IMG/VR virus record: IMGVR_UViG_3300025289_000048
Span: 1 to 44,463 of that record
Origin: a virus
Length of the DNA: 44,463 bases
Reading direction: 5' to 3' (one strand)
Shown here: in pieces, positions 1 through 44,463 of the stretch
Layout of the letters: every line of letters starts with the position of its first letter
How positions within the stretch are numbered: the stretch's first letter is position 1
Notes under the pieces: generated by a model
Database searches by the model: none
Seen by the model: the letters and a program-made list of their open reading frames with translations, nothing else
Told to the model about the DNA's origin: nothing
Program-made: the position numbers and the translations under genes

Positions 1-1117
1 CGCGGTGAGCGACGCGGTGGACGGCGCGGTGGGCGGCGCGGTGGGCGGCGCGGTGAGCGACGCGGTGGGCGGCGCGGTGAGCGGCGCGGTGAGCGGCGCG
101 GTGGGCGGCGCGGTGCACAGCGCGGTGAGCGACGCGGTGGACGGCGCGGTGGGCGGCGCGGTGCACCGCGCGGTGGGCGGCGCGGTGGGCGGCGCTGTGC
201 ACGGCGCGGTGCACGGCGCGGTGTACGGCGCGGTGAGCGGCGCGGTGCACGGCGCGGTGAGCGGCGCGATGGGCGGCGCGGTGTACGACGCGGTGAGCGA
301 CGCGGTGGGCGGCGCGGTGAGCGACGCGGTGGACGGCGCGGTGGGCGGCGCGGTGGGCGGCGCGGTGAGCGACGCGGTGGGCGGCGCGGTGGACGGCGCG
401 GTGTACGGCGCGGTGGGCGGCGCGGTGCACCGCGCGGTGGGCGGCGCGGTGGGCGGCGCGGTGAGCAATTTGTGGTGGAAATACCTGGGCGCACAATTTT
501 GGGTCGGCTGGCCGGCATATCAGAGTTTCTTTAGCGAAGTCTGCCAACTTGAACTAGCGCCAAAAGTTGAGCAGTACGCCAAAGATTATCAATCATTATC
601 AGAGTCATGCTGTTGGGTGTGGCCGCACCGACAGTTTGCGATACTTTGCGAGCGGCCGGCTTGGATACACCGGGACGCACGCGGGCGGATGCATAGCGAC
701 ACGACGATGGCGATTGCGTTTCGAGACGGGTGGGGACTATGGCGCTGGCACGGCGTTGCGGTGCCGGAGCGCATCATCACGTCGCCACAGACAATCACGC
801 TGGCGGAGATACAGGCTGAGAAGAACGCCGAGGTGCGGCGCGTGATGATCGAGCGGTTTGGCAATACGCGATTCCTGCGCGAGAGCGGCGCGAAGATGGT
901 GCATCGAGACGAGACAGGCGAGTTGTATCATGCGCCGACAGCGCCGCGCTTCCCGCCGCTGGCGATGGTGCACGTCATCAATTCGACGCCGGAGCCGGAC
1001 GGGTCGAGGCATGAATTCTATTTGCGCGTGCCGCCGACGTGCAAGACGGCGCGCGAGGCGGTGGCGGCAACCTTTAGCATGAAGGAGGGCGACTATGCGC
1101 CAGCAGTTGAAACGTAG
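1..1117 (+). CDS. DUF6745-type protein, repeat array and C-terminal domain (partial; begins at 44061 across the contig ends)
   Basis: This frame is open from base 2 and continues the gene that starts at 44061. Joined through the 53-base terminal overlap it gives 488 residues: N-terminal part (1-83), tandem tetrapeptides (about 84-271) and a C-terminal domain (272-488). The C-terminal part has the pattern I recognise from DUF6745 proteins: FWVGWPAYQSFF, then RPAWIHRDARGRMHS, DGWGLWRWHGVAVPE, and NAEVRRVMIERFG. The family's function is unknown to me. The next gene (1095) overlaps the end by 23 bases and encodes the protein that I recall often accompanying this family. The repeat has 12-base units, so array length can change without breaking the frame. 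Confidence 0.85.
   Translation, partial: AVSDAVDGAVGGAVGGAVSDAVGGAVSGAVSGAVGGAVHSAVSDAVDGAVGGAVHRAVGGAVGGAVHGAVHGAVYGAVSGAVHGAVSGAMGGAVYDAVSDAVGGAVSDAVDGAVGGAVGGAVSDAVGGAVDGAVYGAVGGAVHRAVGGAVGGAVSNLWWKYLGAQFWVGWPAYQSFFSEVCQLELAPKVEQYAKDYQSLSESCCWVWPHRQFAILCERPAWIHRDARGRMHSDTTMAIAFRDGWGLWRWHGVAVPERIITSPQTITLAEIQAEKNAEVRRVMIERFGNTRFLRESGAKMVHRDETGELYHAPTAPRFPPLAMVHVINSTPEPDGSRHEFYLRVPPTCKTAREAVAATFSMKEGDYAPAVET
8..463 (+). repeat. Tandem 12-bp coding repeat, 38 units of x-x-Ala-Val
   Basis: There are thirty-eight consecutive 12-base units. Codons three and four are almost always GCG GTG (Ala-Val), with one GCT and one ATG exception. Codon one is AGC, GGC, GAC, CAC or TAC; codon two is GGC, GAC, AGC or CGC, so every variable codon ends in C. 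The array continues at 44310-44463, giving about 47 units in the joined gene. Bases 1-79 recur exactly at 313-391, which shows expansion by block duplication. Confidence 0.95.
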
Positions 1118-1427
1118 ACAGTATCGGCAGGGCGATGTGCTGATTTGCGAGGCGGGGATTCCGGCCGAGGCGGTGAAGGTGCCCCACAGCGGACGCATCG
1201 TATTAGCTGAAGGCGAGGCGACCGGACACGCACATGCCATCGCAGTCGAGGCGGACGAAGATGTGGCGTTGCTGGAGCGTAGCGACGCGCGCTTTCTGGA
1301 GGTCAAGAGTCCGGCGACGCTGCGACACGAGGAGCACGCGGCCATTACGATTGCGCCTGGCACATATACGGTGATTCGCCAGCGGGAGTACGCAGGCGAG
1401 GATGAGTGGATTCGTGTCGCAGACTAG
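1095..1427 (+). CDS. DUF6745-partner protein, 110 aa
   Basis: The protein is a small soluble one with the run GRIVLAEGEATGHAHAI, then HEEHAAITIAPGTYTVIRQREY and a final WIRVAD. I recall proteins with LAEGE-TGHAHAI and QREY motifs next to DUF6745 genes in bacteria and phages, but I know no biochemical role. The start overlaps the DUF6745 stop by 23 bases and has a strong ribosome site (AAGGAGG at 1082-1088), so the two are translationally coupled and probably work together. The conserved histidines (GHAH, HEEH) could bind a metal; that is inference. Confidence 0.8.
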   Translation: MRQQLKRRQYRQGDVLICEAGIPAEAVKVPHSGRIVLAEGEATGHAHAIAVEADEDVALLERSDARFLEVKSPATLRHEEHAAITIAPGTYTVIRQREYAGEDEWIRVAD

Positions 1428-1593
1428 ACGGTACACGATTAAGCCTGGTGACGGTGTGCAGATGATGCCCTACCCGAAGCGGCCGTTTCCGAAGCACAGC
1501 AGCAAGAAGCATTGCGGCGAGTGCTCCAAGTGCAGCAAGGAACGGTGCTACAACAGATCGTTTGAGCATAGTGCGTGTCTGAGGCACGGTTAA
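1402..1593 (+). CDS. Small cysteine-rich protein, 63 aa
   Basis: I do not recognise a family. The C-terminal half holds CGECSKCSKERC followed by one more cysteine, which looks like a compact zinc-binding knuckle. The first half is basic and carries KPGDGVQMMPYPKRPFPK. The frame overlaps the end of the previous gene by 26 bases and has GCGAGG upstream as a modest ribosome site. The start could instead be the internal Met-Met near 1462. It is short, so it is reported with moderate confidence. Confidence 0.45.
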   Translation: MSGFVSQTRRYTIKPGDGVQMMPYPKRPFPKHSSKKHCGECSKCSKERCYNRSFEHSACLRHG

Positions 1594-1605
1594 GATGACG
1601 AGTTG

Positions 1606-1772
1606 GGCCGCCGCGACGGCCTCTGAGGCGCGCGCCTCCCTCCCTTGCGTCACTACAGCGTGCGCGCCATCGTGCGTGCGTCGGCCGTCTTTCCGCAGAT
1701 CAGCCCATGATCGGCCTCTGATCGGCGGCCGACGCATCAACATGTTGCTTCTGCCCGCTCCCGGCAGCGGGC
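1606..1772 (+). other. Dense cluster of inverted repeats in the 1594-1790 gene gap
   Basis: This gap holds no convincing gene but four foldable elements: GGCCG/CGGCC (1606-1610 with 1617-1621); the perfect palindrome GAGGCGCGCGCCTC (1625-1638); an 11-bp perfect inverted repeat TGCGTCGGCCG/CGGCCGACGCA (1677-1687 with 1726-1736) that encloses GATCAG/CTGATC (1698-1703 with 1718-1723); and GCCCGCT/AGCGGGC (1753-1759 with 1766-1772). None is followed by a T tract, so they are not ordinary terminators. They could be an RNA element, an origin or a protein-binding region. Confidence 0.6.
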
Positions 1773-1790
1773 GCACCTCGGGAGCCTAAA

Positions 1791-2120
1791 ATGGCGCTCG
1801 CTCCTGCCGATCCTCCATCGTCAAGCAGCGCCGGGGGGTGCGCTCAGAATGACGAGCCATTGCATCAGGTTGCCAATGATGACTACTTGCTGCAACAGTT
1901 CAAGCGAGCACTGCAGTGGCCAACTCCAGCGGAGGAGTTTATACCGCGCGCGGAGGCCGGGTGCTACGAGCGGTGCCCGCTATGTGGCGAGGTATGCTTT
2001 CACTGCTACAACAGGCCAGCGCGGCGCGTCGAGTGGTTATGCCTGGAGGCGACGTGCGGGGCGCGTTGGTGCTTCAAGCGCAGAGACGGGGTGATGCGGG
2101 TGCATTACATAGACACTTAG
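1791..2120 (+). CDS. Zinc-ribbon-like small protein, 109 aa
   Basis: I do not recognise a named family. Residues from about 57 onward carry CYERCPLCGEVCFHC and, about 16 residues later, CLEATCGARWCF. Two CxxC-like knuckles this far apart are what a zinc ribbon shows. The N-terminal 40 residues are low-complexity. The start follows GGGAG at an acceptable distance (CGGGAGCCTAAA before ATG), just downstream of the hairpin-rich gap. It lies in the run of small + strand genes before the lysis module. Confidence 0.65.
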   Translation: MALAPADPPSSSSAGGCAQNDEPLHQVANDDYLLQQFKRALQWPTPAEEFIPRAEAGCYERCPLCGEVCFHCYNRPARRVEWLCLEATCGARWCFKRRDGVMRVHYIDT

Positions 2121-2131
2121 CGGAGGCAACG

Positions 2132-2314
2132 ATGCAACGTACTAGCAACGAAGGAGTGCTGGTGGCGTTACGGCAGGCGAAGGCGCTGTTGAGTGCGTTG
2201 CAACGAGGCATCGACTTTGAGAATGAGGCGGGCGGGCGCTACCGCCCGCTTCCCATTTGCGGGGACGAGTTTCCGCATCTGTTGGCGTGGGGGCCGCGTG
2301 AAGGCGATGCGTGA
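2132..2314 (+). CDS. Hypothetical small protein, 60 aa
   Basis: The protein has an N-terminal helix-like segment (VLVALRQAKALLSALQRGI) and a C-terminal part with GGRYRPLPICGDEFPHLLAW. I recognise no domain. The ATG has a good ribosome site (CGGAGGCAACG). The stop codon overlaps the next start as GTGA, consistent with coupled translation, which supports this short frame over the longer frames that cover the same bases. Confidence 0.6.
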   Translation: MQRTSNEGVLVALRQAKALLSALQRGIDFENEAGGRYRPLPICGDEFPHLLAWGPREGDA

Positions 2315-2616
2315 GACGGTCGGAGCGGGCGCGGCTGGCGGCGCACCGGCACCTGTGCCAGATGCTCGATACGGTGGCACTCTCGCGGCAAGCGATAGGA
2401 GGATACACGGTGCACACGCCGCGACTGGGGCGAACGATGAGCTGTTCTCGCCTGAAGGTGTTGTACGGGGTGGCGCAGATACAGCGATGGGCGGCAGGCG
2501 TGGCGATGTATGGGTATCGGAAGGGGCGATACTTGGCGCCGCTGGACGAGGCGATATTTTGCCAGCCGAGGCGACTGAAATACAGGCTGAGGAGACCGAA
2601 TGAGCGACGTCGCTGA
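2311..2616 (+). CDS. Hypothetical basic protein, 101 aa
   Basis: The frame starts with GTG inside a GTGA overlap with the previous stop. The product is basic, with RLKVLYGVAQIQRW in the middle and RRLKYRLRRPNERRR at the end. Codons strongly favour G in the third position, as in neighbouring + strand genes, which is why I prefer this frame to the competing frame ending at 2603. No family is recognised. Confidence 0.5.
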   Translation: MRRSERARLAAHRHLCQMLDTVALSRQAIGGYTVHTPRLGRTMSCSRLKVLYGVAQIQRWAAGVAMYGYRKGRYLAPLDEAIFCQPRRLKYRLRRPNERRR

Positions 2617-2821
2617 TGTAACAATGGATAGCGAACTCTCGCTGCAGATGATTGTTCCGCCGGGCAGCGACAACTACAGTAATTACGAGGATGCGATGCA
2701 GGCGGCGCTGCGAATGTGGGCGCTGGCGGGGTATCGCGGGCGTGCGGCGGTGCTGACGATGCTGCGTGGCACAGAGTTCAGGTATGTGGCGTGCGTCTTG
2801 GAGACGGGGCCGACGCGGTGA
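2600..2821 (+). CDS. Hypothetical small protein, 73 aa
   Basis: The ATG follows GAGGAGACCG (ribosome site) and overlaps the previous gene by 17 bases. The product is acidic at the N-terminus with a central helix-like stretch EDAMQAALRMWALAGYRGRAAVLTM. I recognise no family. It ends in a GTGA overlap with the membrane protein that precedes the endolysin. Confidence 0.6.
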   Translation: MSDVADVTMDSELSLQMIVPPGSDNYSNYEDAMQAALRMWALAGYRGRAAVLTMLRGTEFRYVACVLETGPTR

Positions 2822-3033
2822 TCGATTTTGCAGCGTGGGTGCAAACTTACGTGGCGAATGTGCTCATCGGGCGGCAGCACGGGTGGGCGTGGCTGCTGCT
2901 GTCGAGTGGGTGCCTGACGTGGGCCTACATAGGCTGGCGAGCACGGTACAAGGGGCGGCGTATATGGTGGATGGTGGCGGGGAATGTGCTGACGGCGGCG
3001 ACGGCGGCGTGGAACTGGATTCAGTGGCGTTAG
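2818..3033 (+). CDS. Two-helix membrane protein, candidate holin, 71 aa
   Basis: The GTG start lies in a GTGA overlap with the previous stop. Two hydrophobic segments are visible, about residues 22-40 (WAWLLLSSGCLTWAYIGW) and 49-67 (IWWMVAGNVLTAATAAWNW), separated by the basic loop RARYKGRR. Small proteins with two membrane helices directly before a peptidoglycan hydrolase are often holins, which time and permit lysis. No sequence family is recognised, so the holin role rests on topology and on the endolysin gene 50 bases downstream. Confidence 0.55.
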   Translation: MIDFAAWVQTYVANVLIGRQHGWAWLLLSSGCLTWAYIGWRARYKGRRIWWMVAGNVLTAATAAWNWIQWR

Positions 3034-3044
3034 CGGCGGCGCAC

Positions 3045-3073
3045 TTGCATATGCAAAGCGCCGGTCTTACATT
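3045..3073 (+). promoter_or_regulatory. Possible promoter with 12-bp palindrome ahead of the endolysin gene
   Basis: TTGCAT (3045-3050), a 17-base spacer and TACATT (3068-3073) resemble a weak sigma-70 promoter. The -35 region lies in the perfect palindrome TTGCATATGCAA (3045-3056), which could be an operator. The predicted start of RNA is only a few bases before the ATG at 3083, so this transcript would be nearly leaderless. Confidence 0.35.
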
Positions 3074-3082
3074 ACTAAGCGT

Positions 3083-3502
3083 ATGGCCGACGCGGACACG
3101 TCGCTCGAATCGCTGCGACCCGCCTTTAGGCGCCTTGCGTCGGCCTTCACTCATATCTGCGACGAGGACTTGGCGCCGCTTCTCGGGTTTACCTTCCGCG
3201 TGACCGAGACGCGCCGGAGCCGGGAGCGGCAGGCGGCGCTGATCGCATCCGGCAAGACGCGCGTTCCAATCGGCTTCCATAATTTCGGGCTGGCGCTGGA
3301 TTTCGCCATCATGGTGAACGGCGTCTATCAGGCCGATGACCGCCTCGGGCACTATGCCGCTTGCGGAGACGTGGCGCATGCGCTCGGGATGCGGTGGGGC
3401 GGAAACTGGAGCCGCTTCAAGGACTATGGGCATGTAGAGACGGGTGAATTCACGCTGCAGCAGTTTCTCAATGGCATCAAAGGCGGACTGGTGCCGGCAT
3501 GA
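3083..3502 (+). CDS. Endolysin, M15-type peptidoglycan peptidase, 139 aa
   Basis: The protein matches the M15 D-Ala-D-Ala/L-Ala-D-Glu peptidase pattern of phage endolysins. GFHNFGLALDF (residues 64-74) supplies the zinc ligands His66 and Asp73, and WSRFKDYGHVE (109-119) supplies the last His117. TETRRSRERQ corresponds to the usual substrate-side segment. The expected role is cleavage of peptide bridges in the cell wall at lysis. The length is normal for a single catalytic domain and there is no wall-binding domain or signal peptide, so export would depend on a holin. It overlaps the next gene as ATGA. Confidence 0.88.
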   Translation: MADADTSLESLRPAFRRLASAFTHICDEDLAPLLGFTFRVTETRRSRERQAALIASGKTRVPIGFHNFGLALDFAIMVNGVYQADDRLGHYAACGDVAHALGMRWGGNWSRFKDYGHVETGEFTLQQFLNGIKGGLVPA

Positions 3503-3984
3503 GCCGCTATCTGCCGGTGGCGCTGCTGGTACTGCTGCTTCTGTCTGGCGCCGTCACGCTGCTGGTGTGGCAGATGCCGCGCCCGTGCCGCGGCGTCGTC
3601 GCAGAGACGACCGATACAATACCGTGGCAGTCGAGCATACCATGCATCGAGGAGGAGATGTCGCCGGTGCTGGTAGATTCGCTCGATGCGTACTGGGTGG
3701 AGGCGAAGCAGCGCGCGGAAAAGCCTGGACATCCGGCGGCACGGCCGCGCTTCTGCTTCGCTGGCATGGCGGTGGTGATTGTACGCAACGGCAAAGTGGA
3801 GCGGCTGCTTGGGCATCACGACCCAAGCAACGGCAAGGTGCTGGTGGCGCTGGCGAACAGCGAGGTGGTGGAGTGGGGCGAGTGCGTCGTACTGCATGAG
3901 ATGTTGCACGCGATACTCGGCAAGGGCGAGGAGCGGATCGAAAAGTTGCTTCAAGATGTATGCCCGCAGGTGAAGCGGCCATGA
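3499..3984 (+). CDS. Membrane-anchored HExxH protein in the lysis module, 161 aa
   Basis: Residues 5-25 form a hydrophobic signal/anchor segment, so the rest should lie in the periplasm or outside the membrane. HEMLH (133-137) is a textbook zincin HExxH motif, with GKGEERIE just after offering a possible third ligand. Cysteines at 30, 49 and 86 could form disulfides. It sits between the endolysin and an exonuclease gene with ATGA overlaps on both sides. A metal peptidase acting during lysis or on the envelope is inferred; no precise family is recognised. Confidence 0.7.
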   Translation: MSRYLPVALLVLLLLSGAVTLLVWQMPRPCRGVVAETTDTIPWQSSIPCIEEEMSPVLVDSLDAYWVEAKQRAEKPGHPAARPRFCFAGMAVVIVRNGKVERLLGHHDPSNGKVLVALANSEVVEWGECVVLHEMLHAILGKGEERIEKLLQDVCPQVKRP

Positions 3985-4541
3985 GATTTGCCATAGTCGA
4001 TCTAGAGTGCACCGCCCTCAAGAGCGACCAAGGGTTTCTGCTGTGCGGCGGCATCAAAGAGTTGGGCGGCAAGGCGAAGGTGGTTGGACTGCACACGGCA
4101 GGGTTTGAGAACGGGCGGTTGCACATCGACAAGAAGCTGGCGCTGGCGCTGCGCGAGGCCATCGAGGCGTATGACGGGCTCATCACCTGGAACGGCATCA
4201 TGTTCGACGTGCCGTTTCTGAACGATAGGTTGACACTGGCAGGCGAGAACCCGCTGGAGAAGCGGTTTCACGTAGACATCATGTATCAGGCGCGGATGGG
4301 AAAGTCGGCGCTAACGTCGAGCCGGCTGGACTGGGTGAGCAAGGCGCTTGGCGTCGCGTCGCGCAAGACGGCGCTGGACCTGAACACCTGGAAGGAGGCT
4401 GAGGCGGAGGCGCTGGCGCACTTTGCGAATGGAAGGAAGAATTACGATTATATTGTGGAGCATTGTGAAAAGGATTTGCTCGTTACAGAACAAGTATACG
4501 AGCGTCTGAAAAATCGCGTGCAGCAGATCAGCAAGCGGTAA
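3981..4541 (+). CDS. DEDD-type 3'-5' exonuclease (RNase H fold), 186 aa
   Basis: The start is taken at 3981 because it forms an ATGA overlap with the previous stop; a longer frame to 3960 lacks support. FAIVDLECTAL (residues 3-13) gives the DxE of motif Exo I, ITWNGIMFDVPFLNDRL matches Exo II with its Asp, and YIVEHCEKDLLVTEQVY resembles Exo III with the closing Asp. The protein should degrade DNA or RNA from the 3' end using two metal ions. It may serve phage replication or recombination, although its neighbours are lysis genes. Confidence 0.75.
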   Translation: MRFAIVDLECTALKSDQGFLLCGGIKELGGKAKVVGLHTAGFENGRLHIDKKLALALREAIEAYDGLITWNGIMFDVPFLNDRLTLAGENPLEKRFHVDIMYQARMGKSALTSSRLDWVSKALGVASRKTALDLNTWKEAEAEALAHFANGRKNYDYIVEHCEKDLLVTEQVYERLKNRVQQISKR

Positions 4542-4551
4542 TGGGGCGTCG

Positions 4552-4803
4552 ATGACCAAGCGACTGAAAGCAGTGGCAGACTTCTTCAAAGCGGCGTGGC
4601 ATGTGCTGGCGGCGCTCGCGGTGCTGGCCGGCGCCGTCGCACTCTACGGGTGGCGCCAGTTCCGGAAGGGGGTGCGGGTCGGTGACTCGGAGCGACGTTA
4701 TAGTGACGATATCGAGCGCATGCGCGAGGCGCTTGAGGCGGGCGATGACGAGGGGGTGCTGCGCGAGTGGCGGCGGCACAGGGGCGACGGAGGTGCGCCG
4801 TGA
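4552..4803 (+). CDS. Small single-helix membrane protein, possible inner-membrane spanin, 83 aa
   Basis: The basic N-terminus (MTKRLK) is followed by one hydrophobic helix (about 16-33, HVLAALAVLAGAVALYGW) and a charged helical tail with DDIERMREALEAGDDEGVLREW. That is the layout of an inner-membrane spanin, which bridges the periplasm to fuse membranes at lysis, but the tail is short. The next gene overlaps as GTGA and encodes an exported protein, so the pair could be i-spanin and o-spanin. Sequence family not recognised. Confidence 0.6.
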   Translation: MTKRLKAVADFFKAAWHVLAALAVLAGAVALYGWRQFRKGVRVGDSERRYSDDIERMREALEAGDDEGVLREWRRHRGDGGAP

Positions 4804-5111
4804 GAAGAAGGTGGCTTTGCGCTGCATTCATAATCTGTCTGGCCGGAACAGAACTTGCGCACGCTGCCGACGCGAGGCCGCCCGCGAGGCCCGACTGGTG
4901 CCGGCCGGGGTATGCGTGCATAAGCGTAAAAGAGATCGCCGCCGACACGGAGTATAAGGCGCGGCTGGAGCGCGACCTGCGGCGCGCGCAACAGGAGCGG
5001 CTTCGGCGCTTCGGATTCACGTTCGGGCCGTATGTGGGCGTCGGGCCGGATCGGGTGGATGGCGCCAGCGTCGATGTCGGGATTGGCGTCACCTGGGGCG
5101 TCCGCTTTTGA
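4800..5111 (+). CDS. Exported small protein, possible outer spanin-like partner, 103 aa
   Basis: The GTG start is in a GTGA overlap. Residues 1-22 form a signal peptide (RRRWLCAAFIICLAGTELAHA), followed by two cysteines (WCRPGYACI), a charged helix (EYKARLERDLRRAQQERLRR) and a glycine-rich beta-like tail (GPYVGVG, then VDVGIGVTWGVRF). I recall similar helix-plus-beta proteins near phage lysis genes. There is no clear lipobox, so it is not a classical lipoprotein o-spanin. The role is inferred from position. Confidence 0.6.
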   Translation: MRRRWLCAAFIICLAGTELAHAADARPPARPDWCRPGYACISVKEIAADTEYKARLERDLRRAQQERLRRFGFTFGPYVGVGPDRVDGASVDVGIGVTWGVRF

Positions 5112-5192
5112 GTGCGCCTGCTGGCTCGATGACGACAGAGAGCCGCATTGCTGGTGCGAGGCGTGGGAGTGACCGGAAGGATGGGGCGACTG

Positions 5193-5456
5193 ATGCCTGA
5201 CTACCGCGAAACCATCGTTCGCATCGACCACGACGCCAAATTGGCGCAGGTGTGGACGCAGGACAGGACTATCATCAAGCGACTCAAGCAGTTGGAGCGC
5301 GAAGGCGCCCGCCCGCTGGAGCGTCAAATCCGCGGCGAGTGGTGGGAGGTGCCCATCCGGCTAGGGGCACGCGGTTTTCTTCTTGGAAATCGACGTAACA
5401 AGCGTGGTTTTAGACCAAAGAAGGCCCTCCACGTCTCACCCGGCACCGGAGCATGA
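5193..5456 (+). CDS. Hypothetical phage protein, 87 aa
   Basis: The chosen start (MPDYRETIVRIDHD) is the first Met before the conserved-looking part; the frame is open back to 5148. The protein has ETIVRIDHDAKLAQVWTQDRTIIKRL and GEWWEVPIRLGARG, a pattern I recall in small phage proteins of unknown function. It ends in an ATGA overlap with the GIY-YIG-like gene. The preceding 80 bases (5112-5192) hold nothing I can support. Confidence 0.6.
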   Translation: MPDYRETIVRIDHDAKLAQVWTQDRTIIKRLKQLEREGARPLERQIRGEWWEVPIRLGARGFLLGNRRNKRGFRPKKALHVSPGTGA

Positions 5457-5965
5457 GCATAAAAGTCTGCCGGTGTACGCATCGCAAGGAAAGCCATCTC
5501 GTAGTGGACACGTATAGGGTTAACTGCAAGGAGTGCGACTGCGCCCGCTATTCCTTGCATGAGGAATTCATTCGGCCGTACTCCAAGACAGTCATTGGCG
5601 CGTACAGGTCAGACATAACCATCAATCATCTCGCGCGATGCGGCATTAGCCAAAAAATTGCATGCCTATATGCCGTATCGGTGCCAATCGCCGGCGTTGT
5701 GCGCATTGGCAAAACAGTCAACCTGGTTTATCGTTGGGCTTCCAGACTATCGGAGTGGCCAAGCCTTCCTGACCTCCGACTGATCGCCGCGATCCCGAAT
5801 GCACAAAAACACGAAGATGCTGTGCATGAATATTTCTCCGACCTGCGCATACGCAGCGAGTGGTTTAGTTATCACCAGGACATCGAGGCGCTCGGTTCAT
5901 GCAAAACCGAGAGTGACCTACTGAACCTGCTAAAGACGCCGCGAAAACAGAACGGCCGATCCTGA
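5453..5965 (+). CDS. GIY-YIG-like nuclease domain protein with N-terminal Cys cluster, 170 aa
   Basis: Residues about 77-140 resemble the T5orf172/GIY-YIG fold: CLYAVSVPIAGVVRIGKTVNLVYRW, then LRLIAAIPNAQKHEDAVHEYF with the catalytic-type Glu, and IRSEWF. The canonical GIY is degraded to LYAVS with GVVRIGKT. The N-terminus (CRCTHRKESH, later CKECDC) could bind zinc. Family members are nucleases, often in mobile or phage genes. Base composition is lower in GC than its neighbours, suggesting recent arrival. Confidence 0.65.
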   Translation: MSIKVCRCTHRKESHLVVDTYRVNCKECDCARYSLHEEFIRPYSKTVIGAYRSDITINHLARCGISQKIACLYAVSVPIAGVVRIGKTVNLVYRWASRLSEWPSLPDLRLIAAIPNAQKHEDAVHEYFSDLRIRSEWFSYHQDIEALGSCKTESDLLNLLKTPRKQNGRS

Positions 5966-6002
5966 GACCGGCCGCCTGCCTTGAGTGGTACTCGGCCAAC
6001 AC

Positions 6003-6031
6003 AGTTTATAGCGTCGTTACGCCGATGTCAA
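6003..6031 (-). promoter_or_regulatory. Possible leftward promoter antisense to the lysis-side genes
   Basis: Reading the - strand, TTGACA (6031-6026), a 17-base spacer and TAAACT (6008-6003) form a plausible sigma-70 promoter. It shares the string TTGACATCG with the rightward promoter at 6122. No - strand gene lies downstream, so it would make RNA antisense to 5453-5965. This is a weak call because of its orientation. Confidence 0.3.
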
Positions 6032-6062
6032 GCCTGCCTTGCTGTGGTTGCTCGGCCGGGGT

Positions 6063-6079
6063 GTGGGGCAGAGCCCCAC
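6063..6079 (+). other. GC-rich hairpin without T tract
   Basis: GTGGGGC, a three-base loop and GCCCCAC form a perfect 7-bp stem. It is followed by a second small inverted repeat (GCAG...CTGC). It may halt transcription from the left before the promoter at 6122, but the missing T tract makes an intrinsic terminator doubtful. The rest of the 5966-6351 gap holds the two promoters and the GGCNN array. Confidence 0.45.
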
Positions 6080-6121
6080 GCAGGCGGTCTGCCGCACCAT
6101 CCACTAGTAATAGAATACCAC

Positions 6122-6150
6122 TTGACATCGTTGCTGCGCTATGGTATCGT
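6122..6150 (+). promoter_or_regulatory. Sigma-70-like promoter for the 6352 gene
   Basis: A perfect TTGACA (6122-6127), a 17-base spacer and TATCGT (6145-6150) make a strong candidate. RNA would start near 6157, immediately ahead of the GGCNN array, which therefore lies in the 5' untranslated region of the gene at 6352. Confidence 0.65.
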
Positions 6151-6161
6151 GTTGATTGTCG

Positions 6162-6266
6162 GGGCGCGGCCCGGCACGGCTAGGCCGGGCGAGGCGTGGC
6201 CCGGCGTGGCTAGGCCCGGCACGGCTAGGCCGGGCGTGGCGTGGCAAGGCGGGGCAAGGCAAGGCT
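6162..6266 (+). repeat. GGCNN pentanucleotide array, 21 units
   Basis: There are twenty-one uninterrupted 5-base units of the form N-GGC-N with GGC in strict register while the other two bases vary. A 45-base sub-block is partly repeated (CGGCACGGCTAGGCCGGGCG occurs twice). Period five means no reading frame is maintained, so this is not coding. It lies between the promoter at 6122 and the ATG at 6352. Confidence 0.95.
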
Positions 6267-6351
6267 ACTTCAACTAAACGCGACAGGCGGCCAGAGCGCA
6301 TTAGCGTGTTAGCGCGAGAGCCGGTGAGTCGCAAAAGAAAGGGGCCAGAGC

Positions 6352-6915
6352 ATGAGCAGCGTGGTCATCGAAGTGGAATTGAAGGGCGTGGCGCCGCTTC
6401 TCCAACACAACATTGACGGCGGCGAGGAGCAGATGCTCAACAAGGGCAAGCGCAAGTCGTCCGGCGTCTGCAACGACGAGGAGGAGTGGAAACGCTACCT
6501 CTATCGCATTCAGGGCAACGGCAAGTTGGGGCATCCGTCTGCGGCGCTTGAGTCGGCTTTTGTCAAGGCGGCGCGCGACTTCAAGGCCGACAAGCGGCGC
6601 ACGATGGCCGAGATTGCCAAAGCCGCCTTCTTTTGCAACGAAACCTACATTGAGTTGACGGGCAAGACGACGCCGGATCGCATCAACCGTTCGTCGGTGG
6701 TGAATCCCAATACCCGCGGGCGGGGTTTCCGCTATCGGCCAGAGTTTGACGCCGGATGGGTCGGCAGGATTGCGATTACATTGGCCGATCTCGATCTATT
6801 GCCTGAGGCAAAGGCGAAGGAGATCATCGAACATGCCGGGCGCGTCGTTGGTATCGGGAACTGGCGTCCGAAGTTTGGGCGGTTCATTGTGACGAAGTGG
6901 AAGGCGGCGAAGTAG
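6352..6915 (+). CDS. Conserved phage protein with VGIGNWRP motif, 187 aa
   Basis: It resembles a phage protein group that I recall having an N-terminal beta strand (VVIEVELKGVAPLLQH), a helix rich in Lys, a segment picking out Ala-rich LESAFVKAARDF, then VVNPNTRGRGFRYRPEF and a C-terminal AGRVVGIGNWRPKFGRFIV. The function is not known to me; a nucleic-acid-binding fold would fit but is inference. The start follows AAAGAAAGGGG. The gene stands alone on its transcript, with GGCNN arrays in both its 5' and 3' untranslated regions. Confidence 0.75.
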   Translation: MSSVVIEVELKGVAPLLQHNIDGGEEQMLNKGKRKSSGVCNDEEEWKRYLYRIQGNGKLGHPSAALESAFVKAARDFKADKRRTMAEIAKAAFFCNETYIELTGKTTPDRINRSSVVNPNTRGRGFRYRPEFDAGWVGRIAITLADLDLLPEAKAKEIIEHAGRVVGIGNWRPKFGRFIVTKWKAAK

Positions 6916-6920
6916 TCTAG

Positions 6921-7065
6921 CGGCACGGCGGGGCAGGGCTTGGTTAGGCATGGCGTGGCGGGGCAAGGCTTGGCGGGGCGCGGCACGGCGGGGCGCGGCG
7001 AGGCGCGGCGGGGCGCGGCACGGCGCGGCAAGGCGAGGCAGGGCAAGTCTAGGCAAGGCAAGGCG
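6921..7065 (+). repeat. GGCNN pentanucleotide array, 29 units
   Basis: The array starts five bases after the stop codon of the 6352 gene. Twenty-nine units in one register follow, with two decayed (TGGTT at 6941, AGTCT at 7046). It has the same strand and motif as the array at 6162. It fills exactly the space between this gene and the end of the convergent virion operon at 7067, where an ordinary terminator would be expected and none is visible. Confidence 0.95.
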
Positions 7066-7066
7066 A

Positions 7067-7264
7067 TTATCGTCGATACGCTGCTGCCGCGCCTCCGCCG
7101 GCTGCCGCCGCCCATACGCCAATCACCACCGTACTAAGCGTCGAACCGTCTATCCAGCCACCGACGCGCAACGCCATCGTTGCCGCGACAATCAGCAACG
7201 CGCCACCAACGTAGCCTTCGCTTTTACCAAGCCGCTCAATTAACCCTATAAGTGTCTCGTTCAA
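7067..7264 (-). CDS. Small membrane protein at the end of the virion operon, 65 aa
   Basis: The start is taken as TTG at 7264 because GGGGAGG lies just upstream; the ATG at 7300 has no ribosome site. Two hydrophobic stretches are visible, YVGGALLIVAATMALRVGGW and STVVIGVWAAAAGGGAAAA. It overlaps the previous gene by 29 bases. A holin-like or virion membrane role is possible, but no family is recognised. Confidence 0.55.
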   Translation of the reverse strand: MNETLIGLIERLGKSEGYVGGALLIVAATMALRVGGWIDGSTLSTVVIGVWAAAAGGGAAAAYRR

Positions 7265-7439
7265 GCGTCCTCCCCTCAAGCACCGAAAGCCTACTCTCAT
7301 GCTCCAGCAGCCGCGCCTCGATGCGGTCGAGCGACTCCTGCATGTGCGCCAGATGGTTGCGCGTGACGTAGAAGAAGCCGATGGCTTGCACCATGATGCT
7401 GGCGGCGGCGACGAGTAGCACGGCGGGAAGGTTGCTCAT
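7236..7439 (-). CDS. Membrane-anchored coiled-coil protein, 67 aa
   Basis: Residues 5-24 form a membrane helix (PAVLLVAAASIMVQAIGFFYV) followed by a coiled-coil-like segment (HMQESLDRIEARLLEHESRLSVLEGR) with leucines at heptad spacing. It starts in an ATGA overlap with the gene before it. Such proteins sit beside holins in many phages; the function here is not determined. Confidence 0.65.
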   Translation of the reverse strand: MSNLPAVLLVAAASIMVQAIGFFYVTRNHLAHMQESLDRIEARLLEHESRLSVLEGRTLERDTYRVN

Positions 7440-8851
7440 CGTTGCTCCTTCAACGCTTGCTCCAAAGCCGCTTGTGCTTCTTGACGCCTCCGCTCTCGAC
7501 CGCCTTCGGTACGATATTCCTTGTAGGCGCCCGCGACTGGGCCGCCAAATGGTTGCAGCGGGGCGGTGATGCGTGCCGTCAATCGTGCCAGCGGCGCATA
7601 GAATATTTGTCGAAACACGCCCATCATGGGGTCAGAGCCCTTGCGCGGGTCGGTGGTGAAGGCGCGCCTTGTTGCCAAGCGTCGTGCCTCATCTAATAGA
7701 TCGACGCCAGCATGATCTCCGATTTCTTTGAGCAACTGCTTTTCCGCCTCGTGCCCCGGCTGGAACAGGTTACGCAGTCGCTCCTCAAGCGACAGGCGCC
7801 CCGGGCCGAATACCTTGTCAGCGCGCTCCCTGAACATCAACTCCAGTTCGGCTGCGCGATTCGCCTCGCGGATGCCGCTGAAACCAGCCTTCTCGACGTT
7901 GCTAATGAGGCTTTCAACGGCTGTCTCGCGCACCTCTGCAAGCGCCTTTGCCATTCGTGTCTCGCGCGGGCCGCCGGCCGCCTTGAATACGTTTTTGTCG
8001 ATCTGGTCGATGATATAGCGGTCTAAGTCGCCGGGTCGCATCGGGCCGCGCGCCGCAAGCCGGTTGGCAAAGTCGTCTATCGTGGCGTTGAACTGTCGCG
8101 CGGAGCGTTCATCCGCCATTGGTACAGCGCGTGTTCTCAGACTGTTTGCGATAACTCGCGGATCGATTCTTACTCCGGCGGCATCGGCTTGGTTGAGTAT
8201 CTGTTGCTTCTGCAATCTGCCGCCGGTTATGGTGCGTTCGATATTTCCTAGCGCTTGCTGAACGCGCTGCCCGAGACGATGTTCGGCGGTTGCTGGCGGT
8301 GCTTTTGTCGTCAGTCCGAAACCAGCGCCAGGTACCTTGCCGCGTGCCCGTCGTATCAGTTCGGGGGCGATGCCAACGAATTCCCCGGCGGCGCGCGCCA
8401 GAAGTCCGGCGCCGGCTGCCCCGTAGGCGGTGCTTTTGGCAACTCGTACAGATTCCTTCGGGCGTATTTCTGCCTGCATGCCGGTTTTTTTTCCGAGCGC
8501 CTGCATGCCGATGTCGGCGCCGCCGGCCAGCACTCCCTGCGTAACAGCGTATGGCAATAGACTCATGCCGGCCGTAAATGGCGCGCTGGCGAGCGCCGCC
8601 GCTCCAACCGCGATGGATCGTCCGACACGCGCCGACTTCTCCCCGGGCTGATACTGCTTTGCCTGTTCAGTGGATAGTGACGGCGTACCCGGTTGGATGC
8701 GCCCCAACGCACCCAACTCGCCCGGCTCAATATTGACCGGACCCATCTGCAAGCCTTCCTGCTCCAGCGCGGCGCGTATCTGATCGTCTGGCACGCCACT
8801 TCCTTGCGCCTGTTGTATGAATCTTAGCGCCTGTTCTTCTGTGAGCGCCAT
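7436..8851 (-). CDS. Probable internal virion protein, 471 aa
   Basis: No domain is recognised. The N-terminus (LTEEQALRFIQQAQGSGVPDDQIRAALEQEGL) is a short helical motif, residues about 75-165 are Gly/Ala-rich and hydrophobic enough to interact with membranes, and the rest is charged helix. Podoviruses place ejection or internal-core proteins after the tail genes, and this is the third of three such genes (10081, 8851, 7436). The role is inferred from order and composition. Confidence 0.5.
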   Translation of the reverse strand: MALTEEQALRFIQQAQGSGVPDDQIRAALEQEGLQMGPVNIEPGELGALGRIQPGTPSLSTEQAKQYQPGEKSARVGRSIAVGAAALASAPFTAGMSLLPYAVTQGVLAGGADIGMQALGKKTGMQAEIRPKESVRVAKSTAYGAAGAGLLARAAGEFVGIAPELIRRARGKVPGAGFGLTTKAPPATAEHRLGQRVQQALGNIERTITGGRLQKQQILNQADAAGVRIDPRVIANSLRTRAVPMADERSARQFNATIDDFANRLAARGPMRPGDLDRYIIDQIDKNVFKAAGGPRETRMAKALAEVRETAVESLISNVEKAGFSGIREANRAAELELMFRERADKVFGPGRLSLEERLRNLFQPGHEAEKQLLKEIGDHAGVDLLDEARRLATRRAFTTDPRKGSDPMMGVFRQIFYAPLARLTARITAPLQPFGGPVAGAYKEYRTEGGRERRRQEAQAALEQALKEQR

Positions 8852-10071
8852 TACTGTATCCCCAACTTGATTGCCTCAAGCAGAATCTTCGCGCGTTCCT
8901 CCGGCGTAAATGCATTCGGACGTACACGCGATTGTCTCAGCATGCCGGTTAGCACCACCTGTCGCACACGTTGCATCTTCCCAAAGAATGATCGACGCCC
9001 TTCCTCGGTAGTCAGCGATGTAACAGTTGGCATCTCGCTCTGCGCCGTCTCGATGTCAAAGTCGCTCAAGCGACCGGGTTCTCGTTGTGTCGCTATGAAG
9101 CGCGCCACGCGATTTCGATTTGCCGCCATAACCTCCATTTCTGGACTTTGCGCCTCCGACAGCATGACTCCGGCTTGTCCGGGCAACACGCTTCGGCCAA
9201 TCTCAAGCGCGGCCGTCTTGCCAACGGAAGGACTTGTTGCTGCAAAAGCACTGGCGTCGCGCTCAAATTGATCCAGCATACTCAACAGCACGACGCCGCC
9301 TCCGGCTTGTCCGTATTCTCCGGTTGCGGCTGGAGCCCTTAACTTATCTGCCGTGCCACCTCCAAGTGGCGGTCTGGCAACCGGACTTGGCGGCGCCTGC
9401 GGAGGAGAGACTTGCGGTGATAGCGCTGGAGCCTGAGCGAGCGGAGGAACCCGTGCCGCTGGCACTTGCGGCTGTCCACTAATACTCGGAAGGTTTCGCG
9501 TTTGTCCAATCTGCCGCGGCTGTAGAGTGTTGGTGCTGACTCCGAAGCGTTCGCCGCCTTGACCCTCCAAGATGCGTATTGCATCCGCGCCATACGCCAG
9601 CACCTGCCCACGCGAATAGGAGCCCGTCATCGGGTCGCGCTCGAAACTTCGCACCAGCGGCGTTCCTGGCGGTACGCCAAGTTCCGCCGCATCTTGCTCA
9701 TCCGCTTGCACCACCATGAGGCGACCGTAGGGCGTCGCTTGTCTGCTAGTCATGCGCATTTGCGCCTCGGCAAGTCCGCCGGCGCCACGCAGCGCCTCCG
9801 TGCGTGCCCCCATCGCCTGCTCAAACGCCATCTGCTCCTGCCCGTATTGCGCTATCCCGGGCGCCGCCGCCTGCTGCTGAATCATCGGCGCAAACTGCGG
9901 GTTGCGCGCCGCCGCCACCGCCTGCAGCGGGTTCATCTGCGCGGTTGGCTGCGTCGGCGGCGTCGGCATCGGCGCCTGCAACGTCCTCAAGTAATAATCG
10001 GTCAGCGCCTCCAGCAACGCATTCTTCGGCGCCGGCTTCTTTTCCTGTATGCCCGGATCGGGTGCTGGCAT
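8851..10071 (-). CDS. Probable internal virion protein, 406 aa
   Basis: The start has a good ribosome site (GGAGACGACG before ATG). The sequence is rich in Pro, Gln and Ala, with a proline-rich linker (about 200-235: PQVSPPQAPPSPVARPP) between two less biased parts; the C-terminal third is helical and charged. No family is recognised. Position among the late tail-side genes suggests a virion component, possibly ejected with the DNA. Confidence 0.5.
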   Translation of the reverse strand: MPAPDPGIQEKKPAPKNALLEALTDYYLRTLQAPMPTPPTQPTAQMNPLQAVAAARNPQFAPMIQQQAAAPGIAQYGQEQMAFEQAMGARTEALRGAGGLAEAQMRMTSRQATPYGRLMVVQADEQDAAELGVPPGTPLVRSFERDPMTGSYSRGQVLAYGADAIRILEGQGGERFGVSTNTLQPRQIGQTRNLPSISGQPQVPAARVPPLAQAPALSPQVSPPQAPPSPVARPPLGGGTADKLRAPAATGEYGQAGGGVVLLSMLDQFERDASAFAATSPSVGKTAALEIGRSVLPGQAGVMLSEAQSPEMEVMAANRNRVARFIATQREPGRLSDFDIETAQSEMPTVTSLTTEEGRRSFFGKMQRVRQVVLTGMLRQSRVRPNAFTPEERAKILLEAIKLGIQ

Positions 10072-10080
10072 CGTCGTCTC

Positions 10081-10884
10081 CTACAGCGTTCCGGTGCCGC
10101 CGGTCGGCGGGCTCGTCGTCCACCAGTACCAGTCTGGCACGGTGCCTTGCTGCTGCCGGTTGCCGCCACCAAGCGCGTTGATCAGGAAGCCCCGGTCAAT
10201 CGCTGTGCCAAGCGAATTCGCCAGCGCTGTGTTGGGCTGCCCGAACGGAAGTGGGGTGCCGGTGATTGCTCCGGCGCGCTGCCCGGCAAGCCCCATCGCG
10301 TTCTGGAACGCTTGCGTCACGTTGCGGTTGATCATCTGCCCGCGGAAACCGAGTTCCGCAGTCTGTGCGTATGGTGTGCCAAGCGTTCCGGCGCGCGCCG
10401 CCTGCTGGCGGAACGCCTGCGTGGCTGTCTGCATCTGCGGCGCCGCCATCTGCATCTGCTGCGGCAGGAAGAACCGCGTCAACGCTTGAATTTGCTCCGG
10501 CGACAGTTGCGCCAGCGCCTGCTGAATGCGCTCGCGCACCAACTCGCGGTTCGCAGCCTCCGACTTTGACTGGGCGCGCTGGCCGAGGTAGCCGCCGATG
10601 AGATCGAGGCCGCCGCTGATGAGAGACCACTGCCACGGTGAAAGTCCTCCGGCACCAGCGGCACCTCCGGCACCAGCGGCACCTCCGGCACCACCGCCGC
10701 CGCCTCCAAAGCCGATTGGAAGTCCGCCGCCGGCTCCACCACCACCGCCCGCGATGGGTTTTAGATCGTATTGTCCGGTGCGCGGGTTATAAACAAGCTC
10801 ATATCCGGTCGGTGCACCAAACGAGAGTTGAGGCAAGATTGGAGCGCCGCCCTCCATTCTCGGATCGTCATACGACTTTTTCAT
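10081..10884 (-). CDS. Glycine-rich probable virion protein, 267 aa
   Basis: Residues about 45-80 are a Gly/Ala-rich stretch (GGGGGAGG type), followed by a Gln- and Ala-rich helical region (RERIQQALAQLSPEQIQALTRFF, QAFRQQAARAGTLGT) and a C-terminus ending in VPDWYWWTTSPPTGGTGTL. The layout resembles internal or ejection proteins of short-tailed phages, but no family is recognised. The start follows GGTGAG. Confidence 0.5.
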   Translation of the reverse strand: MKKSYDDPRMEGGAPILPQLSFGAPTGYELVYNPRTGQYDLKPIAGGGGGAGGGLPIGFGGGGGGAGGAAGAGGAAGAGGLSPWQWSLISGGLDLIGGYLGQRAQSKSEAANRELVRERIQQALAQLSPEQIQALTRFFLPQQMQMAAPQMQTATQAFRQQAARAGTLGTPYAQTAELGFRGQMINRNVTQAFQNAMGLAGQRAGAITGTPLPFGQPNTALANSLGTAIDRGFLINALGGGNRQQQGTVPDWYWWTTSPPTGGTGTL

Positions 10885-10885
10885 T

Positions 10886-11173
10886 TTAACTCACCGTTCC
10901 GCTTAGTATGCCTGCGGTTGTCAGCCACGTTTCGAGCGCCCGCCGCAGGTCGCGGAATTCGGGCACCGCATTCACCACCTGTATGAACGAGGGCGTAGAC
11001 TCAGCGCTGAAGTCAAGCCGAATCTCGCGGAAGGGGCGCCACTCGCCCGTCTCCGTGCGGCCGAACTGCACCACGATTGTCAGCGTGCGGTTCTCAAGGT
11101 TCGCACCGAGCGATATGAGCCGCGCCTCAAGACTGTCGGGATATGCCTCGGGTACCGTAAGCGTAATTGGCAT
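10886..11173 (-). CDS. Hypothetical virion-operon protein, 95 aa
   Basis: The ATG at 11173 forms a TGATG overlap with the previous stop and is preferred over the TTG one codon earlier. The protein begins with beta-like MPITLTVPEAYPDSLEARLISLG and contains RTLTIVVQFGRTETGEWRPFREIRLDF. I recognise no family. It lies between fibre-like and internal virion proteins. Confidence 0.6.
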   Translation of the reverse strand: MPITLTVPEAYPDSLEARLISLGANLENRTLTIVVQFGRTETGEWRPFREIRLDFSAESTPSFIQVVNAVPEFRDLRRALETWLTTAGILSGTVS

Positions 11174-11835
11174 CAAGTCACCACGAAGATGCGGCGCGTT
11201 GGGGCCACAACGCCCTCACGCACCGCGATGGCAACGGCTGCCACGTCGTCGGCGGCGACTGTCCAACCGACAACCGGAGAGCCTGCCGCGACTGTCGCGG
11301 AACGACGAATCATGGAAGCAGACTCAGCGCCAAGGTCGGCTTCCTGAACATCGGTATGATTGCCATCCGGGGCAATGCTGGTTGGCGCCGCGATGCCGTC
11401 ATAGAGCGCCCCGTAGGTGATTGTCGTGACGGACGTGGTGAGCGTAATCGACGGGTTTGCCAGCGACACGTTCGACACCGAGTTGAAATTTTCGACGGAG
11501 GTGTCGTCGGCGGCCGTCACGGAAATTGAGCAGCCGACGTGATTGTTGCTGCCGGTGAACGTGACCGTCACGGTCGCCGGGTCGGTCGTCGGCACGCTCG
11601 CGCCGAGGAAGTAGGCGTAGGCCGAGCCGTTCTCACCGCCGACGTTCTGCCGGACGACGCGGTTCATCGCGGTGCCGTCGTAGGTGACGCTGGTAATCGT
11701 GTCGGTGGTATCGTTGGTGACGATCAGAACGATGATCCCGCGAGGCGTCCCGACCGGGTTATGCGACCAGGACATCGGACTGGCCGTGTCGGGCGTGGCG
11801 CCGAATGTTCCGGTTGCGTCGTGGGCTATTGCCAT
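11173..11835 (-). CDS. Beta-rich virion protein, 220 aa
   Basis: The sequence is dominated by Thr, Ser, Val and Ala with alternating patterns (GIIVLIVTNDTTDTITSVTYDG, ATVTVTFTGSN) typical of Ig-like or jelly-roll surface proteins. No cysteine pairs or enzyme motifs are seen. It is coupled to its neighbours by one-base or TGATG overlaps. A decoration or tail-appendage role is inferred. Confidence 0.55.
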   Translation of the reverse strand: MAIAHDATGTFGATPDTASPMSWSHNPVGTPRGIIVLIVTNDTTDTITSVTYDGTAMNRVVRQNVGGENGSAYAYFLGASVPTTDPATVTVTFTGSNNHVGCSISVTAADDTSVENFNSVSNVSLANPSITLTTSVTTITYGALYDGIAAPTSIAPDGNHTDVQEADLGAESASMIRRSATVAAGSPVVGWTVAADDVAAVAIAVREGVVAPTRRIFVVT

Positions 11836-12875
11836 CAGTCTATCGTATACCGCATATGTATCGCGGTGTTGGTGATCGTCCCGCTTTGCGCCGTCGTCTC
11901 AATCCAGACATACGAGGCCGCTGGAATCGTGTCGTCGCTCATGGTCGCCGTGCTGCCGGTCGTGGTGCTGGTGTGCGCTGCGCTCGTCGTCAGGTTGTTG
12001 CCGGCGGCGCTGCGGTCGGTCGAATGCTTCAGTTGCAACGTCAGACTCGGCGTCGTGCCGACGTGCACCACGCGCACCTCCGTCGCGGTGATGGCAATCG
12101 GCGTGTAGAAGAAGGTGATGTCTTCGGTCGCGGTGGGCGACTCGATGGTGATGTCTTTCGACAACAGTTCCGCTTCATAGCCCGGATTCGATGCGCCCAT
12201 GCGGAGAACGAAGTTGTTGGTTCCCGCCGCAAGCGGCGTTGGCGTCGCTCCTGCCCCGCCTCCGATGACGAGTTGGCTGGCGGTGAGCGCCACGGATGAC
12301 GCCAGCGTCGTCGCGGCGGTGAAGCCGAGAATGCCGCCGCTGGTGCCGCTTGAAAGTCCCGTGCCGCCCTGCGCCACCGTCACATCGGCATTGTCGGTCA
12401 GGATTGTCGCAGTGGCGTCCGGCAGCGTAAACGTCTTGAGCGCTGTCGTCGGCCCCGTGAAATCCATGAACTGATTGTTGGTGCCGCCGTTGGCGCCGGG
12501 CAGTATGCCGCTTACGTCGGCAGTAAGCACCACCGCGCTGAACGCCGGCTGCCCCGCCGCGTTTCCATGCAGCACCGTCGTCGTGGTGCCTTGATTCGGC
12601 GTGACCTGATCGGCGTCGGAGAACGTCACTTTCTCGGAGGCCGCATCCTCGACGCCAGCGGTAACATGCCGGAAGCCGGTGCCGGTCGGCGGGCTGCCTC
12701 CGGTCGGCAGCGAACTGACGAGAATATGCTTCTTGATGTTGCCGGCGGCGCTATCCTCGATGATAAGAAAGTCGCCGGCGGCCGGCGTCGCTTTGTTGGC
12801 GATGGCGGAAATCTCGCTCGACTCGTTGTCGTGGATGGCGCGCGGGTCGATGGCGCGCAGGCTTGATATGCTCAT
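11835..12875 (-). CDS. Tail-fibre-like protein, 346 aa
   Basis: Repetitive beta-rich sequence with GILPGANGGTNNQ, VAQGGTGLSSGTSGGILGF and IGGGAGATPTPLAAGTNNFVLRMG is characteristic of phage fibre shafts; the GGTG-type motifs recur in such shafts. The C-terminal 120 residues form a separate beta-rich head (FYTPIAITATEVRVVHVG...). Probably a fibre or fibre-associated virion protein; receptor unknown. Confidence 0.6.
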   Translation of the reverse strand: MSISSLRAIDPRAIHDNESSEISAIANKATPAAGDFLIIEDSAAGNIKKHILVSSLPTGGSPPTGTGFRHVTAGVEDAASEKVTFSDADQVTPNQGTTTTVLHGNAAGQPAFSAVVLTADVSGILPGANGGTNNQFMDFTGPTTALKTFTLPDATATILTDNADVTVAQGGTGLSSGTSGGILGFTAATTLASSVALTASQLVIGGGAGATPTPLAAGTNNFVLRMGASNPGYEAELLSKDITIESPTATEDITFFYTPIAITATEVRVVHVGTTPSLTLQLKHSTDRSAAGNNLTTSAAHTSTTTGSTATMSDDTIPAASYVWIETTAQSGTITNTAIHMRYTID

Positions 12876-13204
12876 TACGTCACCTCTACGCCGAAGACGT
12901 TGAATGAAACCGCGGCGAGGGTCGCATAGACGCGCACGACATCGGTGGCCGCCAGCGTGATGCCAAGTGTGAGGGCGATGGTGTCGTTGCCGGCGATTTC
13001 GGCGTCATAGACAATATACTGCTTGTTGTCGTTTGCGGCTCCAGCCACCGCCACACTGATCCGAAACTGCGTGGCTGTCGCACTCCGGTTGGCAATGGTA
13101 ATCGTACTGACGGTCGCGCTCGTCGCCCCCGGCACGGTATAAGAGTCTGTCAGCGTCGCGGCCAGCGGGTTGGTCTGCGCCAGAACCTTCAGCGTATTCG
13201 CCAT
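12875..13204 (-). CDS. Small beta-rich virion protein, 109 aa
   Basis: MANTLKVLAQTNPLAATLTDSYTVPGATSATVSTITIANRSATATQFRISV resembles small tail-region proteins that I recall in many phages, predicted to be a single beta-sandwich. Function not known. It sits between two fibre-like genes with one-base overlaps. Confidence 0.6.
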   Translation of the reverse strand: MANTLKVLAQTNPLAATLTDSYTVPGATSATVSTITIANRSATATQFRISVAVAGAANDNKQYIVYDAEIAGNDTIALTLGITLAATDVVRVYATLAAVSFNVFGVEVT

Positions 13205-14358
13205 CAGGCACCCATCATCGCAAGATGAATCGGCCAGTCCGTCGCGGCTGCCGCGGCCGCCGCGGTGAGATCAACCGTTGCTGCCGCCTGACGGAAGTTA
13301 AGTGAGTTGCCGTTGCGCCATAGATCACCCGTCGTCGGGGCGGGCGGGTTGCCGGCCTTGTCGTCGAAGTTGACGTGCGCGCCAGCGGTGGCGCCAGTTG
13401 CAAGTTGCCGCAGCAACAATGCGGTTGTAGCGCGAGCGGATGCGCTTTGAATCTCAACTCTCTCGCTGTATAGCGCGCCCCACCCATTAGTGACCCATGT
13501 TGGCAGAGTTTCGGTCTTTACACCGTAAAAGTTGGTAACAGTGGCAGCGGTGGCGCGCACCGGAGTTAGAACATTCAGGCCGGTATAAGTAGATGCCGCC
13601 GTGGTTGCGTCATCTGAGGAGAAATTAAGACGAGCCCTAAACGACGTTCCGGCAGATGTCTTTGCCACGCCTCTGATTATAATGTTTGCATCGCTGCCAA
13701 GCAGCGTTGAGGCATTGCCAACGCCGCTCGTGGTCGAAGTCTGTATGTCAGTTTTGAATGACGTAACAGTGATCGAAGATGCCCCACATCCCATGCTGGT
13801 ATTTATGCCAGACGAATTATTGGTAGAGGATGAGATGTTTATGGAAAACTTGGAATTTGCCAGCACACCAGCGCCGATTCCAACGAACTTTGTCAGCCCG
13901 ATGTCATTTGTCATAATAATATGAGACGTCGGGACGATCAACAGGCTCCCCAAACTGCCCGTGAGCGTCTGATTCGTCGCGTCATCCGTCAGCGTCAGCG
14001 TCGAATTGTTCGCGCTGCTTCGCAGCGCCGTCGGGAACAGCAGCTGCGAGTTGTGCCGCACCACCTTGTTGCCGCTGCCCGCCGCCGCCGTCGTCCCGTA
14101 GGTGATGGCCGGCGTCGCAAACGATGTCGAGCCGGCCAGAAGCGACCGCCACGCTGTTCCGTCGCTGTATTGCGGCTCCTTCGTCACGCCGCCGACGTAG
14201 ATGATGCGTCCGGGGAAGCGCGCCGGCGACGGCCGCGCCGAGTTATCCGTGAATACGCTCGGCTCCGTCACCGGCTTGCGCCGGTCGAACTCCCGGAGCG
14301 TATGCTTCATGCCGTTCGGCAGGCGGCTCGGCGGGAGGAAGCGCGTGCGTATGCCCAT
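13204..14358 (-). CDS. Tail-fibre-like protein, 384 aa
   Basis: The N-terminal 75 residues are distinctive (FPGRIIYVGGVTKEPQYSDGTAWRSL), followed by a long low-complexity beta region rich in Ser, Thr and Asn (INISSSTNNSSGINTSMGCGASSITV) and a C-terminal NPPAPTTGDLWRNGNSLNFR segment of the sort found at fibre ends. The start overlaps the previous stop. Probably a receptor-binding or decoration fibre. The central part has lower GC than its flanks, as expected for an exchanged module. Confidence 0.6.
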   Translation of the reverse strand: MGIRTRFLPPSRLPNGMKHTLREFDRRKPVTEPSVFTDNSARPSPARFPGRIIYVGGVTKEPQYSDGTAWRSLLAGSTSFATPAITYGTTAAAGSGNKVVRHNSQLLFPTALRSSANNSTLTLTDDATNQTLTGSLGSLLIVPTSHIIMTNDIGLTKFVGIGAGVLANSKFSINISSSTNNSSGINTSMGCGASSITVTSFKTDIQTSTTSGVGNASTLLGSDANIIIRGVAKTSAGTSFRARLNFSSDDATTAASTYTGLNVLTPVRATAATVTNFYGVKTETLPTWVTNGWGALYSERVEIQSASARATTALLLRQLATGATAGAHVNFDDKAGNPPAPTTGDLWRNGNSLNFRQAAATVDLTAAAAAAATDWPIHLAMMGA

Positions 14359-16214
14359 CAGGTGCGCGGCGTCGTTTTCTTGAAGTCCGACGCGCCCTCC
14401 AAATCGACCGCCAGATAGTTGATTGCCGGCATGGCAACTGTGTCGTCACGCGTGACGCGCACGTCGAGCGCCTTCAGTCCAGCGTTATAATCTGCGCTGG
14501 TTGCACCTTGCGTCGTCGCGCTGATGTTGCGCGCGTGCGCGACGCTTCCGTCCTCCTCACGGTGTGCCGTGAGCGTCGTCGAGTAGGTGCCGGTGCCAGC
14601 GGACGCCTTGTGAATATACACGCGAGAAGCGCGCGTATCCCCGCCCACGCCAAGAGGAGACGCATATAGGCGCGGAGTGCGTAGACGGAAATTGACAGTG
14701 CCAGAAGCGTCCACCAAGTCCGCAGCGTCCGACGTGCCTGTCTCATGATAGACGACTCCGCTTGAGGTGCGCGACCCGGTGTAGACGCGGTACGCACCGT
14801 TGACTACTGCAATAGTGCCGGGGCCAGGAACGCGATGCGGCCCCGTCCACGCCATCTCCGGGAAGCCGCCGCGCCGCGTCGCGCGCCCGGTGTCATAGTA
14901 GAAGTGCAGGCAGCGCCATACCGTTGTGTCGCTCGTCGAATAGTACAGTTCGATGCGGTACTTGTCCGGGTTGTCGAGCGCGACGCAGCGATCCAGCGTG
15001 TTAAGATCGACCGTGTTGGCCCAGTCGATGGCAAGCACCGCGCGGTCGCTGGCGTTGCCGTCCGTCAGCATTGGGCCGTTGCGGCTGGCATAGAACAGTA
15101 TGGGCGAGCCGCCCCATCCGCTGAACGCGGCGGCGCCGTTCGGGCTCGGCGTGCCAAAGTTCCCGGCCCACTCCTGCGCCACGCCGGCATCGAAAAATGA
15201 GTCGGCCGCCTTCGGCAGATAGTTGACACGGTAGTGCTCATTGTCGAACAGAACGATGAGCACATCACCGAGGCGCCGGACGCAGCGCGCCTGGCCGCCG
15301 AAGATCGGTCGGAACGTCATTTCGAATGACGCCGGAAAGGCATGCGGCTCGGCAGTCTCGCTCCAGTAGAGACTTCGTCCTGCGACGCCGCAGAGGCTTC
15401 CCTGAAACGTCGCCATGCTGCGTAGCACCGGCGGCTCGGCATTCATGCTTTCAGACAGGTCGTTGATCGTGACCGTCGGATAGGCTGCGTTCAGCACCAG
15501 ATCGGCGTCTGTGGTGGTGTCGTCATATGTAGTGGTGCCGATGACGACGGTCGACAGAAGCCACGCGGTCGGGTAAGCACCCGTGTCGATGGTGCGGTAG
15601 ACGCGCCAGTGCGTCGCGCTGGTATTCACCGTCGCCGGCTTGGTGATGCGTACACCCTGTGCCGCAGGAACAACCGTCAGGCCGGTGCCGGTAAACGCCG
15701 ACTCGACGCCGTTCGTATTGTCCAGTTCGGTCGTCCAGTAGACGAACGTGCCGGTGAGCGCGCCGGCAATAAACGCGCTTGTTGGAGCCGTCGTGATGGC
15801 TGTCAGCCCATGCCGTATCGTCGTATTGCCATTCAGCACCACGAAGTTCGTGTCGGTGCCGTTGCAAGCGTAGAAATCATCCTCGAATTTGGTGCCGTCG
15901 AGGTGAAGCACGCTGGCGGTGAGGCCGGTGCGGATGGCCGCGAATGAGGCGCCGCTGATGGTGCTGCTGTAGAGGCTGCCGTTGCTTTGTGCAAGCAGCA
16001 GGTCGCTGGCGCTGTCGAAGTCAACGAAGCGCAGGCCATTTACGGCGCTGGCGGTGGCGGTCGCAAACGTGGTGCGTCCGCCAATCTTATGTGCCGCCGG
16101 GTCGCCCGGCTCGTAGACGACGCCCTCGGCTTCCTGAAGGTAGCCGGGCAGGAGCAGCGAGGCGTCAACGCCGGTGACGCAGCCGAGATGAACGTTGAGA
16201 GGGAGCGTTGGCAT
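14358..16214 (-). CDS. Tail nozzle-like / beta-propeller virion protein, 618 aa
   Basis: The protein has many regularly spaced aromatic beta blades (VYWTTELDNTNGVES, WRVYRTIDTGAYPTAWLL, VLIVLFDNEHYRVNY, WGGSPILFYASRNGPMLTDG). The opening PLNVHLGCVTGVDASLLLPGYLQEAEGVVYEPGDPAAHKIGGR matches the start of nozzle/tail-tubular or stabilisation proteins of short-tailed phages, where a Gly-Gly-Arg follows. This component would close the tail below the adaptor. Size and position fit; the call is by pattern. Confidence 0.6.
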   Translation of the reverse strand: MPTLPLNVHLGCVTGVDASLLLPGYLQEAEGVVYEPGDPAAHKIGGRTTFATATASAVNGLRFVDFDSASDLLLAQSNGSLYSSTISGASFAAIRTGLTASVLHLDGTKFEDDFYACNGTDTNFVVLNGNTTIRHGLTAITTAPTSAFIAGALTGTFVYWTTELDNTNGVESAFTGTGLTVVPAAQGVRITKPATVNTSATHWRVYRTIDTGAYPTAWLLSTVVIGTTTYDDTTTDADLVLNAAYPTVTINDLSESMNAEPPVLRSMATFQGSLCGVAGRSLYWSETAEPHAFPASFEMTFRPIFGGQARCVRRLGDVLIVLFDNEHYRVNYLPKAADSFFDAGVAQEWAGNFGTPSPNGAAAFSGWGGSPILFYASRNGPMLTDGNASDRAVLAIDWANTVDLNTLDRCVALDNPDKYRIELYYSTSDTTVWRCLHFYYDTGRATRRGGFPEMAWTGPHRVPGPGTIAVVNGAYRVYTGSRTSSGVVYHETGTSDAADLVDASGTVNFRLRTPRLYASPLGVGGDTRASRVYIHKASAGTGTYSTTLTAHREEDGSVAHARNISATTQGATSADYNAGLKALDVRVTRDDTVAMPAINYLAVDLEGASDFKKTTPRT

Positions 16215-17932
16215 CAGGCGTTGCTGCTCCGCGCCAACTCAAACCAGTTCGTACCGTCACTGATCAGAGTCAGCCTGTCATCCGTGTTGTCCATCACAAA
16301 ATCGCCGTTCAGACGCAAATTGCCGGCGCCGTCCTTTGCCGTCGGATCGCGGGTGCTATCAACAGACGAGATTACAAGAAGTTGCCCGGAGATTCCTCCG
16401 TTGATGGTGTCCAAATCGTCGGTTGCAGCGGCAGCCTCGGTGTCTATTTTGTGCCGCGTGTTTGTCGCAGTCACAACTCCTCCAGAGATTGTCAGATTCA
16501 GCCCGGCAGCAAGACGTATCTGCTCGGCGCTCAACGTGAATCCGGCATTCGTGCCAAAGGCTGCCGTGCTGGCGGAGGAATATGTCAGAGCGTTGGGAAC
16601 ATCATCGACGATATAAGTGTAATTTGCGTCGCGGTCCAACCCACACCAGAACACGCGGGCGCTTGAAGTGATGATTCGCACCAGTGCGTTGGCGGCGACG
16701 CCGCTGGAGTTTGTTCCTCCAACACCGGCGATGAACACAGGCGAACCGTTCAAATCTTCAAGCAGGATGACGTTGTTCTGCTTCGGGTTGGTGATCTTCT
16801 CAGCCTTGACACCGGTGATGCAGTACGTTTCGCCCTTGTTGACGCCGCCGCTCGTCTTGATACGAATGAGCGCCGTGCCGTTGTCATCGCCGCTGATGTG
16901 ATTCAATCGAACATAGTGATTGAGATCGGCGCCGCTGCGATTGATGTCGATGCCGTAGAGTCCGTTGTTCGTCGCCTGCACGTTATCAATGTTGAGCGGC
17001 GTGACGCCGTTTGTGAGACGTATGCCAGACTCGGGGAAGAAGCCCACCACCAGTTTGCTGAATTCGAGCGTCTCGCCGGTGCGGCAGTTGAAACGAATGC
17101 CGCTGCCGGTCGCATCGCCGGAATTGCCTCGTATGTAGAGATTGTGGATACGGGAGTTGTGCTGGAAGCCCGTGGCGGCGAGCGCTGTGTCGCTTACGAT
17201 GAAGTCAGTATTTGTTCCGGAAATCTGCTTTAGTTGCGTGCCCTTGCCATTGGGGCTGGTGCCAGTACCGGAGCCGATGAGCGAGATGCTGGTTTTGAGA
17301 ACAATCTGCGAGGCGCGATAGACGCCGGGCGGAAAGAAAACTTCGCTATAGCCTGCTTGGCTTGCTTCGAGTATCGCGGCGGTGATTGCGGCGGTGTCAT
17401 CAGTTGAGTCGTCGCCTTTGGCACCGAATGCACGCACATTGACGAAGCCGCTGGCAACCATCTCTGTTGTGGCAACAGAGCCTTGAAACAGCGTCAGTAC
17501 GCCACCTACGTCCACGATGTAATCGTATGCGCCGAACTCGATGTAGGCTTCCGCCAGCCCCGTCGCGCTCGTCGTCAGCGGATTCGCTTTCGTCGCGCCT
17601 GCCTGATCGTCGGCGTAAAGTGTCGGCAGACTATTCGACGGTATGATGCGATCGCCATTCGTCAGCGCCAGCGTCCCGGCGAAGCCGCTTAGTACGACGG
17701 TCGTGGCGGTTGTCGAGTCCACCGTGTACGTCGTGCCGGTGGTCGTATTGATAAACACGGTGTCAGCGGCGGCGATCTTGCCGTTGTCGCGTACGGTGAC
17801 GGTAAGCGGCGTCACGCCGCTCTGATCGCCGTTGACAGTGGCGCCCTCGCGATAGACGGTGACGGAGGCGCCGGACTGGGCGTTGCCAGAGGTGTCGATG
17901 ACGTGGCGCTCGAAGCGGGCGAGTTGGCTCAC
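16214..17932 (-). CDS. Tailspike with pectate-lyase-type beta helix, 572 aa
   Basis: Residues 1-150 form an N-terminal anchor shared with the next gene's product (FERHVIDTSGNAQSGASVTVYREG). VNVRAFGAKGDDSTDDTAAITAAI (about 164-187) is the classic entry of a Pectate_lyase_3 right-handed beta helix, followed by FFPPGVYRAS. The C-terminal part (about 490-572) has ADTDDLDTINGG-like and GTNWFELARS motifs seen at spike tips. Probably a depolymerase or adhesin acting on host surface glycans. Confidence 0.8.
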   Translation of the reverse strand: MSQLARFERHVIDTSGNAQSGASVTVYREGATVNGDQSGVTPLTVTVRDNGKIAAADTVFINTTTGTTYTVDSTTATTVVLSGFAGTLALTNGDRIIPSNSLPTLYADDQAGATKANPLTTSATGLAEAYIEFGAYDYIVDVGGVLTLFQGSVATTEMVASGFVNVRAFGAKGDDSTDDTAAITAAILEASQAGYSEVFFPPGVYRASQIVLKTSISLIGSGTGTSPNGKGTQLKQISGTNTDFIVSDTALAATGFQHNSRIHNLYIRGNSGDATGSGIRFNCRTGETLEFSKLVVGFFPESGIRLTNGVTPLNIDNVQATNNGLYGIDINRSGADLNHYVRLNHISGDDNGTALIRIKTSGGVNKGETYCITGVKAEKITNPKQNNVILLEDLNGSPVFIAGVGGTNSSGVAANALVRIITSSARVFWCGLDRDANYTYIVDDVPNALTYSSASTAAFGTNAGFTLSAEQIRLAAGLNLTISGGVVTATNTRHKIDTEAAAATDDLDTINGGISGQLLVISSVDSTRDPTAKDGAGNLRLNGDFVMDNTDDRLTLISDGTNWFELARSSNA

Positions 17933-19056
17933 GATTTATCTCCGACGATCCAGTAGCGGCATGTATATGTCTGCCCGGCGACTGGCGTGCCCGCCCATTG
18001 AAACCGAACCTGAGTGGCGCTCGACGGACTTGCCGTAAAAGGGATGGTTGGTTGGTTGTCGATGCTCAGCACGACGCGCGTGACCATGACATGCGGGGCG
18101 GAGGCGAACGCGCCATCCTTGAACGTGAGATCGACAATAGGATTGGCTGTCGGTGTGCCTGCGGCCGTCATGGTGAATGATCCCTGCGTATCGGTGGAGC
18201 CGGTGCCAACCGAGATTGACGCTCCGGCTCCCCACGAGGCGTCAATTGCGAAATCGCCTATAACTAGCGCCGTACCGCCGCTCAACTCCAGACGAGACGC
18301 AACCAACTTCTTCGTTGCGCCTGAGATTGTTACGTTGTCGCTGAACGTGGACGTGCTAGTGACTGCCAGCGTGCTGCTGAACGTGCCGGTAGTACCGCTT
18401 ACGGCACCAGAAAACGTTCCAGTCGTCCCGCTGATTGCCGCCGCGCTTATATTGTTGGCGTTTACGTCGCCATCATCGTCCACGCCAAACTTTTCAACGG
18501 TCGCCTCGCGCACGCTCAGAATCTTATCGTTGGCCGGGAGCGTCCTCAGCGTATCCAAAACCCAGGCGGGGCCGGCGGCGGCGTTGCTTCGTTGCTGTTC
18601 GCCACCGCCAAACACAACGTCGCTTAGCAGGCGCGTCGTAATACCTGCGCCGCTCAGCAGCACGTCATACTTGCCGCCAATCGCCCAACAGTACGCATAT
18701 CCGTTGCTGTCAGTCGTCAGCGGGTTGGTCTTGCTTTCGTTGCCTTGCGCGTCGTTATAGATGGTCGGCAGGGACGTGGTGCATGTGATGCGGTCGTCGT
18801 CAGCGGTGCCGCCAAAGCCAGCGCCGCCAATCGTGACGTTTGTTGCTGTCACCGACGAGACGCTGCGCAACGGGCCGCTCGTATTCACCTGCACGGTGTC
18901 GGCGGCTGCAAGCGCGCCGGGGTCGTCCACCGTAAAACTCGTCGGGCCTCCGCTTTGAATGAACGCACCCTGCTTGCGCACCTCGACCGAGGCGCCGCTG
19001 ACCGGCGCGCCGGCGCTATCCAGAACCGTTATCTCGAAGAATCCAAGTTGCGCCAT
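17929..19056 (-). CDS. Tail fibre with anchor domain paralogous to the tailspike, 375 aa
   Basis: The first 145 residues align by eye with the tailspike anchor: FEITVLDSAGAPVSGASVEVRKQGA against FERHVIDTSGNAQSGASVTVYREGA, then SLPTIYNDAQGNESKTNPLTT against SLPTLYADDQAGATKANPLTT. The middle is a fibre shaft of TGTFSGAVSGTTGTFSS type, and the end is a compact beta domain (SAPHVMVTRVVLSIDNQPTIPFTASPSS). Both proteins probably attach to the same tail site. Confidence 0.7.
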   Translation of the reverse strand: MAQLGFFEITVLDSAGAPVSGASVEVRKQGAFIQSGGPTSFTVDDPGALAAADTVQVNTSGPLRSVSSVTATNVTIGGAGFGGTADDDRITCTTSLPTIYNDAQGNESKTNPLTTDSNGYAYCWAIGGKYDVLLSGAGITTRLLSDVVFGGGEQQRSNAAAGPAWVLDTLRTLPANDKILSVREATVEKFGVDDDGDVNANNISAAAISGTTGTFSGAVSGTTGTFSSTLAVTSTSTFSDNVTISGATKKLVASRLELSGGTALVIGDFAIDASWGAGASISVGTGSTDTQGSFTMTAAGTPTANPIVDLTFKDGAFASAPHVMVTRVVLSIDNQPTIPFTASPSSATQVRFQWAGTPVAGQTYTCRYWIVGDKS

Positions 19057-19057
19057 G

Positions 19058-19798
19058 CTACTGAATCTTTATCCACGTCGTGTCAAACGGCGTGCGCGCG
19101 CCGCCAATCCGGAAGCGCGAATGGTTGTCGCTGCCCATGCGCCGGTCATAAGCAATCAACTCGCGCATTGCCTCGCGGAAGTCACCGTAAGCCATATTGG
19201 TGGCCGGCGACTGCGGCGTGCGCTCTCGCAGCAGATACGCCTGCCCGCCGAGTACCAGCACGTCGCACACCTCCTCCGGCAAGTCGATCTGATTGTTGTC
19301 GTCCGCGATGACGCCGATGCGCCCGAAATACTCAACTTGCAGCGTCCATGTCGAGGCTGCGCCAGCATCCGGCACCGGATAGAGGCGTATGAGTCCGTCG
19401 TCATAAGCGTTGCGCAGCGAATAGTAGTAGGGGCGCCCGGTGGACTCCTGATTGGCGATCCAGTGCGTGAACCAGGCGTCGTCAACGTAGCGCAACTCCT
19501 GATCCGGCTTGCTATTGGTGTCCAGCAGGCGCGCGAACACCGGCGCCTTGAATGTGGTGGGAAGCGTATAGGTTGCCGTCCCGTTCACCAGTGTGATATT
19601 GCTGCTGGTGCTTTTCGTGAAGCGCCAGTCGAAACGGTTCATGCGCACGCGCACCCGGTTGATGCAGTCGAGCGCCTGCGCCCGCACGTTGTCCTCGTTC
19701 TCGCCGCCGACGACGCGCGCCACCTCGCTGACCATGTGGTTGCCGGCGGCGCAGCCGGTCTGTCCGCTTCCGCTTGCCTGTACAACTATGGCGCCCAT
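19058..19798 (-). CDS. Head-tail adaptor protein (podovirus type), 246 aa
   Basis: The N-terminal helices (NHMVSEVARVVGGENEDNVRAQALDCINRVRVRMNRFDWRFTK) and following beta segment with NGTATYTLPTTFKAPVFARL match the pattern of adaptor/gatekeeper proteins that attach the tail to the portal in short-tailed phages. A LIRLYPVPDAG motif follows, as usual in this family. The start overlaps the glycosyltransferase stop by 13 bases. The glycan cassette separates it from the capsid genes. Confidence 0.7.
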   Translation of the reverse strand: MGAIVVQASGSGQTGCAAGNHMVSEVARVVGGENEDNVRAQALDCINRVRVRMNRFDWRFTKSTSSNITLVNGTATYTLPTTFKAPVFARLLDTNSKPDQELRYVDDAWFTHWIANQESTGRPYYYSLRNAYDDGLIRLYPVPDAGAASTWTLQVEYFGRIGVIADDNNQIDLPEEVCDVLVLGGQAYLLRERTPQSPATNMAYGDFREAMRELIAYDRRMGSDNHSRFRIGGARTPFDTTWIKIQ

Positions 19799-20883
19799 GT
19801 CTGCGTCTCCACCACCGCGCCCTCGACCAGCGGCTTCACCTCTGGCGGCTTATATTCAACGATCCGTTTAAGCATCTGCTCGTAGCGCGCCGCATGCGTA
19901 TCGACTGTCCAGCGCGCCTCGACCTCGCGGCGCGCGGTGCGCCCGATGCCGTCGCGCAACCCGGCATTCTCAACCAGCACCTTCATTTTCTCGTACCACT
20001 CCTCCGGCGTGCCGGCAAGCAGGCCGGTGGCGCCGTCCAGAACGGAATCGTATGCGTCGATGCGCTGGTAGACGCCAGCGACGCCCGCCATCGCGTAGTC
20101 CAGATACTTGACATGCGACTTGGCGCGGTTGAAGTTGTTCTGCTCCAGAGGCGCGAGGCCGATATCGACGCACAGCCAGCGGATGAGTCTCTGCCACGGC
20201 CCCTGATACGGCACGAGCGGCAGGAAGAAGACGCGCTGTGCCGACAGCCCGGCTATCCAGCCCGGTACGAAGTTGCTGAAGATGAACTTTGTCTGCGGAT
20301 ACTGGTGGTAGATGCGCAACATGGCGTCGCGAATCATCAGCAAGTCGTTGTAGTGGCCGCCGCCGCCGCCCCAGTAGATGCGAACGTCGCCGCGGTGGCG
20401 CGGCTCCTTCTGGCGGGCACGCGCGTGCTTCCACAGAGACATGTCGGCAACGTTGGGCACCATATAACAGCGGTTGTTATATTCTGCTGTCGCCGCCCGC
20501 AAATAGTCGGTGCTGCATGTGACGGCGTCGGCGTCGCGGTACTGTCCGATGGCGATGCGCTTGAAGCCGGTGGCGTTGTGGAACACGCGCGAGGCGAAGT
20601 TGTACGACGGGATGTCGGTCACCAGGTCGTCCGTGTCGCACACGATCTTGAAGCCGTAGAGTTTGCGCCCCGCCTGAAGCGCGCTCCACCGCTTCATGTC
20701 GTGTGTACGCCCGTAGATGGCAACGTCCGCGCCCTTGAACTTTGCGTCGATGGTGCGCAGGTCGTCCAGAGCGTCGCCGTAGAAGGTGGCGTCGTGCCCG
20801 CGTGCAGCCATCGCATGAATCCACTGGCGAACGCGCAGATGTGTCGAGGCCATATTCTCGGCCGCAAACCCGATGATTCTCAC
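19786..20883 (-). CDS. Glycosyltransferase, GT-B (GT4-like), 365 aa
   Basis: The N-terminal RIIGFAAENMASTHLRVRQW and C-terminal DIGLAPLEQNNFNRAKSHVKYLDYAMAGVAGVYQRIDAYDSV match GT4-type glycosyltransferases, where a Lys and a Glu or Asp near the C-terminal motif hold the nucleotide sugar; here the usual Glu position is Asp-Tyr. GGGGGHYNDL is the hinge loop. It would move a sugar from a nucleotide donor to a glycan or protein. GTG start in a GTGA overlap; first of the cassette by coordinate and last in transcription. Confidence 0.8.
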   Translation of the reverse strand: MRIIGFAAENMASTHLRVRQWIHAMAARGHDATFYGDALDDLRTIDAKFKGADVAIYGRTHDMKRWSALQAGRKLYGFKIVCDTDDLVTDIPSYNFASRVFHNATGFKRIAIGQYRDADAVTCSTDYLRAATAEYNNRCYMVPNVADMSLWKHARARQKEPRHRGDVRIYWGGGGGHYNDLLMIRDAMLRIYHQYPQTKFIFSNFVPGWIAGLSAQRVFFLPLVPYQGPWQRLIRWLCVDIGLAPLEQNNFNRAKSHVKYLDYAMAGVAGVYQRIDAYDSVLDGATGLLAGTPEEWYEKMKVLVENAGLRDGIGRTARREVEARWTVDTHAARYEQMLKRIVEYKPPEVKPLVEGAVVETQTWAP

Positions 20884-21545
20884 TTAGGCCTCGCCACGAT
20901 GAAACACTCCTGCCGGATCGGCCGGCGCGACTTCAAGATGCGCCAGCCGTTCTCGCAGATGATGGCCCGCCACTCCTGCATCGACTCGGCATGAAAAGCG
21001 TGCGCGGGATTGACTCCGACGTGCTCGGCATCCTCGATTGGAAGCACGAACAGAACGCCGCGCCGTATGACGCGGGCGATCTCGCGCAGCGCCTTGCCAG
21101 GGTCGCGTGTATGCTCCAGCGTGTGCGAGCAGAAGCCCCAGTCGATGCTCTTGTCGCGCAGGTCGCGCATGTCCTCAAGGAACGCCTCATATGTTGGCAG
21201 CCCGTATACTTTGCCGGCGTGGTCGATACGCCGCGGCTCGCAATCAACGACGAGCGGCTTGATCGCGTGCGCCTTATAGAATTCGTTCGCCGCGTAGCCG
21301 TCGTTGCCGCCGAAATCCGCAACCTTGTCATCGTGGAATAGTTGCCCGGTCAGCGTCAGGACGCGCCCGAACTCGACAAACTTGCTGGACGCGGCGGCGC
21401 CCCACTCGCTCTGCGAACTCCATGTCGAACTGCGGTCCTGCTCTTGCAGGTACTCAGCGTCCGACTGCCAGTTCCTTGCGCGCCGTGGTCGCTTCGGTGC
21501 ACCAGAGGTAGGTGCTGCCGACCGGCGGACTGCTCCACAGTTCAT
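20880..21545 (-). CDS. Class I SAM-dependent methyltransferase, 221 aa
   Basis: VADFGGNDGYAANEFYK is motif I (SAM binding), VVDCEPRR is motif II with its acidic residue, IDWGFCSHTLEHTRDPGKAL is motif IV and the LEHT hallmark, and VLFVLPIEDAEHVG follows. The start is uncertain: ATG at 21545 has GAGGAAG upstream and is chosen, though it overlaps the previous gene by 92 bases. The substrate is probably a sugar or glycan made by the neighbouring transferases. Confidence 0.75.
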   Translation of the reverse strand: MNCGAVRRSAAPTSGAPKRPRRARNWQSDAEYLQEQDRSSTWSSQSEWGAAASSKFVEFGRVLTLTGQLFHDDKVADFGGNDGYAANEFYKAHAIKPLVVDCEPRRIDHAGKVYGLPTYEAFLEDMRDLRDKSIDWGFCSHTLEHTRDPGKALREIARVIRRGVLFVLPIEDAEHVGVNPAHAFHAESMQEWRAIICENGWRILKSRRPIRQECFIVARPK

Positions 21546-22080
21546 ACGCTTCCTCAAGTCCGGTGCCGTTAAACGGCTGAATGTGCCCGTGCATGCGCCG
21601 GTAGGCGTCATTGCGCAGGCGCACGTTGTAGATGTAGTGTGGCATGTCGTCCGGCATGATTTCTATGTTGCGAATGTGGTCCGCGACGGCGACGCCGCAT
21701 TGCTTCAGACCCGCATATACTTCGTCGCACATCTCCCAGTTGGTGGCGCGGAAGATAGGCGCAAATGCCGGGTAGACTCCGCGCGCCAGCGCGATCTTCT
21801 CCTGCGTTTCCTCCGCAGTCCACGCAAGACATTCGTGGCGCGCGTGCCGCCAGCCGTGTATGCTGAGTTGCAGCCAGTCTCTATGTGCATCGTACTGTTT
21901 CAGCAGAGCGTCGCTGCAACGTGCCGGTATGGCGAATAGTGTCACCTTGAAGCCGGGATCGCGCTCACGGAGGCGAAGCAGCGGCGCGAGGCCGTCGTTG
22001 CCATCGCAGGCGTCGTCGAAGTCCAGAACGACCGTTTGCGGCTTGCCGTTGCCGCCGTTGGCGCGCGCCTCACGACCCAT
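21454..22080 (-). CDS. Polysaccharide deacetylase-like (NodB fold) protein, 208 aa
   Basis: TVVLDFDDACDGN begins the beta/alpha barrel and supplies the metal Asp; LQLSIHGWRHARHEC contains the His pair typical of CE4 deacetylases (HxxxH). VTLFAIPARC is the usual strand before. The enzyme would remove acetyl groups from a polysaccharide. The start at 22080 follows GGGGTGG; a GTG three codons upstream is possible. It overlaps both neighbours in the glycan cassette. Confidence 0.7.
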   Translation of the reverse strand: MGREARANGGNGKPQTVVLDFDDACDGNDGLAPLLRLRERDPGFKVTLFAIPARCSDALLKQYDAHRDWLQLSIHGWRHARHECLAWTAEETQEKIALARGVYPAFAPIFRATNWEMCDEVYAGLKQCGVAVADHIRNIEIMPDDMPHYIYNVRLRNDAYRRMHGHIQPFNGTGLEEAYELWSSPPVGSTYLWCTEATTARKELAVGR

Positions 22081-22699
22081 AGAATCCACCCCATTCTTTC
22101 AGCAGGCGGGCGCACTCAAGGCGCGCCGCCATCGGTGCGATGTGCGGTTCGTCCTCCTCGTCCAAGCAGACGTTTGCGACGATGCGCTTGCCGAAGCGGC
22201 GCAGCCGGTGCAACTCCTCGACCGGGTGCGGCAGATGCTCCAGAACGTTGCAACAGAGTATCGTCTCGACCGTTTCGCCTTCGGACCACGGGATGATATT
22301 GTGCGGCGCGAACGCCTCCAGCATCACGTCGCGCTGCACGCCGTTCAACTCGAAGCCATAGAGGCGATTGAAGCCGATGCGGTTCATCCAGAGAAGCTGG
22401 AAGCCGACGCCACAGCCGTAGTCAAGCACCGGCTCCTTGATGTCAAAGTGGCGCAGAGTGTCCCACCGCGTCTCCATCTTCGCGGCCATGTAGCAGGCGT
22501 TGCGGATGGGCAGCGTCACGCTGTTGATATAGGCCGCCGGCCCCGTCTCCTTGAATTCTGCGGCGAACAGCGTCTTGCCGACACACCCGATGTCAATGAC
22601 ATGCTCACGGTCCATGTTCCAGCGGCGCTTGAAAATGGCGCAGTATTCCTCGAAGATGTCGGCGGAGCGCTGGCACATCTCGATGCGTCTATAGGCCAT
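22070..22699 (-). CDS. Class I SAM-dependent methyltransferase, 209 aa
   Basis: VLDYGCGVGFQLLWMNRIG (residues 91-109) is motif I, GFELN is motif II, and TILCCNVLEHLPHPVEEL is the LEHL motif. An N-terminal helical domain of about 85 residues, containing HVIDIGCVGK, may bind substrate. Likely methylates a sugar or lipid-linked intermediate in the same pathway as its neighbours. Coupled to the gene before by an 11-base overlap. Confidence 0.78.
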   Translation of the reverse strand: MAYRRIEMCQRSADIFEEYCAIFKRRWNMDREHVIDIGCVGKTLFAAEFKETGPAAYINSVTLPIRNACYMAAKMETRWDTLRHFDIKEPVLDYGCGVGFQLLWMNRIGFNRLYGFELNGVQRDVMLEAFAPHNIIPWSEGETVETILCCNVLEHLPHPVEELHRLRRFGKRIVANVCLDEEDEPHIAPMAARLECARLLKEWGGFYGS

Positions 22700-23405
22700 A
22701 GGGCGTATACTTCAGCATCTCGCGCTCATAGGCGAGTTGCGTTTCGGCGCCCGCGTGCGCCTCGGTGTCCGGGTCGCCATGATCCACTTCGATGTTGACG
22801 CAGCGCAGCATCGGCATATACGTCTGGATGCAATACTTCGCGTAGGTGGAGGCTTCGCTCCAGCCCATCGGCATGCGCTCGTCGAAGCGGAAGTAGCGCA
22901 GGTGACTCATCGGCATGAGCCGGCAGATTCCGCCTAATATCGAGACGATCTGACAATTATATTTGCCGATGTGCATGTCGGCCATCGACTGCGGCGGGAA
23001 GCGAAGGCCATGCACATAGGGCGACAGCACGCATGTCCGCTTATATATTTCTTCATGACGGCGCGCTAGACGCACCAGTTTCGCCAGCGCATTCTTCGTC
23101 ACGAACACGCAGTCGTCATCGATGCGCAGAAAGTAGTCGGCGCGCGCGTCGCTCGCATCCTGTATCATGCGGTTGATGCTGATGTGCTGGCCGACGTTGT
23201 GGCCGACGCCGTGCGTCTGCCCCGACACCTTCTCCGCGCCGTTGTTCCACACCGAGAGCGTCGAGTCGCAGATGCTCGTATGGCGCATCTCGTCGATCTG
23301 GCGCAGGAGGCGCGCGAGCATCTCCGGGCGGTCGCGCGTCAGCACCGCGATGTGAACGAGCGGCTTAGTGCGTTTGGGCGCTGCCGGTATAACCTGTAGC
23401 GGCAT
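22689..23405 (-). CDS. Glycosyltransferase, GT-A (GT2-like), 238 aa
   Basis: PLVHIAVLTRDRPEMLARLLRQI (16-38) is the GT2 opening strand and helix; ADYFLRIDDDCVF (89-101) holds the DxD metal-binding motif (Asp96-98). Residues after GGICRLMP carry the acceptor-side elements, including GWSEASTYAKY. It would add a sugar to a glycan. It overlaps the next GT2 gene by 41 bases. Confidence 0.75.
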   Translation of the reverse strand: MPLQVIPAAPKRTKPLVHIAVLTRDRPEMLARLLRQIDEMRHTSICDSTLSVWNNGAEKVSGQTHGVGHNVGQHISINRMIQDASDARADYFLRIDDDCVFVTKNALAKLVRLARRHEEIYKRTCVLSPYVHGLRFPPQSMADMHIGKYNCQIVSILGGICRLMPMSHLRYFRFDERMPMGWSEASTYAKYCIQTYMPMLRCVNIEVDHGDPDTEAHAGAETQLAYEREMLKYTPYGL

Positions 23406-24183
23406 CGGTTTCCTTGCGCGTCATGAGCCATTGCGCATAGTTGAACGTGATGGGCGTCTCGATGGCCGGGCGCGTCAGTTGCAGGGAATTCTTGTGCCAG
23501 TGGTACTTCACGGTGATGACATCGACAAGGCGGCCGTTCAGGCCCGCCAGCGCCCACCGATGCACGAAGTTCCAGTCGCCATAGCGGCGCGCCGTCTCAT
23601 CCCATCCGTAGCCCTGCTCGCGCACCATGCGCCAGAACGCCCCCTTGCTGTGCAGCATGGTGCTGGTGTCAACGTAGTTCTTCTCGATCAGTTTCTGCGG
23701 GTTCCAGGCGGTTCCGATAGTGTCACCTTCCGGCGCGGTGCCGACTTTCTCCAGCAGTCGCTGGCGGGTCTCCTCATCCTCAATGACGTAGTGCAGGCGC
23801 GAATACACCATATCGGTGCTGAAGTCCATTTCGATGGCGGCGACCAGCGCGGAGAGGTGATGCGGCATCCACTCGTTGTCGTCGTCCAGATAGGCGATGT
23901 AGTCGCCGCTCGCGCGCTCGATGCCGCGGTTCTTCGGGTAGCACTGGTAGCCGCTGTTTTCAGCGATGCGATAGGGCCAGAATTCGATGTTGCGTTCGGC
24001 AAAGCGCGCTTCCCACCGCGTCACCAGACGCTGCATCTCCTCGACGCACGGGCTGGCGTCGTCGATGACAAGCACTTCGAAGTCGCAGAACGTCTGCGCA
24101 TATACGCTTTCCAGCGCGCGCTCCAGAAGCGCGGGCCGATTATATGTGCTGATAATGACACTAACTTTTGGCGGATGGCTCAC
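23365..24183 (-). CDS. Glycosyltransferase, GT-A (GT2), 272 aa
   Basis: KVSVIISTYNRPALLERALESV (6-27), FEVLVIDDASP (35-45) and GDYIAYLDDDNEW (93-105) are clear GT2 family signatures; LDDD gives the DxD. The C-terminal half includes a possible catalytic acidic segment (WDETARRYGDWNF). Start in ATGA overlap with the methyltransferase stop upstream. Substrate unknown. Confidence 0.85.
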   Translation of the reverse strand: MSHPPKVSVIISTYNRPALLERALESVYAQTFCDFEVLVIDDASPCVEEMQRLVTRWEARFAERNIEFWPYRIAENSGYQCYPKNRGIERASGDYIAYLDDDNEWMPHHLSALVAAIEMDFSTDMVYSRLHYVIEDEETRQRLLEKVGTAPEGDTIGTAWNPQKLIEKNYVDTSTMLHSKGAFWRMVREQGYGWDETARRYGDWNFVHRWALAGLNGRLVDVITVKYHWHKNSLQLTRPAIETPITFNYAQWLMTRKETDAATGYTGSAQTH

Positions 24184-24866
24184 CGCAGCCCCTTTCTATA
24201 TTTGAGTTGACGCGGCCCGGCCACAATCGTCAGCGTATGGCGCGTGTCGCTGATGTGACGGTCGGCCCACGCGTCGATTTCCCCCCATGTCGGCAGGACG
24301 GCGCTATTCTGGCAGTCCTCGCAGCGCGACCAGTAGCCGCCACCTGACTGCGGCACTTGCGGCGGCTTACGATGCACCGCAAACGAATAGGCGGAGTGGT
24401 ATGGGAGCGTCACGAAGGAGCGGCGCGCGCTGAGCGCATCAACCGCGTCGGTCGGCCCCGGCTGCCCGCCGTAGCCATCCATGATAATTAGTCCGCCGGG
24501 GCGGATTTTTCCTGCGAAACGCTCGAAGTCCGCCTGAGCCTGCGTCGGGTCGCCGTCGATATATAAGAGGTCGAATTCACCTTTGACAGAGGCGTCGGCG
24601 CTTCGCTCCTTGATAAGATGGCACTCAACTTTTGAGTTCCGGATGGCGGTTGCATTCTCTGATCGCATGCGGTCATGCGGGTCGATGCTGACGATGCTGC
24701 CGCCACGCTGCGCAAGCGACCGACAGAACGTCGCGGTGCTGTAGCCCCACCCGGTGCCAATCTCCAGCACACGCTTCGCCTGCGCCGACTCGCACAACGC
24801 ATACAGCAGCAAACTGTATGTGTCGCCGCCGACCTCGCTACCGAACGTTGCTTTCGCTGGTTCCAC
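24180..24866 (-). CDS. Class I SAM-dependent O-methyltransferase-like protein, 228 aa
   Basis: The GTG at 24866 has GGGAG nine bases upstream and is chosen over the open frame to 24935. AKRVLEIGTGWGYSTATFCRSL is motif I, IVSIDPHDR motif II, DLLYIDGDPTQAQADFE motif IV, and GGLIIMDGYGG the strand 5 region; this layout (Methyltransf_24-like) is common in glycan and small-molecule O-methyltransferases. A C-terminal CEDC pair is unusual. First gene of the glycan cassette in transcription. Confidence 0.75.
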   Translation of the reverse strand: MEPAKATFGSEVGGDTYSLLLYALCESAQAKRVLEIGTGWGYSTATFCRSLAQRGGSIVSIDPHDRMRSENATAIRNSKVECHLIKERSADASVKGEFDLLYIDGDPTQAQADFERFAGKIRPGGLIIMDGYGGQPGPTDAVDALSARRSFVTLPYHSAYSFAVHRKPPQVPQSGGGYWSRCEDCQNSAVLPTWGEIDAWADRHISDTRHTLTIVAGPRQLKYRKGLR

Positions 24867-25257
24867 TGACCCAACTCCCGTCTGCGTATATGCGCGTCGG
24901 CTCGGGCGTCGCCATCGGCTGCGCCGCCATACCATAGTCGATCACGTCGCGCATGGTGGTGTCGCCAACCAGACGCGCCACCTCTTTCGTCGGGCGCAAC
25001 TTATGCTTATGCAGCAACTCGTAGCAGATGTTGCGCCAACCTCGAACCAAGCGCGGCGCCTCATCCCGCATATAACTCCACTCTGGTATGCGCCCGCCGC
25101 CGATCCCGCCGTGGTACTTGCCGCTGACGGAATCATAGAGGCCGGCCTGCCCGTCGCCGCTCCCGGCGCGGCGGACGGACAGAAAATTGCTGTTGCGAAC
25201 GATTATGCTTTCTAATTCGCCAGAGGGTATCGAACCGTGACGACCGGAAGTTCGCAT
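24838..25257 (-). CDS. Hypothetical protein between capsid and glycan genes, 139 aa
   Basis: I recognise no family. It has Gly-rich segments (SGDGQAGLYDSVSGKYHGGIGGGR), then WSYMRDEAPRLVRGWRNICYELLHKHKL, and ends with PTRIYADGSWVSG. GAGGCGGCA precedes the ATG. Its overlap with the first methyltransferase couples it to the cassette; it may be a virion protein or part of the glycan system. Confidence 0.55.
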   Translation of the reverse strand: MRTSGRHGSIPSGELESIIVRNSNFLSVRRAGSGDGQAGLYDSVSGKYHGGIGGGRIPEWSYMRDEAPRLVRGWRNICYELLHKHKLRPTKEVARLVGDTTMRDVIDYGMAAQPMATPEPTRIYADGSWVSGTSESNVR

Positions 25258-25264
25258 TGCCGCC

Positions 25265-25435
25265 TCAATACTTGCCGGTGGCGTTCGGATTGGCGCTGCC
25301 CGACTCCGGCTTAATCACCGGCTGGTCAGTCGCCGTTTCCTGGTCCGCCGAATGCTGCGTCAGCGGGAAGGTGGTGCGAACGCCGCCATCCTCCTCCACG
25401 CCGGGCGGATCGACCTTTGCGCTCCCAACGGCCAT
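25265..25435 (-). CDS. Small acidic protein downstream of the capsid gene, 56 aa
   Basis: A short frame with a strong ribosome site (AGGAGACAACG before ATG). The product begins MAVGSAKVDPPGVEEDGG and ends SGSANPNATGKY; it is low-complexity and probably disordered. It fills the gap between 25257 and 25446 in the virion operon. The size and position suit a small decoration or assembly protein, but nothing in the sequence proves this. Confidence 0.6.
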   Translation of the reverse strand: MAVGSAKVDPPGVEEDGGVRTTFPLTQHSADQETATDQPVIKPESGSANPNATGKY

Positions 25436-25445
25436 CGTTGTCTCC

Positions 25446-25646
25446 TTAGGTGATGCGCGGCGCCTCGGTGCACTTGCCGTAGCGCAAGCCGCGGTTGCGC
25501 TCGTCGTAGTTCTGGCCGGCGTCCTTCAAGTCGAACGATGAGGATGGTGCCGCTTCCTTTGTCTCGGCGCCACCCTCAATCTCGCGTTCGATGGGGTCGT
25601 AGCCTGGCCAGTTGTTGTTGGCGACCGTCTGTGGTGCCTTCGCCAT
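25446..25646 (-). CDS. Small protein following the major capsid gene, 66 aa
   Basis: MAKAPQTVANNNWPGYDPIERE is followed by an acidic Ser-rich middle and NYDERNRGLRYGKCTEAPRIT. The ATG lies two bases before the end of the capsid gene frame. No family is recognised. Together with the gene at 25265 it occupies the place where head-decoration or head-completion proteins are often found. Confidence 0.6.
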   Translation of the reverse strand: MAKAPQTVANNNWPGYDPIEREIEGGAETKEAAPSSSFDLKDAGQNYDERNRGLRYGKCTEAPRIT

Positions 25647-25647
25647 G

Positions 25648-26637
25648 CTAGAGCGTCCGCCCGCCGCTCGGAATGCGCTTCTGGCGAGCCGCGTCCAGCA
25701 CGACGCTGGCAAAGTAGACCTTGACGCCAACGCTCGCCTTCTGGTTGATCGGATCGGCCGTACCGGCGCTGCCCAACTGCTTGACGAACACCTTGGCCGA
25801 CTGCCCGTTGAGTTCGACCGCGCCGAATGCGCCCGGCGCGACCACCAGCGTCTCGAAGCCGCTCGCCCCGGCGCTGATCTTGAACAGCGACGCCGTGGGC
25901 GGAAGCAACTGCTTCGCCTCGCTGGATTCGACAACGCGAACGCCGTACAATGAGCCGATCTCGCCGTGATAGATGCGATTCTGCCCCTGATCGGTGTTCT
26001 GGTTGACGTTGGCCCATCCGAAGTTTGCCGTGGTGTCGTTGCGCAGATCGAACCCGACGCGCGGATGCACGACGGCCGCGTAGAGCCGGTCGGTCCAGCC
26101 ACGCGCGTTGCCCTGACGAAGAGCGGCAGCGGCGCGCAGGAGATCGACCGCGTCGATGGTGCTGGCGGTGCCAATAAGCGAGGAACTGCCCGTCGCGGTG
26201 TTCTTGGCCGGAAGAATGGTGCCCGACCCGCTGACCGCGGCGCGGACGTTCCGCTCGATGGCAAGCGCCATGCCCTTCGACAACTCGAAAACGGCAGACT
26301 TCACCGTGTCGTCCGGCACCGTCATCACGACAAAGTCATTGATGCCGATAGCCGAACCGAGGCCGGCAACGGTCGTCGAAACAGCCGCAGCCGACAGCGC
26401 GGAGAGCCCGATGGACGTGCCTTCCGTGAATGCAAACGGAATGACATGACCTGAGCCAGCGCCGGCCTTGAAGTACCGCTTGAAGTGGATGATCTTGCCG
26501 GTGCCACGCGGCAAGGCCCGCTTCTCGGCCAACTGATATAGATAAAGATTTGGGTACAGATTGTCCAGCAGGTTCCGGTCGTAGAACTCCGGCATGGCCC
26601 CCGCTGTGGCAAACTGTGTGGTAAGAGTCTGCGTCAC
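25648..26637 (-). CDS. Major capsid protein, N4-gp56 family, 329 aa
   Basis: EFYDRNLLDNLYPNLYLYQLAEKRALPRGTGKIIHFKRY (about 17-55) is the signature opening of N4-gp56 family capsid proteins, followed by EGTSIGLSALSAAAVSTTVAGLGSAIGINDFV and a P-domain-like C-terminal half with VVESSEAKQLLPP. It forms the HK97-fold shell. GTG start with only a weak ribosome site, which is odd for the most abundant virion protein; coupling from the scaffold gene 12 bases upstream may compensate. Confidence 0.9.
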   Translation of the reverse strand: MTQTLTTQFATAGAMPEFYDRNLLDNLYPNLYLYQLAEKRALPRGTGKIIHFKRYFKAGAGSGHVIPFAFTEGTSIGLSALSAAAVSTTVAGLGSAIGINDFVVMTVPDDTVKSAVFELSKGMALAIERNVRAAVSGSGTILPAKNTATGSSSLIGTASTIDAVDLLRAAAALRQGNARGWTDRLYAAVVHPRVGFDLRNDTTANFGWANVNQNTDQGQNRIYHGEIGSLYGVRVVESSEAKQLLPPTASLFKISAGASGFETLVVAPGAFGAVELNGQSAKVFVKQLGSAGTADPINQKASVGVKVYFASVVLDAARQKRIPSGGRTL

Positions 26638-26648
26638 TTATGAATCCG

Positions 26649-27665
26649 CTATGAGCGTCTCCGCTGCAAGGCGTTGATCTCCTTGAGCAACTTCTCGGCC
26701 TGCTCGCTGATGCCGGGCGTCCCATAAGGCTTGCTCATGAGTTCCCGGTATTCGGCGATTTTCTTTGCGAGGCCAGAGTCAACGCCGGTGGCCGCCTGTG
26801 TCTCCTGGCGGCTGCCCGTGGACGACGGCTCGATGAATGTGGTTGCGGTCAAATGCTTCGCCCTTGCGAGCTCGGCAAGATTGACGCCCTGTGGCTTCAG
26901 CGGCGCCTCCGCAGCCGGTTTGTTTGAGTCGCGGAGCGGCTTCACCAAGTCGCGCATCGCTCGAATCTGCGACGCGCGGTCCAGCGAGGCAAGCCAGCCG
27001 TGCCGCTCGATTAAGTCCGCTTCCTCGTTTGACGTGAGGTCGTAGCCCTGCATGGTCTTCGCGGCATCCAGAATCTGCTGCTCGCGCGCGCTCAACTGAC
27101 TGCCAAATGCAGCCGCCATGCTCTGAAGAAGCATCGCGGTCTGCCCGGCGGTCAGTGGCACGTTCGGGTCAGCGTCTCCTAGAATGCGCGGGTCGTATGC
27201 CGGCATGTAGCCAGTAGCGGCGTTCTGCTGAGCCGAAGCCCCGCGCGCCGCCGTCTCAAGCCGTGCCAGTCGTTCCGCGACCTGCTTGCGCTCATCGCCA
27301 AACTTGTTCTGAAGGCGCCCCAACTCCTTGTTGCTCGCTTCAAGCGCCGCCTGCTTTTCCGCCAACGCGGCTTCCAACTGCGTCAGGCGATCCGGCTTCG
27401 GCGGCTCAGGCGCGGCAGCGGGTTGCGCGTGCGCCAGTTTTCCGTCCTCCGTGACCAGGGCCTCGGGCTCGACGCGCTCGGTCTCGATGCGCGCCTGCCG
27501 CGCCCAATCCTCGTCCCGCAGCGCGCCTTCCGCCATGAGAGGGTCGATGTGCGCGATATTGGGCAGCATCTCGTGCGCCAGTTGCTGCTCCACCTTGCGG
27601 TCGGCCTCCACGTCGAAAGAGAAATTGCTGATGCGGACGTCAGGTTGCTTCGCTGCTTCGGGCAT
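26649..27665 (-). CDS. Probable scaffolding protein, 338 aa
   Basis: Highly charged and helical, with a coiled coil (about 90-140: DRLTQLEAALAEKQAALEASNKELGRLQNKFGDERKQVAERLARLE), an Ala/Gln-rich middle and a basic C-terminus (KIAEYRELMSK ... LLKEINALQRRRS). It lies directly before the capsid gene, the usual scaffold location, and such proteins act through helical C-termini to guide shell assembly. No sequence family recognised. Confidence 0.65.
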   Translation of the reverse strand: MPEAAKQPDVRISNFSFDVEADRKVEQQLAHEMLPNIAHIDPLMAEGALRDEDWARQARIETERVEPEALVTEDGKLAHAQPAAAPEPPKPDRLTQLEAALAEKQAALEASNKELGRLQNKFGDERKQVAERLARLETAARGASAQQNAATGYMPAYDPRILGDADPNVPLTAGQTAMLLQSMAAAFGSQLSAREQQILDAAKTMQGYDLTSNEEADLIERHGWLASLDRASQIRAMRDLVKPLRDSNKPAAEAPLKPQGVNLAELARAKHLTATTFIEPSSTGSRQETQAATGVDSGLAKKIAEYRELMSKPYGTPGISEQAEKLLKEINALQRRRS

Positions 27666-28088
27666 TTAATGCTCCGGTGCGCTGTAGTGCGCGCTCTCTG
27701 CGCTGTGATGCGCTAAACTGGTTTCGCCAAACCGCTCCCGGTGATTTTCGACAGCCTTCACCGCCTGGTCACCTTGGGCGATATCGACGTGTGGCATGGC
27801 GAGCAGTTTGCGGATCATCGCAACGCTCGCCCGACTCAACGCATGCACGTCGCTTTGCGTTGGGTCCAGCAGCGTCTCCAGTTCCGCCTTCTCGGTGTTC
27901 GCCAGCATGTTGCTCATGCGCCGCCAGTACGGATGCTCGACGAAACTATGCGCCATCGCCGCGACGTCCAGTACGTCGCCGACCGACAGTTTCGCGGGCG
28001 CGGCGCCGTTAGGCGCCGAATCCAGCAGGAAGCGCAGGGCGGCCGCCCGCGCCTCCACCCATATTCTTTTCGCGTCCGGCACCCTCAC
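27666..28088 (-). CDS. Hypothetical head-assembly-region protein, 140 aa
   Basis: The most likely start is GTG at 28088 (GAGG upstream), overlapping the portal stop by 80 bases; GTG at 28082 is an alternative. The product is helical: EARAAALRFLLDSAPNGAAPAKLSVGDVLDVAAMAHSFVEHPYWRRMSNMLANTEKAELETLLDPTQSDVH. No family recognised. Between portal and scaffold, a minor head protein or chaperone is plausible. Confidence 0.55.
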   Translation of the reverse strand: MRVPDAKRIWVEARAAALRFLLDSAPNGAAPAKLSVGDVLDVAAMAHSFVEHPYWRRMSNMLANTEKAELETLLDPTQSDVHALSRASVAMIRKLLAMPHVDIAQGDQAVKAVENHRERFGETSLAHHSAESAHYSAPEH

Positions 28089-29943
28089 CGCCGCCAGCCT
28101 CAGGAGAGCCAGCGCCAGCGAACAGCGCCGCCTGATTCTGCGCGGCCATGAGCATCGCCACTTCTTCCTCGGTTCGGACATAGCGTCTACCGTCCTTCTG
28201 CAAGTAACTTTCCACGGCGTCGCGGAGCAGTTCAGGCACGCGCCAAAACGGGGCGAACGGAGGTGCCGCCGCCGTCTGAAGGAAAAACGCGAGCGCCTGC
28301 TGCTTCTGCGCGTTGTCCACGTCGAAAATGTCGGCCTCGATGTTAATGTCCACATCGTCCTGAAGCATGCTGATGTCGATGGGCACCTGCCAGTCGGTGC
28401 CAACGATGCGCACGAGACGCCCCGGCGGCAGGTGGCGCTGGTAGAGCGCGAACATGCGCGACAGAAGCTGCTTCTTAAATGTCATGTTCTGCCACATCGT
28501 CATGAGGCGGAAGCGTTCGTTGCCGAGTTGAACGCGCCCGGCGAAGGCGGTGGCAGACCGATCCTGCGAGGCCGGAATGGCGCCCTGCTGCGAAGCGGTG
28601 GCGCCGGTGGTACGCTGAATCTGGTCCTGCTTGACAGCCGCCTCTTGATAGGCTTGCGGCAGAATCGGCTTGCGGTCGAGCACGCGGAAGGCCGTCTGCA
28701 CGTCGGCCTGCGTATCGACCCACACCACGCCGCCCGGCTGGAACAGCAACTGGTTGTTGGTGACGGCGTTGCGGTTGGCGATGTATTGCTGCCAGATGCC
28801 GAGCACCACCTCGTCCATGCGGAAGTTCTCGATGCGGTTCAACTGCTCGTTCAGTGGGCCGGCGTAGCGGATGACCGAGTCGCCATAGACGAAGCCGGGA
28901 ATTGGTATCGACTGCACGCCGAAAATCTCCGGCTTCATGTCGGGCGTCGGGTTCGCGCCGTCGCGTATGACTGTTTGCTCGTTGGCGATGACGGTGCGGC
29001 GCCAGTGCGCGCCGTCCTCCGGTTCGTATGGCACGCGCCCGGAGCACGCCAGCAACACCACCTTCGTGCCGTCATACGACTCGTCGGAGGCAATCTTGCT
29101 GAAGCCTTCGGCGCTGGTAATCTCCTCCTCGCCGTGCTGCGAGGCGCCGCCCGAATGAGGCGTGTTGCGGTTCATCGGGTCTTTCGGCAAGTCGCTCGGC
29201 GCCATCATCGCCAGTTGATCGAGATTGCGGTAGAGGCCGAGACGCTGATTCAGGTACTGCAACTTCTCAAGCGTCGTCTCGATCTCCTCGATGAACCACT
29301 CATTGTTGCCCGTAGGATCGGCCCATATACGGAAGTTGCTGACGAAGTCGAGGCGCGGGTCGTCATAGGCGATGAACGGCATCAGTTGCGTCGTCATGCC
29401 GAGCACGTCGCCAGACAGCGGATCGACGACCGGCTGATCGACCGGGCGCTCCATCGGCTCGCGCTCCCACCGCAACTTGAACCAAGAGTGCCCCATAATG
29501 CTGCCGTACTTTGTGCCCATGAGCGCCGTCTGAAACAGGCTCATGCGCTTGGTGCCGCTCAGGAGCAGCGACTTCACCATACGCTCGTAGTCGGCGCATG
29601 GCAGTCCGGGGTGCCCCGGCATCGTGAAGTGCGGGCAGTTTACATCGAACCACTCGGGGCGCGAGAACATGCCAAGAAGAATGCGAGGAAGTATCGTCTC
29701 GATGCTGTTGAACATCTCCGGGACAAATGTATTGCTGCGCCACCAGTCCGCCGGGTCGCTGAATTCGACGAGATGCGCGCGATACAGTTTCCAGTTCTTG
29801 ACCCACTGCGTCTCGTAGGGGTCGCGCATCTGCTGCGCATAGGTCTTGCGCGTCTGCCACACCTCGATGATTTCGTCATCGGTGAGGCCAACGCGGCGCG
29901 GGCCCGGCACGACGTTCAACGCGGCATCTATTCCAGCGGGCAT
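28009..29943 (-). CDS. Portal protein, 644 aa
   Basis: The length and pattern fit the portal of short-tailed phages: an N-terminal RKTYAQQMRDPYETQWVKNWKLYRAHL, then SNTFVPEMFNSIETILPRILLGMFSRPEWFDV, a stem/clip core with QSIPIPGFVYGDSVIRYAGPLNEQLNRIENFRMDEV, and a glycine-rich C-terminus (about 615-644). It would form the dodecameric DNA entry ring. It starts by TGATG overlap with the beta-rich protein upstream and lies two genes after the terminase. Confidence 0.85.
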   Translation of the reverse strand: MPAGIDAALNVVPGPRRVGLTDDEIIEVWQTRKTYAQQMRDPYETQWVKNWKLYRAHLVEFSDPADWWRSNTFVPEMFNSIETILPRILLGMFSRPEWFDVNCPHFTMPGHPGLPCADYERMVKSLLLSGTKRMSLFQTALMGTKYGSIMGHSWFKLRWEREPMERPVDQPVVDPLSGDVLGMTTQLMPFIAYDDPRLDFVSNFRIWADPTGNNEWFIEEIETTLEKLQYLNQRLGLYRNLDQLAMMAPSDLPKDPMNRNTPHSGGASQHGEEEITSAEGFSKIASDESYDGTKVVLLACSGRVPYEPEDGAHWRRTVIANEQTVIRDGANPTPDMKPEIFGVQSIPIPGFVYGDSVIRYAGPLNEQLNRIENFRMDEVVLGIWQQYIANRNAVTNNQLLFQPGGVVWVDTQADVQTAFRVLDRKPILPQAYQEAAVKQDQIQRTTGATASQQGAIPASQDRSATAFAGRVQLGNERFRLMTMWQNMTFKKQLLSRMFALYQRHLPPGRLVRIVGTDWQVPIDISMLQDDVDINIEADIFDVDNAQKQQALAFFLQTAAAPPFAPFWRVPELLRDAVESYLQKDGRRYVRTEEEVAMLMAAQNQAALFAGAGSPEAGGGEGAGREKNMGGGAGGRPALPAGFGA

Positions 29944-30947
29944 CAGGGCACCAGCCTATAGGCAATGCGCACCGTCCACAGCACGTTGGCGCCGGGCGCG
30001 GGAAATGCGAATACGGTCGGCGTGGAGGGTCGGTCGCTCAGTATCGGGTTTCTCGTTGTCCTCAGATCGATGTCGCGGCGCGTGCCGCCCGCGACTATGG
30101 TGTTGCCGACGGCCCACGACATATCGCCAAGGTTAAGCGTTGAGATGTATAAGACGCTGGTGCCGGAGATGCCGGTGGCACCGCAAGCGCGCTTCGCCTC
30201 GATGTGCGTGATGGCGTGGCGCCTGCCGCGAACCGCCGGCAGGGTGACTGTCAGAATCGTGTTGGCGCTACCAGTGCCCTGCTCGACGAGTTCGGTGACG
30301 CGGCTTCCGTGATTGTAATAGGAGAACGCATCCGGCATAAACAGCAAATCCTGGCTGAATTCGATCCACGGGTTGGCGACGGCGGTATCGACTTCGTTCA
30401 CGGCGAGGTCGATGGCAGTGCCGCGCCCGAGGCTGATGGTGCCAGTATACGAAGCAACATCGACATTTGCGGCGCGGTATCCGGCCTCAACCACCAGAAC
30501 GTCGCCCTCTTGAATGTCGGTCGAGGTGGCGGCGGTCGAGGCAGGAAAGTTGCGGTTGGTGAGCGTCGTCAAGACGAATTCCGTGGCGCCGACATTATCG
30601 AGAAGCGTGCCGCGCGAAGTGCCGCCGTCGCCGCTGAACGCCTTCACTACGATATGCCCGAAGTCATTAGCGGCGATGTTGCTTTCGCTGCACCGAATCT
30701 GGCCACGTATGGTACCGGAGATGGTTTGCGCCGCCAACGGCGGACTGATCGACTGTATCAATAGAACATCCCAGTTGTTTGTGGCATTCGTCTCAGCGTC
30801 TGCAAATGTGACTTCGGCCGCAAGGCTGCCATTTGAGACAGGCGAAAGCAGCCGACGCAACGCCGCGCTGTTCTGATCCCAAACGGCATCAAACGCGGGC
30901 GTGATCGTTGGACCGCCAACCGGCTCGTAGTAGAAGCGCGTCGCCAC
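29943..30947 (-). CDS. Beta-rich virion protein, 334 aa, C-terminal domain shared with its neighbour
   Basis: The GTG start directly follows the stop of the previous gene. Residues about 225-334 align with the next gene's product: VTLPAVRGRRHAITHIEAKRACGATGISGTSVLYISTLNLGDMSWAVGN against VAAVPGKRHAITNILIMRAAGAAVTGSATLSITTTNLPDSMAWAVGN, with YLVP-like ends in both. The N-terminal two thirds are a different beta-rich region. Probably a decoration or spike protein; its place between terminase and portal is unusual. Confidence 0.6.
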   Translation of the reverse strand: MATRFYYEPVGGPTITPAFDAVWDQNSAALRRLLSPVSNGSLAAEVTFADAETNATNNWDVLLIQSISPPLAAQTISGTIRGQIRCSESNIAANDFGHIVVKAFSGDGGTSRGTLLDNVGATEFVLTTLTNRNFPASTAATSTDIQEGDVLVVEAGYRAANVDVASYTGTISLGRGTAIDLAVNEVDTAVANPWIEFSQDLLFMPDAFSYYNHGSRVTELVEQGTGSANTILTVTLPAVRGRRHAITHIEAKRACGATGISGTSVLYISTLNLGDMSWAVGNTIVAGGTRRDIDLRTTRNPILSDRPSTPTVFAFPAPGANVLWTVRIAYRLVP

Positions 30948-31340
30948 TTAGAGTTCCGGCACCAGATAGTAGTTAACCTGCCCCGTCCACACGACGCTGG
31001 TGCCGGCGCCGTCGGCATCCGGCATCACAATCGTTGTCGCTGTATTCGCAACGTTTGAAATAAGCGGCGGATTGTAGGAGACGTTCACGTCAATCTGCGT
31101 GCCTCCCGCCGCCATCAGGTTTCCCACCGCCCACGCCATCGAGTCGGGCAGATTCGTGGTGGTAATACTGAGCGTCGCGCTGCCAGTCACAGCCGCGCCC
31201 GCCGCTCGCATGATCAAAATGTTGGTGATGGCATGCCGCTTGCCCGGAACGGCCGCCACCGTAAGGGTCACGGCGCCACCGGCGCTCGACGTGGCCTGCT
31301 CGGTCGCAACAAACTGGTTCGGATCTACGATCAACGCCAT
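30948..31340 (-). CDS. Beta-rich virion protein, single domain paralogue of the 29943 gene, 130 aa
   Basis: The ATG overlaps the terminase stop (TAATG). MALIVDPNQFVATEQATSSAGGAVTLTVAAVPGKRHAIT is followed by alternating beta patterns and ends VVWTGQVNYYLVPEL. It is nearly just the domain that ends the neighbouring 334-residue protein, suggesting duplication. A small capsid-decorating or spike-associated role is inferred. Confidence 0.6.
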   Translation of the reverse strand: MALIVDPNQFVATEQATSSAGGAVTLTVAAVPGKRHAITNILIMRAAGAAVTGSATLSITTTNLPDSMAWAVGNLMAAGGTQIDVNVSYNPPLISNVANTATTIVMPDADGAGTSVVWTGQVNYYLVPEL

Positions 31341-38702: not shown

Positions 38703-38903
38703 ATGGACAACCTTTACGATTTCGCGGCGAGCCTGACGCGGATGCAGACCAGCGGCGCGCGGCATGGGAAGCGTCTGGGGCTAGTCGAGGCGTGCGCGAT
38801 CATCAATCGCATGATGAACGGGGAGAAGGATAAGACGAGGTGGTATACGCTTCGGGATGCGCGGGAGGCGTTGTTTGAGGAGTTGCGGAGATGCAACGTC
38901 TGA
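38703..38903 (+). CDS. Small early protein, 66 aa
   Basis: First gene after the promoter, with TGGAGGCTAC as ribosome site. MDNLYDFAASLTRMQTSGARHGKRLGLVEACAIINRMMNGEKDKTRWYTLRDAREALFEELRR is helical and charged. No family is recognised. Its stop codon is the first base pair region of the long inverted repeat at 38903. Confidence 0.6.
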   Translation: MDNLYDFAASLTRMQTSGARHGKRLGLVEACAIINRMMNGEKDKTRWYTLRDAREALFEELRRCNV

Positions 38904-38982
38904 ACGAGTCGGCGGGAGGGACGTGTCAAGCGCGTCGGGCACAGGCGTTTAACACCCAGGTAGTCCGGCCCGCCGACTCGTT
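38903..38982 (+). other. 80-base nested inverted repeat, candidate structured RNA or operator
   Basis: A perfect 14-bp inverted repeat (AACGAGTCGGCGGG at 38903-38916 with its complement at 38969-38982) encloses a second, 11-position imperfect one (38923-38933 with 38945-38955; ten pairs counting one G-U, one mismatch) and an 11-base loop. No T run follows, and GAGGAGGCGAG for the next gene lies just after. It may act on transcription or translation of the downstream genes. Confidence 0.8.
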
Positions 38983-38993
38983 GAGGAGGCGAG

Positions 38994-39212
38994 ATGAGCA
39001 AGCCACGGATTCGCGTCTGGACGTCGGGGTTGGAGTTCGATGCAGCGATTCGCGGCACACTCAAAGGCGCATGCGTCGGCTCGGGGTATGGGCTATGCTC
39101 GCCAGATCTGTCACGCGACATGGATTTCGAGTACGACGACGAGCGGGAGCGCGACGCTGATTTGGCGCGCGGCAAGGAATTATTTCCTCACTTCAAGTGG
39201 GAGGGGAAATGA
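38994..39212 (+). CDS. Small acidic protein, 72 aa
   Basis: GAGGAGGCGAG precedes the ATG. MSKPRIRVWTSGLEFDAAIRGTLKGACVGSGYGLCSPDLSRDMDFEYDDERERDADLARGKELFPHFKWEGK has a beta-like start and a charged tail. Function unknown. Ends with an ATGA overlap. Confidence 0.6.
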   Translation: MSKPRIRVWTSGLEFDAAIRGTLKGACVGSGYGLCSPDLSRDMDFEYDDERERDADLARGKELFPHFKWEGK

Positions 39213-39280
39213 GCATGGCGAGCGAAACCGTCATCGATTTAATTGCCTACGCAAAGTTGGCGATGCAGGAGAGCGAATGA
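39209..39280 (+). CDS. Possible micro-gene, 23 aa
   Basis: ATGA overlaps on both sides, GAGGGGAAA as ribosome site, and MSMASETVIDLIAYAKLAMQESE. It might serve mainly to pass ribosomes to the next gene. Too short for family recognition. Confidence 0.4.
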   Translation: MSMASETVIDLIAYAKLAMQESE

Positions 39281-39486
39281 GCGAACCGCGAGCGAGGTTC
39301 GTGGAGGCGATGCGAGGGATGCGAGAGGCCCCTGTCAGTTGGCCGACCGCGTTTCGCCAAGCCGCCGAGGCGTTTGCAGATGCGGAGTGCCACAAGATGC
39401 TTCTCTCCGGCGGCCCAGCCGTAGGGCATGCCATGCCGGATCACGCCGCCTGCCGCGCCGCGCTGCTGAAGGAGATCGGGCTATGA
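39277..39486 (+). CDS. Tandem-paralogue small protein, copy 1, 69 aa
   Basis: MSEPRARFVEAMRGMREAPVSWPTAFRQAAEAFADAECHKMLLSGGPAVGHAMPDHAACRAALLKEIGL. The start (SEPRARFVEAM), the AFADAEC centre and the DHAACRAALLKEIGL end recur in copies 2 and 3 (39483, 39922). The function is unknown; the conserved Cys and His could bind a metal. Confidence 0.65.
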   Translation: MSEPRARFVEAMRGMREAPVSWPTAFRQAAEAFADAECHKMLLSGGPAVGHAMPDHAACRAALLKEIGL

Positions 39487-39704
39487 CCGACGCACGAAGC
39501 AGGTTCGTGGAGGCCGCACAGTATCTAGTTGGATACTTGGGGCTCAACGGCGATCCGCGTGCCGCGAAGCGACTCAGCGCGCTCTGTGAGGCGTTTGCGG
39601 ATGCGGAGTGCGATTTTCCGGGCGGCGGCAAAAACGTCCGCTGTCCGGTGCTTGGAAATCATGCCGCTTGCCGCGCCGACTTGCTTGAGGAGATCGGGCT
39701 GTGA
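39483..39704 (+). CDS. Tandem-paralogue small protein, copy 2, 73 aa
   Basis: MTDARSRFVEAAQYLVGYLGLNG..., with CEAFADAECDFPGGG and NHAACRADLLEEIGL. Same layout as copy 1 with a different centre. ATGA overlap at the start and GTGA at the end. Function unknown. Confidence 0.65.
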   Translation: MTDARSRFVEAAQYLVGYLGLNGDPRAAKRLSALCEAFADAECDFPGGGKNVRCPVLGNHAACRADLLEEIGL

Positions 39705-39925
39705 GCGAGCCAATTCAAGCGTGGCCATTCCACGAAGCGCCGAATGAGTTCCAACGGCTATCAGAGCACGGCGGAGACGAAGATTGGCTTGCCTTAGTTC
39801 CAGAACGGTACATGAACTTGTACATCGGATGGTTAGAACCGGGCAGCCCATTCGGTTGCTGCGATGTGAGTCGCCATGACCTAATTGATGGGCGGGGTGT
39901 TGTGTACATCGGGGCTCACTCATGA
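39701..39925 (+). CDS. Small protein between paralogues, 74 aa
   Basis: GTG start in a GTGA overlap. MSEPIQAWPFHEAPNEFQRLSEHGGDEDWLALVPERYMNLYIGWLEPGSPFGCCDVSRHDLIDGRGVVYIGAHS has no recognised family; it lacks the paralogue pattern apart from its first four residues. Confidence 0.6.
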   Translation: MSEPIQAWPFHEAPNEFQRLSEHGGDEDWLALVPERYMNLYIGWLEPGSPFGCCDVSRHDLIDGRGVVYIGAHS

Positions 39926-40185
39926 GCGAGCCGAAAGTGAGGTTTGTGAAAGCGATGCGTGCCGTTTTGGCAAGCATACGGGAAGCGGAGGCCATCGCCC
40001 TTGTTCACGGATGGAGATATTCGGGGCCACCGAATCCGCTGCGCCAAGCCGCCGAAGCATTTGCGGATGCGGTATGCAACGTTCGAACGTGGATAGAACA
40101 GCGGTCACACATAAAAGGCAAGCCGTTTCCGGTGCACGATCACACTGCCTGTCACAAGGCGTTGCTGAAGGAAATTGGATTATGA
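39922..40185 (+). CDS. Tandem-paralogue small protein, copy 3, 87 aa
   Basis: MSEPKVRFVKAMRAVLASIREAEAIAL..., with LRQAAEAFADAVCN and DHTACHKALLKEIGL. It is longer than copies 1 and 2 by an inserted middle segment. Function unknown. Confidence 0.65.
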   Translation: MSEPKVRFVKAMRAVLASIREAEAIALVHGWRYSGPPNPLRQAAEAFADAVCNVRTWIEQRSHIKGKPFPVHDHTACHKALLKEIGL

Positions 40186-40421
40186 GAGCATGGGGCGTCG
40201 CGTGGCGCCAGAAGAATCGTCGAGATGGAGTCAACCGATGTAGAATACTACACTTGGTGTGGGAGCACCAACTTCGCCTGTTCCGTAGCCGCCGTGAGTG
40301 CCGCAAGTTCATCGAGGAACGCTACGGCTACATCAGGCGTCGTCCCGAACTGCGCGCCAAGCCGTACGGATGGCTGATGCCGATAGCCGTGCGCGTTGTG
40401 GTGCGGAGGGAGACGCGATGA
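40182..40421 (+). CDS. Small basic protein, 79 aa
   Basis: ATGA overlap start. LRLFRSRRECRKFIEERYGYIRRRPELRAKPYGWLMPIAVRVVV resembles phage proteins that I recall with RxxARxxIxERYGYI and a following PxGW motif. Function unknown; basic, so nucleic-acid binding is possible. Confidence 0.65.
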   Translation: MRAWGVAWRQKNRRDGVNRCRILHLVWEHQLRLFRSRRECRKFIEERYGYIRRRPELRAKPYGWLMPIAVRVVVRRETR

Positions 40422-40885
40422 CCGGCCCGAAGCAGCAGACGTTTGAGGAGGCGCTGGCGGCATTGCTGCGATTGTCGTACCGAGATTGGGGTGCTGGTGA
40501 CCCGCCATATGACGCTGCACTTGCGAAGGTGCGCGCCGCCCATCAGCGCGATGCCGCGGAGAAGCGCGCCGAACGTCTAAGCCTGGAAATTGAAGAGGCG
40601 CAAGAAGCGATGGAAGAATTTGGTTTGCGCGAGCATAAGATGACCGTTGCCGGCGCAGTTACAGCACTCGGTAAGCGCGCGGAGGCGGCGGAGCGCGAAG
40701 CGGCACACAAAGACAGCGGCTGCGAGGAGGATAAGCAGAGAGACGAGGAGCGCATCGCCGCGTTGGAGCGTGAGGTTGGGCGGCTGAGGGCGGCGCTCCT
40801 GTCCATCGAAAAGAACTCATGCTGCGCCCCGTGTCAAGAAGCCGGACTTGTGGCCCGCGCCGCGCTTCGGAAGGAGGCCCGCTGA
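40418..40885 (+). CDS. Coiled-coil protein, 155 aa
   Basis: The middle (about 45-130) is a long charged heptad region (AEKRAERLSLEIEEAQEAMEEFG, KRAEAAEREAAHKDSGCEEDKQRDEERIAALEREVGRLRAALL). The end carries SCCAPCQ and KEAR. No family is recognised. ATGA overlap start. Confidence 0.6.
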   Translation: MTGPKQQTFEEALAALLRLSYRDWGAGDPPYDAALAKVRAAHQRDAAEKRAERLSLEIEEAQEAMEEFGLREHKMTVAGAVTALGKRAEAAEREAAHKDSGCEEDKQRDEERIAALEREVGRLRAALLSIEKNSCCAPCQEAGLVARAALRKEAR

Positions 40886-41055
40886 TGCCGACGAATGAGC
40901 CGGCGAAGTGCCCAAGGTGCCAAGCCGCCGCTGAGAAGTCGCGCCTCGCCACGCTAATCGACGCGGCGAACTTCTTCGACATGCTTGTGGTGCGCGACAA
41001 ACTGTTCACCGGCGGGCAGGTGGCGGAGAGGCTGCGGGAGATAGCGGAGGAATGA
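40885..41055 (+). CDS. Small CxxC protein, 56 aa
   Basis: MPTNEPAKCPRCQAAAEKSRLATLIDAANFFDMLVVRDKLFTGGQVAERLREIAEE has one CPRC pair and a helical body. TGATG overlap start. Its ribosome site region GGAGGA lies just before the next start. Function unknown. Confidence 0.55.
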   Translation: MPTNEPAKCPRCQAAAEKSRLATLIDAANFFDMLVVRDKLFTGGQVAERLREIAEE

Positions 41056-42359
41056 ATGGCCTGGCTCTATGTGCCGGGGTTGGCGGACTCGAACTTGGAC
41101 TCCGGCTCGCCGTCGGAGACGCCTACCGCACCGTGGGTTACGTTGAGCGGGAAGCCTTCGCAGCGGCCGTTCTCGTGGCGCGGATGGAGGACGAGGCGCT
41201 GGATCGAGCGCCTATATGGGACGATGTTGCGACCTTCGATGGCGCAGCGTGGCGCGGAGTCGTGGATATCGTCTCTGCGGGATACCCGTGCCAACCGTTC
41301 AGCGTCGCAGGACAGCGGCGCGGAGCAGGAGACGAGCGGCACCTCTGGCCCCACATCGCTCGCATCATCCGCGAGTGCGAACCCGTACAAGTGTTCTTGG
41401 AGAACGTCGGCGGACACCTCCGGCTTGGCTTTCGGGAAGTTGCAGAGGAGTTACGAGGAATGGGCTACGACGTTGCGGCGGGTTTGTTTACGGCGGAGGA
41501 GGTTGGTGCGCCGCACCGAAGAGAGCGATTATTTGCGCTGGCCCGCAAGTTGTGCCACCGACTGGAAGAACTCAATGCCGTTGCATCGAATTGGCGGGAG
41601 GCTTCTGGCACACGAAGCGAGACTCTGGCCGAGCGTCCGAGTGGGCGTTCACGGCGAACCGAGTGCGGGGGCACGGCATCCGAGGATTCAGGATTGGGTG
41701 ACGCCGCAGCAGCACGACGGAATGGCTGGCCCGACGCCGCCGAGGCGCGTAGGTCGCTACGGCACGAAGCACGGCGGGAGGGACTTGGTGGATCAGGCGC
41801 AGACTTGGCTAACACCGAACGTCCCGAACGGCGGTCGCAGCGTGCCGGAAGCGACGGTACTGGCGAAAGGACAGACGAAGACCGGCAAACGCACAGTTGG
41901 TCTGGAATCTCAGACGCGAGTTTGGGCAACGCCGACGCAACGCGACTGGAAGGACGGCGGAGACCCATCGGTGAACGTACCGACGAACTCCTTGCTTGGC
42001 CGCCGGGCCCCGCGCAGCATGACGAATGGACCGGAATCCTCGCCCATTGGCCGCATTTGCAGCCAGCCATCAGCATCGAAGAAGCAGAACGGGCCGGACT
42101 CAGGATACCAACTAGGTTCGCGTCTCGTTGCGCGGAGACTCAACCCCCTGTTCGTCGAGTGGCTGATGGGCCTTCCAATCGGGTGGACCGACTCCGCGCC
42201 TGTGGCAACGGCGTCGTTCCAATCGTGGCTGCATACGCATACCGAACTCTTATGGAGGCTTTGCGCCAAGATTGGCCTGCGGGAGATGGCGGAGGAGGAG
42301 GCTTGACAACCGCACACGAAGCACCTATATTGCTGGCGCGACGATGGAGGATGCGATGA
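41052..42359 (+). CDS. DNA cytosine-C5 methyltransferase, 435 aa
   Basis: ALCAGVGGLELGL (5-17) is motif I, SAGYPCQPFSVAG (75-87) is motif IV with the catalytic Cys80, VFLENVGG (114-121) motif VI, APHRRERLFALA (153-164) motif VIII, and DRLRACGNGVVPIVAAYA (about 379-396) motifs IX-X. It should methylate cytosine in a specific site, with the 165-375 region as target recognition. ATG shares a GGAGGA site with the ATG at 41056 of the overlapping frame. It ends in an ATGA overlap with the AAA gene. Confidence 0.92.
   Translation: MNGLALCAGVGGLELGLRLAVGDAYRTVGYVEREAFAAAVLVARMEDEALDRAPIWDDVATFDGAAWRGVVDIVSAGYPCQPFSVAGQRRGAGDERHLWPHIARIIRECEPVQVFLENVGGHLRLGFREVAEELRGMGYDVAAGLFTAEEVGAPHRRERLFALARKLCHRLEELNAVASNWREASGTRSETLAERPSGRSRRTECGGTASEDSGLGDAAAARRNGWPDAAEARRSLRHEARREGLGGSGADLANTERPERRSQRAGSDGTGERTDEDRQTHSWSGISDASLGNADATRLEGRRRPIGERTDELLAWPPGPAQHDEWTGILAHWPHLQPAISIEEAERAGLRIPTRFASRCAETQPPVRRVADGPSNRVDRLRACGNGVVPIVAAYAYRTLMEALRQDWPAGDGGGGGLTTAHEAPILLARRWRMR
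41056..42306 (+). CDS. Overlapping +1-frame protein inside the cytosine methyltransferase gene, 416 aa
   Basis: This frame is open for 416 codons and starts four bases after the methyltransferase ATG. The first half is simply the shifted reading of the methyltransferase and may be passive. The second half has motifs that I know from phage methyltransferase-associated sequences: DWVTP (214), WLTPNVPNGGR (251-261), WATPTQRDWKDGGD (290-303) and RLNPLFVEWLMGLPIGWTD (361-379). Whether the frame is translated alone or by frameshift is unknown. Confidence 0.55.
   Translation: MAWLYVPGLADSNLDSGSPSETPTAPWVTLSGKPSQRPFSWRGWRTRRWIERLYGTMLRPSMAQRGAESWISSLRDTRANRSASQDSGAEQETSGTSGPTSLASSASANPYKCSWRTSADTSGLAFGKLQRSYEEWATTLRRVCLRRRRLVRRTEESDYLRWPASCATDWKNSMPLHRIGGRLLAHEARLWPSVRVGVHGEPSAGARHPRIQDWVTPQQHDGMAGPTPPRRVGRYGTKHGGRDLVDQAQTWLTPNVPNGGRSVPEATVLAKGQTKTGKRTVGLESQTRVWATPTQRDWKDGGDPSVNVPTNSLLGRRAPRSMTNGPESSPIGRICSQPSASKKQNGPDSGYQLGSRLVARRLNPLFVEWLMGLPIGWTDSAPVATASFQSWLHTHTELLWRLCAKIGLREMAEEEA
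42303..42331 (+). promoter_or_regulatory. Consensus-like promoter for the replication-side operon
   Basis: TTGACA (42303-42308), 17 bases and TATATT (42326-42331), inside the end of the methyltransferase gene and exactly overlapping the stop of the +1 frame. RNA would start near 42338, followed by GGAGG at 42345-42349 and the ATG at 42356. Confidence 0.75.
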
Positions 42360-43114
42360 GCGGAACGATATTTCAGATCGACGGGCCGGCGGGTTGCGGC
42401 AAATCGACCGTGCTATGCGGGATGCCAGAGCCGCGTGCGCTGCTTGACACCGATGTCGACGGCGCGCGATGGTTGCGCCAGCACTTCGCCTTCTACGAGA
42501 CGACGCGCAGCATGCTCGACGCACGGCGCGTACTATCCGTCTGGGCCGACAACAAGGAGATTGCAAGCGTCGCGGTAGATGTCTGGGCCTACTTCTGGCA
42601 GACGGTCGCGCAGCAGGTGATGGACGACGACGCGCGGAAACGCGAGTTTGCCACAAGCAACATGTATAAGGCGTGGGGGCCGGCGAAGATGGCTGTGCGG
42701 AGGCTTTACGACCCGCTGCTGCGGGCGAAGCGCGCCGGGAAGCACATCTGTCTCACCGCGCACACAAAGGAGGCGACGGAGCAACGCGATGACAAGACGG
42801 TGGTGAAATTGGGTTTGCGCGCCGATACTGAGGCGATGCTGAACGACATTCTCGACGTGCACCTGCGGATGTATATCGACTTCAAGAAGGACACGCGCTG
42901 GTTCGAGACGGTAAAGTGCCGGCCGCAACAGGACTTCAAGCCGCTATTGCCCGCCCGCATTGATGTGCCGCTCTACGAATCCCACCTCATGTACCAGCGC
43001 GTGCTTGCACTCATTGGTGAGGCCCCGGAGTCGCTCGCCGCCGGCGACGCCCAGGCCGAGGACGAAGCGGCGGTAACGGCAATGGCCGATGCGGCCAAAG
43101 GAGCCAAGCGATGA
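42356..43114 (+). CDS. AAA ATPase (AAA_24 type), 252 aa
   Basis: IDGPAGCGKSTVL (8-20) is Walker A; ALLDTDVDG follows strand 2. A Walker B-type hydrophobic strand is ICLTAHTKEA. It resembles the phage ATPase group found beside ssDNA-binding and nuclease genes. The ATG at 42356 is chosen because GGAGG lies at the correct distance; the in-frame ATG at 42344 has none. Probably in DNA replication or recombination. Confidence 0.8.
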   Translation: MSGTIFQIDGPAGCGKSTVLCGMPEPRALLDTDVDGARWLRQHFAFYETTRSMLDARRVLSVWADNKEIASVAVDVWAYFWQTVAQQVMDDDARKREFATSNMYKAWGPAKMAVRRLYDPLLRAKRAGKHICLTAHTKEATEQRDDKTVVKLGLRADTEAMLNDILDVHLRMYIDFKKDTRWFETVKCRPQQDFKPLLPARIDVPLYESHLMYQRVLALIGEAPESLAAGDAQAEDEAAVTAMADAAKGAKR

Positions 43115-43542
43115 CAATCAACCCGGCGGATTTCCCCGAGGAAGGCGGAGGCGCAACATATCCAGAGGAGGCACGCGGCTGGCAGCGCATGAAGTTGAAT
43201 AAGTTTCGAGCGGAGGCGAAGGGCGACCGCGTATGGTTTCTGCTGGAGTTGGGGAACGAGGAGAGCGGCGCGCGCGCGTCGGCGTCGCTGAATATTTTTA
43301 CGGCGCCCGAGACGGACGGCAAGAAGAAGGCGAACCAGATTTCGATGGGCGTATTCAAGAGTCTGTGGCAGGCGGCGGGGCTGCCGGAGAGCGAGTACCC
43401 GGCGCCCAACCCGCGCGAGATCGTCAAGGCGCTCAACAGTTACGAAGACAAGCTGGTGGTGGACGCCTTCTGCGGGCCGGACGGGCGCGGGTACACGCAG
43501 GCGACGAAGTTCCGCAAGGCAACCGATGCCGAAGGCGTATAG
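43111..43542 (+). CDS. Probable ssDNA-binding protein (DUF669-like), 143 aa
   Basis: ATGA overlap start. GRGWQRMKLNKFRAEAKGDRVWFLLELGNEESGARASASLNIFTAPETDGKKKANQISMGVFKSLWQAAGL has the single OB-type beta pattern and aromatic spacing of phage ssDNA-binding or DUF669 proteins, and lies between an AAA ATPase and an ERCC4-type nuclease as those proteins often do. The binding role is inferred. Confidence 0.65.
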   Translation: MTINPADFPEEGGGATYPEEARGWQRMKLNKFRAEAKGDRVWFLLELGNEESGARASASLNIFTAPETDGKKKANQISMGVFKSLWQAAGLPESEYPAPNPREIVKALNSYEDKLVVDAFCGPDGRGYTQATKFRKATDAEGV

Positions 43543-44080
43543 CAAGGCGCCGCCGGAGCCGCGCCGCTCCTACACCGTGCTTATCGACACGCGCGAGCAG
43601 GAGCCTTATGCGTTCGATGACGTGGTGACGGAGCGGCGCGGCCTGAAAACCGGGGACTATGCGTTGCTGGAGTATCCCGATGCGGTGGTGGAGCGGAAGT
43701 CGCGCGCGGATTACTGGGGATGCCTGGCGACCGGGCGGGAGCGGTTCGAGGCGGAGTTGTGGCGGCTGGCGAGTTTCAACTATCCGCTGGTGGTGCTGGA
43801 ATGCGACTGGAAGCAGTTGTGCGAGCCGTTCCTGTTCAATGGCGGCGGAGGCGTGATGAGGCGAAGCAAGGTGCCGCCGCTGGTGGCGCAGAACTCGCTC
43901 CTGTCGTGGATGGCGCGCTACCGGGTGCCCATTCTGCCGTGCGGGAGCCGAGCGCAGGCGGCGCGTGTGGTGCTGCAGCATTTTGACATGGTGGATCGGA
44001 TCAAAAAAGAGGAGAAGAAGCGGACAACGGTGGTGAAAAATCTAGCGGAGGTGGCGGCGAATGCCAAAACGAATAGATAA
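43526..44080 (+). CDS. ERCC4-type (XPF-like) nuclease, 184 aa
   Basis: VLIDTREQEPYAF (18-30) has the catalytic Asp, GLKTGDYALLEY (39-50) follows, and VVERKSRADYW (54-64) is the ERK motif of XPF-family nucleases. It would cut branched DNA near ss-ds junctions. The last residues are basic (KKEEKKRTTVVKNL). It overlaps the next gene by 20 bases. Confidence 0.82.
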   Translation: MPKAYSKAPPEPRRSYTVLIDTREQEPYAFDDVVTERRGLKTGDYALLEYPDAVVERKSRADYWGCLATGRERFEAELWRLASFNYPLVVLECDWKQLCEPFLFNGGGGVMRRSKVPPLVAQNSLLSWMARYRVPILPCGSRAQAARVVLQHFDMVDRIKKEEKKRTTVVKNLAEVAANAKTNR

Positions 44081-44463
44081 GTTGACGCCGGAGCAAGAGG
44101 CACGACTCGGCGAGTGGCGCGACAAGTGGATCAAGATAGGGTTGTGCTGTGAGCCGGCGGACAGAAAGCTGGCCGAGGCGGCACTGGCAGCCTGCTACCG
44201 GCATACGAAACTGGAGCCACCGAAAGCGTATGTGTGGGTGCAGTCGCCGCTTACGCTAGCGTATGCGGGACCGACAGCAGCGATGATTGTTGATGGTAAA
44301 CATGCGGTGAGCGGCGCGGTGAGCGGCGCGGTGAGCGGCGCGGTGCACGGCGCGGTGGACGGCGCGGTGCACAGCGCGGTGAGCGGCGCGGTGAGCGACG
44401 CGGTGGGCGGCGCGGTGAGCGACGCGGTGGACGGCGCGGTGGGCGGCGCGGTGGGCGGCGCGG
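44061..44463 (+). CDS. DUF6745-type protein, N-terminal part (partial; continues at 1)
   Basis: MPKRIDKLTPEQEARLGEWRDKWIKIGLCCEPADRKLAEAALAACYRHTKLEPPKAYVWVQSPL is the usual N-terminus of DUF6745 proteins as I know them (two helices, the EPADR motif, then the W-SPL segment). The repeat array starts at residue 84. The frame runs through the end of the window and matches the frame open at base 2 once the 53-base overlap is removed. Confidence 0.85.
   Translation, partial: MPKRIDKLTPEQEARLGEWRDKWIKIGLCCEPADRKLAEAALAACYRHTKLEPPKAYVWVQSPLTLAYAGPTAAMIVDGKHAVSGAVSGAVSGAVHGAVDGAVHSAVSGAVSDAVGGAVSDAVDGAVGGAVGGA
44310..44463 (+). repeat. Start of the x-x-Ala-Val coding repeat
   Basis: Units here read SGAV three times, then HGAV, DGAV, HSAV, SGAV, SDAV, GGAV and into the terminal overlap. 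The composition rules are as at 8-463. Bases 44387-44463 match 289-365 exactly, so the array could be joined to the other end at more than one unit. Confidence 0.93.
44411..44463. repeat. 53-base terminal overlap identical to bases 1-53
   Basis: The last 53 bases repeat the first 53 exactly and in the same direction, the mark of a circular assembly or a short terminal redundancy. Because both copies lie in the 12-bp repeat, the match is not independent proof of a circle. Confidence 0.9.

Follow-up and report, generated by a model that had tools for sequence, protein, structure and literature searches.

What is the function of two arrays of GGCNN pentanucleotides that stand on either side of a small viral gene? 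The arrays lie in a window of 44,463 bases (the whole stretch of DNA that was analyzed), which was taken from an IMG/VR virus record, and they enclose an open reading frame (ORF) coding for 187 residues.

A search of the literature on such systems found a single description, a preprint in which the Viral Interference Programmable Repeat (VIPR) systems were first described in April 2026 (PMC13142463). VIPR was described as RNA-guided DNA recognition with guides that pair non-contiguously, and it may predate CRISPR. Vipr, a small RAMP protein, binds vrRNAs in which GGY alternates with NN; in the systems tested, the NN pairs recognize double-stranded DNA and pass over a single target base in each unit, usually the codon wobble, and the complex represses transcription, the inferred targets being mostly competing phages and prophages (PMC13142463). 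For relatives of the system considered here, the preprint demonstrates binding to RNA and to DNA, the skip of one base, and silencing. The vrRNAs of the SUSP1 and P. fulva clades were reported to have 9–16 repeats and a structured 3' tail, and a vap (vipr-accessory) gene typically adjoins vipr, with seven types and six vap genes counted (PMC13142463). The window is filed here as a VIPR locus because both of the defining parts, a Vipr and GGY/NN arrays, are present.

Two GGCNN arrays and their surroundings

The original prediction had described a promoter at 6122 leading into 21 strict GGCNN units, a 187-residue gene, and 29 further units ending two bases from a convergent operon. The features collected in Table 1 bear out this description; the 3' array, although it stays in register over its whole length, is not quite strictly GGC. 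The final GGC stops at 7064 and the TAA of the minus-strand ORF occupies 7067–7069. With maximum-segment scores for a five-base GGY run of 21 (5' array) and 27.3 (3' array), as compared to a maximum of 4.3 among 60 first-order shuffles of the window, the arrays are far beyond chance. A weak internal duplication of nine units was seen in the 5' array (five matches at lag 9, p = 0.04); such a repetition would fit either an array that has grown by duplication or a pair of guides that overlap.

Table 1. Features of the locus and their positions in the window
Feature	Start	End	Strand	Description
Promoter for upstream vrRNA (predicted)	6122	6150	+	Sigma-70-like TTGACA-17-TATCGT, extended -10 (TG)
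5' repeat tract (probable vrRNA)	6163	6265	+	21 GGC units, perfect period 5; NN = GC CC AC TA CG GA GT CC GT TA CC AC TA CG GT GT AA GG AA AA
Possible 3' tail of upstream vrRNA (putative)	6266	6345	+	GCGAC...GTCGC stem-loop
vipr gene	6352	6915	+	187-aa RAMP-fold protein, C-terminal glycine-rich loop GIGNWRPKFGRF
3' repeat tract (probable vrRNA)	6922	7064	+	29 units in register: 27 GGC, 1 GGT, 1 GTC; NN = AC GG AG TT TA AT GT GG AA TT GG GC AC GG GC GA GC GG GC AC GC AA GA AG AA TA AA AA
Neighbor, last ORF of convergent operon	7067	7300	-	77 aa, hydrophobic stretch; bounds locus

The promoter matches the consensus at 10 of 12 positions, with a perfect TTGACA, whereas shuffles of the region average 0.3 such sites; its geometry places the predicted start at about 6157, some 5 nt ahead of the first repeat. 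Folding of the putative tail gave -23.2 kcal/mol (z -0.6; a longer span, z -1.45), which is not significant, and a comparison by eye showed nothing resembling it in L121, the related locus discussed below. No transcription terminator was found at the arrays, and Rfam matched no known RNA family in the window or in 16 loci.

Directly upstream of the promoter, positions 5453–5965 (+) code for a protein with a T5orf172/MUG113-like domain, possibly an accessory nuclease or the product of an unrelated early gene. The portal protein of the phage gave a remote match only. The first 53 bases of the window are identical to its last 53 (regions 1–463 and 44304–44463), and this identity falls within a 12-base minisatellite coding for AVxG/AVxD tetrapeptides; the contig seems to be complete or circularly permuted, its ends interrupting a long gene of tetrapeptide repeats.

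A RAMP-fold protein and its arrays across viruses

The window protein matched PHROG 4652 (E = 4e-17), the one PHROG matched by 79 of 80 family members and a group whose function is not known; Pfam and NCBIfam hold no model for the family, and no Pfam match was obtained among its members. The family profile gave one strong PDB match, 36pp ('SUSP1 Vipr protein', E = 1.7e-41), and the window protein alone matched the same entry across the glycine-rich loop region (E = 3.6e-5). The motif conserved in the Vipr family, G...GIG.WRP..GRF, is also found in the window. An AlphaFold model, for which the family alignment served as input, reached a pLDDT of 91.4, and the solved structures closest to it, at a Z of about 13 across ~165 residues, are the Csm3/Cas7 subunits found in CRISPR complexes of types III and VII. 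Profile and model point to a single-domain RAMP homolog, Vipr, with a glycine-rich loop.

The protein thus resembles the RAMPs of class 1 CRISPR systems (Csm3/Cas7) in its RRM-like RAMP fold and its glycine-rich loop, and it is predicted to share with them the role of a backbone protein that oligomerizes on a guide RNA. Unlike a class 1 CRISPR locus, the window has no Cas protein among its scanned ORFs and no CRISPR-type repeat in its tandem-repeat scan, the repeats of the locus being the period-5 GGC arrays; furthermore, a VIPR guide has a built-in five-base repeat and pairs non-contiguously with DNA.

A pattern scan identified arrays of ten consecutive GGCNN units in at least 119 viral contigs, which range from 39 to 76% GC and in which every array of a locus is on the same strand. 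Their spacers are mostly non-repeating, with repeats of an identical unit at a few loci (L051, L056, L093 and L094). The ORFs flanked by two arrays have in common an N-terminal G..PL(L/M).(H/D) and a C-terminal G...G(I/L/V)G.(F/W/Y)RP...(G)RF. A family HMM seeded with the C-terminal motif was used to search 11,463 ORFs; the arrays were masked, since open frames reading through them contaminate an unmasked profile. The converged profile comprised 90 ORFs in 89 of the 121 loci (the window and L121 included), all but one of them on the array strand. An array was located within 300 nt of 74 members, and 31 had arrays on both sides. The 32 array loci without a Vipr match include some identical-unit repeats, while others are cut by contig ends or are unexplained. 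Arrays and an accessory-type gene were seen in L046, L101 and L111, with no Vipr ORF in the stretch examined; these loci may be cut contigs or orphan guide arrays.

The converse search, beside homologs of the gene, was also run. Six homologs were picked by protein similarity alone, namely L121 (61% identical), the Gordonia phages Pipp, Ecliptus and Trine, phage DSL-LC04, and the Pseudomonas phage Medea1; the SUSP1 locus was retrieved using its own protein. GGY-NN arrays adjoin the gene in all six and in SUSP1, and no array was present on the opposite strand, in line with the expectation of the original prediction that arrays and gene are linked. Homologs lacking arrays, which the original prediction had named as its refutation, did not turn up in this search.

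The NN code, a proposed mechanism and its alternatives

When the 2,497 NN dinucleotides of the 289 arrays were compared with reference compositions, the best fit was to sense-strand codon positions 1+2 (KL 0.085 bits), with poorer fits to general dinucleotides (0.125 bits) and to the other codon registers (0.15–0.35), a support that is one of composition and identifies no targets. Each of the two arrays of the window was again best fitted by codon positions 1+2. A residual shortage of C at the first position is not explained by the codon fit. In the collected loci (89 loci, 289 arrays) the NN resemble the first two positions of codons, which supports the reported code.

Searches for targets with exact one-base-skip patterns of 8–11 consecutive NN in IMG/VR and GTDB genomes returned either nothing or chance matches; the four matches to a core of eight NN were attributed to chance and rejected, as they do not extend (25–27 of 56 bases). 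A mismatch-tolerant search found no self target in the window, and peptides decoded from the arrays had no match in phage records. In an all-against-all comparison of array windows from the collected loci, a skip of one base yielded 18 windows with at least 15 of 16 bases and other skips yielded 6–7; this mild excess, obtained without a shuffled control, is too weak to be taken as target evidence.

The window is, very probably, a VIPR locus in which the 187-aa Vipr reads vrRNA arrays to silence a gene of a competing phage or prophage. The mechanism that we propose has the following steps: (i) transcription of the 5' array from the promoter at 6122 would yield a non-coding vrRNA that serves as a guide, and the vipr transcript would bear a second vrRNA in the 3' array, (ii) copies of Vipr would bind the vrRNA, probably with one subunit per five-base unit, gripping the GGC and presenting each NN, (iii) the exposed NN would base-pair with double-stranded DNA, one target base, usually the codon wobble, being skipped per unit, and (iv) the DNA-bound Vipr-vrRNA complex would block transcription of the competing phage or prophage gene. 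For this phage, we infer VIPR activity, guide boundaries and processing by analogy with the relatives; expression of the system, its subunit stoichiometry and its target are likewise presumed.

The two GGCNN arrays are most likely guide RNAs, a term that is to be preferred over the untranslated-region elements of the original prediction because the NN constitute the guide in the VIPR systems described. For the same reason, only half of the claim that selection holds the spacing and leaves the spacer sequence free can be upheld: the spacing is kept, but the NN would be anything but free. The suggestion that a repeat-reading protein is involved, with the gene product as the reader, is very probably right, as indicated by the homology to the SUSP1 Vipr.

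TRAP, the trp RNA-binding attenuation protein, binds RNA triplets separated by two-base spacers that carry no information. A similar autoregulation, in which the protein would bind the GGC of its own mRNA leader and trailer and control translation or stability with uninformative NN, would have the same geometry as TRAP on NAGNN, and the arrays do flank the gene with both in transcript orientation. However, the likeness to TRAP is a functional one confined to the triplet with two-base spacing; the fold differs, being that of a RAMP with a solved Vipr relative and with no TRAP ring, the NN have the composition of codons and not that of the genome, many arrays of the relatives are found downstream of other genes, and a guide function has been demonstrated for relatives (PMC13142463), all of which make autoregulation of this type quite improbable. 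Even less credence can be given to a DNA-level recombination or annealing site, at which the arrays would serve for loading or exchange by an annealing protein with five-nucleotide steps. The period of five would suit such a site, and some relatives do sit among early replication genes, as the locus of Trine does, but the family adjacent to the arrays is a RAMP and not RecT, Erf or Sak, the NN are hypervariable from one locus to the next, a property for which a fixed exchange site has no use, and a separate Sak4-like annealing gene of the same phage lies far away at 42272. Neutral microsatellite expansion, or a terminator between convergent operons, may be dismissed despite the GC-rich DNA and the location of the 3' array between convergent genes, given that the spacers are not copies of a single unit, that the arrays keep to the vipr strand over the whole GC range, that no terminator was found at the arrays and the 5' array comes after the promoter, and that the reciprocal linkage of gene and array contradicts it. 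Nothing was found in support of the terminator, recombination or packaging roles that had been among the first suggestions.

Array ends and the place of the locus among VIPR systems

Several observations concern the ends of arrays at other loci. Of 396 array ends, 7 are followed within 90 nt by a tRNA-like T-arm (GGTTCGANYCC), where about 0.4 would be expected; they belong to L012 (after oriented positions 4391 and 4548), L066 (after 1472, 1606 and 1745), and L075 and L125, the last two being one phage (Gordonia phage Trine). Two tails of L012 look like an acceptor stem, a mini-hairpin and a T-arm, with stems that differ yet are complementary, and this suggests that the 3' end of the guide RNA is processed like that of a tRNA. 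T-arm tails are not mentioned in the main text of PMC13142463. Near-identical structured tails also follow arrays; they are repeated inside L002 and are common to L013, L020, L028, L061 and L091. In 123 terminal arrays of the collected loci the last three NN are biased to AA (32%, 24% and 16%, versus 7% in mid-array), hence the terminal units may form an invariant end and not part of the guide.

The window and L121 pair off in a tree of 83 Viprs (support 100/99), isolated on a long stem and apart from the clade containing SUSP1 and one accessory-gene family; a second clade, which holds a different accessory family, is likewise separate from the pair. The window protein is about 20–31% identical to all relatives except L121, and the array spacers of the window differ from those of L121. 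The two recurring downstream accessory families of the collected loci had no match in either member of the pair. No other gene common to the two was detected within the 6.5 kb of L121; thus, phages seem to exchange the module.

Comparison with the VIPR of SUSP1 (type II, PDB 36pp; L127 in our collection) revealed a homologous RAMP-fold Vipr, GGY/NN arrays on both sides of vipr and on the same strand, and a dedicated upstream vrRNA, which for the window is predicted. In contrast to the four ~100-nt vrRNAs of SUSP1, the window has two long arrays of 21 and 29 consecutive units, more than the reported 9–16; neither the downstream accessory gene nor the conserved pseudoknot tail of SUSP1 was recognized in the window, and in the tree its Vipr branches far from the clade of SUSP1. 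One could go further and regard the window and L121 as a separate VIPR lineage, accessory-free and minimal, outside the described types, with long guides of 20–28 NN pairs or overlapping guides in one tract; we put this forward tentatively, and consider it rather unlikely.

VIPR itself had been described shortly before this analysis. The Vipr locus of the window, found independently, is a further example that adds a divergent member to these systems, and the 89 loci with their 289 arrays support the reported VIPR code from sequence alone. Since the locus appears to be minimal, it offers a good case for what a lone Vipr and its guide can do.

Follow-up and report, generated by a model that had tools for sequence, protein, structure and literature searches.

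The methyltransferase gene at positions 41052-42359 of the window (the whole stretch of 44,463 nucleotides that was analysed, IMG/VR record IMGVR_UViG_3300025289_000048) very probably encodes a two-polypeptide C5-cytosine DNA methyltransferase, whose alpha and beta chains are read in two frames from the same bases. By sequence, both frames are under coding constraint, motif IX of the enzyme lies in frame +1, and there are fused single-chain relatives in which the overlap is gone. The contig is that of a tailed phage, with genes for a portal, a terminase, a tail spike and an internal virion protein, as well as a Sak4-like gene. The features of the locus are as follows:

41046..41050, + strand: GGAGG Shine-Dalgarno-like site common to both starts, read by eye
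41052..42359, + strand: alpha, frame 0, C5-cytosine DNA methyltransferase of 435 aa, with motifs I-VIII and X and without motif IX
41056..42306, + strand: beta, frame +1, 416 aa, with x-TP repeats and the C5-methyltransferase motif IX; the frame is kept open in relatives
41058..41543, + strand: alpha catalytic half, motifs I to VIII (PC 79-80, ENV 117-119, APHRRERLF 153-161)
41544..42135, + strand: alpha linker from motif VIII to the motif X block; its first part is residues 163-250
41695..41706, + strand: beta x-TP repeat WVTP, residues 214-217
41806..41817, + strand: beta x-TP repeat WLTP, residues 251-254
41923..41934, + strand: beta x-TP repeat WATP, residues 290-293
42136..42189, + strand: beta motif IX, RLNPLFVEWLMGLPIGWT, residues 361-378, nearly invariant and aligned by hhalign to fused methyltransferases
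42180..42266, + strand: alpha motif X, RVDRLRACGNGVVPIVAAYAYRTLMEALR region, residues 377-405, its bases partly common with beta motif IX
42356..43114, + strand: next gene, Sak4-like ssDNA annealing protein (PHROG 124, E=8.9e-12)

Both open reading frames had been described in a sequence-only reading of this DNA, together with W-x-TP at +1 residues 214, 251 and 290 and NPLFVEWLMGLPIGWTD at beta residues 363-379, and all were found at these coordinates. The same reading gave both ATGs one ribosome site, in agreement with the single GGAGG seen before them, with a spacer of 1 nt to alpha's ATG and of 5 nt to beta's. At the far end of the gene, the ATG of the Sak4-like gene overlaps the alpha stop (ATGA).

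The frame-0 product matches PHROG 363 (E=2.6e-58) and PHROG 116, and carries the motifs by which C5-methyltransferases are recognized, namely the AdoMet-binding motif I, the PC of motif IV, the ENV of motif VI, and motif VIII. In the alignment of its relatives, G9, P79, C80, E117, N118, and R159 are invariant or nearly so. Its match to Pfam DNA_methylase (E=1.5e-30) covers residues 2-192 only, corresponding to positions 2-189 of the 324 in the profile. Frame 0 had been credited at the outset with all C5-methyltransferase motifs, which proved incorrect, as motif IX is absent there and is located in frame +1. A further claim, that a frame-0 "motif IX-X" stretch shares its bases with a "VEWLMG-GWT" stretch of frame +1, holds in that some bases are shared, but the frame-0 stretch is motif X only, and VEWLMG-GWT is motif IX.

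A motif IX HMM found its match in frame +1 in 71 of 80 viral loci selected by frame 0, and in frame 0 in none of the 80; across four gene sets, which frame carries motif IX depends on the set. A motif X HMM matched frame 0 and never +1. The nearly invariant block of the +1 alignment, LNPLFVEWLMGWPxGWT, is motif IX of C5-methyltransferases. When the +1 profile was compared with M.HhaI, using a sequence checked against the PDB, the sole alignment was of RRLNPLFVEWLMGLPIGWT to TRKLHPRECARVMGYPDSYK (residues 270-290), which is in the right place and statistically weak. The +1 family found no credible match when searched by sequence against Pfam and the PDB. The +1 product does match PHROG 1008 (E=5.6e-21), and PHROGs 1008, 27243, and 26627 are matched by 66, 65, and 64, respectively, of 66 +1 proteins. 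This indicates that beta has already been gathered as a protein family, although these entries, the first labeled "DNA methyltransferase" and the other two of unknown function, make no mention of being the shifted frame of a methyltransferase gene. The phrog_1008 profile follows frame +1 along most of its length, but its C-terminal end (294-322) resembles the frame-0 motif X, as if some members join both frames.

Fused relatives in actinophages provide a matched control. In Mycobacterium phage Martik gp71 and its relatives, the catalytic half, x-TP repeats, motif IX, and motif X lie in one frame; fused enzymes of this kind show L-x-TP repeats, then FPEWMMGWPAGWV, then motif X, and Martik gp71 aligns with Pfam DNA_methylase end to end (residues 1-396, profile 1-317). 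Homologues with the C-terminal half attached to the catalytic half, proposed earlier as something to look for, therefore exist. A profile of the 66 +1 proteins aligns with the x-TP and motif IX region of Martik gp71 (219-370) with an hhalign probability of 97.9 and E=3e-13. The fused enzymes are thus homologous to alpha plus beta in their catalytic half, x-TP stretch, and motifs IX and X, but they are single chains in a single frame, and their +1 frame is not preserved open. Of 31 actinophage loci, 25 have their motif IX in frame 0, and these contain 163 +1 stops against 179.6+/-9.1 expected. Across these sets, an open second frame goes with a motif IX that must be supplied by +1, and is not maintained in loci whose frame 0 carries the motif. 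Since the +1 motif is the very motif IX that frame 0 is missing, the "two proteins" become, on this reading, two subunits of one enzyme.

The +1 profile also aligns to Gordonia phage JKSyngboy gp4 at the motif IX block. In JKSyngboy gp4 (L213:601-1665) and in a second locus, L241, motif IX is in frame 0 and the x-TP repeats are still in +1; in L213 the +1 frame is open for 262 codons (p=0.01). These two loci may be intermediate between the split and fused forms.

Stop avoidance in frame +1 was judged against synonymous-codon shuffling of frame 0, a null model that preserves the frame-0 protein and codon usage. The 416-codon +1 open stretch of this gene was reached in 0 of 1000 shuffles (mean 163, max 376), and this, with the match to PHROG 1008, upholds the assertion of the sequence-only reading that the second frame goes beyond chance. 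A first set of 80 loci was obtained from a viral-contig search with the +1 protein. Nearly all of these conserve both frames with the relative register unchanged; they contain 79 +1 stops, mostly terminal, against 347+/-12 expected, and 207 W-x-TP motifs where frame-0 shuffles predict 25+/-4. Genes flanking these loci on the same contigs show no depletion (806 +1 stops vs 804+/-16 expected); in 17 other genes of the window it is mild (193 vs 229+/-8). Mid-gene indels in two loci (L031 and L048) shift both C-terminal parts together, such that their mutual register is kept and the N-terminal halves are out of register.

Because the first set was chosen by +1 similarity, a second set of 80 was fetched with a frame-0 profile, although its independence is incomplete: dual relatives had gone into the making of that profile, and the two sets have a few contigs in common. 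Of these 80 viral relatives (GC 0.43-0.72), 79 have a +1 frame that is open for 90% or more of the gene's length. The 71 loci with motif IX in +1 contain 0 stops in 19,273 codons against 245.8+/-12.0 expected, the opposite of the frequent +1 stops in homologues that had been named beforehand as speaking against a second protein. Divided into four segments, two before motif VIII and two after with the ends excluded, the second set shows 0, 0, 2, and 1 +1 stops against 77, 81, 55, and 48 expected. Loci from bacterial genomes fetched with the +1 profile carry motif IX in +1 in 74 of 79 cases, with 40 stops against 278+/-12. In the reverse test, in which the +1 codons were shuffled, frame-0 stops were expected in every segment and 0 were observed.

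The position of the +1 start relative to the frame-0 start is -2 in 29 loci (ATGTGG), +4 in 16 (ATGAATGG), and -5 in 10, and of 61 +1 starts in relatives, 45 have a Shine-Dalgarno-like match ahead of them, compared with 19% of random positions. Pairwise dN/dS of frame +1 in the second half is 0.72 (0.65-0.81), compared with 1.01 (0.94-1.06) in the fused set. The first-half values are nearly equal in the relatives and the fused controls (0.69 vs 0.74), so the evidence for translation in that half comes only from openness, start codons, and a few positions, among them beta residues L54, S74, and R148, which are conserved well beyond shuffles. The comparison of dN/dS per frame suggested by the sequence-only reading is thus telling in the second half and uninformative in the first. 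W-T-P and LNPxFVEWLMGxPxGW are likewise conserved beyond the level that frame 0 imposes, as judged by shuffles. Taken together, the whole-length stop avoidance, the conserved starts preceded by Shine-Dalgarno-like sites, and the second-half dN/dS support the original suggestion that two proteins are made.

The two frames are not constrained to the same extent along the gene. Frame-0 dN/dS in the catalytic half is 0.30 among relatives. Alpha residues 163-250 are stop-free (0 vs 73 +/- 8 expected), and their excess frame-0 identity is 0.016 compared with 0.020 in the third-frame control, which is to say that this stretch has no conservation beyond that imposed by frame +1. With alpha lacking constraint of its own here and the second half of beta constrained, the proteins appear to divide the work along the gene.

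These results bear on three other accounts of the second frame. One treats frame +1 as a side effect of GC-rich codon usage and frame-0 protein conservation, and it draws on a GC content of 0.63, on the long shifted open reading frames common in the window, and on the fact that +1 translation similarity follows partly from frame-0 similarity. However, shuffled genes with an unchanged frame-0 protein and codon usage miss the observed result by about 20 standard deviations (genes within each set are related, and such deviations are not independent probabilities), frame +1 is also open in all 11 of the second-set loci with GC below 0.5, and neither flanking genes nor fused methyltransferases show such stop depletion, leaving this account with almost no credibility. 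A chance open reading frame from GC bias, as a candidate in its own right, was ruled out by the synonymous shuffles, by the genes on either side of the loci, and by the fused enzymes. A programmed frameshift close to motif VIII, joining the catalytic half to the +1 half as an alternative C-terminus, has a counterpart in the actinophage proteins that fuse a catalytic half to the x-TP and motif IX architecture. Yet the +1 frame is open across the whole catalytic half (0 stops vs 158 expected in the second set), more than a shift in mid-gene would call for, the +1 start codons with their Shine-Dalgarno-like sites are conserved, and the product would be without motif X unless a second shift led back. 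The same openness and the same need for a shift back to reach motif X count against the variant raised in the sequence-only reading, in which one catalytic half acquires two alternative C-terminal halves. A frameshift is thus very improbable, and the stop avoidance in the catalytic half together with the conserved +1 starts points to a second protein.

It is likewise very unlikely that two proteins are made and that beta is not a methyltransferase subunit, having instead an unrelated role such as anti-restriction, with its likeness to motif IX a relic. The mostly low confidence at which beta is modeled and the low direct score of the +1 profile against M.HhaI would fit such a role. In the dual relatives, however, alpha is without motif IX, whereas the fused relatives carry motif IX in cis, and only the fused relatives lose the overlap, which favors the two-subunit enzyme. 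As to the models themselves, AlphaFold gave beta alone a mean pLDDT of 56, which is low confidence, and a Foldseek comparison of this model with viral structures gave no match. For a fused relative, the catalytic half, motif IX block, and motif X were predicted to be folded, mostly with pLDDT 85-95, and the model matches M.HhaI in the PDB. The x-TP stretch of the same model is unfolded (residues 203-300 below 50), so that a recognition-domain label for it is without structural support.

The proposed two-subunit enzyme resembles M.EcoHK31I (YGGCCR), the biochemically established precedent for motif IX on a separate polypeptide, in which the large subunit bears motifs I-VIII and X as well as the predicted recognition domain, and motif IX is on the smaller polypeptide (PMC3404938). 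Another natural two-polypeptide C5-methyltransferase, M.AquI, is split in the variable region and carries both IX and X on its small subunit (PMC3404938). The likeness to M.EcoHK31I lies in the described motif layout, with I-VIII and X on alpha and IX on the second polypeptide; unlike in M.AquI, motifs IX and X are here on different chains, and the locus is not of that type. The small polypeptide of M.EcoHK31I is reportedly (Lee, Kam and Shaw, in 1995) read from another frame within the gene of the large subunit, a feature that the present locus shows as well. Beta here differs from its counterpart, which is short (176 aa), in being almost alpha-sized (416 vs 435 aa), in starting at alpha's own start, and in carrying x-TP repeats. 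The same arrangement of alpha and a +1 beta is found in N15 gene 58, epsilon15 p22, K1G ORF31 with ORF30 ("Mte8-like protein"), and BASEL Bas70_0036. In this group, motif IX reads LNPxxxRWLMGxPxxW in +1 and a Shine-Dalgarno-like site stands before the beta ATG, as in N15, epsilon15, and K1G, where beta has its own such site and ATG inside alpha. The group differs in that beta starts 88-277 nt inside alpha and is hence shorter, and among its records only those of the K1 type show both frames, with nothing said about function. In N15, a laboratory phage like Bas70, alpha has 331 aa and beta 214 aa, counted from the ATG at 44823 of NC_001901.

In the proposed mechanism, one mRNA would yield both alpha and beta, with beta starting four bases downstream and sharing the ribosome-binding site. 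Alpha would provide AdoMet binding and catalysis (motifs I-VIII), a linker with little conservation, and motif X, while the first half of beta would run under the catalytic domain and its second half would consist of the x-TP repeats and motif IX. We infer that the two chains are expressed and assemble into one active enzyme, to which beta would supply motif IX and probably some of the contacts that recognize a DNA target site, for which the x-TP region may act as a recognition domain. Phage methyltransferases usually protect phage DNA from host restriction or mark it, and this one presumably serves such protection. The chances are about even that obligate two-subunit enzymes of this kind make up a large part of the C5-methyltransferases of phages, with catalytic and DNA-recognition (x-TP repeat array plus motif IX) subunits encoded by nearly the whole length of the same DNA and with specificity evolving where the other frame tolerates change.

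At least 424 confirmed relatives were found among viral contigs. The overlap is present in phages of E. coli, Salmonella, Klebsiella, Acidovorax, Paenibacillus, and Synechococcus, and in many bacterial genomes, presumably as prophages; some 300-400 codons of it are conserved among phages and prophages of Proteobacteria, Firmicutes, and cyanobacteria. A description of this overlap was not found in the literature searched. Its kind is known from M.EcoHK31I, and what is new is its extent, with a beta of nearly alpha length, almost complete overlap, x-TP repeats, and occurrence in hundreds of viral contigs. Extensive overlap between two conserved genes on one strand is considered rare in dsDNA phages and bacteria, and if the two-subunit reading is true, this would be among the longest and most widely conserved in dsDNA phages, with a built-in control in the fused relatives whose second frame loses constraint. 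Annotators pick either frame, and the K1G record annotates both; Synechococcus phage Ssp-JY39, Acidovorax phage Alfacinha1, and Salmonella phage W5_chr3 have records in which +1 is annotated without the catalytic frame. Many phage "DNA methyltransferase" annotations would thus cover one half of an enzyme, and some of them give the wrong frame; a clone of the annotated frame alone may yield an inactive protein.

Very long antisense open reading frames, as are usual in GC-rich coding DNA, also occur elsewhere in the window: one of 721 aa (27796-29961, + strand) lies opposite the portal gene (28009-29943, - strand), and one of 537 aa (31343-32956, + strand) lies opposite the terminase gene (31340-33073, - strand).
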